This document shows, piece after piece, positions 1 to 64,000 of a stretch of 64,000 nucleotides of DNA. Below the pieces are notes generated by a model. It had not been told where the DNA came from. It did not search any database and saw nothing but the letters and a program-made list of their open reading frames with translations. Both the position numbers and the translations under genes were made by a program. The stretch is from Hexactinellida sp. DTS-2022. Taxonomy: Eukaryota > Porifera > Hexactinellida. The stretch spans positions 3,844,001 to 3,908,000 of the forward strand of contig JAPNXP010000011.1 in NCBI GenBank assembly GCA_028753945.1. The letters are read 5' to 3'. Positions within the stretch are counted from its first letter, which is position 1. Every line of letters starts with the position of its first letter.

Positions 1-1096
1 ATGTAAGGGGAGAGATAGTTTGTAAAACTTCTTCTGTAAACATGAATGGCTTGAATGGGCCAGCATCAGCCCTGAAGTTGATCACAGTAGCAAACATGAT
101 GTATAATCCCGGCTTCATAATTCTAGCCCTACATCAACCTTGTCTTTTGACAAATTTCTACCCCTGTATCTTGGGTCCATTAAGTTAGCTAGGTAGTGGG
201 CAGAGGTTATCGCCTGTTTGTATCGACCCTGTACTTGATTTGTGACAACAGAGGGAAATAATGAATCCATGTCTCTCTTCAGTGCTTTCCAAACTTCAAC
301 AGCATCACTCAGTTTGCAACCGTCACTCTGCACTTTATCAAGAGCCACAGCGATTGGCTTCATGCGTTTCAGATAGTCCTCAGCATTCCTCTTGATATTA
401 ATATCTTGCACTTTCATTGCAATCGTACCGTTAATAATGTCGCGGTGTTCTTCGCACACTTTGAGGATAATTGCCCAGTTTTCCAGATAGCATTGCAGAG
501 AATCAGCTAGAGTGTTCCAACGAACTTCTTGTGGTAGTACAAGTTTCTTGCCGCCACAGATTTATACCATGCAGCTGGGAGATGGGTATTCCGAAAATAT
601 TTCACAATCTGAACAATATGTTCCTTCACACCAGGTATTTCGATATCTTTGGCCAAAAGATTGAGAAAGTGCGCAGAACAACCATAAGATATGATGTTTG
701 TATCAGTAGTATTACTATCAGATGTCAGTTGTCGTCGCATTTTGACCATGTTTGATGCGTTGTCCGTGACAAAAGTACCTACTTTACAATTGTATCTCTG
801 TTCTGTCGAAATAATAGCAGACGTGGCCACTTCTTGTAGATATTCAGCTGTGTGTGCATGGCCTGATGTATCTACCGTTTCGGCAATGTATCTACCGTTT
901 CTTCAACAATAGTGAAGGAAGAATGCTCTTTGTAGATCAATGGCAGCTTTTTCATACTTGACTTGACGGATTTCTGTTTCTTTGCTTGTGAGTCTAATCT
1001 TATATCTGACATAATACGTTTGCTCTGGGGAAGAACTTGAATATCCGGATCCAAAATGCATAAATCAGCACTAGCATCATCAGTGGATTCGGGCAC
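1..1096 (-). pseudogene. hAT-family transposase fragment, frameshifted
   Basis: Minus-strand coding pieces at 872-1096, 507-870 and 1-510 read like the RNase-H-like and C-terminal part of a hAT-superfamily transposase (DUF659-type). Visible hallmarks are a DNASNM block, a GCSAHFLNLL block, a RWNTLADSLQ block near 470-510 and a C-terminal LMDPRYRG block. The frame is broken at least three times: near 866-901, where a 16-bp word is repeated at a 20-bp spacing; near 510-540; and near 117, after which the frame continues to the window edge. No BED zinc finger is seen upstream. It is a dead copy running off the left end. The family call is from motif recognition. Confidence 0.8.
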
Positions 1097-1097
1097 A

Positions 1098-1152
1098 GGT
1101 CAAAACGTCTACAAACCAAAACGTCTACAACCAAAAAGTCTACAAGCCAAAA
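1098..1152. repeat. short imperfect tandem repeat, about 17 bp unit
   Basis: Three imperfect copies of a unit of the form AAAACGTCTACAAACC occur next to the 5' end of the hAT remnant. They resemble the iterated subterminal arrays seen at other element ends in this window. No function can be shown. Confidence 0.45.
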
Positions 1153-1249
1153 TAGGCCAATTTGATCGCTAAGATTCAATCTATAGAGTTTTTTGTATAT
1201 CTATATTTTCTATAAAATAGTTTCATATACTACTACATGTGTTTAATTA

Positions 1250-1416
1250 CAGTCGACTCCGCTTAATGAGCCACCTCGGGACCAGGTTGTTTTGACCCGA
1301 TTAAGCGGAGAAACCGATTAACCGAAAATAATGTAAGCCAAACTGCAATTCTGTCCTATAAATCCTGTGAAATTTTGACCCGATTAACCGGTGGCTCTAT
1401 TAAGCGGAGTTGACTG
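1250..1416. mobile_element. Tc1/mariner-type MITE, family M1 (complete)
   Basis: A 167-bp element starts CAGTCGACTCCGCTTAATG and ends with its inverse TTAAGCGGAGTTGACTG. It is flanked by TA on both sides, which fits the TA target duplication of Tc1/mariner/pogo elements. Related copies lie at 17215-17316 and, in part, near 16092-16131, 46690, 48940 and 58911-59045. No coding capacity. Confidence 0.8.
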
Positions 1417-1576
1417 TAATTAATTAATCCCCTATGGCCCTATCATTCCAAAAAGTATATGTGTAATGAAGAGTAATGGTTTAATTAAATAATGAAAACA
1501 TGAAACGATAGCCTAAACCACTACAAGAAATATTTGATTTTAATGAATAATTTAACTGTTGCTATATGTCTAATTA

Positions 1577-1837
1577 CTATATTTGTGGTACATTCAGTCT
1601 AGAACATGCACGCAACATATGATTAACTGATATTGCTCCATTTGAATATTGTTCCCAGAGTGACATGATTTCGGCCTGCATATTCTTGTATGTTTTTCTT
1701 TGATAGCGTTTCAGTTTATTTTGTGAAACTAGATTCATTTGCAGAGTAACTATTTGAGACTCCTTGTGCAGATGTTCTATTAATAGATAAAGCTGTAATT
1801 GACCTCGTCTGGCTCTAGTATTTAGCCGTCCAGACAT
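1577..1837 (-). pseudogene. C-terminal fragment of a MULE transposase
   Basis: An 86-codon minus-strand frame with a RLNTRARRGQLQLYLLIEHL core and a basic NKLKRYQRKTYK stretch followed by LLRACSRLN. From family knowledge this is the region just downstream of the VEGWHNRLN motif of Mutator-like (FLYWCH/MULE) transposases. The catalytic part is absent. The 5' neighbour in the same orientation is not recognisable, so this is a relic. A related fragment is at 39600-39837. Confidence 0.65.
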
Positions 1838-1881
1838 AATGATTATACATTCACAAGCTGCAGGATTCCATATTTATATAC

Positions 1882-2003
1882 ACGAGCCCTTCGGTCTCGG
1901 TCGCTTCGCGACGGATCACTCTCTCACAAAAGTCGCTTCGCGACTTTTGTTCGTTCGTGTTAAGCACTACGCGATACAATTAACGGCCGCTTCGCGGCCT
2001 TTC
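1882..2003 (+). repeat. GCGAAGC multi-hairpin module (H), inverted copy
   Basis: Reads as the reverse complement of the module seen at 2873-2990 and 4156-4275. It starts ACGAGCCCTTCGGTCTCGG and contains stem-loops GTCGCTTCGCGAC (twice, one inside a longer stem with AAAA/TTTT arms) and GGCCGCTTCGCGGCC. With the flank to about 2055 it forms a long inverted repeat with 2820-2990, including a shared ACCTGTGGCTAG word. Very GC-rich against the AT-rich background. Confidence 0.85.
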
Positions 2004-2078
2004 TCTTCCAAAAAGCTATAATATTTCTATTCAGTTTCACCTGTGGCTAGTTAAGGAGGATCAATATCTATCATCTGT

Positions 2079-2990
2079 ATATTAAAAGCGGAATTGTTGT
2101 GGATGTGTGTGTTTGTGTGTTTGTCCAGAATTAATAGGAAAGACTACGAGTCCTAGAAAGCTGAAAATTGGCATGCAGGGGTAACTTTGTACTGCGACAA
2201 CGATCTATTGGTTTTCTAAGCGAAATAACGGGATTATGACGTCATAAACGCACATATTTGGTAATAACTCTTTCAGATTTTATCCGATTCGGCCACAATT
2301 CTAAATGATAACACAACATACAATGAGACACACGTGTTCCGATTTATGGGAATGTGACGTCACGTGGGAACTAATTTGGATTCAGCTCTTACACTTTTGG
2401 TTCAATCGACAAATAATTTTGTCACATTATAAAACAGAATGTATTGCATGTCTCTGGAAATTTTTATAATTTTCGCATTTAATCTGAGCCAGGCAATAAC
2501 AAAAATGTAACCTCCAATTGCTGCGTCATTGCGCATATTGAGGTTTGACGATTTAATCTTCACCTACATTATTTCCGAAATTGCATACTAGATTAATCCG
2601 TTTGGCTTCCATCAGTTTATTTCTATTCGTGATGTATTTAGCTTACGTCAATTACATAAGCATAATATTACATATCAAAGTAATTCAACTATTTACAAAC
2701 AATTTACTATGCAGTAAAATTTCATGGTTAGTAAATAATAACATGAATGAATGAATGAATTAATATATTGACATACTGGGATCCCAAATAGCAGCATACT
2801 GAATTGAGTACGTGTAATTCACTAGCCACAGGTGAACTCATTAGTAATATTATAGCTTTTTGGGAAGGCAAAGGCCGCGAAGCGGCCGTTAATTGTATCG
2901 CGTAGTCCCTAACACGAACGAACAAAAGTCGCGAAGCGACTTTTGTGAGAGAGTGATCCGTCGCGAAGCGACCGAGACCGAAGGGCTCGT
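2079..2990 (+). mobile_element. T-H interspersed element, unit A (head-to-tail array)
   Basis: A 912-bp repeat unit. The left end (module T) starts ATATTAAAAGCGGAATTGTT, followed by a TG-rich run and TTTGTCCAGAATTAAT. The right end is hairpin module H, finishing ACCGAAGGGCTCGT. The next unit begins at the very next base. There are no terminal inverted repeats and no convincing coding region. Asymmetric ends, 3' hairpins and head-to-tail junctions resemble non-autonomous rolling-circle (Helitron/Helentron-like) elements. That class is an inference: canonical TC and CTRR ends are not clear. Confidence 0.65.
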
Positions 2991-4275
2991 ATATTAAAAG
3001 CGGAATTGTTGTGTGTGTGTGTGGAGATGTTTGTCCAGAATTAATTGGAAAGACTACAAGTCCCAGAAAGCTGAAAATTTGTATCAGGGGTAATTTTGTA
3101 CTGCGACAACGATCTATTGGTTTTTGAAACAAAATAACGGGATTATGACGTCACAGTTGCGAAAAACAGATATTTTGTACTAGCTTCCAAATTTTGCTCC
3201 GATTTGTGGAAAATTCAAAGCATTAGACGTCACTAAATTTCTACACCTGATAGCAGTTCACGAATTCCCAATTTTCTTCTGATTGTGACACAGTTAATTA
3301 ATTAGTCCCTGCACTAATCAACCATAAATAGTGTATCGTACCAACACAGGTATCGCAAAGTGCAAAATCGATTTTCGATTGTGTTCTATTGCAAACAATT
3401 CAAGTGAGAGTGATTAACGAAAGTTATTAGTTAAAATGTATCATATTATTCTTAGCACTTATGTGGGTGATCTGATTTGCTTGGTTAACAAGAATGCACT
3501 CGAGTAGTTAACTTCTCTGATGCATTGTTTATTTATTACACCTATATTGGCTTCCTATTAATAAGACAATTAATGGAATTACGTAATTTCTAACCTATAC
3601 TGAAATTATGAAATTAATTAAGTAGTTGATTCATCAAGGATTTAGGATCTGTCTAATTATGAGATTGATATGTTTATTATTACTATCAATTAAATCAAAT
3701 ATTTGACAACCCTGGATTTAACCTCTGCATAATAATGGTTTAATGGTGAGAATAAGACCGCGAAGCGGTCTTACTCTCATCTTTAAACCATTATTATGCA
3801 GATTAAATCCAGGCTAAGTAAATTACTTTGCAATATAATATACTGAAATAAATAATTGCGTATAATTTATCAGCCACGGGTTTCAATTTATTTGAGCTAA
3901 CAAGCTAACCTTTTAATGGAGCTGAAATGAGCTACCTTAATTAAGAATTATTGAGCCAATATCATATATTATTAACTAATAATTAATAACTAATAAGTAA
4001 TGAGAATAACATACATGACACATCATTTCCCAAACAGATTACATTAACGAATCACAACCCAGAATGAATTTAAGCGCGCGTTAAGTAGTGTGTGTAATAT
4101 ACTAGCCACAGGTTAACTTATTTATTATTAATATTACTGTCTTTTAGAGGAGGGAAAGGCCGCGAAGCGGCCGTTAATTGCATCGCGTAGTGCCTAACAC
4201 GAACGAACAAAGGTCGCGAAGCGACCTTTGTGAGAGAGTGATCCGTCGCGAAGCGACCGAGACCGAAGGGCTCGT
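2991..4275 (+). mobile_element. T-H interspersed element, unit B
   Basis: A second, longer unit (1285 bp) of the family, starting ATATTAAAAGCGGAATTGTT directly after the GGGCTCGT end of unit A. It ends in a well-preserved H module (4156-4275) with three perfect GCGAAGC stem-loops at 4158-4172, 4208-4230 and 4245-4257. A separate long foldback lies at 3711-3813 inside it. No open frame of note. Confidence 0.65.
3711..3813. repeat. about 100-bp imperfect foldback with GCGAAGC apex
   Basis: The left arm beginning CCTGGATTTAA and TGCATAATAATGGTTTAA pairs with the right arm TTTAAACCATTATTATGCA and TTAAATCCAGG. At the centre TAAGACCGCGAAGCGGTCTTA-type sequence closes the hairpin, with the GCGAAGC loop at 3760-3766. 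It could form a cruciform in DNA or a hairpin in RNA. Confidence 0.85.
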
Positions 4276-5144
4276 CATATTAAAACTCGATTGTTGTTTG
4301 TTTGTGCATTAAAGTACTATCATAGGAAACAGAAACCACAGGTATAATTGAGATAGAGACTAGCTTCCAAATGTTAATATTGGTAAACAAGTATGCTGAT
4401 TCCGAATTTGGCATTTAGAAATTTCCAATATGAACATATATTGTTTTTTTTTTTCCAAAATAGGTGAACAAATTGATGAAAATTCAAATTGAACCTACGG
4501 TAAGGGACCAACAATATTTGAACAACAAAAATTTATATTCGTACATTCAAGCTTCTTGCAGCATAATAACTTCTGTAGATGCATCAAAATAGATGTTGAC
4601 ATAAAACGATATGTTAGCTAGAATAAAATAATATTATTTTTGAATTTACGTTTTTATGGAGGTGTTAAACTCATTAAATACTATATAATGAGCTAATTAA
4701 CATATAAATTCAGAACATTATAAGGCAATAAGAATACACAGATTCTGATTTTAGATTTGTTTAACACATAGTCGAATTACTCTAGGTGCTCAATTTCTAA
4801 TCATTACGAATACTTTCCAATGAGATACAGCCACGTTCCCATTTGTGCCACAAGTGTCACGTGCAGGAACATTTATGCCACTTCATGAATATTGGATAAA
4901 AAATACTCAAAATCAAAAGTTATGAAGTTTATATGTATAACATGATGTTTAAAGTCTTTTCAGAGTAGTTTATGCAGCTGTTAATACGCTATAAGAAGTA
5001 CATTTTTGTATTTGGAATAACTCTCCAATTGTTCAAATACTTTTGGTCTCTTACTGTATATCTGATATATAAATGCGGTTTCTATTCCCCATCACTTTAA
5101 TACAGTCCGGACAAACACACACACAACAATCGAGATTTAATTAT
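4276..5144. mobile_element. related repeat with T modules at both ends
   Basis: Begins CATATTAAAACTCGATTGTT immediately after unit B and ends with the inverse word AACAATCGAGATTTAAT. A GGGCTCGT end abuts it on the left and an ACGAGCCC end on the right. Internal words such as AGCTTCCAAATGTTA recur at 19557, 19720 and 24330. No coding potential is seen. Confidence 0.55.
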
Positions 5145-5588
5145 ACGAGCCCTTCGGTATCGGTTGCTTTGCGACGGTTCGGCGCTTCACGCCTCAATTG
5201 ACGACCGTTACGCGGCAAAAAAAAAAATAGAATAGACTAATGATTGATTGGTAAGATGAATTTATTTTCAATCAATCAGATTGCAGCCTCAAAAAATATC
5301 TCTATCATGCACAGGCTATTTATACTAAATTATGAAATCTGTTAATCCATACTAACAGACCCTCGAATTTAATTGGCTAAAATATTTTGTCACCTTTAAA
5401 TGTGAATATTTCTCTTCAAAAACCAATAGATCGTTGTCGCAGTACAAAATTACCCTTGTATACAAATTCTCAGCTTTCTGGGACTCGTAGTCTTTCCAAT
5501 TAATTATGGACAAACACACAAACAAACACACAAACACACAAACACACAATCACACAAACACACAAACAAACAAACAACAATTCCTCAT
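5145..5588 (-). mobile_element. T-H interspersed element, minus copy
   Basis: Read on the minus strand it starts with a TTGTTTGTTTG-rich T module and ends ACCGAAGGGCTCGTAT at 5145. The hairpin module is degenerate: one GCTTTGCGAC-type loop and one GCGCTTCACGCC. A long CA/CAAA-rich simple-sequence run at about 5510-5580 is part of the T module. The stretch just beyond it (5590-5620) is a GATA microsatellite. Confidence 0.6.
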
Positions 5589-5619
5589 AGATAGATTATA
5601 GATAGATAGATAGATAGAT

Positions 5620-6600
5620 TTAAGGGGCGCACTTAGTGATCATCGTTGCAAAAGTTTGGTAATGAAAGTTTATTATTATTGTCAAATATAGTGCGAAAAT
5701 ATGCCAAGATAACAAATTTAAAATTTTTTCGAAAAAATCACCTTTAACTAAGATAATTTTCAAATAGTAGAATACGGACATGGTTGTCTCTCTCCTGGTA
5801 TTTAGTGCAGTTTGTATCGCAGAGCATTCCTCTATTAAATTCTCTCCCTTCCGCCTTCGTCCCTCGAGGACACATTTGGCTCTTTTCTCTAGACCCCTCG
5901 AGTACAGCCACGTGGCGCACTGTGGCACTAGCAACACTGAAAAGGTGTGCAATAGTGATAAAGCTCCCACTAAAGCCAACCATCTGAATGATACAAATAT
6001 GCCAGCTATGTACACGATTAATACTCCAATCACCTCATATACAGTGGAGCCTCCCATAACGGACACTCCAAATAGCGGGCAACCTCTAAATAACGGACAA
6101 CTCGTGGCACGGATTTATTTATTTAGCATATGTCTAATAGAAAAGCAACCTCTAAATAGCGGACAACCTCTAAATAACGGACAACAGTTCCGGTCCCAAG
6201 GTGTCCGTTGTTCAGAGGCTCTACTGTATACCTCCGAAGCTGGTTAAAATCCCTCTTCCAGCTGGTGGGATTATCTCACCTAAATATACAGGTATAACGG
6301 TTACTAACATTCCTGCACCTACGCCATGGAAAAACCTATCAATCAATAGGTGCAGAATTTGTAACAACCGCTATTAATATCAAACCAAGTATAGTTGGGA
6401 GTGAACTTAGTAGGGTGACCAGTTTCTTCCCAAGTATTTAGATCCCGATATGGAGAGAATCGGACCCAGGGCCAGACCTACTACGAATAAGGATATGAAA
6501 ATCGGATAACTAGTGTCGTCTAGGAGCCCTAGTTTGTGTAGATCGCATAAGGTGGGATATGAAAATCCAATCCCAAACCTTGCTGTAAGAAACCAATGCC
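5620..6600 (-). pseudogene. SLC2/GLUT-type MFS sugar transporter, broken
   Basis: Minus-strand exons encode parts of an SLC2-family sugar porter. An acceptor at about 6584 (TTTCTTACAG) opens an exon with FSYPTLCDL and FVVGLALGPILS blocks. Next come RFFHGVGAG and VYLGEIIPPAGRG, typical of TM4 and the following loop. Then a hydrophobic helix, a WRWLALVG-like segment and the loop after TM6 with the PESPRWL-like position (VPQCATWL). Two lesions are visible: a duplicated ATTG near 6335-6342 shifts the frame before RFFHG, and a 185-bp MITE sits at 6042-6226. The first exon and the C-terminal half were not found. By homology the intact protein would move sugars across the plasma membrane. Confidence 0.75.
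6042..6226. mobile_element. TA-flanked MITE inside the SLC2 exon (family M7)
   Basis: Starts CAGTGGAGCCTCC, ends GGCTCTACTG, and is flanked by TA at 6040-6041 and 6227-6228. Removing the element and one TA joins the two transporter reading frames exactly (GGIYEVIG). An internal word AACCTCTAAATARCGG is repeated three or more times. Tc1/mariner-type by TSD and ends. Confidence 0.88.
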
Positions 6601-6704
6601 CAATATTTTGTGAAAATAGGATTAATTTCAAGGTTAATTCCATTCCTATTCAAAATCTCAATCACTCACTATAGTCCAGCGTCATTGCCTAAAAATTTCA
6701 CAAG

Positions 6705-7133
6705 ATTGTTCATTTTTTTGATAAAAGCACCAAAATTTGTACACATGTACTTTGATATAGTGCGAACATTTTTGGATATTGAGGCAATTGAAAGAGTGCC
6801 TATATCGGCCATGACAGCTCCCCAAAGTTACCACGTCCGATAGTGTTCGCCGGACTTGTCCCCCGATCTAAACTTGTTCAAATTATGTTATATCGTTTTT
6901 TTATTGTTGAATTCGGGTTCAGAGTAAAATTTCCGATAATTTGATATATCACATGGCCATATTCGGAACAATTTTTCCATAGCAACGCTCGAATATGTCA
7001 GGAATGTGTCAAAAATTCCATTCTCCAATTGTGTCCTTACCCAAGCAAGTGACCCCTCTTTCGACTCCATACAGCTACCGGAGTATAATTATACACATAC
7101 CAACACTGTAAAATGTGATTTGAGAAAATTATT
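6705..7133. repeat. left TIR of the 6.1-kb element
   Basis: About 429 bp, the reverse complement of 12398-12828 with only about three to four differences visible by eye (a few transitions and a 2-base change in an A/T run). It starts ATTGTTCATTTTTTTGATAA and ends GAGAAAATTATT. It carries a short outward-facing frame (60 codons, 6888-7070 minus) that is also open in the right TIR. Confidence 0.92.
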
Positions 7134-7202
7134 ATGTTTTATTGACTATTAATCGTATTTTCATAAATTTATTCATATTTGAAGCTAGCAGTCGTTAGAG
7201 CG

Positions 7203-8441
7203 ATGTCGAAAAGTTTCAAACTCTTTAGCCCTTGCGGACTACCTAGTTTCCCACAGTCAGATAATACAAACTGGGAACTTTGTGTCGTATGTCAGAAGCA
7301 GACATCAGAGTCCCTTACTTCTCCTACTCTCTCAAGACGGCACGACATTGGAAGAGGGTACAAATCTCTTGCTGAAAATTTAGTCAAGTTTAATGAATTG
7401 GGTAAATTACCAAAAAGTTTGCAGTTAAACAGAATAGATGAAGGACAAGGTATTGAAACAGCTCTAATTGACAATGACGCCAAGTGGCATCATACTTGTT
7501 TCCTGAATTATAATAAAACAATGGTGCAAAGAGCAGAGAAGAGGAAGGAAGAAACCCTTATAGATATCACGAGTGATGAACTTCCCCCCAAACGTAATAG
7601 ATTGCGGTCTTTCAGTACAGGCGCATTTCCTAGTGAGGAATCTTGTTTCTTCTGTGGAAAATCAGCTGGTACAGACATTCTTCACCAGGCATCAACATAT
7701 CAGATTGACCACCGTGTACGGGAGAGTGCTGAACTTGTTGAGGACAATTTGCTCTTAGCCAGACTTAACATAGGAGACATGGTAGCCTTGGATGCCAAAT
7801 ACCATACCAAGTGCTTATTGGCTCTTTACAATCGTGCAAGGCAGGTTAGGACAAATGAACACCAACTTACAGATACTGAACATCAAATATCTGGGATTGC
7901 ATTTGCAGAACTTGTCATGTACATAGAGGAAACTCGTTTTGAAGCAAGTACTGCACCAGTTTTCAAACTTGCTGATCTTGCACAACTCTACATGTCTAGG
8001 ATGGAACAGTTTGTAGTGGGTAACAGGGTGAATACAACTCGACTGAAACAAAGACTGTTGGCACAAATTCCTGATTTGCGAGCTCACATTAAAGGGAGAG
8101 ATGTATTGCTGGGTTTTGAGGAAGATATTGGTGCTGCAATAGGAAGAGTATGTGCCCAGGACATTGACAGTGATGCTGTGCACCTTGCGCGTGCTGCACA
8201 AATTGTACGTCGACACATGTTTGAAGTTACAAAACACTTCAATGGAACATTTGAAGAAAAATGTCAGGAAAAATCTGTGCCAAACTTGTTACTTGCACTA
8301 GTGAATATGTTGCTGGAAGGCCCTAGTATCAAAGACCAAATTCACGAGTGTTCAACACCCGCAGCACTTTCAATTGCTCAGATTATAAAATATAACTGGT
8401 CAAGCACATGCGCACACAGACCAACAAAAGCTCATTCGTGA
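7203..8441 (+). pseudogene. element protein, N-terminal Cys/His-rich part
   Basis: Starts at ATG 7203; upstream codons in frame have no ATG. The first module has CVVCQK followed about 70 residues later by WHHTCFLNYN. The second has CFFCGKS followed by YHTKCLLALYNRARQ. These paired CxxC and HxxxC spacings look like two zinc-binding modules, perhaps for DNA binding. After them comes a helical region with ELVMYIEETR and LYMSRMEQF. The frame is lost near 8400-8440 with at least one indel and a TAG. The expected continuation (PVPIYIGLMLHAQTRKKE) resumes at about 8465 in another frame. Unnamed family; the zinc role is inferred. Confidence 0.6.
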
Positions 8442-8464
8442 GACATAGCACTTCACAAGAACAC

Positions 8465-9597
8465 CAGTTCCTATCTACATTGGACTAATGTTGCATGCAC
8501 AAACTCGGAAGAAGGAAGTGGTGGACAGGATGTTCAGTCTAGGAATCAGTATCTCTTATGACCGTGTGCTACGCCTTTCAGCGGAGATAGGAAACACTGT
8601 TTGTCAACACTTTCACATGGAACAAGTTGTTTGTCCACCTACTATGCGGAGTGGGGTATTCACAACGGCTGCTGTGGATAATATCGACCACAACCCCAGT
8701 GCTACCACAGCCAAGAATTCATTCCATGGCACTGGAATCTCGTTGCAGCAGCATCCCACTTCTGTTGATGCAGGATTGCGTCGTGAAATTATTATTATTG
8801 GAAGTAATGATGGCTCAAAGAAAGTTGGTCCTCTACCATATATCTATACTAATGTACCACCGGTTGCATCAAGTGTTAAACACTCACCTGTTCCTACTAC
8901 CAGTCTTACCTACTTGAAACGGAATGACTTCAAGAAGTACGCTGAGGGAGACTACAGATGGTTGGTAAACGCTCGATATCTTATTGAACAAAGTTCTGAT
9001 AAAACCAGCGAAGACATATCATGGGCCGCATACCATGCAAGGTACCAGGATCCAGGAGACCGAATCATAACACGTACTGCCTTACTTCCACTATTCCAGG
9101 AAAGTGCTCATACGGTAGCAATGATTAAACATTCAATGGATGTTGTCAAGAGTGCTGTTGAACATTTAAATCCTGGACAAACTCCAGTTCTGACTTTTGA
9201 CCAGCCACTCTATGCTTTAGCTAAACAGATTCAGTGAAAGTGGCCCAATAAGTATGGAGAAAATCTATTTGTAGTAATACTTGGTGGACTGCACATCGAA
9301 ATGGCAGCTCTGAAGACCATTGGTGACTGGCTACAAGGAAGTGGATGGACGCATGCACTAGTGCAAGCTAATATTACAACAGTTGGAAAAGCTGATTCTC
9401 TATGCCGAGCAAAGCACGTTATGCGTACAAGAAAGGCACATCAAATTACTGTTGTTGCTTTGTACATTCTGCAACATCGTGCATATGACCAATACAGTCT
9501 TACTAGTGCACAAAAAGGTCAGACTCCGGTGAATTTTGAGGTTAGGTGTAATATGAGAAAACAATGTTGCCCTCAGTTTCATTACTGGACGACAGTT
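8465..9597 (+). pseudogene. element protein, central part with in-frame stop
   Basis: Continues the same protein from RTPVPIYIGLMLHAQTR. It passes through a conserved-looking block with AAVDNIDHNPSATTAKNSFHGTG-type sequence (positions 8670-8735) and GLHIEMAALK (about 9287-9316). A TGA at 9235-9237 interrupts the frame where neighbouring residues (QIQ-KWPNKYGE) suggest a former Trp codon. The reading frame is then open until the MITE at 9598. No known domain is recognised. The block order suggests one contiguous protein with the flanking segments. Confidence 0.6.
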
Positions 9598-10053
9598 CAC
9601 AGTGGCTTATGGCAGGGAATAGACCAATTATTGAGGTCTGTATTATTGTGTTTTCCAGCTTGTTTATTGTTATTTGATTGCCATAGTGTTCTAAATTTCA
9701 AATTTCCAGCTTATCTAAAGCCTACAAGTATATAAAAATTGCCTTCGAACTAATACATCTGGAGCCATAAATAATTTTTTTATATGTCAAAAGATGCATA
9801 GGCATCGATAACCCATATGTAATTTAATTCATAGTACAACGCAAACTCGAAAGATATAGCGGATTTCAGAATTTCAAAAAAATAAGTAACATCATCATGA
9901 CGTCATAACAGACAAAGTATGAGGTGTAAATAAATTTTGATATGACCAAACATTTTCTAAACATCGATAACCCATATGTAATTAATACATTATAATAGGC
10001 TAAAGTGCACACAGATATCTATTCCCTACCAACTGCGATTTTAAGCCACTGTG
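9598..10053. mobile_element. MITE with CACAGTG ends and 5-bp TSD
   Basis: Starts CACAGTGGCTTA and ends TAAGCCACTGTG. The inner TIR continues as TGGCAGGGAATAGA / TGGTAGGGAATAGA after an 11-base gap. Flanking CAGTT at 9593-9597 and 10054-10058 is a 5-bp target duplication. Removing the element plus one CAGTT restores the host frame (YWTTVMQLEV). A word CATCGATAACCCATATGTAA occurs twice inside. The CACWRTG start and 5-bp TSD match Transib elements, but the class is inferred since no transposase is present. Confidence 0.82.
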
Positions 10054-10055
10054 CA

Positions 10056-12249
10056 GTTATGCAGCTAGAAGTTTGCATTCTCACTTATGTTCGTTCACTA
10101 AGGGAGGCACATTTTCTTATGTATCTTGATGCCCTCACAGAACTCGTACCGTGGTTTTATGCATTAGACCACACTAACTATGCCCGCTGGATTCCAGTAC
10201 ATCTGAAAGATATGACTGAATTACCCAAGAATCACCCAGATGTTTTTAGGGAATTCAATTCTGGTCACTTTACAGTGCAAAAGACCAAGCGAGTGTTCTC
10301 AGCCATCCCCATTGATCAAGCGCATGAACAGAACAACGCTTGTGTCAAGGGTGATGGAAGTGCAGTTGGTCTCTTAGATGACCCTGGTGCCCTGCGGAGA
10401 TGGATGGTTGCTGGGCCAGAGATTGCAAGATTGATAGAGGAATTTGAAAATACAAACCTGCACTGGAGCAAAGGAGTAGACACACATCACCATGACCAAA
10501 CAGAAAGTGTACAGATATCTTTTACAAAAGATGTTCGCTCTCTCGTGACTGTCTTTGAAGATATGGGAAACCCGTTTATGGAGGAAAGCCAAGACTTGCT
10601 TGTACTTGATACCAAGGATATTGTTGGGCCTGAAGCAGTGAAGACTGTCCTTACTGCAAAGAAGATAGGCCAGGAGCAGTTTGATGAATTCACAAAGGAA
10701 TGTCTCATAGAGAGGACCAAGTCTATACATGATATTATACGTCGTAACAAGCTACCACTATTTGGCACCTCTGTATGCAGAGTACACAAAGGAAAACAAC
10801 AACTGAACAACCTGAAGAATAATGTAGAACTCTTCTCGCGATTATATATCGGCTGTCAGAATCGTGATGGAAATCTAGCTGAATTCTTTCGACATGAAAA
10901 TCAATCATGTCCCCCATCACTCTCCGATATAGGAAGACTCCACATAGGTACAAAAAGTGATCTCCTGGTGTGTTTAGAGGACCTTTCCGAAGCACAATCT
11001 GAAGCACCAAGTGTCACCATTGTAGTCCTTGATGGCGCTGCAATCATTCAGATGCTGAAACCAGGTGCGGCCAAGACATTTGAGGAATATGCCAATCAAG
11101 TGTTTCTCCCATATATCTCAGGACAATTTCAACACCATTCACGGGTAGATCTAGTATGGGACAGCTATGTCGTTGGCACTTTGAAAGCAACTGCCAGGGA
11201 AAAACGAGGTAAGGGGGTGCGCCGACGTGTTGTTGAGTCAGCACCTTTACCAGGAAACTGGCATAACTTCCTGCGTGTGGACCTTAACAAAAAGGAGCTC
11301 TTCAGCTACCTCTCGAAAACGCTCATACGGTCATTTGCTCATGAAGGCAAAGAACTTGTTGTGACTGATGGAGATCAGGTTCTTTGTGTACCCCCACAGC
11401 AAAACACACTCTCACTTGCTCCATGTAGTCATGAAGAAGCAGACAGTCGCATGATGTTGCATGTAGCACATGCTGTACAAGATGGCCATCACCAGATACT
11501 TGTTCGTACTGTTGACACTGATGTGGTGGTGTTGGCTGTAATGATAGCTGAGACACTGCCGGTAGAAGGTACATTTTGGATAGCATTTGGAACAGGAAAG
11601 AGTTTCCGATACTTGGCAATCCACCAAATAGTTGCCTGTCTGGGGCCTGATAAGTCACGCGCCATTTCGATGTTTCATGCACTTAGTGCCACTTACTGGA
11701 TGTGATACTGTATCAGCCTTTGTTGGACATGGAAAGAAAAGTGCATGGGGCACCTGGAACTCCTTCCCAGAACTTACAAATGCACTGCTGAACCTATCAC
11801 AATCACCAACTGAGATACCAGAACATTGTATGCAGACCATTGAGAGGTTTGTCATCCTTCTATATGACCGAACAAGCACCTGCACTGATGTAAACAAGGC
11901 CAGAAAAAAACTTTTTGCGAAAACATCTTCTGTACAAAGACTTCCGCCAACATATGCTGCTCTGGAGCAGCATGTCAAGAGAGCTGTTTATCAGGGTGGT
12001 CAAGCTACTATCCCACAACCTGTACTTCCTTCTCCAAACAGCTGGGGTTGGTTCAAGACTGACGAAGAACAATACGAACCACTTTGGACTACACTCCCGG
12101 AAGCATCCAAAATCTGCTATGAGTTGATTTGTTGTAATGCCAGAAAGGATGTCGTAATCGGTGTAAATGTAAAAAGGCTTCACTACAATGCACAGCTCTA
12201 TGCCTGTGTGAAGGAGAATGTCCCATCAACTGAATCAAGAAGTATTTAG
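10056..12249 (+). pseudogene. element protein, C-terminal FEN/XPG-like nuclease part
   Basis: Open from the MITE junction to 11705, then shifted by a 10-bp tandem duplication (near 11680-11692) and open again to 12249. Motifs in order: an IDQAHEQNNACVKGDG block (about 10311); VVLDGAAI with Asp codon at 11031; HEEADSRMMLH at 11430; TVDTDVVVLA at 11508; LTGCDTVSAF followed by GHGKKSAW at 11690-11745. This matches the FEN1/XPG order: N-region Asp, I-region E-A-D/E block, D-x-D strand, then a GxD helix-turn-helix with a glycine-rich GKK turn. Nuclease fold is an inference from motif order. The downstream Cys-rich tail appears eroded. It is the best candidate for the catalytic part of the element. 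Confidence 0.65.
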
Positions 12250-12397
12250 GCACAAATGTAAAATAGATATAATATATTAGGGCTATTATTTTATTAACAG
12301 TTTTGGTTAGTTATTGTAAATTAGCGAGTGAAAAACCATATCCACTTAAAAAGAATTCTCTAAATTCGATATTTATGGTAAATCACGGTAAATCTCG

Positions 12398-12828
12398 AAT
12401 AATTTTCTCAAATCACATTTTACAGTGTCGGTATGTGTATAATTATACTCCGGTAGCTGTATGGAGTCGAAAGAGGGGTCACTTGCTTGGGTAAGGACAC
12501 AATTGGAGAATGGAATTTTTGACACATTCCTGACATATTCGAGCGTTGCTATGGAAAAATTGTTCCAAATATGGCCATGTGATATATCAAATTATCGGAA
12601 ATTTTACTCTGAACCCGAATTCAACAATAAAAAAAAACGATATAACATAATTTGAACAAGTTTAGATCGGGGGACAAGTCCGGCGAACACTATCGGACGT
12701 GGTAACTTTGGGGAGCTGTCATGGCCGATGTAGGCACTCTTTCAATTGCCTCAATATCCAAAAATGTTCGCACTATATCAAAGTACATGTGTACAAATTT
12801 TGGTGCTTTTATCAAAAAAATGAACAAT
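12398..12828. repeat. right TIR of the 6.1-kb element
   Basis: The inverse of 6705-7133. The outward-facing frame MESKEGSLAW... is open here for 64 codons (12461-12655 plus). A GTAAGG that could act as a splice donor follows codon 10. Near-identity of the arms suggests recent mobility or gene conversion. Confidence 0.92.
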
Positions 12829-13109
12829 TGTATGGTTGTGCCGCTGCACTAGTATTAAATAAGTAGCAAATTTGTTCATATACTAAAATTGAGAAAGTAG
12901 TGTAACTTGATTATACTACATTATAGGATCTAATTTATACTCGAATAGATACAACCATGGTCATAATTAGTTGTCATCAATAAATCGCGACGTTTGCCTC
13001 AATATTATTCATAATAACTGAAAGTTGGAAGGAAATCTAAAATTATAGCTGTGCCAACAGCATTTTCTTTTGGTGGAACATTATTTTGCAAGTTGACTAA
13101 TAAGTAGTA

Positions 13110-13265
13110 CAGTGAACTCTCGTTATAACGAAGTGCGTGGGACATCTAAATTCCTTCGTTATATCCACAATTCCGGATATTAGTTAAAAGCGGATAATGG
13201 AGATTTTCCCCAAGAGCACTAAATGCAGTGCTCATGGGGGAAATCTCCATTTCGTTAGAAGCGGC
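13110..13265. mobile_element. M2-family MITE, truncated
   Basis: Begins CAGTGAACTCTCGTTATAAC, like complete copies at 30999-31166, 51911-52086 and 59414-59571, but the far end is lost. The inner part holds an inverted pair GGAGATTTTCCCC / GGGGAAATCTCC around GAGCACTAAATGCAGTGCTC. Confidence 0.7.
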
Positions 13266-13784
13266 TATTTCGACTCCTAGTTGCCAATTGAAAGTGAAAT
13301 TGAATTGAATTTCAATTGAAAGTGAAAATGAAAGTGGGATTTTTTTATTTACACCTTGGACCCCAGGGCATCTATGTTATAACTTATAAGTTATTAAATT
13401 AATTAAGTTAAAAGTTAAATAAAGAAATTTTTAGATTTTTCCTTTTTTAGATTTTCCCTCCATTGGGCGGATTGTTATTTAAGAAGTTAAGATTAAACCA
13501 AAATTTAGTGTAAGCAGTATGTTTGAGTGCATTTATAATTCATTTTAATTCGAGATCAATTTGTAAACAATATTTAGCTTACATTTAAAAGTAAATATGT
13601 AAGCTAAGATTAGTTATAATCGAGCAAATATAATCAAATATAATAGTATGTAGAAAGATACCAAGTAAAATATTGGAGAAATCACAAGTTAGTATAGAAA
13701 GAGTTCAATTCGAGTTAGGATGGATTCTACAGTATAAAGAATTGTTCACAAAAGGTGTATGACCAGAATGTAGCATTAAGGTGT
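13266..13784. other. gap: low-complexity and promoter-proximal DNA
   Basis: AT-rich with AGTGAAATTGAATTG-type short repeats near 13285-13330 and TTAAGTTAAAAGTTAA-type runs near 13390. No gene is seen. The downstream part precedes the NHL gene and presumably holds its 5' region. Confidence 0.4.
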
Positions 13785-14993
13785 ATGGCTAGTGTTAATG
13801 TGTTAGTAAAAGATTCATTCCTGTCCCAGGTAGAGAAGGTACGTGTAGAACTAAAAGAGAAAGTAGCTAGGGCTCATCAAGTGCTGCAAGAGAGAGAGAC
13901 AGCACTGCTGTCAGAGCTGCAGCAGCTAGAAAATAGCTACAGGAAAGGAGTTGATAAGCTGAGAGTCACCGAAAAAGAGGATCAGTTTACTACAAATGAA
14001 CAGAATAGAGTTATTGGCGAGAATGGCCTCCATCAGGATGCCCGCATTGCAGAGATTAACCTCGAAACAGGTGGAGATAGGCTGAGTCGAGTGGAGTTGG
14101 TGTGGAACGGAAAACTTGAAGAAATACTAATCGGGGTAGGTTCAATTCGTGTGAGAGGTGATCCAGAGTATAAGAAGAAGGGAAACGCTGTTATAGTAGC
14201 TGGTAAGCACTCTAGAAAGATTTCGTCAACACAGGAAGAGTTTTATTATCCTCATTCAATCGCTATTGATACCAAAACAAATAATTTATATTTTTGTGAT
14301 GGGAAAAATGATCGAATCCAGGTTTTCAATGAATCTTTAGAATTCCTGTTTATTTTCAGATATAAGAAAAGTACACCTGTTGGTATTTGTATCCGATTAA
14401 ATAAAGTATATGTCACATATTTGCAAGCACATTGTCTCACTGTATTCTCTACTGAAGGCAGGTGTAGACATTCTGTTGGGAGATACGGCAAGAAAGAACT
14501 CGAGTTAATTTGGCCATTGGGTGTTGATGTTTCGGAAGATACGAGTATTATTTATATTTGTGATTGGGGAAATGATCGCATTCAATGTTTGAATTTGAAT
14601 TTAACTTTCAATTCATTCATCTCTGATGTTCACCGTCCCAGGGATATCAAGCTGACTCCACAAAGCATCATAGTACTGAGAGAAGGCAGTCCTTGTGTTG
14701 TAATATACGACTCTGCACATCAACTAACAAGAGAGATTATAACACAGGGATATGGCATGCAGGTCTTTGACTCATGGCACATTAGTATTGATATAAGAGA
14801 GAATATATTTGTTACAGATTCTTTATCTAACTGTGTCCGTATATTCTCAAATATAGGACAGTTGTTACACACGTTTGGAAAGAGAGGAGAGGGAATTGGA
14901 GAGTTCATATATCCAACTGGTATTGCTATAGATTTTAACGACAGGATTATTGTTGCTTCAAGGAATCCTAAACACTGTATTCAAATGTTTTAG
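13785..14993 (+). CDS. coiled-coil plus NHL beta-propeller protein
   Basis: Single-exon frame of 402 residues from ATG 13785; an upstream in-frame stretch lacks ATG. Residues about 15-60 form a heptad-rich coiled coil (QVEKVRVELKEKVARAHQVL). From about residue 145 there are NHL-type propeller repeats: PHSIAIDTKTNNLYFCDGKNDRIQVF, WPLGVDVSEDTSIIYICDWGNDRIQ and a last blade YPTGIAIDFNDRIIVASR. The layout is that of TRIM-NHL proteins without the RING and B-box fingers. NHL propellers bind RNA or protein; the partner is unknown. Similar single-exon genes are at 33978-35234 and, broken, at 39837-42442, so this is an expanded local family. No intron or lesion is visible. Confidence 0.82.
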   Translation: MASVNVLVKDSFLSQVEKVRVELKEKVARAHQVLQERETALLSELQQLENSYRKGVDKLRVTEKEDQFTTNEQNRVIGENGLHQDARIAEINLETGGDRLSRVELVWNGKLEEILIGVGSIRVRGDPEYKKKGNAVIVAGKHSRKISSTQEEFYYPHSIAIDTKTNNLYFCDGKNDRIQVFNESLEFLFIFRYKKSTPVGICIRLNKVYVTYLQAHCLTVFSTEGRCRHSVGRYGKKELELIWPLGVDVSEDTSIIYICDWGNDRIQCLNLNLTFNSFISDVHRPRDIKLTPQSIIVLREGSPCVVIYDSAHQLTREIITQGYGMQVFDSWHISIDIRENIFVTDSLSNCVRIFSNIGQLLHTFGKRGEGIGEFIYPTGIAIDFNDRIIVASRNPKHCIQMF

Positions 14994-16411
14994 CTATTAT
15001 TCTCCACGGTTATGTGTACACAAGTAGTATATAAACTAAACTATCCGCAAGTTATTAATGAATAGATAAATTTTCCTCATAAAGACAAGATTCACTTATA
15101 GGCCAGTGTTAATGATAATATTGTTTCAGCTCCATACGAAGTCTATCTGAGATGCGGGCGGGCGGCATCTCATTATCATTATCTCATTATTTGATGACGA
15201 CATAGTTAATAATTATATGAACAATAGTCTAATTTGTCAGAGCTTATTGATAAAAATGCAATCGTTGGGTAATAATGCTTGTCATAGTTCTGATTTTGTT
15301 AATAGCTAATTATGGCTATTTTAGAGTGTACAGTTAATCCTACCACAAAATTGGCAACAAACAGTGGCCTTACTTTGAAATGTAGGTGGAATAATGGAAC
15401 TAATGACAATATTGGTGCGGGAGTGATATCTGACGCGGGCGGTGGAGCTGAAACAAGATTCCAACTAACAGTGGCATAATGATACAAGCATTATGGGATA
15501 CGGACAGTTCGGGATACTTCAGAAAATGAACAATAATTAGAGCTAGATCCGCCGGGTTTTCTCGATTTTAGGTGGATCCGGGTTCGTATACGAATTAATA
15601 TTTAATACGATTATAATTACCAAATCGTTATATATGTAAATATAATCAAATTAACAATTTATTTCATTGAATAAATACATTGTATCAATGACCCGTGAAC
15701 GTTATACAACACATTTTTATAAGGAGCACCTAATAGGAAACTCCAGGCCGAGATTTCCCAGAAATTAAGGAACTTCCCAAGCTAAGATTAATAAAATCTA
15801 AATTCGACACACCTCGAATATGAATAACTACATGGTACAAATTATTTTATGACTGAACACGGTATAAACTTGTTACCAATGGAATTTCGCTATTGCCATC
15901 CCCCCCAGTTACCGAGAAATGTAAATATGGTATTAACTTCGTCAATTTAACTTTGCTAACTCCCACCCCTATTTCCCATTTACTACGCATCTAGCTGTCA
16001 CTGTGCTACGTACTGTACAAACATATCTAAACATATCTAAACATTAAAGGTACTATAAATAATAGTTAACATTAACGGATAAATCTACTAACCGGTGGCT
16101 CTATTAAGTATTAAGCGGAGTCGACTGTAGTTGATATTTGGTTGGTTACCGAATATCAGTAATTCGCTATTCGGCTGGGAATCGAATATATTCGACTTAT
16201 CAAATAGTACATTTCGGTTCACCAATGATATATACTAGTTTAAAATATTTGGTAAACCGAATTTCTCTATTAGGTGACTAAATATATTCGGTAGGATTAG
16301 TATTCGTTGACGCGGTTTCACTTTGTTAAACATGTATTCTGAAAAGGGAATAGAAAGTAAAACTATAATTTATACAACTATTAAATAAAAACGTATTCTT
16401 CCTATTAAATA
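14994..16411. other. gap: no gene recognised
   Basis: AT-rich DNA. There is a short GC-rich stretch near 15150-15165, CTAATT/TAATTA-rich runs, a cluster of ATTCGG words between 16140 and 16310, and the tail of an M1 MITE at about 16092-16131 (ACCGGTGGCTCTATTAAG...CGGAGTCGACTGTA). No open frame looks coding. Confidence 0.5.
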
Positions 16412-18880
16412 CTATTTCATTTTCTGAAACACATCACTGAATGGCTTAAAGTTTCCCTCTGGGTTATGTGCCTTGTGTGCGTTGTGATCATTTAGTATAG
16501 CGAAGCAGACCACTTTAAATGAGTATCTGAATTTGGGAGACATTAACACCTCGTAGAAGAGCTCTGCGATGTGTCGCGGTGGATTCAGATATGCGCCACA
16601 ACCGTAGGCTGACAGGACAATCGAGTCGTGACCTCGTTCCAAAGCTAAACGGATACTCAACATAACCAATGGACTCAGTTAACTGAAAAGTATACTCATA
16701 AAGAGCTAATGCATATAGGAAGAGTCTGATTAATAGAAATCCATGAGAATAAGAAAAAAGCCTCAATAAGAACAGATGTACTAAACTGGACAATTCCAAT
16801 GCTCACTGCTAATGTAATAAAATAAAGCCTAACTTTTATAATAACATCATAGTCTGGGGATAGGTTCATAGGCGCAAAACCCGTGGGTGCCCTGGGTGCC
16901 AGGGCACCCACGACAGAATTTTTTTTGATATTTTTAGTTAATAAATACAATTTCTTAACAAATTTAATCGATAAATTTTAATGTCACAGAATAGAAATCA
17001 TCACTTCGACCTTTTCTCATTCCTTTCAACAGCTGCCTCATGTCTTCTCTTCAACCTTACCACTGCTTCGGGTACCCACGACAGTTCGGGTACCCACGAC
17101 AGTTGCGCTGAACATGAAAAACTTGCGCCAATGGATAGGTTTAAAGATAAATTTTCGAAGGAAGCTAAGAGGACTTTAAACCGACATATTATAGTACAAA
17201 ATAATATAAATATACAGTTTACTCCGCTTAATAGAGCCACCGGTTAATAGATTTCTCCGCTTAATCGGGTCAAAGCAAACTGGTCCCGAGGTGACTCTAT
17301 TAAGCGGAGTTGACTGTATATACGTATATTAACAAGACAATTGATCAAATGAAACTTACCAACACTAAATATAGTATGCATTTTCTTTAGATAATTTCCT
17401 ATTATTTTCCCACTCAATCTGGTGCCGCCTGTCTTACCACTCTCCACAGGAGGGTCTCTGTAAGCGGCCGAGTTTATAAACCCGAGCGCCACCGGGGCGG
17501 GCAGATACGGGTAGCCCGCCTTCTCGCTGCCTCGGAACACCAACACCTACAAATACACAGAATGTTAATGCCAAGTGTAGCCTATTTGACAGTACAGTAG
17601 TGTTCGCCTAATAGCAATATTGCTCTATTAGTAAGTTATTTTTGTCCCCAAGCGAGCATTTAATGTTAATTATGTTCCTCTAATAGCAAGTTCGCCTATT
17701 ATCAAGCAAAAATTTCGTGCGAAATGCGACTTGCTATTAGGCGAACACCACTGTATATTATTTGTACTGTTCGCATACTATATTTTCATTGTATAACAAA
17801 TTTCAAGTCAATAGAATAACGCGTGTTTAACTCGGTGATTCCAATTAATAATAATAATATTTCTTAACAGAGTAAGTTGTGAGATTCAGGTGAACTTATA
17901 ATTTCAGTTCACCAGAATCTTATAAACAGGATAGATTTGTAAATGATTAAATAATTTAATAATCTATCCGTACTCGGTTTAGTACGTACTTCGGCTTAAT
18001 ACGTACTAACTTGTATAAACAAAGTTTGTCAATCTATATGAATCTCTATGTAGTGCCAACTCGGTTAGTATGTACACTTGGATAATACACACGGTTAGAT
18101 TAGTACAGTAGAACTCTACTAACCGAGTTCTACTGTACTAATCTAACCGTATTTGTACTAACAAGAGTGATTACAACGTATACTCACCTTTGGGGAGTAA
18201 ATGGCTCCAAACTCAGGAATGGGGTATGTCCACTTCCTATCCTTATCGACTCCAAACGGGTCCGCCAGGCTCTGCCAGAGACTGCTCCTGCGACACAAGT
18301 TCTCCTCCTGAGCCCCCGCCCCCGCCATGTAGCCGCCGCCCGGATTCCAGCCGGAAGCCAGGACCAGCAGCGCCGGCCGCAGCCCCAGCCCCGCCAGCCG
18401 CAGTCCCGCCTCGAGACAGTCCTCCTCCGACACCTGCACAGAGGTGGCGAGTGCCGCAGCGGGCTCAGCGGGGGTTTCAGGCGCGCATTCGTAGATCCGC
18501 GTTCCGCAAACAGACTCGGAAATAGTGTCCTTGGAAAGTGGCACCTTGCTGCCATCTGGGAGGAAGTAGGCCCCCAGGTGGCACGCGTGAATGCTGCTAC
18601 ACTGAATGAATAGTCGCAGAGACTTAACCACTGCGAAGTCGGACTTCCCAAGGGCCGCGTCCCACGCGCTGAGCCACAATTCGTGACTGAAGAAGTACGT
18701 GGCAGAGAACTGCAGCATTCTGCTCCGGTCCCTGGCTCTGAGCAGAGACAGCAGCTCCGCGGGGTCGGGGGGCGGGGGTTTGTGCGGCGCGCCTTTGTGC
18801 TGCACCTCTGCGAAGATGCCCACAGCCTGGGAGCGGGACTTGCCCCGCGACCTGCCTCCTCGCGGGTAAGCAGAGGCCAT
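16412..18880 (-). CDS. PARG-like ADP-ribose glycohydrolase (DUF2263/TIGR02452)
   Basis: Three minus-strand exons. Exon 1: 18880-18188, ATG to a GTGAGT donor, 231 codons, phase 0. Exon 2: 17546-17360, acceptor TTGTAG, donor GTAAGT, phase 1. Exon 3 ends at 16412. Exon 1 carries the poly(ADP-ribose) glycohydrolase signature GGG-x7-QEE in NPGGGYMAGAGAQEENLCR. Exon 2 adds VLVFRGSEKAGY and the INSAAYR strand. Exon 3 adds VLSAYGCGAYLNPP and a VVCFAILND strand, as in the bacterial-type PARG macrodomain. Expected role: removal of ADP-ribose chains from proteins. A basic, Gly/Arg/Ser-rich N-terminus could be a nuclear signal. Oddities: exon 1 is strikingly GC-rich, and the only good acceptor before exon 3 (16683) does not keep the phase, so a tiny exon, another acceptor or a frameshift is needed. 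Confidence 0.82.
16868..17140. mobile_element. GGCGCAA-ended repeat, possible MITE
   Basis: Starts TAGGCGCAAAACCCGTGGGT and finishes near GAACATGAAAAACTTGCGCC. In between are repeated GGTACCCACGACAGTT words. A diverged copy is at 53490-53875 with the same order of words. Likely one short-TIR family; target duplication unclear. It lies in intron 2 of the PARG-like gene. Confidence 0.5.
17215..17316. mobile_element. M1-family MITE, 102 bp
   Basis: CAGTTTACTCCGCTTAAT to TTAAGCGGAGTTGACTG, flanked by TA. It lies in intron 2 of the PARG-like gene. Confidence 0.75.
17595..17753. mobile_element. M4-family MITE, complete
   Basis: CAGTAGTGTTCGCCTAATAG to CTATTAGGCGAACACCACTG, flanked by TA. It is in intron 1 of the PARG-like gene. 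A partial copy ends near 50085. Confidence 0.8.
17960..18155. repeat. GTACGTACT-rich inverted repeats
   Basis: Several related words (ACTCGGTTTAGTACGTACTT, CTTAATACGTACTAAC) and a perfect inverted pair GATTAGTACAGTAGAACTC / GAGTTCTACTGTACTAATC at about 18099-18145. Probably remnants of M3-like MITEs inside intron 1 of the PARG-like gene. Confidence 0.5.
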
Positions 18881-18958
18881 ACTCTAACACTGAGATATAT
18901 TAAGCGTAATAGGGGTACCTCATCTTAACTGGCTCAATTATGTCTTGAAAAATAAATA

Positions 18959-19105
18959 CAATCAGGTTCCTTTATTATGAGCATTCAAGGGACCAAAAAT
19001 TGTGTTCATAATAGAGAGACTTCTTGATAAGCGAACTCAACTTAATTAATACAAACCTTATGTAAGTTGCTAAATTGGGACCATAGACTTGTTCATAATA
19101 ATTAA
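18959..19105. mobile_element. M5-family MITE, truncated
   Basis: Starts CAATCAGGTTCCTTTATTAT and matches fuller copies at 51094-51284 and 60219-60406, but the AGCAGACYTGACTG end is missing. Confidence 0.65.
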
Positions 19106-19446
19106 TTTTTCATATCAAGGAAAGGTACAATTTAGAACACAACGAATACAGTGAGGAGTTCAACTGGAATGTCAAATTTCAAATTTTGTAGTAGCAAATT
19201 CTTTACTCCATTTTGAATAAAGACTGAAATATTATATGGAACGTCTTAAAAACGAGCGAGATATACACTGAAATACACTAATGTAGTAAGAGAACAAACT
19301 AATTGTGTGAAATTAGAGAATCCAAATAGAAATTTAGTAAATAAATATGGGACATAACCCGAGAGATAACAATTGGATTGACACAAGAATTGGATAAAAT
19401 TTTCACAACGTGAGTTATGGCCACTAGTTACAACCATTGTTTTATC

Positions 19447-19950
19447 TATATTATTAAATCTAGATTGTTGTTTGTGTGTTTGTGTGTGTGTTTGTCCGGA
19501 TTGTATTAAGTGATGGGGGATAAGAAACCGCAATTAATATTGGGATATAAACTAACTTCCAAATGTTATAATAGGTAAACAAATGTTATAATATATAAAC
19601 AAGTATGCTGAACACGAATTTCGCGTTTATAAAATTCTCATATTAATATTTGTTGTTGTTGTTTACACAAAATAGGTAAACAAATTAATTAAAATTCAAA
19701 ATCAACCTAGAAGTTAGCTTCCAACGGGTATTATAGGTAAACAAGTATGCCGAACACGAATTTCGCACTCATAAATTTATAATATTTAAAACAAGTTAAA
19801 ACTTTGGAAATCTTATAAAGGGATGTATAAAACGTCCCTTTCTACCATTTTCCATGATAGAAATGGTGAGGAGTAAGGCCGCACAGCGGCCGTTAACTTG
19901 AGGTGCGTAGTACCGATCCGTCGCAAAGCGACCGAGACCGAAGGGCTCGT
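19447..19950 (+). mobile_element. T-H interspersed element, 504 bp
   Basis: Starts ATTATTAAATCTAGATTGTT with the TG run and TTTGTCCGGA, and ends in a reduced hairpin module (GTCGCAAAGCGAC, then ACCGAAGGGCTCGT). Two internal repeats of the AGCTTCCAA...AAACAAGTATGC type. About the same length as the copy at 61875-62374. Confidence 0.65.
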
Positions 19951-20264
19951 ATTAAGTAAATGGAGAGGCAGGGGCGGCGGAAGCTGTTCACTACTCAGGA
20001 TGCTATAAACTGAGTAGTGAAGAGTCGTTTGCACTTCTCTTTTCAGGTTTCCAAATACGAGAGCTGAGTATAAATAAAAACCCTGGTTGGCACTCTTCCC
20101 ATATAAAGTACAAGAGGAAATAGATTAATGTACGTTTAGGTCAGTTTTATTATATACAAGCGCTAATATACATCATTTTCAGAAAGGAAATAAATCAAAA
20201 AACAGCAATGGTATAGCTTAAAAGAGTCATACAGCAATTCACACAGCTCAGTTGCAACAAACCC

Positions 20265-21569
20265 TTACAGAAGTTTGAGACTGACGTCACTCTCCCCATT
20301 CATTTCTTTCAAGCACTGCATACTGCTGGACCTGTCCGGAGAGAGGTCGAACTGGCACCTGTCTACGTCACGCAGGTCCCTATACGAGTGCAGGCTGCGG
20401 AGACTCTGTCTGGAGTGCGCCAGCTCCGCGCGGCAGCTCTCCTCGCGCGAGTCTCCGTCCAGCAGGTAGAACGGGTCGCGAAGCAGCTCGATTCTGAAGG
20501 AACAGGAAGCGCTGCTGTCCCTCATATTGTGTATCTGCTGTGAAATAGCCTCCAGGTTCTTGAGCGCCACGGAATAGCGTATCTTAGCTTGCTTGATTTG
20601 GTCCTGTATGAAGTTACGCGTGGCCAGCAAATCGTGTTGTTTCCCTTCGTACTGGCTTTTGGCTTGGAAATAAGGCAGCGCTTTCTGAATAGACTTGTTA
20701 TTCTTGCGACGGTACTCTTCCAGGCGTAAGTGAATAGTGTTAAACTCCAGGAGCTGTTCTTTGTGTGAGCTCTGCTTGTTAGACAGCTCAATGTTCCTTG
20801 CGACTAGCAACTCATTGGCGGAGTTTATTCTCTCAATGGACTCACTGTGCTGGTGTCTGGAGGTAGGATTCATTCCATTGTCATCGCTCTGTTGTGAGGC
20901 AAGGGACTCTTTCAGCTTCAAATACTCCAATTCAGATTCTGCTACTCTAGCGCGTGACTCGTCCTTCCTCTGTTTTGAATTTTCATATTCAATAGCTGAT
21001 CGATTGAGTCGCATCTGCAGTTCTTTCTTAGTTTGCAATGTTTCGTAGTAATAGCGAGCTGTATTTACCGTCTTTTCCGATATTTGCAGTTTTATCTCCT
21101 TCAACCTCTTGTTCCCCTCTCGCAAGATTCGCTTCTCTTCGTTCTGATTACGAGTCAGCTGAGACTCCAGATTATTGATGTCGTCACAGGCCCGATTCAT
21201 CCTCTCGAGTTCGTTCTGTATCCGCGGGTCCGGAGGCTCCTCGTTCTCTCTGTGGAGAGTCCGCACCTTCTGGGGATGGATGGCGTCTATGTCTAGACAC
21301 TGCGAGAGGATGTGCTCTGAGAAGAAGTGCTCCTGAGCCGGCTCCACGGGGTCAGGTGTGATGGGAGAGGTGTTAGCGGACCTGTCGGGAGTGGGGATAG
21401 GCGTGGGAGTGCCGGGGGAGGCGTGGCACTGACTGTGCAGATCCTCACTCAGTTTCAGTCTGAGCAGGTGGGGGTCTATAGGTCCCAGGTGGTTGCTGGT
21501 TGTCGCTGAGATAGCACATGTGCTATCTAAGTCTGATGCGCTATGCGATCTCATCTGTAACTCCGTCAT
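20265..21569 (-). CDS. SH3BP5: SH3BP5 (Sab)-family Rab11 GEF
   Basis: Single-exon frame of 434 residues. A low-complexity Pro/Ser/Thr N-terminus (1-105) precedes a long coiled-coil body. The body opens with DPRIQNELERMNRACDDINN (about residue 115), the entry motif of SH3BP5 proteins. It continues with NKSIQKALPYFQAKSQYEGK and ALKNLEAISQQIH (about 295-345), matching the family's second helical repeat. The C-terminus is Ser-rich. In other animals SH3BP5 and SH3BP5L are guanine nucleotide exchange factors for RAB11 and also bind JNK/BTK; they act on endosomes. The N-terminal extension is longer than usual. Upstream lies an E-box pair (21931-21964) and a palindrome-rich element. No lesion seen. 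The 3' side (20040-20264) is AT-rich and looks like UTR. Confidence 0.88.
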   Translation of the reverse strand: MTELQMRSHSASDLDSTCAISATTSNHLGPIDPHLLRLKLSEDLHSQCHASPGTPTPIPTPDRSANTSPITPDPVEPAQEHFFSEHILSQCLDIDAIHPQKVRTLHRENEEPPDPRIQNELERMNRACDDINNLESQLTRNQNEEKRILREGNKRLKEIKLQISEKTVNTARYYYETLQTKKELQMRLNRSAIEYENSKQRKDESRARVAESELEYLKLKESLASQQSDDNGMNPTSRHQHSESIERINSANELLVARNIELSNKQSSHKEQLLEFNTIHLRLEEYRRKNNKSIQKALPYFQAKSQYEGKQHDLLATRNFIQDQIKQAKIRYSVALKNLEAISQQIHNMRDSSASCSFRIELLRDPFYLLDGDSREESCRAELAHSRQSLRSLHSYRDLRDVDRCQFDLSPDRSSSMQCLKEMNGESDVSLKLL

Positions 21570-21718
21570 TCGTTTAGAGCTATAAATTAAAATACCTAAT
21601 TAGGTGTCTGTCACGGAAATTAATTAATGATTTCCGTAAAATCGAAATTTATCAGATATTATGACCATGTAGCACACAAAATTAATAGAAGATGATGGCT
21701 CTTGACAAATTTTCATAT

Positions 21719-22273
21719 AATGAAAAGTCGAGTGAGCATGCTCATAGGGTCGAGTGAGCATGCTCATAATACATAGGGTCGAGTGAGCATGCTCATAATA
21801 CATAGGGTCCAGTGAGCATGCTCATAATACATAGGGTCGAGTGAGCATGCTCATAATACATAGGGTCCAGTTAGCATGCTCATAGGGTCCAGTGAGCATG
21901 CTCATAATAAAATGTCGGGTGAGGCGGGAGAGTCACGTGAAAGCGAGGTCAGGAGAGTCACGTGACCCCGGGTAGTCAACTCTTTTGAAATATGCATATC
22001 AGTTTTAGAATAAATAACTATTTCTTGTATTGTTGTATTTATTTTGTTGGAAAATGCTTTTAATACACAATGCAACAAACTACTGTAGTTTTAATGCAAC
22101 AAACTAGTTTTAAATAGCAAAATGATTCTTCATCAGTTTTTCGATATTAAATTGGGCAATAATTATAACTTACGATTTAATGCTTTTATTTCCTTCCAAT
22201 CCAGTGAGCATGCTCACTGGAGCCTATGAGCATGCTCACTGGACCCAATGAGCATGCTCACTCGACTTTTCAA
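21719..22273. mobile_element. element with arrays of palindrome TGAGCATGCTCA at both ends
   Basis: The left end has about seven copies of a 21-29 bp unit containing GTGAGCATGCTCA, spaced by ATAATACATAGGGTCGA. The right end (22199-22262) has three inverted copies ending CTCACTCGACTTTTC. The outermost words GAAAAGTCGAGTGAGC and GCTCACTCGACTTTTC form the terminal inverted repeat. The centre is AT-rich and non-coding. It lies just upstream of the SH3BP5-like gene. Confidence 0.8.
21931..21964. promoter_or_regulatory. paired TCACGTGA E-boxes (CLEAR-like)
   Basis: Two AGAGTCACGTGA words 26 bp apart, the second reading GTCACGTGAC, the core bound by MiT/TFE and USF bHLH-zip factors. They lie about 370-395 bp upstream of the SH3BP5-like start codon, within the centre of the palindrome element. 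Function is inferred. Confidence 0.4.
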
Positions 22274-22690
22274 TACTTCCAAATTTTTGGTAGGGCCATG
22301 GCCTCATCAACCCTACCGGATCCTACGCTATGTAGCTATGTAGCTACTGAACTGAAGTGGAGAGATAATTGAGCATACTTTGCAGAGCTGTGTATGACAA
22401 GAGCAACAAGACAGTGGGAATATTGTTGTTGTAGGGTTTCATTTGGGGCCCCCCATTTTATACAACACCAGAATATATTCCTGCCCTATCTCCCTACATC
22501 TGTGTTGTGAGGACGTTACCAGACCTTCAGGGGCACAGTCCTTGGGAAAGACTGTAGGCGGCATTACGGGGCACTACGACTACGGGTCGTAGGATTCAAA
22601 CCTGACAGTACGACTGGTAGCCACGTGGAAGGATACATGGACAGTACGGTAGAGGTAACATAAGTCTACGGCGCGGAAGTACGCATGGCA

Positions 22691-22741
22691 GTCGAGGGGT
22701 AATTACCCTCCTGATGAGTCCCTGCAATGAGACGAAACCAC
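22691..22741 (+). ncRNA. hammerhead-like motif, degenerate copy
   Basis: Stem I hairpin GAGGG...CCCTC (22694-22698/22706-22710), then CTGATGA (22711-22717), a weak stem II (GTC...GAC) and GAAA at 22734-22737. Stem III does not pair well (GGCAGTC against ACCAC), so this copy is probably inactive. Confidence 0.5.
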
Positions 22742-22834
22742 TCACATATCATCCCTATGGGTTGAAGTCGCCAATAGCGACTAGTATTCATACTAGGTCG
22801 TGGACCCAACTCATATCAGCATAATCAGCTGCAC

Positions 22835-23408
22835 ATGCCTAGCTACAAAGTAGTGTTCGTAGTTGATGACGTCACTCTAGTCTGTGTGGCTAGTTCAAAC
22901 AGTGGGACAATGCTCATGGTTCTGGTACTAGCTGCAGGGATGTTAGTTCTGGTATTGGGTCTGCTTGTGCGGAGGCGGAAGTATGCAAAGACAGGATACA
23001 GCAAGCAGACTGAAGGAGATAACATAACTCAAACTGGAACTGGAACTGAGACCAAACCACTACATCAACCTATCGGATGTTGGCAAGTCTCCTACTACCA
23101 ATCAGCTGATCCTGCCCACTAATACCTCAAAGAAGGGCGCGTATAAGAGGCTGCCAGTCCCCGCTGTCTCCCCCTCAGATAGACCCCCGGGGCCGCAGGG
23201 GGTACATGTCCCTAAACCAGCTGGAACCAGATTCGGACCTCTACCGGAAGGGGAGACTGGCAGTGACATGGAGGATGTAGGGTCGCAAAATGGGGAAGTG
23301 CAATATGAAAACGCCAGGGACACTCTACACCATTCAACTGGGAGGAAGTACGCTGCCCCACCCCATGCCACTTTGGTGCCACTCAGCCAGTACAAGGCTA
23401 ACTGCTGA
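22835..23408 (+). pseudogene. single-pass membrane protein tail, frameshifted
   Basis: The frame from 22835 encodes a hydrophobic helix (TMLMVLVLAAGMLVLVLGLL, from about 22905) followed by RRRKYAKTGYSKQ, typical of a stop-transfer and cytoplasmic start. It ends at 23122, but another frame is open from about 23080 to a TGA near 23408, rich in Pro/Gly/Ser and containing QYENARD, which looks like the rest of the tail. A single-base shift near 23080, or a short intron I could not place, separates them. Upstream extracellular exons were not identified. Possibly the last exon of an Ig or receptor-type protein like those at 25.9-30.3 kb. Confidence 0.45.
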
Positions 23409-23506
23409 GCGAAAGAGTTGCACGCGGGTCGGCCGGGAACTACTCCCATTATGAATTATGATCCGCATTACTGTTTCGAATTGTGACGAGTTACCAATTG
23501 GGAATA

Positions 23507-23875
23507 CAGTAGAACCGGTGTAAGCGCGTTTTTGGGGGCCCATGGAGGGACCAGCGTTTTAGGGGCCCGTCCCTAAAGCCCTAGCGTTTTGGATCCCCCT
23601 TCCCCTCTATAGTGTTTTAAAGTCCAGGGGGCCCAAAACGCTAGCGATTTAGGGACGAGGGCCCTAAAACGCTGGGGGTCCCCATAACGCGTTTACACCG
23701 GTATTTTCTAAGCAATTCTTTGTATGGAAATAAAGTAAGAAAAATTCGATAGTTAGAATAAACCGATTGAAAATTAAACTAAATTGGAATTTTCGTACAC
23801 AATTATAATAAAATAGTTAGTTAGAAAAAACCGATAGTTAGAAAAACCCGCTGTAGAAAAAACCGGCTTCGACTG
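23507..23875. mobile_element. M6-family MITE with a nested GC-rich element
   Basis: Outer ends CAGTAGAACCGG and GCCGGTTTCGACTG-like, TA-flanked. At about 23513-23701 a second element with ends TGTAAGCGCGTTTTTGGGGG / AACGCGTTTACA is inserted, flanked by ACCGG/CCGG. Its interior is made of CTAGCGTTTTGG-type words in both orientations. Complete M6 copies without the insert are at 47605-47771 and 59085-59235. Confidence 0.75.
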
Positions 23876-23944
23876 TACCTACAATTGTAAGTTATAAACA
23901 CAAACAACAACAATAATAATGTGATGATGGTCGGTGTTGGGCAT

Positions 23945-24082
23945 AGGCGCCAACTTCCCTTTTTTTCGGGGTCGGACCCCCCCAACCTTTAAGGTTGGGG
24001 GGTCCGATCTCATTAGGACCACCCCAATTTCCAATTAGAACCCCCCAACTTTTGGTGTCCGGCCTCAAAAGTTGGCGCCCAT
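23945..24082. mobile_element. short MITE with GGCGCCAACTT ends
   Basis: Inverted ends GGCGCCAACTT and AAGTTGGCGCC around an internal perfect hairpin GGACCCCCCCAACCTT/AAGGTTGGGGGGTCC. Flanked by CAT on both sides. It is inserted a little upstream of the hammerhead motif at 24180. Confidence 0.7.
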
Positions 24083-24179
24083 GGTGTTGGGATACACCGT
24101 AGGGGGGGTACGGGTAGAAGCTAGTGAGAGCGTCCACCGGCAGTACCCTGGTAATTAGGGACGGACGGGTGTCGCCTAA

Positions 24180-24229
24180 GTGGTAGAGGGTTACCCTCCT
24201 GATGAGTCCCTGGAATGGGATGAAACCAC
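24180..24229 (+). ncRNA. hammerhead ribozyme motif, intact core
   Basis: All core elements are present in order. Stem III 5' strand GTGGT (24180-24184), cleavage triplet GTA ending at 24185. Stem I GAGGG-TTA-CCCTC (24186-24198), then CTGATGA (24199-24205). Stem II GTCCC-TGGAAT-GGGAT (24206-24221), then GAA (24222-24224) and stem III 3' strand ACCAC (24225-24229). All five stem III pairs are Watson-Crick, and stem II has one G-U. Cleavage is expected after A24185. The topology is the one with stem III open. The very short stem I loop leaves open whether loop-loop stabilisation exists. Confidence in the motif is good; activity is inferred. Confidence 0.72.
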
Positions 24230-24294
24230 ACCCATGACGAGTCGCCTCATGAGTCGGAGAGCAATGGCGTCTCTGGCTCATGACAACAACAACA

Positions 24295-24985
24295 ACAATA
24301 GAAACCGCATCAATAATTGAGATAGAGAATAGCTTCTAAATGTAAATTAGGAACACGAGTATACTGATTCCGAATTTCCCATTTACAAATTTCAAATATG
24401 AATAAAGATGCCAAGTGTGATTTTAGTTCAAATTCAATAATTTTCAAGTGCTCTTTAGACTGCGGTAGTTAGTTTAAGTAGACTTGGACTAGCCCAAGTG
24501 CGAATAGAATGTAACTTTCAATGGCTTTTAAATTAATGAACATGAACATGCTATTAGGGTTTATAATCTACAAAATTAGCAACATTTAATTCAGTGGGTT
24601 TCAAACTTATTTCCCACGCCGAAACTCTAAATTCAATAACTTCACGAACCCTAAATGCATAAAAAATATATATAATAATACGTATAGCTAAATAATCGTC
24701 ACCCATTAGTATGGAGTTAGATTCAATTCGCACTTGGACTAACTCCCAATCCAAGTGCATTTGGGCTAGTACTTGTACCAAAATTGCACATAGACTGCAA
24801 CATGAATATTTGTTATTCTTGTTTAAAAACAAATTAATGAAATTCAAAGGAACTTAGAGGCTAGCTTCCATGGATAAAATAGGTAATTAAATTTTAGTAC
24901 TCGTGAGTTTATAATATGAATATTTAATGATGTGGTCATAATTGGAAATCGAGACTGCGTAGCGATTGAGTGATCCGTCAGACCC
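24295..24985 (+). mobile_element. degenerate T-H family copy
   Basis: Contains family words ATAGAAACCGCATCAATAAT, TAGCTTCTAAATGTAAATTAG and TGATTCCGAATTTCCC as in 4330-4430 and 19520-19640. It ends with a decayed hairpin module (ACTGCGTAGCGATTGAGTGATCCGTC near 24951-24977). No genes. Confidence 0.45.
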
Positions 24986-25869
24986 TTGTGTGGGCGGTGC
25001 TCGAAAAAAAATCCTTTTCAAGAAAAGACCGGGGCAGGTGGGAAAAACCGTTTTTTCCGGAAAAATACGCCCTTTTCTGCCTTTTCTATTTACTGGCTTT
25101 CGCAAAATTAATATATTTCGGTGACAGTGTGGATGCTATTTTTATTGTCTAATCAATTAATTGTTTACTCCGCAACTCTTTCACATGGTTAGAGGTAATT
25201 ACTTTTAAATAATTTTTTGGTTTCAAAGAATTCCTAAATACCACACTTCACTTATCAGCGTTCATCTTTGGTATAAATTGTTGGTTTGGCAACATTAGGG
25301 ACCCATGGACTCTCAAGGTCCTAAATTCAACAAACGGCGGTACTTAGAATAGTAATATTTTTTTAGAATATCTGCTCTTCCATAAAGAAGCTGACAGTAA
25401 ATGGGCCTGGAGTGTTGCCATATATGGTCATAAGTGTTTTCCCCCCAAATTAACTGCCCTTTTCTGGGGTGGAAAAACCCTTTTTTCTGAACACGGTTAA
25501 TACGAACACTCTTTCAAAGCATTTTCAATTCAAAAGACACCGATTAATTTGACGGTCCCCTGATGTTCCTAACGAGGCTCTACTGTATATAGTATACTAT
25601 GTCACATGGGGCAATTGAAATGTGTCCTTAGGTGTGACCAGATGATAATATCGACTCCTTCTGTCCCTTCGCAACGAATCTTTACTAGCCATACAAACAA
25701 TCTGGTTGCATGGAAGAGTGAGGGTCTCATGGATATATCCATGCTCCACTGCCCAGACACATGTGTCGTTATTCGATACTCAGCAAAGTAGGCCACTCGT
25801 GTATAAAGAGCTGCGAGTGGGAGCAACTGTAAAATGGGGATTGCTTACCAGGGTATTTGTGTGTTTTTG
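24986..25869. other. gap: repeats, no gene recognised
   Basis: Holds inverted TTTTTCCGGAAAAA-type words near 25045-25065, a CCCTTTTCTGGGGTGGAAAAACC stretch near 25450-25475 and MITE-like fragments near 25500-25585 (ACGAGGCTCTACTGTA). Open frames at 25602-25921 show no recognisable domain. Confidence 0.4.
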
Positions 25870-26463
25870 TTTACAGTTTGTTGTGAACAAATATATTCTG
25901 AGGTTGTTGTTGTTGACATAGGATTACCTGACAATAACTTTATAAACACAGCGATCTGGATTCTCAACAGCTGGAATACAGATGTGTTAGTTCCGGTTAT
26001 TCTGGAGTATTGACTTGGTTTGTTACTTTCACCAATCCCTTTAACGCCTATGAATTGTATGGTGCATTAAGAGCACTTGGTACCTACCCTATAGGGTGTT
26101 GTTATTCTGAAACTAACAAACTGGGAGAAATGGATCTAACTTTCAAAGGTAGGAACATATTCACAAATCCCCCCCCCCCCCTGTGCCCTTAGATAACGCT
26201 AACTTCACAGTAGAGTATTATGGCAGAAGAGAAGTAGACCCCTTTAGTTCTGGCAAAATACAGATTGCCACAATATCACTTGACACCTCTGATATTAGGA
26301 TAACCTGTGAGATCAGCAGAGGTGTCGTATTTACACCTTGTAACCAACTCAGTCCTGTTGATACTAATCTCAGTGTCACGATAATATCTCTCAATGGGTC
26401 TACACTATACAGGGAATTACCAATGCTACAGATTTATCCTCACCTGGGTCTACAATGCTAGTT
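25870..26463 (+). pseudogene. Ig-type receptor exons, partial
   Basis: An acceptor TTGTTTACAG near 25878 and another CTCAACAG near 25970 precede coding-like sequence. The stretch YRCVSSGYSGVLTWFVTF reads through to a GTAGGA donor at 26148. A 50-bp intron with a 12-C run follows, and the frame continues after CCCTTAG (about 26197) as DNANFTVEYYGRREVD, through TCEISRGVVFTPC, to a stop near 26460. The spaced Cys and Trp residues suggest Ig-like folds. Joining the first piece to the second needs a frame change, so the gene may be broken or an exon was missed. It sits just 5' of the receptor phosphatase and may be a partial paralogue. Confidence 0.4.
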
Positions 26464-27229
26464 AGAGCTACGAGATGATAAATGGGATTTCTTAGTGGTG
26501 GTTAATTTCCACATTTGGATTTGGTGTACTACACACGGAGAGACAGTATTACCCAGAAAACTGTCTGCTAATGTTAGCCAAATACGTCACTGGATTAGTT
26601 TTTCCAATTGACTTACTTTGTCACAATATAAAGCCTAAAGCGGGGGTCACAAGATGTATATACTTATAATTAATAATTATTAAATTAATATTTTTGCTTA
26701 GATGCCCACAGCTCAAAAAGGTTGTGATTATCTGCTCTACAACAACACTGCTACGTGCTACCATATGTTGTAGAGCAGTGATTCTCAAAGTGTGGGTCTC
26801 GACCCCAATTGGAATCGCCACCTAATATTGTGGGTCACGATTTAGCTCAGCTCCCTAAATTATAGAAATTTGGTCGCGATATAAAAAGTTTGAGTACCCC
26901 TATTGTAGAGTATAATCTGCTATAGGCCACTATACGACAGTCATTTACAGATAGGATAGCGGCCACTTAATATAATTCCTAAATGATTTCCGGTATCATA
27001 ATCAACCTATGTATGGGGCCTTAAACTATATTTTGTTATAAAAAACTGCAAAGTATAATTTTCGCTAATAACGTTTTAGCGACTCATTATGTGGTTACCG
27101 GTATCGGTCAGTCATTTTGGTGGACGTTACTATTGTACTTTTAAAAAAATGCAAGATGTAAGAACGCGCTTAGCGCGGACGAGCAGCTTGTGTTTATAAT
27201 ATAATGTCTGTTCTTATATTAGCTATCAA

Positions 27230-30200
27230 ATGGAACTTAAATTCTGTCTGTTCTTTGTCGTGTTGACAATTCTACGAAGCTGTTGTTCAGGTAAGTTATT
27301 GTTTGTTTGTTTGTTTGTTTGTTGTTTATAAGATATTCTCTGTAGAAACAATTGACATAACACTACCACCGAGTCCATCTACAAACTTTGAATACACACT
27401 GGACATAGACCCCATAGACAGAGAGTATAACTGTATTGATGCAAACAACAACAACAACAACAACAACAACAAGGAAATATTCTGGCGAGACAGCAAGCTT
27501 AATAAACTAACTAATCCTCTTAATATATACTCCGCTTATAGTAGCAGTAAGGAACTGGGAATAAAATCATTTCAGTGCACGAATGGTGTCACTTACCTCG
27601 GGGCTATTAGCGTCAATATACAAGGTAAGAGAACTAAATGCATTCCACTGACACAATATGTATACGTATATGACATTATTTTTTGTTAGAGGGAGGACAT
27701 GTAACTGCGAGCATTAACGGAATTCAAAGTACCTACTCCGGTAACCAGGTATTGAGTGTGTTAGAGGGTACGGAGAATGTGGTTTTGACTTGTAGTGCAG
27801 AAACGGGAGAGTGGCACCTGCCATCTGGTGGGGTGTCGCCATCATTTCCTGTCCTAACACTCCCAAAAGTGTCGTCACATCACAACAACACTGTCTACAC
27901 CTGCAAGAGAATAATAGGAGGAGATACTCTACTGGAGATATCTATCACGCTAGCTGTGGAGCCAGGGGCAGGGAGAACTGGAACTGAAGAGTCTATTTCA
28001 GTGTCGCAGACCTTTTCGCAAGCCACTTCTCTCTCCACCGACATCCCGACCTCCGACCTCCCCACCCCAGCTGTTAGTTCCTCTCCAACAAATGATGTAA
28101 CACTTTATACCACAACAACAACAACACCAGTACCATTGTCCCCCCTATCCCTTATCCCAATAGTTATAATCTCTCTAAGTAGTGTCTGCTGTATCTGCTT
28201 AGCAGCTTGCATATTGGGACTAATCCTTGTTGCTTCCTGCTCCTCCGGTCTCTTTAACCCCCGGGAGAGGAACCAGACCCCAGAGGACCGGACAGGGGGC
28301 TACTACGAGCTCCCCACCTACGAGGAGATGGAGACACTCGGTCTAGAGGTCAGGACGAGTGACAGAATTAAGAGCGACCTCATGTGTCTACTGGCAGATA
28401 ACGGCAAACAGCTGGAGATTCAGTTCCATTCCATTCCCCTCAGAACCCAGCAACCATCCAATATCGCCTCCCATCCTGATAACGTTACTAAAAATAGATA
28501 CCCTGACCTGGTGCCGTACGACTGCAACCGAGTGGTGTTAGGAGATGGCAGCTACGTCAATGCGTCCTACATTCCTTTGGACACAAAGGCAAACGGGTTC
28601 ATAGCAACGCAGGGTCCCCTCAGTGAGGGGGTGGGGGACTTCTGGAAACTGATAGGGGACAGCCAGGTAAGCTGTGTGGTACAGCTGGCTAATGCTGTCG
28701 AGAATGGGAGGAGGAAGTGTGAGCGGTACTGGCCAGTGGCGGGGACAGGTGGCGTGAATGTGTCGGGGGTGGAGCTGGAGTTGTCGGAGGAGACAGACTA
28801 CGGATATTGGTGTCGCAGGGAAATTTCTGTTACAGGGAAAGTGAATAGGACTGTGACACAATTCCACTTCAAAGAGTGGAGCAGTGGCACATTCCCGCAG
28901 GAGACCAGTGGGTTCATTCGAATGTTGAGAGGTGTCAAGGAGTTCCACGACCAACAGAGACCCATCTGTGTCGTGTGTAGCGACGGGACCGGGAGGTCGG
29001 GTGTCTTCATTCTGTTGTACTCAGCCTTGTGTCTGCTGGAGTCTCGAGCTAATGTGTCTCTCACAGACCTGCTCGCTGTCATGCGAGAGAACCGAGCGTG
29101 CATGGTCCGATCTCTTGAGCAGTTCAAGTACTGCTGTCTGTGTCTCCAGGAGCTGGCATTCGGGGACACATCTGTGCCACTTCCTCAGTTCCACTCCTTC
29201 TGCCAGGAGAGCGCATCAAGCGAAGGGATCAGGCTCAGTGAGGAATTCCAACAGTTAGCTTTCGTAACTAAGCACAGTCTCATGGGGGAAATAACGGACG
29301 CCCTCCTACCCGAGAATGTCTCCAAGAACCCTGTCCCCTCCTCCCTCCCCTTTGACGGGAACAGGGTGCCCCTCCGCTCCCACGCTTGGCACGGAGGGGA
29401 CTATATAAATGCGAGCTTTTTCCAGCTGGGAGGCGTTAGAAATAGGTTCATAGGGACACTAAACCCGACAAGCCACACTCTGAGAGCATTCCTACAGTTG
29501 CTATGGGAGAAGAGGCCGGGTAGAGTGGTCATGCTAGAAACACAGACCGGGTACGATAGGATTGTGTCGGGTGTGTCGCCACACTCCTGCTACTGGCCAG
29601 AGGAGGGACTACAGAGGAAATGGGACAACTTTACAGTGGCCTCTCTCACTAGTGAGAGAAGTAGCGGGCTTATCACACAGAGATTGAGTCTGTCCAATCA
29701 GTTGGAGAGCGGGACACACGAGTTCTCACACCTCATCATGCTGGATTGGCAGGAGATCGGGGTACCTATAAATCCCACCTCCGTTATGGCACTAGCCGGA
29801 GAATGTGTCGCCTCCACAGCTCCTCTGGTGGTGCACTGCAGGGATTGTCTCGGCATGAGTGGCGTGTTTCTGGTGAGTTGTGGCGCAATGTGGCAGATGA
29901 GACAAGAAGGGAAAGTGGATCTGTTTACCCTCGTGAAGAGGGCGAAGTGTGACCGACAAAACATAATATGTACTCAGGTAAGCATATCATTAACCAATCT
30001 AAGGCAATCTTGTTGCTAAGTTAACACGCCACCAAAGTAGTGATTTTAATTTGCCCTGCCATTAATGAGAACTCCGAACTGTTTACGAATCTATTGTCTT
30101 GTTAACATAAACAGATAAGGGTAGGATTGATTCTGCAATTACTTTAGTACTGACCACGTTACACAAACAGCAGACACAATAATTGTGTCACAGCTAATAG

Positions 30201-30288
30201 GCTATCTCTACAGGAACAGTACAGGGCCTGTTACAAAGTAGCAGAGAGGGCGGTGAGGGGATCAGAGTACCAGAACCTGGCCCTATAG
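27230..30288 (+). CDS. receptor-type protein tyrosine phosphatase, two degenerate PTP domains
   Basis: Four exons: 27230-27290, 27346-27624, 27690-29977, 30214-30288. Introns are 55, 65 and 236 bp, all GT-AG with matching phases (1, 1, 0), giving 900 residues. Signal peptide at residues 1-20 (MELKFCLFF...). The ectodomain has Ig-like Cys pairs and a poly-Asn run (AAC repeats), then a Ser/Thr-rich stalk. The TM helix is at about 265-297 (PIVIISLSSVCCICLAAC). Domain 1 has YVNASYI, the KCERYWP block and a CSDGTGRSG loop (Cys codon 28975), but Val replaces His before Cys and the WPD loop reads WSSG. Domain 2 has HCRDCLGMSG, with Met at the Arg position (29855) and WQE for WPD. Catalysis is probably lost in domain 2 and weakened in domain 1. 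Likely a plasma-membrane phosphotyrosine-binding receptor. Confidence 0.88.
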
Positions 30289-30397
30289 GGCATGAGCTGT
30301 CTGCTATCAGTGACTCAACGCAGTTATAGACTCTAGTCACTCTACATATTGTATATATTAATTTGTTAAACTATAGATTCAGTTCCATTAGTTATAT

Positions 30398-30405
30398 TAT
30401 ATAAA
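30398..30405 (+). promoter_or_regulatory. TATA-box candidate
   Basis: TATATAAA lies 22 bp upstream of the first ATG (30420) and 46 bp upstream of the second (30444) of the orphan signal-peptide exon. Placement suits a core promoter if the start is the second ATG. Confidence 0.4.
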
Positions 30406-30419
30406 GTGGTTTGCCGTGT

Positions 30420-30509
30420 ATGGGCATATTATACTGTGTGCAAATGAAGCTATATGGAACTATTCTATGCCTGGTAACTGTTCTGACGGGAACACTGTCC
30501 CAGCAGCAG
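30420..30509 (+). pseudogene. orphan first exon encoding a signal peptide
   Basis: Two in-frame ATGs (30420, 30444). From the second, 22 codons encode MKLYGTILCLVTVLTGTLSQ-type sequence, a textbook signal peptide. They end in phase 0 at a GTGAGC donor (30510). Downstream to 31.4 kb there are only mobile elements, and I found no continuing exon. It is probably a receptor gene in the same cluster that was disrupted, or one with a very long first intron. Confidence 0.55.
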
Positions 30510-30550
30510 GTGAGCTCTTGGTACAAGAGGGTACATAAGGGGTATCATAG

Positions 30551-30898
30551 GCAGGGCCGGCCTTAGGGCAAGGCGAGCAAGGCAGGGGCCTTGGGCCCCG
30601 CGGTAGTGGGGCCCCGCACTTCACTCTAAATCTTTATTGATATGGGTTCAATTGCTAATTTATGAATTCGCAACTAGAAAATCCCGAAAGATTAGTTTAT
30701 AGGAACATATTAGTACACGGTAGTCAGTAGTTATTCAACTTACATACCCACATATGTAGGTTGATACATTACAGTTAGAAGTAAATGAATTTCATTCTGA
30801 TCACATGTAACTTATACACTGTATTTTACTTTTTGTTTAGGGCCCCGCAAACTGTCTAGCTGGCCTTGTGCCTTGGGCCTCGCAAACTGTAAGGCCGG
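30551..30898. mobile_element. hAT-type non-autonomous element with 8-bp TSD
   Basis: Flanked by perfect TATCATAG at 30543-30550 and 30899-30906. Starts GCAGGGCCGGCCTTAGGG; the right end (TGTAAGGCCGG) is slightly truncated against it. Internal GGGCCCCGC words. An 8-bp duplication is typical of hAT. Confidence 0.85.
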
Positions 30899-30998
30899 TA
30901 TCATAGTAAATCCTGTTCCCCCGAACAGGATTTCCTAGGAAATACTGTTCCCTGTTCCCGGTAATACTTACAACAACCCTCTGAACGCCTATGAATTA

Positions 30999-31166
30999 CA
31001 GTGAACTTACGATACGTTATAAAGAAGTCGGATATAACGAAATAGACATTTCCCCCCAGAGCACTAAATGTATTAATTATCATCTGCTTATAACGAATAT
31101 CCGGATATAACGAAGGAATTTACACGTCCCAACTTCCAAGCACTTCGTTATAAAGAGAGTTCACTG
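30999..31166. mobile_element. M2-family MITE, complete
   Basis: CAGTGAACTTACGATACGTT to CGTTATAAAGAGAGTTCACTG, TA-flanked. Confidence 0.8.
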
Positions 31167-31429
31167 TATATGGGTTAGTATGTGGAGCAGAATGGAGCAG
31201 AAAATGATTTATCTATAGGCCATAAAATTACACCGGACCAAATAAAAACAGAGATATTATTCTGACTCGATCAAATAATTCGCGACTGAGAATTCAGAGA
31301 CTGCCATATGTGTAGTCTTATTTGTATTGAAAATTGTACGGTCAATTGCAAGAAAAATGTAAAGATATAAATAGATTTTAATGGGTTTGTTACACCTTAA
31401 GGGGCTGAGGCAGCGATACATGCAGCACG

Positions 31430-32740
31430 CTACTACCTGGATACACATATCCTTTGAAGCTAGACTTCAAGAATGCCTTTAACAGCATCCGTAAAGACAA
31501 AATGTTGACAGCAGTGAGGGATAAAATCCCAAACATTTCCCCTTTCGTATATGTTCTCTAACTATTCAGAACCATGCAGGCTATTTTGGGAAGACAGATA
31601 TCTGGAATCGGCCGAGGGAGTGCAATAGGAGGACCCTCTGGGACCTTTGTTGTTCTGTTTATCATATGCATCCACCACATTACATCTAATCTAAAATCTG
31701 AGCTATCCCTACTTTATTTGGATGACTGGATGGTAGGTGACGAAGCTAAAGATCTTGTATCTGACCCATCAACCAGTGGCGCGCAAACAGGGGGGAGGGG
31801 GGCGGAGGGGCGTGCTCCCCACCGTAAAAAGTTGAAGGGTGATACCGTGCCCTCTGGATAAAAATAAAATGTTGAATATAATTTAGGATTGGTTCCATGA
31901 ATGGTTACAAATCGATATCTGGGTATCTCGCAATCAATTTTTTTCTGAAGAGCAAGCCTCCCAGATCGCCAAAGGGTCTCTCACTACACTCGCTCTGCGC
32001 CCCCCAAACTTTAGCCTCATACTTGTAAACTTTGCGCCCATGCCATCAACCATCGAAGTGGCCGAAAATGAACTTGGACCTTAAGAGGAAGAAGTCAGAA
32101 ACCAACTCTTATGGTATAAATACGCTTGACTTAATAACCGCTGAAGTTCAAGATATAAAAATCACCCTCCCAGATCAAGCGACACTACTCGGCTCGCCTC
32201 TAGGCAGACTGGATAGTATTTCTTTAGCAATTCGGGAGAAAGTGAGCAAACTAGTGATAATAGGAGAGAGGCTCAACTATTTTCAATCCCATGATCCTCA
32301 GGGCTCAGGCACTCCTTTGCTCTACCCAAAATGCTCTACATTCTTCGGACTTCTCCCTGTTATGAATCTGATGACCTTTTCAAGTCGTTAACCAGCAGGA
32401 TATTGAATATATCCTTTCGAGATAACGAGTATGCGTGGACTCAGACGGTGGGTCTGGCGGGCTAGGAATCTGGAGTGCAGTGCAGCTTGCGCCGCCTGCT
32501 TTTATAGCCTCTGTTGCTTCCTCCGAACTAGTCCAACATATAATGCCAACCTGATCACGCCACTTACACAAACTTCGTCTCGAAAATGCTATACACCGAC
32601 GGGAAAATATAAATAAACAGCCAGCACCGTTACCCCGCTTAGTACACATCCAGAAGTCATGGGATACTCTAGCCTCACTCAAGAAAATGACTTCATTGCA
32701 TTGATAACCAATGCGCCAGATGATCTCTCACGTGCACGCC
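31430..32740 (+). pseudogene. reverse transcriptase remnant (non-LTR type), interrupted
   Basis: A plus-strand frame begins with KLDFKNAFNSIRKDKML, the first conserved RT block with the catalytic Asp, then the IGRGSAIGGPSG block, then LLYLDDWMVGD, the YxDD-type active-site block (about 31710-31742). After a 269-bp insertion the frame continues with DPSTIEVAENELG, QATLLGSPLGRLDSISLAI and REKVSKLVIIGERL. Further coding-like pieces run to about 32720. Stops (31559, near 32082) and frameshifts make it inactive. It reads like a retrotransposon-derived RT; the clade is not resolved. Confidence 0.7.
31774..32042. mobile_element. hAT-type MITE inside the RT remnant
   Basis: Flanked by perfect 8-bp CCATCAAC (31766-31773, 32043-32050). 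Starts CAGTGGCGCGCAAAC and ends TTTGCGCCCATG. Its removal rejoins the RT frame (SDPSTIEVAE). Confidence 0.85.
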
Positions 32741-33190
32741 ATGTTGTATGACGGTTTACTTACCATGACAGTTTACTTACCTCTACTCATTTTCTAATTT
32801 TTTGATTTATTTTAATAGTAGAGTAATAATTACCATATATGAGTATGCATAATTGATTACGTATATGTGGTTAAATCCCGCGAGAAATCATTACCAAAAG
32901 TGTTCTAGATGTTTCCAGTATATTTGAAAATTTAAGTCTAATTGATTCCATGACTGTAGGTGATTATATTTACGAGCAATCAGAAGTAAACACTGGCCTG
33001 GAAATGAAATGAGCAAATACTTGACTTATCTAGCCGTATAATATAGTAGGCCATGGTATGGCACAAACTTTCGGCGACTGTAATTTAGAATCACATAGTT
33101 TATTGGAAAAAGGCGGTTCATTCAACTCCAAGGTTTCCAATATTCGGCATATACTTCAATATACAAATTTACAGTTAAAGTTTCTTAGAA
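32741..33190. other. gap: no gene recognised
   Basis: AT-rich DNA with an inverted pair near 32751-32775 (TGACGGTTTACTTACCATGACAGTTTACTTACC is a direct duplication of about 16 bp). Nothing else is supportable. Confidence 0.4.
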
Positions 33191-33194
33191 ACAG

Positions 33195-33406
33195 GCCTTC
33201 ATCTGGCCCTAAGAGATCCGCAGACCTTAGGTGATGTTGATTTTACAATCGCGCACCCAAATTTACCAAAAAAATACCAAAATTAGTATTAAAAATACTC
33301 TGGGTGCGCAGTGCGCACCCAAATTGATTCCAATTTCACGCATCCTCCAGCATTTTCCATATAAACAGGCACCCCTGGTGCGCGCCGCACACCCAGACGA
33401 AGGCCT
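33195..33406. mobile_element. MITE with GGCCTTCATCTGG ends
   Basis: Ends AGGCCTTCATCTGG and CCAGACGAAGGCC, with internal GGGTGCGC words in both orientations. The TIR resembles that of the family at 41663-41848 (TTTCATCCAGGC), so they may be distantly related. Confidence 0.6.
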
Positions 33407-33977
33407 GCTTAGAAATGATAAAACATGGCATTGAAACATGTTCTAAACCTCTAAACATTGCTCAACAGTACTTTCAAAAGCACCTTACTAATAAACCGGG
33501 GGCCTGAAACCCTAGCTACGTCGCTGATTATTGTATGACAAAAGTATAACATTAATGGTTTTGAACAATTTAATCGAATAAGGATTCATGCAAGGGTTGA
33601 TATTGTTTGTGACTTTTATCCATGGTCTGACACGAAGTATCGAAATAACAATTTTAATAACAAATATTGTAAGATTAACCCATTTGCTATGTAAAGTTGA
33701 GATGTTGAACAGTGTACATTATAACCCATCAATTATAATAAGTATAATGTCATATATATCCTTGTATATTGTCCCATAAGATTTATCAATATATAATCAC
33801 ACAAATAATATTCTTCTAATATATACAGTAGAACTGGTTATTTAGAATCACAAAAATAAAAAGCATTCAATACAAAATAAATCCAGACACAAATCCTGTT
33901 ATTATATTAACACACTCTATTTCTCTATAACAGACTTACAATACTCAATTCTGAGAATACCTAATTCATAGCGTAAT
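33407..33977. other. gap: no gene recognised
   Basis: AT-rich, with no convincing coding frame. The right part is probably the 3' UTR of the minus-strand NHL gene. Confidence 0.4.
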
Positions 33978-35234
33978 CTAATAAGCCTGTAGCAGGTACT
34001 GCTTCTTACAGCAACACACAATCAGGTTGTTATCTGCATCCAGCACGATTCCTCTGGGAAAGTGCATACCATCTCTGTCTTGTCCCTGTTTCCCCACACT
34101 CGCTATCTCTTTCCCTTCCTTATTATACACGCGCACTAGTTTATCCGAATGTGTTGTCACCATGATATTCCAGTGCTTATCGATACAGAGGAACGCATCA
34201 AGGAGAGCCGAATACTTATATAGCTTCACACACCTTAACAGTTGAGCTGACAAGTCAAACACATGTATTGGGTAATCGCTACTCGAAATCAGTAATACAA
34301 TCTCTCCATCCACTGCCACCATATCCTGGAGACTTGAACCAAGCACTTTACTCTTCTTGATGTGGCTAGATGTGATTTGCTCTAGCTTCACTTCAGTCAG
34401 GTCTAATGCTAACACACTCAAGTGTGACAGGTCATACGCACCTGTGTATACAGAGTTGTTCCAAATAGCTAATCCTTTGATGCCAGAACGCGCGTTAAAA
34501 GTAGCTTCTTGTAGACCAGTGTTCTTGTTTAGTTTGTAGACTACTGTGGCAGGGAGGAATGAGTTGTTGTGGCAGAAGATAGAACTCTCGTGTATCGCCA
34601 TTCTCCCGATAGCAGACGGGTAAGCAGGCAGTGCAAGCGTGCGAATGAAGTCTCCTACTTTGTTGAATATCTGTATTTTCCTACCAGAAGCATCTCCTAC
34701 ATAGACATCACCGGTTCCTCTGTCAATAGCAACTGACTTAGCTTCGATAACCTCGGTGTTTGCCTTGCCCAGGCTTAGCAAGGCGCTCCATAGAGGCTTA
34801 TTGCTGTCTTCTAGCTCGAATGAGCTCTGTGGGTATATAATCAGCTCGCATAATGGGTCTATCTCTCCAACAATTCTAGTGAAAGTGGAGCTCCATTTTA
34901 ACCGGAATTGTGGTAGTTTCAAAGGGATTTTATCAACTTCATCTGAGAGAGCGTTTAACATCGATTGATTATCAGACAGATCTGTGCCTATACCAGATCC
35001 CACTTTATTTAGTTGAGTCAATCGGGACTGCTTCTCCCCCACCTCCCCCCTTACTTCGCTTATTTTATCGTTTATTTCTTTCAGCATTTGTTCTCTCCTG
35101 GTTTCAGCTGTTCGTATTAGAGAATCAATCCTTGTGTTGATTTCAGATTTCCTATCCTCAGCAGAAAGCAAGAATTTATCAAACTCATCTGCCAGCTGAG
35201 AAACAGCATCTCCTACTGGCGACTGCTTTGCCAT
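33978..35234 (-). CDS. coiled-coil plus NHL-type propeller protein
   Basis: Single-exon frame of 418 residues. Residues 15-105 are heptad-rich (EFDKFLLSAEDRKSEINTRI, KISEVRGEVGEKQ). From about residue 165 a propeller begins (AKSVAIDRGTGDVYVGDASG, then RKIQIFNKVGDFIRTL) and ends with FPRGIVLDADNNLIVCCC. RING and B-box modules of TRIM proteins are absent. Blades are more diverged than in the gene at 13785-14993. Probably a cytoplasmic scaffold or RNA/protein-binding protein; the partner is unknown. Upstream (35235-35384) is short and AT-rich before the minisatellite element. No lesions. Confidence 0.82.
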   Translation of the reverse strand: MAKQSPVGDAVSQLADEFDKFLLSAEDRKSEINTRIDSLIRTAETRREQMLKEINDKISEVRGEVGEKQSRLTQLNKVGSGIGTDLSDNQSMLNALSDEVDKIPLKLPQFRLKWSSTFTRIVGEIDPLCELIIYPQSSFELEDSNKPLWSALLSLGKANTEVIEAKSVAIDRGTGDVYVGDASGRKIQIFNKVGDFIRTLALPAYPSAIGRMAIHESSIFCHNNSFLPATVVYKLNKNTGLQEATFNARSGIKGLAIWNNSVYTGAYDLSHLSVLALDLTEVKLEQITSSHIKKSKVLGSSLQDMVAVDGEIVLLISSSDYPIHVFDLSAQLLRCVKLYKYSALLDAFLCIDKHWNIMVTTHSDKLVRVYNKEGKEIASVGKQGQDRDGMHFPRGIVLDADNNLIVCCCKKQYLLQAY

Positions 35235-35384
35235 TGACTATCAAGAATAATCAATTAAAAATCTTGTAAACCTATCCGACGTAAAATTTTGTGGTGAATG
35301 CATGGTGTACTAAATAGTGGAACAAATTATTCAAAGATCAAAATGAACCCAGAAGTCAGCTTCCAACGGGCATTATAGGACTGT

Positions 35385-35915
35385 CACGGAAATTTGGTCC
35401 GGGGGACCAAAATTTTAATGGAAATTTGGTCCTTCTGTGGAAAATTGGTCCCTCTGAGGTTTGTGTTTATTATTTGCCGTATTACTAGAATAGTAGCCTA
35501 GGCGATTTTTCGTCTTATTTGGACCAAAAATTTTATGAATATGTCTGTCACTGGAAAATTTGGCCCGAAAAATTGATCCGGTATCGGATTGCCAGCGGTC
35601 CCCCCGTGTCAGATGTCCCCCCGGACATGTGGCCCTAGGGTCAGATGTCCCCCCGGACCTGTGGCCCTAGGATCAGATGTCCCCCTCGGACTCGTCACCC
35701 TAGTGTCAGCTGTCCCCCCGGACCTGTGGCCCTAGGGTCAGATGTCCCCCCTCAGGGTTAGATGTCCCCCAATCGAATACTGGTGAACTCGGCCCAAAAC
35801 GAATTCGGTCTATAAGAGAACTCGCCCCATAAGGGAACTCGTCCCTTAACAGAACTCGCCCCTTAACAGAACTCGCCCTAATGACTTCGGCCCATTGGAG
35901 AACTCGGTCAAATAC
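35385..35915. repeat. three stacked minisatellites, left copy
   Basis: Array A (35385-35590): GGAAATTTGGTCC-type words. Array B (35590-35772): about five copies of a 33-37 bp unit GTCAGATGTCCCCCCGGACC followed by TGTGGCCCTAG. Array C (35785-35910): AGAACTCGCCCCTTAAC units. The same order recurs in the same orientation at 38940-39400. Flanks the MULE. Confidence 0.85.
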
Positions 35916-36347
35916 TACTCCACTAATTTGCTATTTAAGTTATCAGAGATATAAATAAATTGAATACATGTAATTGAGACACTTCAATGTGGAAATTCAA
36001 AACAATAGCAACAATACAATGAGTTTCATATTGTAATTTTCATAATGGAGAATAGCAATGTTCACAATTTACCACAACCTATTGCTGAAAGCACCCGTTT
36101 ATCAACCGTGTGGATACACGAGAGCAATTCAAGCGAGGAGTTATCACACACTGCCTTACCTTCGTTCAACATATCCGAATCTTTTCAAGATCCTTTGTCA
36201 GACCCTGAGCCAGAACATCCTCAGTTGGTTCCCGAATTAACAGATCAGCCTCTTATTCATTCTCAAGACAATCTTTCGTTCGAAATTATTGAAAACGGTA
36301 CACAAAGGTTCAATAAGCTTTAGTTGATAGTAATGGTTATTCATATA

Positions 36348-36712
36348 CAGTGGATGCCGGTTATAAGCACATCGTCGGGAACTGCACTTATGGTGCTTAT
36401 AACCAGGCACGTAGCTACGGGGGAGCAAGGGGGGGCGACCGCCCCCCCAAAAGTACTCCTCGCCCCCCCTCCCAAGAGAATTAGGAAGTGTTCGTTATAG
36501 TAAATAGAGTGATTCGTCCCCCACTTGCCCCCCCGACTCCCTGCACTTGCCCCCCCAACATAAAACTTGCCCCCCTGAATTACATACTCTAGCTACGTGC
36601 CTGCTTATAACCGACATAAATTATACAGGGTAGATGGCAAACGTTTTCCAACATAGTGTGCTTATATCCGATATGTTCTTATAACCGGTGTGCTTATATC
36701 CGACATCTACTG
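36348..36712. mobile_element. M8-family MITE carrying a nested hAT MITE
   Basis: Outer ends CAGTGGATGCCGGTTATAAG and GTGCTTATATCCGACATCTACTG with TA flanks. Nested inside at 36404-36603 is an element with ends CAGGCACGTAGCTA / TAGCTACGTGCCTG and a perfect 8-bp TSD CTTATAAC (36396-36403, 36604-36611). The inner one has runs of 7 G or C. Confidence 0.88.
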
Positions 36713-37427
36713 TACTATGAAATCACACAAACACAGTAGATCTGGTTGTGTTGTGTGGCGTTGCACTCTCCGAAGGAAAACTATAACATGTTCTGCCACC
36801 GTTATTCAGATTGGTGAAGTCTTTACTCCCGGTCCTAATTATCATATTCACCCTGCTCAACCTGGATTAGATATTAAAGTGAAAATTACAAAGAAAGTGC
36901 ACCAAATTGCGAAGGTAAACGTTTTCGTTCTGCTTCTGCAATTGTGGAAGATGTGATGTCTACTGATTTTAGCTGGAAAAACCATCAGTTAGTCGCCCCA
37001 AACCTTCAAAACTCATCCGCAGTTGCAATTACCAACGTCACAAAAATCGACCTACTGAACCCCAGGACATATTATTTGACTTAGATTTAAATTGGATTCC
37101 TTTGCATCTTTACCACAACTCAATCTTTTAAATAATGCGAGTGTCATCTATTGCGATGCTACTTTCAAAGTTGTTCGTCAACCATTTTGTCAACTGTTCA
37201 GTTTACATTATTTTCTAGCTGATGATAATGGTTGCAAAGTCAAGCAGGTTCCTCTTGCCTTTGTCATGATGTCACGTCGCCGCAAACGAGACTATACGGC
37301 CATCTTCCAGCATATTAAGGAAATAATACCAAGCATAAACCTATTCAGGCTGATTACTGATTTTGAAGCAGCCATCTGGAACGGAGCAAGAGAAGCTTTT
37401 CCAAACATTATCATTAGTGGGTGCATG

Positions 37428-38180
37428 GCCTACTTAATATACGGCCGTGTATGTCACCGAGAAGGCCAAAAAAATAGAAGGCCAGTTTATAAATTCCATT
37501 CTAGGATAAACTATGCCTCCTTTGTTATTATTTGGGTTGTATATGGGGTAATCAACTATTGCGAGTCCAATGGAACCACTTTTGAGAATCTCAGAATTGT
37601 GTTTAGGCGCCATTTCATGGTGACGGTAACAATTTATGGTAAAATGAAAAAAAATTCAAATATCTTAAATTTCATTTTCCTCCTACTTTCTAATACTAAA
37701 TATGGATATATTTCATATCCCAAAAGGCTACTAAATCACAAAATGGCGACATTCAAAATGTTTTAAAAATTATAAAGCAACCACATGCTAAATTACAAGT
37801 AGTATCCGAGTTACAACTTACTATTTTCGTCCATAAAACGTATATAATTGCTGGTTTATACATATTCATATACATTATATATTCGGAAAATGTAAACTAA
37901 GTATATTAGCAAATTATCTTCATTTTCTCGTAGTTCTTTTAGACTCGAATTGTATATTTTGTATATTTGTTGTGTCATCATTAAATGGCGCCTAAACAGC
38001 TTAACCACAAATCTGAGATTCTCAAAAGTGGTCCCATTGGACTCTCAATGGATGATTACCCCATATACAACCCAAATAATAACAATAAGGGGCATAGTTA
38101 TCCTATAATGAAATTTATAAACTGGCCTTCTATTTTTTGCCCTTCTCGGTGACACATACACGGCCGTATATTAAGTAGGC
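37428..38180. mobile_element. 753-bp long-TIR element in the MULE frame
   Basis: Arms of about 200 bp begin GCCTACTTAATATACGGCCG and end CGGCCGTATATTAAGTAGGC. CATG flanks both sides. The centre is AT-rich and non-coding. The interrupted MULE frame resumes after the right arm. Confidence 0.8.
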
Positions 38181-38789
38181 CATGGTGGGTATAATTTCCA
38201 TTGGGAACAAGCTCTATGGAGAAAAGTTCAGGAACTGGGACTTGCAGTTTAATATCGTACAGTAGGATCCGTTAATGAATATATTAAATTACTATTTGCC
38301 CTGTAGACCCTGTATTCCTGAAGAACATATTCTACCTTCCTAGGATAATTTCCCCCCAAAGAAGCAATTTAAAATTTATTACCGCTGCCCGGAGAATTCA
38401 TCTTTATCAAATGCAAGACTTAATACGATTATCAACCGACTACGTATTATGGATAAATTGTAATAATATGTGATATTCTCGAGATTTATTTGGTCCCAAA
38501 ATGGCGTAAAACAATAATCGCCTAGGCTACTATTCGCCTTCATTGAAATCGCAGCATGTGCAACGCCTGACATTCAACCTCTGATTGAATACATGGATCG
38601 TACATGGATGACTGGTGCAATGTGGTCTCCTGCGGATTCCTTGGGACTCCATTACTTCATATAGAAAGTGTATTAACTACTTATTTAGTATAGAATTTAT
38701 TTGTGAAACTAAAATAAAACAGTTGTTGTTTTGAAACAGAAAATACCCATAAACAACTTGATTGTAATGATATTTCGATTTCACTTAAT

Positions 38790-38865
38790 ATGAGCCCTTC
38801 GGTCTCGGTCGCTTTGCGACGGATCGATGCTACGCACCTCAAATCAACGGCCGCTATGCGGCCTT
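38790..38865 (+). repeat. hairpin module H, solitary inverted copy
   Basis: ATGAGCCCTTCGGTCTCGG, then GTCGCTTTGCGAC, then GGCCGCTATGCGGCC. The stems are kept although the loops have drifted. Confidence 0.75.
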
Positions 38866-38939
38866 ACTCCTCACTAAACCGGTGATTATATATTTAGTAA
38901 AATTTGTCATTGTTATATACATCCCAGACCCTTCCCACC

Positions 38940-39400
38940 ATGCACCATTTTCCATAATTTTGACTTGAATCCTGTCACTGGGAAATTTGTCCCGAAAAAT
39001 TGGTCTGGGGGACCAATATTCCATGGAAAAATGGCCCCAGGACCAGTTTTCCATGGAATTTTGGTCCCGGTGTCATAGTACCAGCGGTCCCCCACAAATA
39101 ATGTCCCCCCGGAACTATTGCACTAGGCCAGCTGTCCCCCCGGACCAGTGGCCCTAGTGTCAGCTGTCCCCCCGGACCTGTGGCCCTAGTGTCAGTAGTC
39201 CCCCCTCAAGGTCAGATTTCTCCCACTCGGACTAATACTAGGGTCCCAGAACAATAAACTTCACAATGTACATCACTATAGTTTCATATTCTACATTTAA
39301 AGTAGTACGATTGGGAGGCTACCTGGAGAACTCGGGCTATAGGAGAATTCGGCTTATAGGAAATCTCGGCCTGGGAGCACTCGGCCCAGAACTGAGGTTT
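38940..39400. repeat. three stacked minisatellites, right copy
   Basis: Same arrays as 35385-35915: GGAAATTTGTCCC words, then CAGCTGTCCCCCCGGACC units (39084-39215), then GAGAACTCGGGC-like units (39320-39395). Direct orientation relative to the left copy. Confidence 0.82.
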
Positions 39401-39599
39401 TAGAGCTAATTAATTCAGCTCAAAAAAATATTTATTCCTTAATTTATTGGTTAAGTGAAAAGTATAATTAATAATAAGAAAAGAAAATAATTAAGTTTTT
39501 CTGGGACTGTTATCTGAAATTAATTAACTTATTGCTGGGGCTGTTATTTGCGATACGCTTTCAATAGCTGACTTGTAGTTATGTTAACTTTCCTATAAT

Positions 39600-39837
39600 C
39601 GCGCCACAGTTATAACTTCCCTTGGAATGTTAGTGTTTCCATTTTCTGATATTTTCTGAGTTTATCTTCATGGACCAGTATTTGCTGGATAGGAATGAGA
39701 ACAGCTTCTGAATGAAGCAAAGAAGTATATAAAAAGAAATATTGCTGTGCTGGGCCCTTGTATTTAATCGATTGTGCCATCCCTCAACGTCGTCATTAGT
39801 TCGGATAGCTCTTTTGAAAACGCACCACACAAAGTTT
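39600..39837 (-). pseudogene. MULE transposase C-terminal fragment
   Basis: The minus frame contains NDDVEGWHNRLNTRA and SFYILLCFIQKLF, the region around the conserved EGWHNRL motif. Truncated at both sides. It abuts the 5' end of the NHL-type pseudogene at 39837, which lacks a start, so the insertion may have removed that gene's beginning. Confidence 0.7.
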
Positions 39838-42442
39838 CGAATTAAAGACTATAGAAGAAAAGCTGATTTGTCAGTACGAACAGGAACTGAAATACTTTAA
39901 ATCCATCGACATTAATAAAATCGGTTCTGAAGTAATGGAAGAATTATGCGTTGGATTGGAATTGGAAATTCACACACTGTACACCAAAAAGGCTGCCATA
40001 CTATCAAAGCAGACACGAGCCTCAATAGAGGATAGCTATCTACTAGAGATGTACAGAGATATAGCGAGTGCTACTCGTGATAATATATCGGATATGATTT
40101 GTTCACAGATAGAATATCTAGATACAGATGAAGAATTTACAGAAGTAGGAATGCAACTAATGAGAGCAAATGTGGTGTTTGAAAAGTTGAAGTCGAACAA
40201 AAGTATGAAAGAGTCCATAAAACAAACTCGGTTAGAAAAGTTTGATTCCCAAATGCAGGAAATTACGAATATATTCATCAACAACCAATTCGAAGTTGAA
40301 TTCAAAGACAGCATATTCCTGATAGAGAGCACACTAGCTGAGCCCGAGCTATACACGCTACCTAACCATGATTATGTGGAGGGAAACTGCCAAGGAGAAA
40401 ATAGAAAAGATTCAGTTCGATAAAGAAGACCCAGAGATCCCTATCCCGGCAATAATACTCGATAATGTTATCAACAAGTATCAGTCACTGGTTAAGCAAC
40501 TGCAAGCTGAGATTCTAAAGTTAAGAACCTACCCCATACCGGAGCCCTGGTGTTCTTATATGATGAGACAGGGACTGACACACATTATAAAAGGGGAATT
40601 CATATTCTTCGTGCATCCCGGAATAGAGGAGGACATGAGACCTCTGAACCTGTCCGATAGGGACCTACTGCCCGGGGGGATATCCCGTCAGGAATACGAA
40701 ACAAGACTAAACAGAGTAAATACAGAGATTGCAATACCGATTGGAAAGCTAGAAGATATTAACGCGAGTGATATGGAAGAACATCTTAAATGGTTTGAGG
40801 GTTCTTATGAGGAAATTGAGATTGATGTAAACTTCGCTTTCACAGAACTGAGTGATCTGTACAGAGACGCACGGAGCCTCAAGTACCTTGTTGCAGGGGT
40901 TATTTTAAGGATTTTTTATAACTTCACATCTCCGAAAATGTACGAGTATACTACGTAACCGAGCGATCACGTCCGCTAATTCGTCCTTTTACTACCCAGG
41001 TCTTTTATCTAACTTTGTAGGGATCGCGTTAATGATGTATTATTGTATAAAATAGCAACATGTTTAGAAATATACTTGAGGAATCTAAAATGATCTCTTA
41101 ATGATTCTATCTGAAATGATAGTATCTAAAGTTGTGTCAGATTTACTATGTTTGAACACATTTTTTATACTTCACATTTTGCAATTTATTACTACATATA
41201 ATCATTTATAACTTCACATTTCTCCGATCATCGGAGCTTAAAATAAACCTTGTTGACAAGAACCAAGATGATGAGCTGCTGAAGGAAATATACGACATTG
41301 TTCTTAGAAATATACGACACTATTTCGACAACAGAATCGATATTCCTTCGGTGGCCATTGACATTCTTAATGACCCAATTCTAACAGCTCCGCCAATGGA
41401 AGAGAGGAACATACCCACGGCATCTGGCATTGATAGAGGAGGGGATTGGGAGATCAATTTAGTCACACCAGCTTCTGTTGTTATTGTTGAGGATTCAGTG
41501 ATAGTAGCAGATGGATACGGACACAGAGTATCACGGTACAGAATAAGTGATCTAAATTGCATGGGATCTTGGTATAAAGACGAATACGATACTCCAGTGT
41601 CACTAACCTACTTCAAGGAATCCATATATGTAAGCTACAAAGATGCATTAATACCATTTAAACCAGGGTTTCATCCAGGCGTATGCGACGCGCTCCAGGC
41701 GCGTAATTTCAAAAGAAAACTTTTCTAGGCGCGCGAAAATCGAGAGATGCTCCCATAGACGTAATACAAATTGAGCATTTTAGGCGCGTGTGAGCGAGCT
41801 CAATCTTAATCTAGGCTCGCGGGAAATTTTGCCTGGATGAAAGCCTGATTTAAACTGACATGGCAAGGTTATGAAATAGTTCGCATCGATGACAAGACTC
41901 CAATCGCTATCCCGCAGATAAGCTGCACAGCAAGCAATGAGGATAATCTCTATGTCGGGACTGTAGCACCGAGTCTGCTGCTGATTAACACGGACACCAA
42001 CAGCGTAGAGAGAGAGTACCCTCTGCAGGTTATGCGCTACGAGACCAGCCACAAGAAAGCGAGCAGATATCCGTGGTTGCAGGACATGAAAGCTCTCAGT
42101 AATGCCATAGTCTGTCTCTTCACTGGGTCTCCATCTCCTCTCCAGGCGTTCTTCTTCGAAGGAAAACTCATTCGGTCCGTAATAACAGAGGACCAGATTA
42201 CAGAGGCGTACCACTTTGCTGTCTATTTTAATGCAATAACGGGGGAGATGAGATTCTACATCTCAGACTTTTGGGACAATGCCATAAAGGTGTTTGATAG
42301 AAAAGGTGAGTACATAGAGAGTATCCTCGAGGAGGGAACAGAACTGTGTCAGATCTCCAGACCGACAGGAATATTCGTAGAGCTCACAGGCTACATAACG
42401 TACTGTGATATGAAGGAGAACAACTGCATACAGAGACTCTGA
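39837..42442 (+). pseudogene. coiled-coil/NHL-type protein, disrupted
   Basis: Coding-like pieces follow in order. 39837-40423 is an alpha-helical part (LKTIEEKLICQYEQEL..., no ATG before 39935 in frame). From 40368 there is another frame with EKIQFDKEDPEIPIPA. 41230-41662 is a propeller part: VVIVEDSVIVADGYGHRVSRY. 41855-42442 has FYISDFWDNAIKVFDRKGEY and GIFVELTGYITYCD. Lesions: a frameshift near 40400; about 300 bp of AT-rich insert or intron (40925-41230) flanked by ATAACTTCACAT-type direct repeats; and a MITE at 41663-41848. It belongs to the same coiled-coil/NHL family as 13785-14993 and 33978-35234. Probably not functional. Confidence 0.7.
41663..41848. mobile_element. TTAA-target MITE inside the NHL-type frame
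   Basis: 186 bp with ends CCAGGGTTTCATCCAGGC / GCCTGGATGAAAGCCTGA, flanked by TTTAAA on both sides (41657-41662, 41849-41854). Removing it plus one TTTAAA restores the frame (ALIPFKLTWQGYE). The TTAA-containing target suggests piggyBac or Kolobok. A second copy is at 45328-45473. Confidence 0.85.
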
Positions 42443-43850
42443 AGCATGCTACTGCAATTACAGCTATATATATTCCCCTGTATGCATCTACTTTGTTTGT
42501 TTGATTGTATTTAGTTGTTAATAAACAAACTCCTCTCAATTAGTTCATATTATAATCTCTGTTACATTAAGAGCTATAGCAACTATACACTATAAGTGCC
42601 AGAATATGGTATTATCTGTAGCGTAGCTATTGGGAGGGATAACTTAACTTATTAACATACTAGCAACAAATTAGTTATACTTAGTAAATGCAACAGGGCT
42701 TGCAGGTATGAGGGTACATGATTAGTGTTGAGGCATTCTATCTTATTTCCGTTTTTTGCTATATTTCTAACACCTAATATCAACAAAATATCCAGAAGAT
42801 TTAGGTCCTATAATTTAGGTATATTTATTATTTATCAACTGAATGTTGACTATATAATCAAAGTTCGTCAATATCGCTATCATCCTCAAAACATCTCTTT
42901 CTGGGTCATTATTGATGGCTTCTGCTAGATTATTGGGTCCGATAACAAATCCTAGCTTTTTGAAGAGTACATCGCGACTAATTTTTTGGAATTTCATTGT
43001 CTATTCTATGGTTAATTAATGAGATAAAAGTATAGCAAGTAGGATAAACGAAAAAGCCAAAGTAAAAATCATGGCAAGTAAAATAATAAAAATATTCAAG
43101 AGTGACGTGAAAAATTAAGGAGATAGACAGGTCAATCTCAGGAAATATAACAAAGTCCACATTTCTTGTATTAGCATTCCCAAATATACTTTTGACATGC
43201 AAGGTTTCCAAATGTGAAAGAAAAATTCGATTTGGGTACTATTTTGACCTTTTTGACGTCACTAAAGGTCAAAATCACCTTCTTTTAGAATAATAAGGCT
43301 AAATAATTTTATTAGATGAAATAAATTAGGTGTGCAAACCAATTGAGGGTAGGACAAAAAAAAAGCTAAGGCTACTTAATTTTCACACTCATTTTTAGAA
43401 CCCTGGTTTGAAATATTCTCGAAGTTAAATTTGAACTGGATATCCACAATATCCATGGATATGACAAAAACTCGATATCCATCCATGTCCACGGCAAGCC
43501 TGCTTTTAATTAGTTGCCAATTAACTGTATAATTAAGAGTTTGGTATAAATCAGAAATGTATAAGTTTTACAATCGGTTATTCAACCGTTATTGTAAGAT
43601 TATTATTAAAAGTAACTGATGAATAAAATACAAAAAATTTAAAAATCTAAATTACAGATGTGCCGAGAGCAACTTAGAGCATGTTCCTTTGTAGCAAGGT
43701 TGAAACCGAATACGTATCACCTTTATTGCATGAACGTCTTGTACGCTTAAATATCTTCGTTGGACTTTTTTAGTAGGATTTGTTCCTAAGTAAAATATAC
43801 GAAAGCGTCAAAGTACATTTGTTATCGGGGTAGAAGTTGATAATGTGATT
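42443..43850. other. gap: no gene recognised
   Basis: AT-rich. The minus frames at 42815-42997 and 42978-43211 are open but unrecognised and may be transposon or chance. Nothing else is supportable. Confidence 0.4.
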
Positions 43851-43869
43851 GGTATTATCTTAATGTATC

Positions 43870-44715
43870 ATTAAAGATTGAATGAGATGAGTGCTCAACA
43901 TTGCTATGGAATTTTGTGTTACAAATTTGCAGTCTCATTGTGGGATGGGGCGGTGTGATATGTTCTAAATATTAAAATGAGGATAAGCCCCACACTAGTT
44001 TATGTTGTACAATAAATTTTGGGTGGATTGATTTATTATATTAGTGCTGAGAAATTAAGTGTTATGTTGTGCTCAAAATCCTCTATGGAGATTTTGTATT
44101 TCAAAAATTGCAATGTCATTGTGGTAATTACTGGTGTGATATGGGTTGACCGAATAGGATCGACTGGAATATGATCTACCGGAATAAGATCGACCCATTT
44201 TCACGTCTAGAATAAGAACGACCTATTCTTAACCTGATATCGATCTAATGTAGTACATTACATTCACTGATCTCTTAGATTGAAGTCATACCTAAGGTGT
44301 CAGAGTGCTGCAGTAAGATCGAAATAATAATATCTTATTCTAGTCGTGAAAATGGGTCGATCTTATTCCAGTCATGGCAATGGCCAATGGGTCGATCCTA
44401 TTCAGGTTCCCATGTGATATGGGTTAGTTATTGGTATTAGCAAAAAACCCCACACTAGATTAAGGTTCTCAATAAATTTCATGTGAATTGAATGGCAATT
44501 GACTAATTTATTAAGTGTTATGTTGTGCTCAAAATCCTCTATGGAGATTTTGTATTACAAAATTTGCATCATTGTGATAATTACAGGTGTGATATGTTAT
44601 TCGTAGTAGCAATAGCCCATACTAGATTAAGGTTCTCAATAAATTTCATGTGAATTGAATCGCAATTGACTGATTTATTAAGTGTTATGTTGTGCTCATA
44701 TTTCGCTGCTGGAAG
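43870..44715. repeat. diverged tandem repeats with a MULE-type MITE inserted
   Basis: Three diverged copies plus a partial copy of a unit of roughly 180 bp, marked by GTTGTGCTCAAAATCCTCTA and AAGGTTCTCAATAAATTTCA, start near 43890, 44067, 44524 and 44690. One copy is interrupted at 44146-44413. Confidence 0.75.
44146..44413. mobile_element. MITE with iterated TIR and 10-bp TSD (MULE-type)
   Basis: Perfect GTGATATGGG at 44136-44145 and 44414-44423. The ends are made of repeated GGAATAAGATCGACC-like words in opposite orientation at the two sides. A 9-10 bp duplication is typical of Mutator-like elements. Confidence 0.85.
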
Positions 44716-45081
44716 TCGCTGCTAACTTCACACTCGTTATGTATGATATTATCCTTACAAATACAGGTATTCCATTTCGAGAAATAGTCATAATAGTAAT
44801 GTAATCATTCGAAAATATTCGCCCAAACCCTGACCACCAATTCAATACATTAGCTGTAGACCTCTGTCACAATCTATTAAGTTATATTCATTCTTGATTC
44901 ACTAATCCACATATAAAATAAAGTTTGAATGGTGACACAATTACTACAAATAATAATAATAATATAATAATATGATATTCACGAATCAAACGCTAGTTCA
45001 ACACAGTAAGTAACCACACTATGGGACCTATAGTTATTTCTAATATACACACCTAATATAAATAGAAATGAAATGTGTCAA

Positions 45082-48000
45082 TCAACAATTATCAGGTTCT
45101 TGTTCTCCAGATGGTTGTAATTGATTCTTGAGAGATTCCAGCTGTGTCTCTAGTTTTTCTATATTTTCCGACTGAGACTTTAGCTGAGACTCTAATTCGG
45201 TGACTTGAGCACACTTCGCGTCATAGTCCTTCTTCAGTTTGTCGTAGCTGTCCACTCCACTGGCACCCTCCCAACTCCCGGGCACAGACTTAGAACCTAA
45301 GCAAAGCAAGGAATGGTGAAACCAGGGTTTCATCCAGGCGCGTAATTTTAAAAGGAAACTTGTCTAGGCGCGCATAAATCGAGAGATGCTCCCATAGACG
45401 TAATACAAATAGAGTATTTTATGCGCCTGTGAGCGAACTTAATCTAAAAATTTTGCCTGATGAGAGTCTGGTAAAGCAATGATTTTGTATATAGTAAATC
45501 AAAATATACAGTAGGACCTCATTAGTAAGAACAGTAAAAATATGTACTCCTTATCCGGAATACTTATTAACCGGAATTTCGTATTAACCGTGTTCGTACT
45601 AGTTGATTTAAAATGTTAATTTTTAATAATTGAAAGAGCGAAACCTATTTCAATCGTTGTTATTAACTTATTTCTATGTAATATTATAAACTATATTGAC
45701 TATATAATAGCTTTGAGATATGTTCATTCAAATCAATGATATACCGTATTGATTCGAATAAGCTCCGGATCAATAATAATGGCACTTGTATGATAAAATT
45801 AATACACATTAGTTGATAGCTGGAGTGTAATTACATTGATATTTTCAACTTCGGTAAGTATACTGTCGCTGAGAACCATTACATCCTACCAAAAATATTA
45901 TTTCTGGATTTTTCAAAACAAATCGAGGAAAAAATTGGTCCACGAAAACAATAAGCGCCGGGGAGCTTATTCGAAGCAATACGATAAATTTCCCTAAAAT
46001 CGATTAAATCATTTAATATTCAATCCCTGACCTGTGGCTGTATCATGGGCTGCGGGGGCTGAGCTAGCTTGAGAAGAGGGATTGTGAACTTCCACAATGA
46101 AATTGGGCTCTGGCTTAACGCCTGGGGCCACGTATCTAATCATTCTTCGACCAAGCGTTTTTCCTGATATCCATTCTTCTGCACTGAGCGAGGATTCTTT
46201 CGCTTCAAAATAAACGAATATATCTTCCTATAAAGTTTGAGAATATTATATGGTATATAGTATATTGTATATGGTATATAGTATATTGTATACAAGGCAG
46301 GATTGTAACCGTAGCCTCAGATCGGTTAACCAACCCCACCCTTGTGTATACATAAAAATCTCCAGATAATACAGAGAGTGAATTATACCCAATAGCAAGG
46401 CACATTAAAGGCAGCAAAAAGCCTGGCAATTTAATACATCTGAAACAATCGAATAATACAAATATAATTATAAGCAAATAAGGGAATTGGTGAATGTCGA
46501 ATAGATGTCTGACTAAAATTTGAAACTAGACCATGGAAATAAAATATTAGAGGAGTTGTTAATATTAAATGCGGTAAATAATCCATAGGCAAGCCTCAGT
46601 ATTGAACGTCATAATCAAGTTAATCATACTTTGCGAAGGACTCAAAAAAATTGTTAAAATCTGTACTTACACATTCCTAAAATTAAGCTACAGTCAACTC
46701 CGCTTAATGGAGTTAGTTTTCCAGGAACAGCTAATGTTAAATATTTAATTGGGTCAAAATTATCAAATTTGAGACAATTTGGTTATTCTGACTCAATATT
46801 CGCTTTAAAAAATCCAAAATTATAATTAATTGGGTCAATATTCTATCAACTGTGTCAAATTACGAGTCAAATTAGTTATATAATTCGTAGTATAGTAAAT
46901 ATGCAACTATTCACATTATAGTAGTACAAGTAACTAATAAATAGTTATACCCTCAAATTAGTATAATAAGTGAAAAATAGATTAAAAAGGTACCTGAAAT
47001 CCACTTGATTTCCTAGGAACGATTATTGAGGTTGGCTGAATTAATCTTTTTATTAGTATATACACACGATCTATCTCGCAGATCGCAGTATCGACTGAAC
47101 AACGAGAGAGGAATCCGAATCCTTTCATTGGATCAGTTGACTGAGATAGTGTTAGAAACTGTATGTACGGCTCATCACTGTAGATCTCATAGAATCGTAT
47201 CGTAGTATCGCCCTTACCGAGAACCGACAGAACATGGGTTCCCTCGTCAAAGTAAGGGAACAGCACAGCACTCGCTGAGTCGAGGTTCATCGTAACTGCT
47301 TTAGTAGGATTAACCCATACAGATACCTAAAGGACAGATTAGATACAGTAGAACCTAGTTAGTACGAACACTAGGGGACCGTCAAAATGCGTTCGCCTTA
47401 TCCAGAATTCGTATTAACTAATTTGATTTGTGTTGAAGAATTTGAAGGGGACTGAAAAAGTGTTCGTGCTACGAGGTTCTACTGTATGTAGTGTTTCCAA
47501 CTAGTTTATTTCCCCCCCACCATTGTGTGGATTTATATTCAAACATAATTTTCCTAAATCCAAAATTAGTCAGTCAATACCAGGGATTTGAGCAGTCGTT
47601 AGTACAGTTGAAACCGGTTTTTTCTAACCATTTCTTTTCAGATAAAATAGTAAGAAAAAACCGATGAAAAATACACTATAGTTGGAATTTCTTACAAAAA
47701 TTGCATTACTAATAGTTAGAATAAACCGATAAGTTAGAATAACCCGAGTTAGAATAAGCCGGTTTCGACTGTATTTGTTAGAATGAAATTACATTAAACA
47801 TACAGTAGATATGTTGGGATGTTTTTTTTTGTTGTTTTTTAGAATTGAACTGATTAATGCTGTGATTCCCAACCTGGGTCCACAAGGTCTCAAAATATGA
47901 ATGGGAGAGGGTCCAAACAATGTTTAATATTTGTTACAGGGAGAGCGGTTGGTAAACGTGGAAATCGAGGGGATAACTTATATAAATTATATAACTATTA

Positions 48001-50859
48001 ATTAAAGGATAATTATAATGTACTTAATATATTTGTTAAACCGAATTATATAGATGATTCACTTCCCAAATGTAACGCTATAACAATTTCTTATAATAAT
48101 TACTAGTTTTTATAATTGCTTTGTCGAATAACCTAAGGGACATTAAAATTAGACACCCCTCCCTATGTTAGCTTTTAGATGATTTTATAATACAAAAAGG
48201 AGGTCTTTATATTGTTTGAATGGCCTCTTACACGTAAATACATTCTAAATAGATAAAGGGAAAAGGAAATGAAATAATATTTTCTTCTGGCCTAAATATT
48301 TCATAGTTATATAATAAGACCTAACTAATTATATCAGTCATACTTGCCAACCCTTCCATGGATTCTTAGAAAGCCAGATTTCACATAAATTTCAAATAAT
48401 TATCAGAGGTAGCGTAATACCCACAAATAAAAATAAAATCCCAAAGTCCACAGAATCCCCAGATAAAAGCAATAAAATTCAAATAACTTTTGAATGAGTT
48501 GGTAAGTATGACTGTGGTTACCTCTCTCTGTTGATCTTTTCCAAACCCAGTCGACACGAGTAAGTTTAAACTTCCAGCAAAGCAGACTCTCGATCCCTTC
48601 GTCCCTTTGTGTCCCTGAGTTTCCCACAGCACCGCCTGCTTCCTGGGATCCCAGCAACGAATAACTTTATCCTTGCAAGCCGTAGCCAGCATGCTTCCAT
48701 CGAAGTTCCAAGAGATTGAGTAGACTAAATTCGGATGTTCTAAGGTGAACAGCAAATCCGATGTAACAGAGTTCCAAATATACACATTGAAGTCGTGACA
48801 CACGGCACTGATTATATTCTCAGCGGTAGGGTGCCAAGCAAGGGAAGTCAGCTAAACGGAGATACTGCAGTAAACTCCCGTTATAACGAGTTATGTGTAT
48901 AATATTATTAATTTATTATTAATCCCAGAAGGGCGAAGTGCAGTCAACTCCGCTTAATGGGGTCATTTTAACGAACATAATCTTTCCAATATATTGAATA
49001 GAAGATAATATAGTAAACTCTCGTTATAACTAGGGATGGGACGGATGCGAATTTTTCCACATCCGCGAATACCGATGTGCATGCGGAATTGCGGATGCCA
49101 AATTTTTAACTCCGCGGATACGGATGCGGATGCGGAGCTCAAACCTATTGGCTTTCATTTACAATATTTTATTTAGTACTATTACTATACTTTGGACTCT
49201 CGTAATATGTACAGGGAATAGGCGAACAAAGTTTAATTCCCACACAAATACATGCAAATGAATGCACATCGGACTATTAGGGAGTATGAACTGTGTAAGT
49301 AGTAAGCATATCTGGCCTTTCTAAGAGTCCACCTGTAGACAAAGGGTCCCCATTTAGACATTTACAGAAGTAGACTATAAAAGAAATGGACTTAGAGAAT
49401 GGATAATTAGAGAAGAACAATATTACATACAAAAACTGTGCAATAAAACTAGTAATGAATAACAAAATTATGTTAGACAATTAATTAAGGAAGTGGACTA
49501 TTAGATAAGTGGAGAAGTGGACTATTAGAGAGAACAGCCTTTAATTGGGAGGGGACGGATGTGAAATTCATAAACTCCGCGGATTCAGATGTTAGGCGGA
49601 TGCGAGATTTTTAAACTCCGCGGATTCGGATGTAAAGGCGGAGTTGATAAATCATGCGGAGCTCCGCGGATACGGATGCAGATGCGGAGCTCTGTCCCAT
49701 CACTAGTTAAAACCAAGTCGGATATAACAAATTATCCACTTATGACAATTATCCGGATATATATAACGAAGTGATTTACAGGTCCCAAGCACTTCGTTAC
49801 AACAAGAGTTCACTGTACAATTTTTTTCGGTTATTTGGGTACATTTTGGTTAATCGGGTCAAAATTATGAAATTTTGGTCGAAATTTGGTTATTCTGGGA
49901 AAATTTTGGCTAATTGAATCAAAATTCGCTTTTTATTTTATTCTAAATTTATCTATTAGCAAGTTATTTAAGTAAAAAACGAGCATCTACTGTTAATTTT
50001 GTTCCTCTAATTACAAGTTCGCCTATTAGCAAGCAAATTTCGTGCAAAATACGACTTGCTATTAAGCGAACACCACTGTTGCATAGATGTTTGATTGCCA
50101 TAAAAAGTTAACCCTCCATCTAAAAACTAATTTATTGAATTGTGTAAATGACGATTCATAGCATTACGATGCACTTGGCATTATTACTAACTCATGCTGG
50201 AACACAGCAATACAACTAAGCCTCTCCTGCGGTAAATATATACGTAAAGTTCGGGAAATTACTAGAGTAGAACCTCGTTAGTACGAACACCAGGGGCCCG
50301 TCAAATGCGTTCGCCTAATCTGGAATTCGTATTAACTAATAAATTTGCAATCAAAAGGCTTTGAAGGGGACTGAAATAGTGTTCGTATTAATTTGATTTT
50401 AGTATTAACAGTGTTCGTACTAACGAGGTTCTACTGTATGTGTTTGTAAGGAATGAATAATACCTTCTTATTAGCTTGACAAGATGCTAAACACACATTG
50501 ATATCCTCAGTTAACCCTCCATCAGGAATAAGCCAGGTCTTCACAGTAGCATCTTCTGAGCAAGAAGCAATCAAGTTATCGCTGAACGGAGACCATTTAA
50601 TGTCTGTTACGATAGCAGTGTGACCGCACACCTTCGGATGACCCAACTCGAAACGGCCGAACTCGTCCGTGCGGAAAACTAAGAAACTTCCTCCTCCAGT
50701 TGTTTCTAGGATAACAGCGATGAACTTTCCACTGACGTCACAAAGTGACGAGTCACTCGATCCACCCGTGGCGAAGTTCACATTCTGCATACAACGGTCT
50801 GATTTGTTGGGCTTCGCATCTATATTCTTGAATTTACTGTGGCGTGGTTTTGAAGCCAT
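45082..50859 (-). CDS. coronin, five exons, complete
   Basis: Exons (minus): 50859-50464, 48851-48522, 47326-46994, 46227-46032, 45296-45082. All introns are GT-AG with phases 0,0,0,1. Together they give 489 residues. The N-terminus has the basic SKFKN motif of coronins, then FIAVILETTGGGSFLV and the first WD blade CGHTAIVTDIKWSPF. Exon 2 carries AWHPTAENII and ISWNFDGSMLATACKDKVIRCWDPRK. Exon 3 has VLGKGDTTIRFYEI and ends in VPRKSSGFQ. Exon 4 has the coronin extension EEWISGK. Exon 5 encodes a leucine-zipper-like coiled coil (about 430-478). Coronins bind F-actin and regulate Arp2/3 and cofilin at the cell cortex. Introns 1-4 are loaded with MITEs, yet no lesion touches the exons. Confidence 0.95.
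45328..45473. mobile_element. TTAA-type MITE, second copy
   Basis: CCAGGGTTTCATCCAGGC start and TTTTGCCTGATGAGAGTCTGG end. It lies in coronin intron 4, ending about 30 bp from the last acceptor. Target duplication eroded. Confidence 0.75.
45747..45986. mobile_element. MITE with CGTATTGATTCGAATAAGC ends
   Basis: Left CGTATTGATTCGAATAAGCT, right AGCTTATTCGAAGCAATACG, with AT-rich interior. In coronin intron 4. Confidence 0.75.
47346..47484. mobile_element. M3-family MITE
   Basis: CAGTAGAACCTAGTTAGTAC to GTGCTACGAGGTTCTACTG, TA-flanked. In coronin intron 2. Another copy is at 50262-50436 in intron 1. Confidence 0.78.
47605..47771. mobile_element. M6-family MITE, complete
   Basis: CAGTTGAAACCGGTTTTTTC to AAGCCGGTTTCGACTG, TA-flanked. 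In coronin intron 2. Confidence 0.8.
49012..49815. mobile_element. M2 MITE with nested hAT-type element
   Basis: M2 ends AGTAAACTCTCGTTATAAC and AACAAGAGTTCACTG surround a 675-bp insert at 49031-49705. The insert has ends TAGGGATGGGACGGATGCG / CTCTGTCCCATCACTA and an 8-bp TSD (GTTATAAC left, GTTAAAAC right, one mismatch). It carries arrays of GGATGCGGA words at both ends. In coronin intron 1. Confidence 0.82.
50262..50436. mobile_element. M3-family MITE
   Basis: AGTAGAACCTCGTTAGTACG to CGTACTAACGAGGTTCTACTG. In coronin intron 1, ending about 27 bp from the exon 1 donor. Confidence 0.78.
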
Positions 50860-51093
50860 TAGACTAGCGTTAAATTAAAGTAGAAAAAGACTTTAGTTCA
50901 ATCTAATTAATTGAGTCAAAATGGATAATTCGGTAATATAATGTATTCCTACATATATGTCAAGCAATCCCTAAATAATTAGATCGTAATTGGCTGGTTT
51001 ACTAAAACGTATTTGAAATCTTTGATTTATAGAATCTCAGTAGCACATAAATATGCTTATATACAAATTCTCAAAATATCAATCGATTTTTAT
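50860..51093. promoter_or_regulatory. presumed coronin 5' region
   Basis: AT-rich 230 bp upstream of the coronin ATG with no TATA box or other strong element that I can name. Confidence 0.3.
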
Positions 51094-51284
51094 ACTCAGG
51101 TTCTTTTATTATGAACATTAAAGGGATCAAAAATTGTATTCATAATAGAGACTTCATAATAAGCGAACTCAACTTAATACAAACCCTATGTAAGTTGTTA
51201 AATTGAGACTATAGGGCGTGTTCATTAAAAAAAGTTGTACATATTAAGCAGACGAAAATTGTTCAAAACAAGCAGATATGACTG
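51094..51284. mobile_element. M5-family MITE
   Basis: CTCAGGTTCTTTTATTATGA to AGCAGATATGACTG. Confidence 0.7.
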
Positions 51285-51910
51285 TAATAATTGGTTAGAA
51301 ATCCATTGTTATGGTGGTACACCACATAAAATTACAAAAGAACATAGTCCGACAAAAGAAAGCATCATGAAATAGGAATCTAAACAATGTAATTCTATGT
51401 AAAAGAGATTTCCATAATAACGTAATTTTTGGGGTCAGAAATTTAAATAGATAAATCAAAGATAATCTAATTATATTTCAAGTCAAGAATATTGATAATC
51501 CTGTTCGCAAAAGAAACAAAAGAAAAGAGAAACAATAAAATAAATACACAGGAGATATCAATAATATCAATAGATATAATAAATAATATTCAGACACTTT
51601 GAACCTCAAATGTATTATAGCTAATAGACGGTCAATAAAACGAATAGCACTTTATTTAATAAGTTAACTATTTATAGTTAACTCATTACTTAGAGCAATT
51701 TTCAAACGCACACTTACATATTCCTAATTAGAATGGGTTTAATAGGAATTTGTTAATTGATAGGATTCATTGTTATAGGAACTTTGATAGCACTCAAAAT
51801 GGCAATAATTGGTATTTATTATCAGCAGAACATCTATAAACATATGTTCATTTGAATTGACAATATGTAATTAACTAAACTGAATTGCAAACTCAATATG
51901 GTTACACATA

Positions 51911-52086
51911 CAGTGAACTCCCGTTATAACGAAGTAGGATATAACGAAATACCCGCTTATAACGAAATGTATATTTCCCCCCCCAGAGTACTAAATGCAT
52001 TATCCGTCTATAACGAATATCCGGATATAACGAAGAAATTTACAGCATACAGGTCCCAAGCACTTCGATATATCGAGAGTTCACTG
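51911..52086. mobile_element. M2-family MITE, complete
   Basis: CAGTGAACTCCCGTTATAAC to ATCGAGAGTTCACTG, TA-flanked. Confidence 0.82.
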
Positions 52087-52866
52087 TACTACAATTATAA
52101 CCGCTCACAAACTATGCATTACAAAACCTACTAGCGACATTGTATTAAAGGTCCATTTATAATTAATTGATAGATTAACAAATGAACTTACAAATCGTTA
52201 ATAATTATCACTCGAATAGAATTAATAACTTTTCAGACTTCCAGAAGCTCTTCACTTACAGAATACTGCTTTTCTACAATTATGTTTTACTAATAGTAAC
52301 CAATTCGATGAAATTCATGTATTTGCATTTGTAATTAAATACTTTTCATAGAATTTTGACGCCGTCTCTGCCTATTACGTATGCTAGTTTTATTCAATTC
52401 TAATACAATAATCTCTGATCTGATAAATCAATTCAGCAATAATTAAATAACTTGATTAATTAACCACATTCCTATGTCCTTATTCTGGAGTCAAGGGAAC
52501 GCTCCGTACATACCTCTTATAAGATAATTGCTTAAGAAATGGAAGAGATTAACTAATCTGAATTATAGATTAGGAGTCAAATCATTTGTATTTGTATTTA
52601 TAACTAATAAGACTCAAAATAATTCACAGTTAACACCGTTTTGAGTAGTATTCATAATTATATTATTCAATAAGTACAGTACATAACATACAGTATATAC
52701 TCTTTTTATTACGAACAAAAGGGGGCCATATTATTTCGTTCGTATTATCCAGAAATTAGTATCAACCAGAGTCACTTGCGTGCATTTGCATAGGTTAGGG
52801 GAATTAAACCTTGTACTCCTTAACCGATATTTCGCCTTATACATGTTCTTATTAACGAGTCCACTG
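52087..52866. other. gap: no gene recognised
   Basis: AT-rich. From about 52690 it contains a TTATTACGAACAAAAGG-type MITE that is split by the element at 52867-53420. Confidence 0.4.
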
Positions 52867-53420
52867 CAGTGCTGCCAACCTAAAATATCCCAAAAATGGG
52901 ACCTATGGCGGGAGTTTCATCTAAAAGCGGGAGGTTGATACTTTAAAAGCGGGAGAAAAAGCGGGAGGTCAGTATTTTAGTTAAATTAGCAAGAATACCA
53001 GAATTAAATGCATTATAAAAACATTTCTCTACCTATCAATTAGTTTCTGCCCTCTCATATTGAAATATAAGGTAGCAGTGAGCATTTTTTATTATTATAA
53101 AATATTTAAATAAATAAAAATTTCCTAAATGATGTGTTGTAAAAATTTCCTAAATGATGTGTCAGAATGGAAAATTGGAAATACAAGATAATATACAGAA
53201 TTATGGTATTTTAAAATAGACAAATTTGTTTCTGGGGTTATTGTAAATTATTTAAGTGAAGACTTCTAAATATATTGCTTGTAATTATAAGATTAAGATT
53301 CTAATATTTACATATACAATCATCCAAAAAGCGGGAGGTTTGAGAGGGGAGGCGAGAGAGCGGGAGGAAACATCAAAAAGCGGGACCCTCCCGCCGAAAG
53401 CGGGAGGGTTGGCAGCACTG
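52867..53420. mobile_element. element with CAGTGCTGCCAACC ends, 5-bp TSD
   Basis: Ends CAGTGCTGCCAACC / GGTTGGCAGCACTG and CACTG on both flanks (52862-52866, 53421-53425). AAAGCGGGAGG words are iterated near both ends. It is inserted in the end of another MITE (AACGAGTCCACTG-TA). Confidence 0.78.
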
Positions 53421-53489
53421 CACTGTAGAGAGTGTAGATTGCACCTTCAATGCTAAAGTTCTTATATGCATTAGCTACGTCATGTATAG

Positions 53490-53875
53490 GTGCAAAACCC
53501 ATGAGTACCCACGACAGAAATCACAGAATTACATTTTGGAACATTTCCTTAGTTTTGTCAGAAAAATAGAAATCCTATTTTTTCATATAAAAATTTAGTA
53601 TATGACTGTATAATTGTCCTTGTACTCAAATACAATAAAATGTGGATTATGTGGTAAACAATAAATCAGGGTGGATAAATTACCATGCCACAAAACAGAA
53701 TCCCACTTTGTAGGCACACTAGCTAATGTTAAATAGATGGGATTAAAAAGAGATTGTGGATTAAGAGTGAACAGTGAAAAATTATGAAAGTGTCAACTAA
53801 ATATTCGAGGCAAGTTAAATTAAGTCGGGTGCCCGCGACAGATACGCTGAACAGGAAACTTTGTGCCAGTGACGT
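53490..53875. mobile_element. GGCGCAA-type repeat, second copy
   Basis: Same word order as 16868-17140 (AGGTGCAAAACCCATGAG, CCCACGACAG, GAACAGGAAACTTTGTGCCAG). Confidence 0.45.
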
Positions 53876-54548
53876 CATGAATTCTCAGATCTAAATTTAA
53901 CGCAAACGCTTGTTATCATGAGTTAGCTAGCGTCTAAATGTAATGATGGTCTGAGCCTGGACTAATCTACTTCCCTGTTTGCTATTATTATAACTCAATA
54001 ATGAAAATTAACACTCTATTAAATTAAAATCTAGAAATTAAGGGATTATGAACTCCCTTAGCCTATTCAAATGCATGACTCCAGTTTATACAAAATTGCG
54101 ATGGTCCTCTGGTGTTCGGTTTATCTAAATTTGAGCAGAAAACCTTTGGATTGGTCACTGTCAAGACAATTGCTTCAAAGAAATAAACAGAAATAATAGA
54201 AATAAATAATTATAAAAGAATGTAAATAAATATAACTATCCATCACACGGGCGTCGCACGGCTCTGAAAATCTCCGGCCAAACAGTTAAAGTGGTCCGGC
54301 CAAAACCGGACTGTCCGATATAATATAGTAGAATATATGAAAACTGGTCCGGCCATGGCCGGACCAGCCGGACTGCGTGCTACGCCTATGCATCAGTGTA
54401 TAAGAGTCCAGAGAGTTTGATGATATCACTATTGTACATTCATAGAATCATAGTCATTCTCTATATAATATTGGTGTCCTATTGTACCAAGAAATATCTT
54501 CTAAAACAGGAAATTGTATAACCGATTTGAATTAGCTGTAATAAGCTT
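53876..54548. other. gap: no gene; CCGGCC-rich inverted repeat near 54275-54370
   Basis: A GC-rich island with GGTCCGGCCAAAACCGG and ACTGGTCCGGCCATGGCCGG words in inverted order is probably a MITE. The rest is AT-rich. Confidence 0.4.
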
Positions 54549-54817
54549 CAGTGGCGTATCCAGGATTATCGTGAGGGGGGTGCTTTGGAGCGAGCTCAGC
54601 GAGCGATGGTAAGGGGGAGTCTGGGGGGCAACCCCCCAAAAATTTTTTTGAATCTTAGACGCTCAAAATCGATGTACAGCTATTCTTGTCACATAGTAGG
54701 AGGAGTGTAATATTGTGCAGTTGTACCAAATTATAAATAACAACATATCCCTTTTGAAAACCAGTTATGAGGGGGGTGTTTGAACACCCAAATCCCCCCC
54801 CCCTGGATACGCCACTG
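54549..54817. mobile_element. MITE with CAGTGGCGTATCCAGG ends, 5-bp TSD
   Basis: Ends CAGTGGCGTATCCAGG / CCTGGATACGCCACTG, AGCTT on both flanks (54544-54548, 54818-54822). Interior has GGGGGG/CCCCCC runs. Only five flanking bases match, not eight. Confidence 0.82.
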
Positions 54818-55827
54818 AGCTTGATGATGCAGAGAAGTTATAATTCATTAGGAAATTGGCATTAAACGATCCTGGGAAATAGAATCCCGATTATCATCGA
54901 GAAATAACGTAATCAAGGCAGAGGTTGACAATATTTAGAAAGTTTGTTGCAATATTTAGAGCAAAGAGAGTTCATCCCATTACAAAGAGATCGTAAATGT
55001 AGGAAACTAAATAACATGTAATAATTGACAAAAAATATATTTAGAAAGTATATAATAAATTAATAATAGTTCCCTTCCCTCTAAAGTAATTTACAATAAA
55101 TAAAACCGTCAAGGTATTATCTGTATTCTAAATTTGAAAAAGGATGAGATCGATTTCTCAGAATTGATCCTATTCCAAATAAGATCTAAGATTTGTGGCC
55201 GTATTCACTCAGAACTTTCTAATTGGAAAGAACAATGGATAATAGAAATGGTAAATAAATATACGTAGTAAAACATCGTTCATCGAAAACCAAGGGACCG
55301 TCAAAGTTGATTATTTAGAACTGATAGGAATACAACACCTCTTCAGTTACCAGTTTGCTAACTTGACACATTTGAGAACAATGAACATTGTATTTGTCGA
55401 GATTTTTCACTGATTTAACATTTGAAGATAACGCACTATATTGATTATATGGATTGACACAATTATATACTCTGTCTGTACTTGCGAACAAATTTAGATT
55501 TGGTTTCCAAAGAGACCTTTCCTAGTCTAACACGATTCGATTTACGCTATTCTTCTATAACTACACTCGAAGAAAGATTTTTTGAGAGACAGAAAGAATT
55601 AACCACAATAACTGACTGTGAGCTAGATGGCATGGCTTATTCATGTGGCTATCAATCTAGGTTGGATAGTTACTGGTACGTGTGATACTACTTCTAGCTT
55701 GAATGGAAACTCTATAGCTGATAGTTCCAATTACATTAACTGTCCCATAACCATTCTTATCATTGTTTCAATTATACATTCATTTGTCCTCCTGGGATTC
55801 ACTGTATTAACACAGCAAACGGAATGG

Positions 55828-57662
55828 TGGAAAATTGGTCGCTTGGAAAATTGGTCGCCAGAAAATTAGTCGCAGGGATAATTCTTCTAATATATAGTTG
55901 ACACTTGGGTCACTTTAACGGAAACACATCCAAATAAAGGAAAGTTTCCGGTCCTGGTTAAATTGCCTCAATTAAGAGTTTTCCGATTAACCAGTAGCTC
56001 TTTCTAATGTAGTATATAGTTCTTTTATTTATAAAATGAGTTTAATAATATTCTTTATAATAAATATAAATAATGAGAGGGAAGCACAAGTCAGAAAAAT
56101 ATTGTATCATCACAAGTTAAAATTATAGGCAATGCCACGAAGATAAACCAATATATCACGGTTTTGATAGTCTCCAACGATATTTTGTAGTCTTTTTTCC
56201 TGTTCGATGGACTGTTTAGATCGTTGCTTAATGGACCCACCTTCCCACTTAGCATAAATCGCTTCTTGAAGGGATTGTTCCTTCTGTAAGTGGAACAAAA
56301 GCTTGGGTGCGCATGGCATATTCCTGATTTGAAGGCGTTGTGCCATCCTTCAACACAGTTATTAGTACGAGGCATGCTATTAAGTATTCTTGTGTACATG
56401 TTCCATAATCTGATAGGAAATGGAGGTATCCGTCGAGTATTGTCAGGAAGCTTTTTGCCAATATAGTAGTCTTCAAAATACTTCGCAATATTGCATGCTG
56501 ATTGGGGGAATTCTGTCATTAAGATATTGAAACTATTAACTACATCAGTTTCTGGCACAAATGCCAGACTCGCCAGCATTTTGAGTTTAATCCCATACTC
56601 CATGTCTTGAGTCTTGACTATACTCTGAAGCTAGTCCTTCAGTCTGGATTTTCTGTATATGTTCTGCGATAAGTGAAAAAAGCATCCTGATGTGGAAGCA
56701 GTGAAGTGAGATTCTATGGAGTTTATTGAGGCCTTTTCGAAGTCAACCATAATTGATGTGGGGTTTAAGTAATACATAAATACATGGGAATAAGTAACCA
56801 TTTCTCTGTGCATGAATGGTATATATATAGTTGAAAGAAGTGTTCTGGGACGTTTTTAAAAGTTCCATCACAATACCAACTATCACTTCTCTTTGACTCA
56901 ATGAGTAATTTAAGAAATTTTGGAGTTCCAAAAAGAAGCAGTCTGTAAAATCACCATTGCCAGAATCGAACAACAAAAATGTTTCACCTTTGGAAGTTAA
57001 TGTATATCGATGCGGTATAACAATTTCTGCATAAGAGGTAGGATTCCCAAAATCATTACCTTGTATTTTTTGTAGTTTCTAATTGTTTTCTTTACAGGAT
57101 CAAATTTTGGGAATAACTTAGCTGGGTCGGGTCCAGGAGAATGTTCACTAATCAATTCTGATGAAGTTGTGGGTTTTATTATATTGTTGCTTCTCGTATG
57201 TATTCTTGAATTGCAAACGCCGCGCTTTTCGCATACCCAGTACTCGACATCAATCGACATTCTGTTGAGTGTGTAAATAAAGCCTTCAACAGTTGCTTTA
57301 TCCTTCTTTCTTTCACTCTTGATACTTTGAATGGTAAATGGAGTAGCCATTATTTGACGATGTTGATGAGGTTTATAGATTTAATTAAATATAGATAGAA
57401 ATACACGTATGTAGTATACTTAGCCAGTTAGATATGTTTTAATAAATAGTAACTGAGGGTGTTTACATTGAAAGTGACGAATCCATATTAGATAATAGAA
57501 TTAATTGATAAATGGATAATTAGAATTGCGGTTTTTAGCACTCAATTGAAGAAACCATATTATCGAAGAGAAATAAATAAACAACCTTGCACCCATTGAA
57601 CACGACTAATTTTCCATGCGACCAATTTTCAGGCGACCAATTTTCTGGCGACGAATTTTCCG
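55828..57662 (-). mobile_element. MULE with iterated-unit terminal repeats
   Basis: The left end has GGAAAATTGGTCGC repeated about three times (55828-55870). The right end has the inverse GCGACCAATTTTC repeated about four times (57608-57662). Inside, on the minus strand, are MULE transposase pieces. Size about 1.8 kb. Confidence 0.8.
56091..57347 (-). pseudogene. MULE transposase (FLYWCH plus MULE domain), frameshifted
   Basis: N-terminal frame 57347-56997 carries a FLYWCH-like finger (YWVCEKRGVCNSRIHTR). The next piece (56976-56743) has YIYTIHAQRNGYLFPCIYVLL in the MULE domain. The next has PTSIMVDFEKASINSI with the second catalytic Asp and GCFFHLSQNIYRK. The last (56603-56091) ends with NNCVEGWHNAF. 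The position expected to hold the first Asp (DGTFK-like) reads VMELLKT, so it is lost or shifted. At least three frameshifts or stops. Inactive. Confidence 0.78.
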
Positions 57663-58020
57663 ATAACGCAGCAGACGATGTGTACTGTGACTGTGTAGAG
57701 GAATACGGACTACACAATGGAACTAACAACTTATGTGAAGATAATAACTCGTACTCTGGTACCAACAACTGTAAACATAACTGTACTAACAGCATTGGTT
57801 CCTATTCATGTTCCTGTTTATCTGAATTCACTCTGCAACCTGATTTAATCACCTGTATCTACTTCGGAGTAAGTCAGCTGTCTTCTTCAGTATCTTTCGG
57901 TATAATATCTCTCTTACTTATGTCATTTATCGTATAGGATAGTATACTAACTCTCTATTTATTACTTGCTTATTTTCAAATCTTGTTTGTTATTTTGTTA
58001 GTTTCTAACTTTTCTTAAAT

Positions 58021-58425
58021 GTGGCCTAAGTAAGATCTTTGGTGGCTAACGCCACCAAACTACCAATTTGTCGAGCACTGACGCGTACTTACTACACAGT
58101 TTAGTGAGTACGCGTACACACCAAACTTGAATGGTGTGTACGCGTACTCACTAAGTTCTCTAATACACTGCAACATAAACACTAAATATTAGGAGAACAA
58201 ATTGAAAGATAAATGATTTTCAGGCTTGTCAAAAGTTCCCTAATTGTTAACTCGGGTCAGGTCAGTTCAGGTCATGACCTGAACTTTTCCTGGTTGGATG
58301 TTGAGCGTATCATACACGATGCAACTTTGTTGCATCGTGTATTGAAATGTTGTATGCAACATAGTTGCACTGTGTATGTTGATTGGTTGCATGAAAATTG
58401 AACATGTTCAATTTTCTCGAAAATA
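58021..58425. repeat. cluster of perfect palindromes
   Basis: In 400 bp: TTGGTGGC-TAAC-GCCACCAA (58039-58058); AGTGAGTACGCGTACACACC with its exact inverse (58102-58152, 10-base loop); GCGTACTTACTA/TAGTGAGTACGC, which competes for the same arm; TTCAGGTCATGACCTGAA (58267-58284); ATACACGATGCAAC/GTTGCATCGTGTAT (58312-58342); and GAAAATTGAACATGTTCAATTTTC (58393-58416). No coding frame fits. Confidence 0.85.
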
Positions 58426-58679
58426 TGGAACTTACATGTTTTTACTGTGCCGACTATACTGTATAGTGGCCCAGTTCTAATCTTACTGCCTTTATTATTT
58501 ATATTTCTCCGTAGCAGGTGCCGGCCACACCTTTAAACATTGAGGGCTGAAACTTGGCATGTAGGTGCAAAGTAGTCGTCTAATTTGCACCTGGGGATAC
58601 GATTTTTGATAAAATGTGCGGTCGCCCCCCCCCCCAAAAAAAAAATCCCAAAAAATCCCAAGGTTTTTATTGTATTTAC

Positions 58680-58880
58680 AATTAATATACGGGAGAAACA
58701 GAAAATAGGAAAACCGAGGACAGCGACAGGAGCTGATGAAATTGTTGTGTCAAAATGGAACTTATTTGAGTTATATCCTCGCCTCCAATTTATTGAAGAG
58801 CATTTTCTTCCCAAAACTACTACTATATCTAATTTGAATGTAAATACAGGTAATCCATTTACAAATCGTAGGCAATTGTA
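58680..58880 (+). other. unrecognised coding-like fragment
   Basis: An open frame encodes REKQKIGKPRTATGADEIVV, then SKWNLFELYPRLQFIEEHF, and runs to a stop at 58881. Composition looks protein-like and an upstream CCC/AAA run precedes it. I do not recognise the family. It could be the end of a mobile-element gene. Confidence 0.3.
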
Positions 58881-58910
58881 AACTCTAGTCTATGAAACAC
58901 TAAGTAAAGG

Positions 58911-59045
58911 CTCGGGACCAGGTTACTTTAAACCCGATTAACCGATAATATTTTAAGCCAAACTGTAATTCCGTTCTATAAATCCTCTGAAATTTTGACC
59001 CGATTAAGTGAAGAAATCAATTAACTGGTGGCTCTATTAAGCGCA
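58911..59045. mobile_element. M1-family MITE, partial
   Basis: GGCTCGGGACCAGGTTACTT, ACCCGATTAAGTGAAGAAAT and GTGGCTCTATTAAGCGCAT follow the same order as the complete copy at 1250-1416. Both termini are lost. Confidence 0.6.
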
Positions 59046-59084
59046 TTCTTCTGTTTTGTGAATTCTTATGTACCTAATTTGATA

Positions 59085-59235
59085 CAGTGAAACAGGTTTT
59101 TCTAAATAACTATTTATTCTAAATGTGTAAGAAATTCCAATTTTGTTTTATTTTCAATCGGTTTACTCTAACTATTGGATTTTTCTTACTTTATTTCTAT
59201 GCAAAGAATTGGTTAGAAAAAACCGGTTTCGACTG
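59085..59235. mobile_element. M6-family MITE, complete
   Basis: CAGTGAAACAGGTTTTTCTA to AACCGGTTTCGACTG, TA-flanked. Confidence 0.78.
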
Positions 59236-59413
59236 TATTCTAAATTAATCACAACCTACAGATTCAGCAAACAACAATCAAAAATAATCCGCTTTGGAAT
59301 TAGATTGGCCCAAAATTGTACGCGTAGTTAAATCTCTCGTTGCTATTGGTGTAACGAGGGTAACATTATGTGCTTCAATTATCCTGAGTTGCTGAATCTC
59401 ACTGCTATATATA

Positions 59414-59571
59414 CAGTGAACTCCCGTTATAACGAAATACCCGCTTACAACGAAATTGATTTTTCCCCCAGAGCACTTAATGCATTAATTATTATCCGCT
59501 TATAACGAATATTCGGATATAACGAATTAATTTACAGATCCCAAACACTTAGTTATAACCAGAGTTCACTG
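59414..59571. mobile_element. M2-family MITE, complete
   Basis: CAGTGAACTCCCGTTATAAC to AACCAGAGTTCACTG, TA-flanked. Confidence 0.8.
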
Positions 59572-59826
59572 TACAACCAACAGTATATCTTTCAAATACA
59601 CTCCTAGCTAAGAGTATAACGAACGTAAAGAACTTTAAGATTTCCTCAATTTTTGGAAATTGCTAAAATAATTTTGTCTGCTCAGAAATATAACAATAAT
59701 ACAATAAGATTAATAATTTAGCTACTAAAACTAACTACTACACAAAAGTAAATCTAGATATATCATAGAACATTTATGTTTAGATATGCTGTAGGGCATC
59801 AAACTGTAGTAATAACGTATTCTGTT

Positions 59827-60730
59827 TTAATCACAAGATTTGAAAATACCTACTCCGACTTTGGTAGATTCCCACATATCGTCTCGTTTAGTTGTCGATG
59901 TCAACACCCATGTAGCATGAATGTGGGTCTTACAGTCCTTTTCATATACCTGTCCCGACCAAGCACATGTACTATTATACTTTTGGTAAGAGACAACCCA
60001 CCCCAAGACTTGTCCATCCATGTCGTATTGTCCCATAAGAGGATATTTTATTTCTACTCCATCAGTGCCTACACCGGATATATACTTACCCTTCAGATTG
60101 CCACATTCCGCTTCCTCTATATGCATTATTGACCCCAGCTGGTTTTTGTACTTTCCAACAATATTCATCTCTTTCTATATAATTGAGTATTAATTAATAG
60201 TCTATCAATATTGTAATACAATCAAGTTCCTTTATTATGAGCATTCAAGGGACCAAAAATTGTGTTCATCATAGAGAGAATTCATAATAAGCGAACTCAA
60301 CTCAACTTAATTAATAGAAATTTTATCTAAGTTGTTAATTTGGGACCAATAAAAGTTTTCAATATTAAGCAGACGAAAAATTGTTCACAATAAGCAGACC
60401 TGACTGTATATACCGTATGTAGTGTCGACTTTCAATTTATAAGCAAGGAATGTATATTCAGAGAAATAGTATAATGCACTACTGAACATATCTCTGTTCA
60501 TTTCATGAGATTTGTCTATTCATACCAACGGTATTCGAGGTAATCTTGCATCCGTAGAGGACATTCTAAGCAAGGTGTGAGCAGGATTGTGTTTGTTTGC
60601 ACTGTTTATAATGCCCCTGTTCCAAAATGCCCTGTGGATATGTGATAACTCATTAAATTATTAAATAAACAATCGCATTATTCTACAAAAAGAATCTGAT
60701 CGCTTACCTCATTGAAATAGATAACAACAT
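59827..60730 (-). CDS. avidin-family biotin-binding protein, copy 1
   Basis: Coding exon 60174-59827 (ATG at 60168, 113 residues), preceded by an AG acceptor. A likely 23-nt first exon is at 60730-60708 with a GTAAGC donor. The protein spans one avidin barrel: YKNQLGS (residues Asn and Ser contact biotin in this family), GKYISGV, LGWVVSY, CAWSGQVY, ATWVLTSTT and MWESTKVG. Trp residues at the four biotin-contact positions are present, but the position of streptavidin Asp128 is Gly. No signal peptide is seen, unlike secreted avidins. Role: presumably binding biotin or a biotin-like ligand. It is divergent to copy 2, and the first exons of the two genes are alike, so they arose by inverted duplication. 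Residue mapping was done by eye. Confidence 0.9.
60219..60406. mobile_element. M5-family MITE in the intron of avidin copy 1
   Basis: CAATCAAGTTCCTTTATTAT to AGCAGACCTGACTG, TA-flanked. Confidence 0.75.
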
Positions 60731-61069
60731 AGTTTTGGATCGATTTTCAGTTCTCAAAATATAAAATATATTCAACTTGTTATCAATACAATATAAATAC
60801 AAACCTTGTTATGAAATAGTCCTATTGTAGGTAGCAAACAAATTGCATTTGATATTCTTCATTTTATTATGCTCGAATATTGGTTCAAATTCCATATCAT
60901 TATAATTCATTCAAATGAAACTTGAACCAATATACCTCCTCAATTGGTACTAAACAAGCCTTATGAATGTAGAGCAAATTGTCTATAGGACTATTTCTCA
61001 TAACTGTATACACATACAAGTTTATAAGAATTGAGTATTGTATTTCTTTACTGGTATTCGATTCAAACA
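60731..61069. promoter_or_regulatory. shared upstream region of the two avidin genes
   Basis: A 339-bp AT-rich stretch between the two divergent first exons. If both exons are real it must hold both promoters. No TATA box stands out with certainty. Confidence 0.4.
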
Positions 61070-63065
61070 ATGTTGTTATCTATTGCAAGAAGGTAAGCGA
61101 AAAGATTAATTTTATAGAAATAATTTGTTAATTGAAATGTCAGCTTCTATATATATAAAGTTGTTTGTGTGTATGTATGTATGTTTGTCCTCACATCTCC
61201 TCTGAGCTAGTAATTAATATAACATCTCAATAGTGTATTGCGCAACAGGAGCAAACAGATCTTTAACCTTAGGACAGAACTCGGAATCTACAACAGGGGA
61301 CAAAACAAATTAGTTCCTACTCACACCTCGGTTAGAATGGCTTCAATAGACGAGAGATTATCACGAACACCTCTGGTAAGTATAGCCAAAATGCTGCGTT
61401 AAATAATACGAGCCATTTGGTCTCGGTAGCTTTATGACGGTTCGGCGCTTCGCACCTTAATTACCGCCGCTGAGCGGCGATATTACGCCTTGAAAGTAAT
61501 TCAGGATTGATAAAAATCATGATTTAATTTTAAAAAATAAAAAAAAATCGGATTTTTTATAAATTTTAATTGTTTTTTTGCAATCTATATCACACTGGCG
61601 TATATTATTTGGCTAATAGATTAATTACATTGATAATGACTCATTATCATTGTAATTTGACTCATTATCAATGTATTTCTTTCTTTTCGCAAAAAACAAT
61701 GGACATAAAAGATCTGATTCAAATAAAAAAAGTCTTGATTTAAATAAAAAAAATTTAAATCAGACTTTTTTGATTTAAATCATGATTTTTATTAATAAAA
61801 TCATTGATTTAAATCATGATTTAAATCAATGATTTAAATCACTTGATTTAAATCAAACAACCCTGCTTGAAACTATATTAAAAACACAATTGCTGTGTGT
61901 ATGTGTTTGTGAGCTTGCCAGAATTAATAGGAAATACTATATGCTCTAGCATGCAGGGGTAATTATATACGCTGACAACGATCTATTGGTTTTCCAATCG
62001 AAATAACGGTATTATGGCGTCACAAAAGCACATATTTGGGAATAACTCCTTCAGTTTTATCAGATTCGCCCAAAATTTCGAATGACAAGACAACATGAAC
62101 ATGAATAATCAAAAAACAATTTATTGTGGAGAAAATATACCTTGGGTTAGTAAATAGCATTAATTAATTAGTTGACAACCTTGGCTTGGCTGCCAAATAA
62201 CAACAAACTGAACAGGATCACTACGTTAATTTACAAGCCACAAGCTTAACTTATTTATTAATACAGTATATGATGTTTTGAGGAAGGTAAGGCCGCGAAG
62301 CGTCCGTTAATTGTGTCGCGTAGACTAACACGAACGAACTAAGGTCGCGAAGCGACCGAGTCCGAAGGGCTCGTATTATAGAAAAGCATGCAATTAAATA
62401 GACAAATGGTTGGTTGGATGAATTTATTTTAACTCAACCAAATTGCAGCCTCAGAAACGCCTCGAAATTAATTGATTAACATATTTTTTCACCTTTTTTG
62501 CATGAAAATGCGAATATTTCTTTTCAAAAGCCAATAAATCTTTGTCGCAGTCAAAATTACCACTGGATCCAAATTTTCAGCTCTCCAATTAATTCTGGAC
62601 AAACAAACATACAAACAGACAACAATTGTGCTTTCAATATAGATAACTATTAAGTTACAAGGATTTATCATTCAAAATGCTATTGGAACTTAATTAATTC
62701 TGTAGAAAGAAATGAAGATTGTTGGATGGTATAAAGACCAGATAGGATCAAGAATGCATATTGCACATGCAGAAGACGGACTATTGAAGGGATATTTCTG
62801 GTCAAAAGTTGAACCTGACCGTGGATACCCACTTTCTGGACATTACGATACAGATGGACAGGTCTTGGGATGGGCAGTTTCTTACCAATGCAAAAATAAA
62901 AACTCTGCTTGGTCCGGTCAGGTATATAAAAACCTGGGTCAAAACTGGATACATACCACTTATGTGTTGACATCAACAACCTGCAGAGATGATTTGTGGT
63001 ACTCTACTAATGTAGGGATTGCTATATTCCAGCCTGATAATGGAGATAATTGTAGTGTTGATTAA
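61070..63065 (+). CDS. avidin-family biotin-binding protein, copy 2
   Basis: Coding exon 62706-63065 (ATG at 62712, 117 residues), preceded by TCTGTAG. A matching 23-nt first exon lies at 61070-61092 with a GTAAGC donor. Barrel motifs: YKDQIGS, GYFWSKV, LGWAVSY, SAWSGQVY, TTYVLTSTT, LWYSTNVG. Compared with copy 1 the Asn of NQLGS is Asp and the third Trp (ATWVLT) is Tyr here, and the Asp128-equivalent is Ala. Biotin affinity is therefore hard to predict. The tail is acidic with Cys. The intron is about 1.6 kb against 0.53 kb in copy 1, the difference being T-H and other repeats. An alternative in-frame first exon is at 61337-61375. Confidence 0.88.
61157..61490 (+). mobile_element. repeat block with TCTATATATATAAAG start and H module
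   Basis: Starts TCTATATATATAAAGTTGTT with TGTATGTATG runs and TTTGTCC, a look shared with Helitron-like 5' ends. A degenerate hairpin module in the opposite orientation lies at 61408-61482 (ACGAGCCATTTGGTCTCGG, GGCGCTTCGCACC, CCGCCGCTGAGCGGCG). It lies in the intron of avidin copy 2. Confidence 0.5.
61500..61862. repeat. TGATTTAAATCA palindrome array
   Basis: Extremely AT-rich. From about 61710 to 61858 the palindrome GATTTAAATC recurs at least six times (ATGATTTAAATCAATGATTT...). Possibly a MITE end or SINE tail. Confidence 0.65.
61875..62374 (+). mobile_element. T-H interspersed element, 500 bp
   Basis: Starts ATATTAAAAACACAATTGCT with the TG run, contains GACAACGATCTATTGGTTTT, and ends in an H module (62291-62374) with one intact GTCGCGAAGCGAC loop and CCGAAGGGCTCGT. 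It is in the intron of avidin copy 2. Confidence 0.7.
62380..62642 (-). mobile_element. T module, inverted partial copy
   Basis: Minus-strand T module (AGCACAATTGTTGTCTGTTT..., GACAAAGATTTATTGGCTTT) with no hairpin module. Together with 61875-62374 it makes an inverted pair. Confidence 0.65.
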
Positions 63066-63449
63066 AGTGTAAGCTGCTACTTCCTATGTGATATGATAAA
63101 TGTGTAGAATTTACAATAGTCTTATTACTTGTAATTTGTGAGTCTAATATTATATTTTTATGATACCTAATCTCTATGTTCTTTAATTAAGGAGTATTTT
63201 AATATCGCACCCTGTTCAAATTGCCGATATCGGTAAGAGTCGATAATACATTCGATATATGATTTTTAGAGAAATTATATTATTTTTCTAGAATAAATAA
63301 TTCGATTGTAGAATCCTATTTTGATGTCAAATTTGTAATACAATAGAACGTAAAATCGATGCTGGCCGTTATATACGGTTAATGGCAAGAATATTAAGGG
63401 TCGTGATGTGACGATACTATGTAGTAACAAAATCTAAAAATATTTAGCA

Positions 63450-63881
63450 AAATAATTATTGCCTCTTTCCGGACTTTTGAAAGTGTGTTTAGACAGACAG
63501 GATTAAAAATAGATCAGTTTAAGCGCATTGTAACAGCGAGAGTTTCCTATTTATACCCTGAGGACGGTCCAGAGACAGAGGGAAACTGTAAACAAACAAA
63601 CAAACAAACAAACAAACAAACAAACAAACAAACAAATAAATAAACAATTCTCTCCTAGGAACGCACAGTGCCAAGATGTGACTCTCTTGTTTAAGGACAC
63701 AAATGGAGTTGTGTTGGATCCCAATGTGGTTACGGATGCACTTACAGAAAAGTTTGGAGAAATAATAGCGCAATTGCTAGCAGCAGGATTCCAGAATGTC
63801 GTAAGTATAAACACAGGGATCCATCATCCATGGGACATAATTGACCCATTAAGACCGAAATTGATATATGGGACACAATAA
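63450..63881 (+). CDS. exons of an unrecognised protein (partial)
   Basis: The first piece (about 63468-63586) encodes FRTFESVFRQTGLKIDQFKR and VSYLYPEDGPETEGN before a GTAAAC donor. It is followed by a (CAAA)n microsatellite and a CTCCTAG acceptor at 63658. The second piece (63659-63881) encodes DVTLLFKDTNGVVLDPNVVT, EIIAQLLAAGFQNVVSINTG and ends PLRPKLIYGTQ-stop. Codon pattern and splice signals look real, but the simple join is out of phase by one base, so a boundary is misplaced or the gene is damaged. I recognise no family. The upstream exons were not found. Confidence 0.45.
63590..63645. repeat. (CAAA)n microsatellite
   Basis: About 13 tetranucleotide repeats, right after the putative donor of the exon at 63468-63586. 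Confidence 0.95.
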
Positions 63882-64000
63882 GGGCTGTTAAAACGTTTTA
63901 TAACGTATATTCCATTAAAACTAGACAATTTCCTCCCAATATAATGCTTTTTTGGACAATTTTGTAATCGAAAAATATGTCATTCACATATTGTTGACCC

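Follow-up and report, generated by a model that had tools for sequence, protein, structure and literature searches.

Academ elements have inverted repeats and their proteins carry an XPG nuclease, to which the X in AcademX refers. The accessible parts of the literature list Academ among the DDD/E superfamilies (PMC9587614), give a mean length of 5,565 bp for the curated Academ elements of a mollusc study (PMC10294476) and mention a RecQ helicase in Academ and no nuclease (PMC3627910). According to the accessible text of PMC10045372, AcademX elements, credited there to Kojima 2020, have target duplications of 3 or 4 bp and AcademH elements of 9 or 10 bp, lengths which the author ties to the encoded nuclease (AcademX) and helicase (AcademH). 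No paper holding both Academ and XPG as whole words was found in the literature searched.

Here we describe an element in the window, the whole stretch of 64,000 nucleotides of Hexactinellida sp. DTS-2022 that was analysed, which we judge with good confidence to be an Academ DNA transposon of the nuclease-bearing branch, AcademX, a cut-and-paste element present here as a non-functional copy. The whole element occupies positions 6672 to 12851 on the forward strand, with the tips TAGTCCAGCG / CGCTGCACTA, which are common to the window element, a close copy (L010) and 12 short copies whose flanks differ; one letter of the right tip is changed in two of these copies (L028 and L033). An inverted-repeat search located the left arm at 6705 to 7133 (forward strand) and the right arm at 12398 to 12828 (reverse strand), 429 and 431 bp long; their alignment of 431 columns shows 3 substitutions and a single gap of 2 bases. 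The long inverted repeats of the preliminary description, placed at 6705 to 12828, are thus present but are not the ends of the element: beyond them lie 33 bp on the left and 23 bp on the right that recur among the copies and that the repeat search does not pair with each other.

Comparison of the flanks identified a 3-bp target duplication, CTA at 6669 to 6671 on the left and GTA at 12852 to 12854 on the right, with one mismatch. The 12 short copies were obtained from 20 loci among the 63 matches listed, of 602 candidates, after setting aside four loci that are fragments of the window element or of L010 and dropping four with a single end. Among the 14 elements with both ends (the window element, L010 and the short copies), 11 have exact 3-bp duplications and none extends to 4 bp, while the best alternative boundary tried gave duplications in 7 of the 14 and a control that paired the left flank of one element with the right flank of another gave agreement in 17 of 182 pairs. 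The repeat-only copies share these tips and likewise carry target duplications, and L010 carries both arms around the coding unit, the tips of the window element and an AAA/AAA duplication. Tips, 3-bp duplications, repeats and gene therefore occur together in the window and in L010, as the preliminary description had proposed to verify in further full-length copies, and short and deleted copies have multiplied. Long arms (about 330-470 bp) were found in L010 and in five deletion relatives (L012-L016) among the 14 stretches examined for inverted repeats across the family. In the same check, the element encoding P0001, a family protein of 1,166 aa, showed only an 82-bp inverted pair of 78% identity outside its gene, and no long arms were found in L009, where they are partly lost, in L011, or in L039, L041, L043, L049 and L051, five short stretches that may stop inside the element.

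In L010 the repeats go with the gene, as originally proposed, but what had been read as a single large coding unit is split in the window copy into five open reading frames (7179-8441, 8488-9237, 9301-9735, 10005-11705 and 11632-12249). The gene, which probably starts at the ATG at 7203, is damaged by a stop, frameshifts and a nested insert of 456 bp (9598 to 10053), foreign to the element, which has the ends CACAGTG/CACTGTG, is flanked by a 5-bp duplication (CAGTT) and is missing from L010 at the corresponding place; minus this insert and its duplication, the element measures 5,719 bp. Near the start of the gene, on the forward strand, lie two putative zinc-binding modules of the type CxxC ... 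HxxxC, the first (7281 to 7499) shared with L012 and the second (7644 to 7814) similar to a module in L057. At the other end, a remnant of a CXC-like Cys-rich module (12115 to 12240, forward strand), frame-broken here, can be read in L009, and the Cys columns 1133-1162 of this tail are conserved in 94-100% of 11-17 members.

Diverged relatives with long open frames occur in the same genome, their proteins being mostly 40-54% identical to P0001. No relatives were found in viral and prokaryote contig collections with a three-row alignment as query, as expected for a eukaryotic transposon. Pairwise dN/dS between copies was mostly 0.3-1.6 and once 3.0, in rows that cross frame breaks, and recent selection on either half of the protein is not supported.

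The C-terminal part holds a FEN/XPG-like (PIN-type) nuclease region (11015 to 11750, forward strand) with the motifs LDGAAI, LVWDSY, HEEADSR, DTDVVV and TGCDTVSAF. These correspond, in their usual order, to the five acidic motifs that mark the core of FEN/XPG nucleases, and diverged relatives retain them. The peptides VVLDGAAI, HEEADSRMM and DTDVVVLA all lie in the frame 10005-11705, and LTGCDTVSAFVGHGKKSAW lies in the frame 11632-12249, the frame changing near 11690. The peptides quoted in the preliminary description are hence present in the right order, but the last one is in another frame and the spacing is similar rather than identical to that of cellular enzymes: 43, 95, 26 and 57 here, versus 49, 75, 20, 53 and 44, 67, 20, 49 in two FEN/XPG-type proteins that this genome encodes as cellular enzymes; both match PF00867, and we named them EXO1 and GEN1 from their sequences. 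EXO1, GEN1 and XPG share with the element the ordered acidic motifs, a similar spacing and a GCD helix-turn-helix segment, the segment of the element aligning in a profile alignment with that of EXO1. They differ in that its nuclease is part of a transposon protein without a Pfam XPG match, and EXO1 and GEN1 also in the gap between the second and third motifs, 67-75 in them and 95 in the element.

A five-motif pattern, written after the motifs had been seen and allowing gaps that accommodate the cellular enzymes as well as the family, matched 10 of 21 family rows (among them L042, nearly identical to L040), all three cellular FEN/XPG-type proteins and none of the 20,000 shuffled versions of one member; a stricter version matched 8 of the 21 rows and one of the three cellular proteins. 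The window row is among the 11 without the pattern because its last motif lies in another frame. Two residues of the TVDTD motif in P0001, D928 and D930, fall below the 90% conservation cut. Aligned with a FEN/XPG set, the profile of the nuclease region scored 28.4, versus 14.2 when reversed and at best 27.0 in 100 column shuffles, none of which scored as high; the match is short and weak, covering 18 columns with a probability of 5.6% (12.9% in an earlier run), and a global, realigned version of that earlier run gave no match.

These observations also bear on whether the resemblance could be due to chance or convergence, the C-terminal part having another fold and no flap-nuclease activity. 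P0001 has no Pfam XPG match at a maximum e-value of 10, the profile match is weak and short, the second-third motif gap exceeds that of EXO1 and GEN1, and AlphaFold on single sequences (window positions 10050-11690 and 10971-11690) gave no usable structure, with mean pLDDT of 33 and 36, all of which would suit such an explanation; however, the five motifs in order, found in 0 of 20,000 shuffles, and the helix-turn-helix segment aligning with that of EXO1 argue against it, and we regard it as quite unlikely. At the level of motifs, the FEN/XPG-like features are real. A cellular FEN/XPG gene was rejected as well, given the missing match of P0001 and the fact that PF00867 exceeds its cut-off at six places in the genome, none of them in the window element.

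Upstream of the nuclease we found a conserved region of about 450 residues, passed over in the preliminary description, in which D, D/H and E positions hardly vary, namely, in P0001 numbering, D143 (12/12 members), D317 (12/13), H348 (12/13), D483-H484 (14/14) and E536 (14/14). In the window these correspond, all on the forward strand, to a first acidic motif in the N-terminal half (VFTTAAVDNIDHNP, 8656 to 8697, D143), a second acidic motif with the following GGLHIEM segment (9181 to 9303, D317 and H348) and a glutamate motif, IDQAHEQNN (10311 to 10337, E536), a candidate for the third catalytic residue. The region is laid out like a DDE core and is a candidate for one, and the earlier claim that the FEN/XPG-like part is the only recognisable catalytic domain is unsupported.

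On visual inspection, the succession D ... DxxP ... xxxH ... QxxE resembles the core of MULE transposons, whose target duplications are about 9 bp rather than the 3 bp found here, but the profile test was negative. Against the MULE proteins of the genome (five of six loci), the N-terminal half scored 11.5 in hhalign, below the shuffle mean of 17.4; shuffles equalled or exceeded the real score in 100 of 100 cases for columns 100-600 and in 98 of 100 for columns 290-600, and MULE membership was rejected. As cross controls, the nuclease region scored 19.6 against MULE (2 of 20 shuffles as high) and the N-terminal half 13.7 against the FEN/XPG set (17 of 20). P0001 matched no family in Pfam and NCBIfam, most weak matches being dropped by the search tool, and sequence searches of the PDB returned chance-level matches only.

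Three observations would allow the element to be imagined, as in the preliminary description, as its own superfamily, excised and inserted by the nuclease with no DDE chemistry: searches detected neither a DDE family nor a DDE fold, the motifs of the nuclease are conserved, and in the five shorter relatives L012-L016 (about 2.4-3.2 kb) the nuclease part is surrounded by repeats that match at 93-97%, with an open frame in L012 that runs from the first zinc module into the nuclease and leaves out the DDE-like half. We hold this to be highly improbable: the upstream region also has near-invariant acidic positions, staggered cut-and-paste integration gives fixed 3-bp duplications such as those seen here, flap nucleases are not known to join strands, and deletion copies, like repeat-only ones, can move in trans. 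We give still less credence to the nuclease itself being the excision enzyme, with L012-L016, multiplied copies that retain the nuclease but lack the DDE-like half, as a reduced element on a nuclease-driven pathway.

The 3-bp duplications, the size of about 5.7 kb, the long repeats and the nuclease-like region match AcademX, of which the element is most likely a further member. It probably does not represent the new type that had been suggested, because the nuclease-bearing AcademX with its duplications of 3-4 bp is already in print (PMC10045372, accessible text). Compared with what is accessible in print, the duplications fall within the AcademX range, the nuclease-like region, recognised from its motifs and a weak profile match, recalls the printed nuclease and the size is near the Academ mean; as for Academ in general, inverted repeats flank the coding unit of the window element and of L010, and the nuclease part in L012-L016. 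The likeness to AcademX follows its printed description, in which no difference appears, and we infer the name Academ from such printed features rather than from comparison with a reference Academ sequence. AcademH, which would share its superfamily with the element if the assignment to Academ holds, differs by its helicase and its 9-10 bp duplications, as far as its accessible description goes; with none of the 14 elements having more than 3 bp and no helicase family found in Pfam scans, membership was rejected. That no database family was matched would also be compatible with a DDE transposon from some other superfamily, named or not, that acquired its FEN/XPG-like nuclease independently of Academ, an explanation we consider unlikely, against which stands the combination of 3-bp duplication, length and nuclease of the AcademX/Academ picture, as accessible in print.

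As a nuclease-bearing Academ transposon, the element would encode a single protein of some 1,500 residues, whose two N-terminal zinc-type modules probably bind the element ends and whose central DDE-type core is probably responsible for cutting and joining DNA. The FEN/XPG-like nuclease, followed by the Cys-rich tail at the C-terminal end, probably acts on branched DNA, trimming or cutting it when the element is excised or the gap is repaired. This protein would act on the tips, its integration duplicating 3 bp of the target, and repeat-only and internally deleted copies would have been moved in trans.

Most likely, the finding represents a nuclease-bearing Academ lineage within one compact, animal-like genome, with many diverged copies, some of them with long open frames, and multiplied deletion copies in which the zinc, DDE-like and nuclease parts are uncoupled. 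We know of no test of the role of a structure-specific nuclease in a cut-and-paste transposon, and these deletion copies are material for testing the part the nuclease plays in cut-and-paste transposition.

The long inverted arms of the preliminary description are present in the 112-Mb genome (18 contigs) at window positions 6705-7133 and 12398-12828, differing over 431 columns by three substitutions and one 2-base gap. They are, however, not the ends of the element: comparison with L010, a second copy, and with short copies places the tips further out, at 6672 (TAGTCCAGCG) and 12851 (CGCTGCACTA). Copies share the outermost 33 bp on the left and 23 bp on the right, which the repeat search did not join because the two stretches are unlike beyond their first bases. 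Short direct repeats of the CTCTAAATAGCGGACAAC type lie left of the element (6066-6185), an inverted repeat of 25 bp, 92% complementary and closed by a 6-bp loop, is found at 13196-13251, and an NHL-repeat protein is a neighbour, from which the genome is judged to be that of an animal.

A genome search with the left repeat listed 63 matches (40 scored of 602 candidates), and 20 loci were cut. Four of these were fragments of the elements in the window and in L010, four were one-ended copies and twelve two-ended ones. Seven of these twelve short copies span 945-952 bp, one duplication per side included, and several were listed as two arms facing each other with about 30 bp between; they were probably mobilised in trans. 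Together with the window and L010 elements they form a sample of 14, in which the target duplications sought in the preliminary description were found as exact 3-bp repeats in 11 and as 4-bp repeats in none. The remaining three carry CTA/GTA (window), ATA/CTA (L022) and TAT/TAA (L033). Shifted boundaries gave at best 7/14 duplications; when left flanks were paired with right flanks from other elements, 17 of 182 pairs agreed.

The gene in the window is split into five ORFs, and frameshifts, a stop codon and a nested insert disrupt it; L009 and L010, which match the element at 93-98%, are also disrupted. The nested insert (9598-10053) ends in CACAGTGGCTTA/TAAGCCACTGTG and is flanked by CAGTT, duplicated over 5 bp. 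Copies at loci L070-L080 are longer, at about 1.8 kb; exact 5-bp duplications were seen in 5/5 sampled pairs, a sixth pair (L070) agrees at 4/5 bases, and inspection of L070 by eye recognised no transposase. The RSS heptamer has the consensus CACAGTG. RAG-like and Transib elements typically make 5-bp duplications (PMC7204232).

Searching the genome at the protein level gave 86 listed matches, with identities from 100% down to 32%, several of them with long open frames, such as L040 (1,166 aa, P0001, whose numbering is used here) and L051 (865 aa within the portion cut). From N- to C-terminus the family has a pair of CxxC...HxxxC modules, a conserved stretch some 450 residues long, a linker, a FEN/XPG-like region and a CXC-like Cys-rich tail; these names are our own, and a family-library search matched none of the modules.

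The nuclease-like motifs, among them those of the preliminary description, recur in relatives: LDG (D766, 15/15), WD (D809, 18/19), HEEAD (E901, E902 and D904; E901 and D904 each 18/19), TVDTD (D928 and D930, both below the 90% conservation cut) and TGCD (D987, 19/19). Their spacings are 43, 95, 26 and 57, compared to 49, 75, 20, 53 and 44, 67, 20, 49 in two cellular proteins encoded in this genome and taken to be EXO1 and GEN1, the second gap being longer in the element. A loose five-motif pattern, composed after the motifs had been seen, is present in 10/21 family rows and 3/3 cellular proteins, and in 0/20,000 shuffles and 0/13 long window frames; the window row lacks it because of a frame break. 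Profile comparison with these three cellular proteins scored 28.4 (reverse 14.2), a value reached by 0/100 column shuffles (best 27.0), but the match is weak, covering only an 18-column GCD segment with a probability of 5.6% (12.9% in a separate run, the global version of which found nothing). Since Pfam and NCBIfam gave no family match and a PDB sequence search only chance-level matches, the C-terminal part is called FEN/XPG-like at motif level.

The nuclease had been proposed as the sole recognisable catalytic domain, which overlooked a conserved acidic half upstream, with near-invariant VDNID (D143), DQPL (D317) followed by GGLHIEM, LDHTNY (D483-H484) and DQAHEQNN (E536). This region is a candidate DDE-like core. 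Its profile was compared with MULE proteins of this genome, with a negative outcome; the one PDB match from a profile search was at chance level, and structure prediction of window 10050-11690 and 10971-11690, downstream of D143 and D317, gave no usable fold. MULE-type transposase matches are very abundant in this genome (150 scored of 961 candidates).

The nuclease of Academ proteins is of the XPG type; none of the papers searched contains both terms. In print, AcademX duplications are 3 or 4 bp and AcademH duplications 9 or 10 bp, tied to the encoded helicase and nuclease (PMC10045372), Academ is among the DDD/E superfamilies (PMC9587614), and its mean length in a curated set is 5,565 bp (PMC10294476). 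The element has 3-bp duplications and measures 5,719 bp, nested insert and its duplication excluded. By these shared features, rather than by sequence match, it is therefore probably an AcademX element.

Repeats and gene are firmly linked in the window's own subfamily and the L012 group: among 14 stretches checked, long arms occur in L010 and L012-L016, are partly lost in L009, are represented only by an 82-bp inverted pair (78%) in the P0001 element, and were not found in L011 and five short stretches. L012-L016 are shorter relatives, about 2.4-3.2 kb long, whose nuclease part is enclosed by repeats of some 330-470 bp (95-97% identical in L013-L016, 93% in L012); a P0001 search of the five loci listed no match of at least 120 columns upstream of that part. 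In L012 a 416-aa open frame lacks the DDE-like half and runs from the first zinc module straight into the nuclease region. A bolder reading would make them a reduced, nuclease-driven element; they are likely deletion copies moved in trans.

In the proposed mechanism, for which the analysis shows only the element ends, target duplications and conserved motifs, the zinc-type modules would probably bind the element ends, the DDE-like core would make cuts staggered by 3 bp and join the DNA, and the nuclease may process branched or flapped ends at excision or repair.
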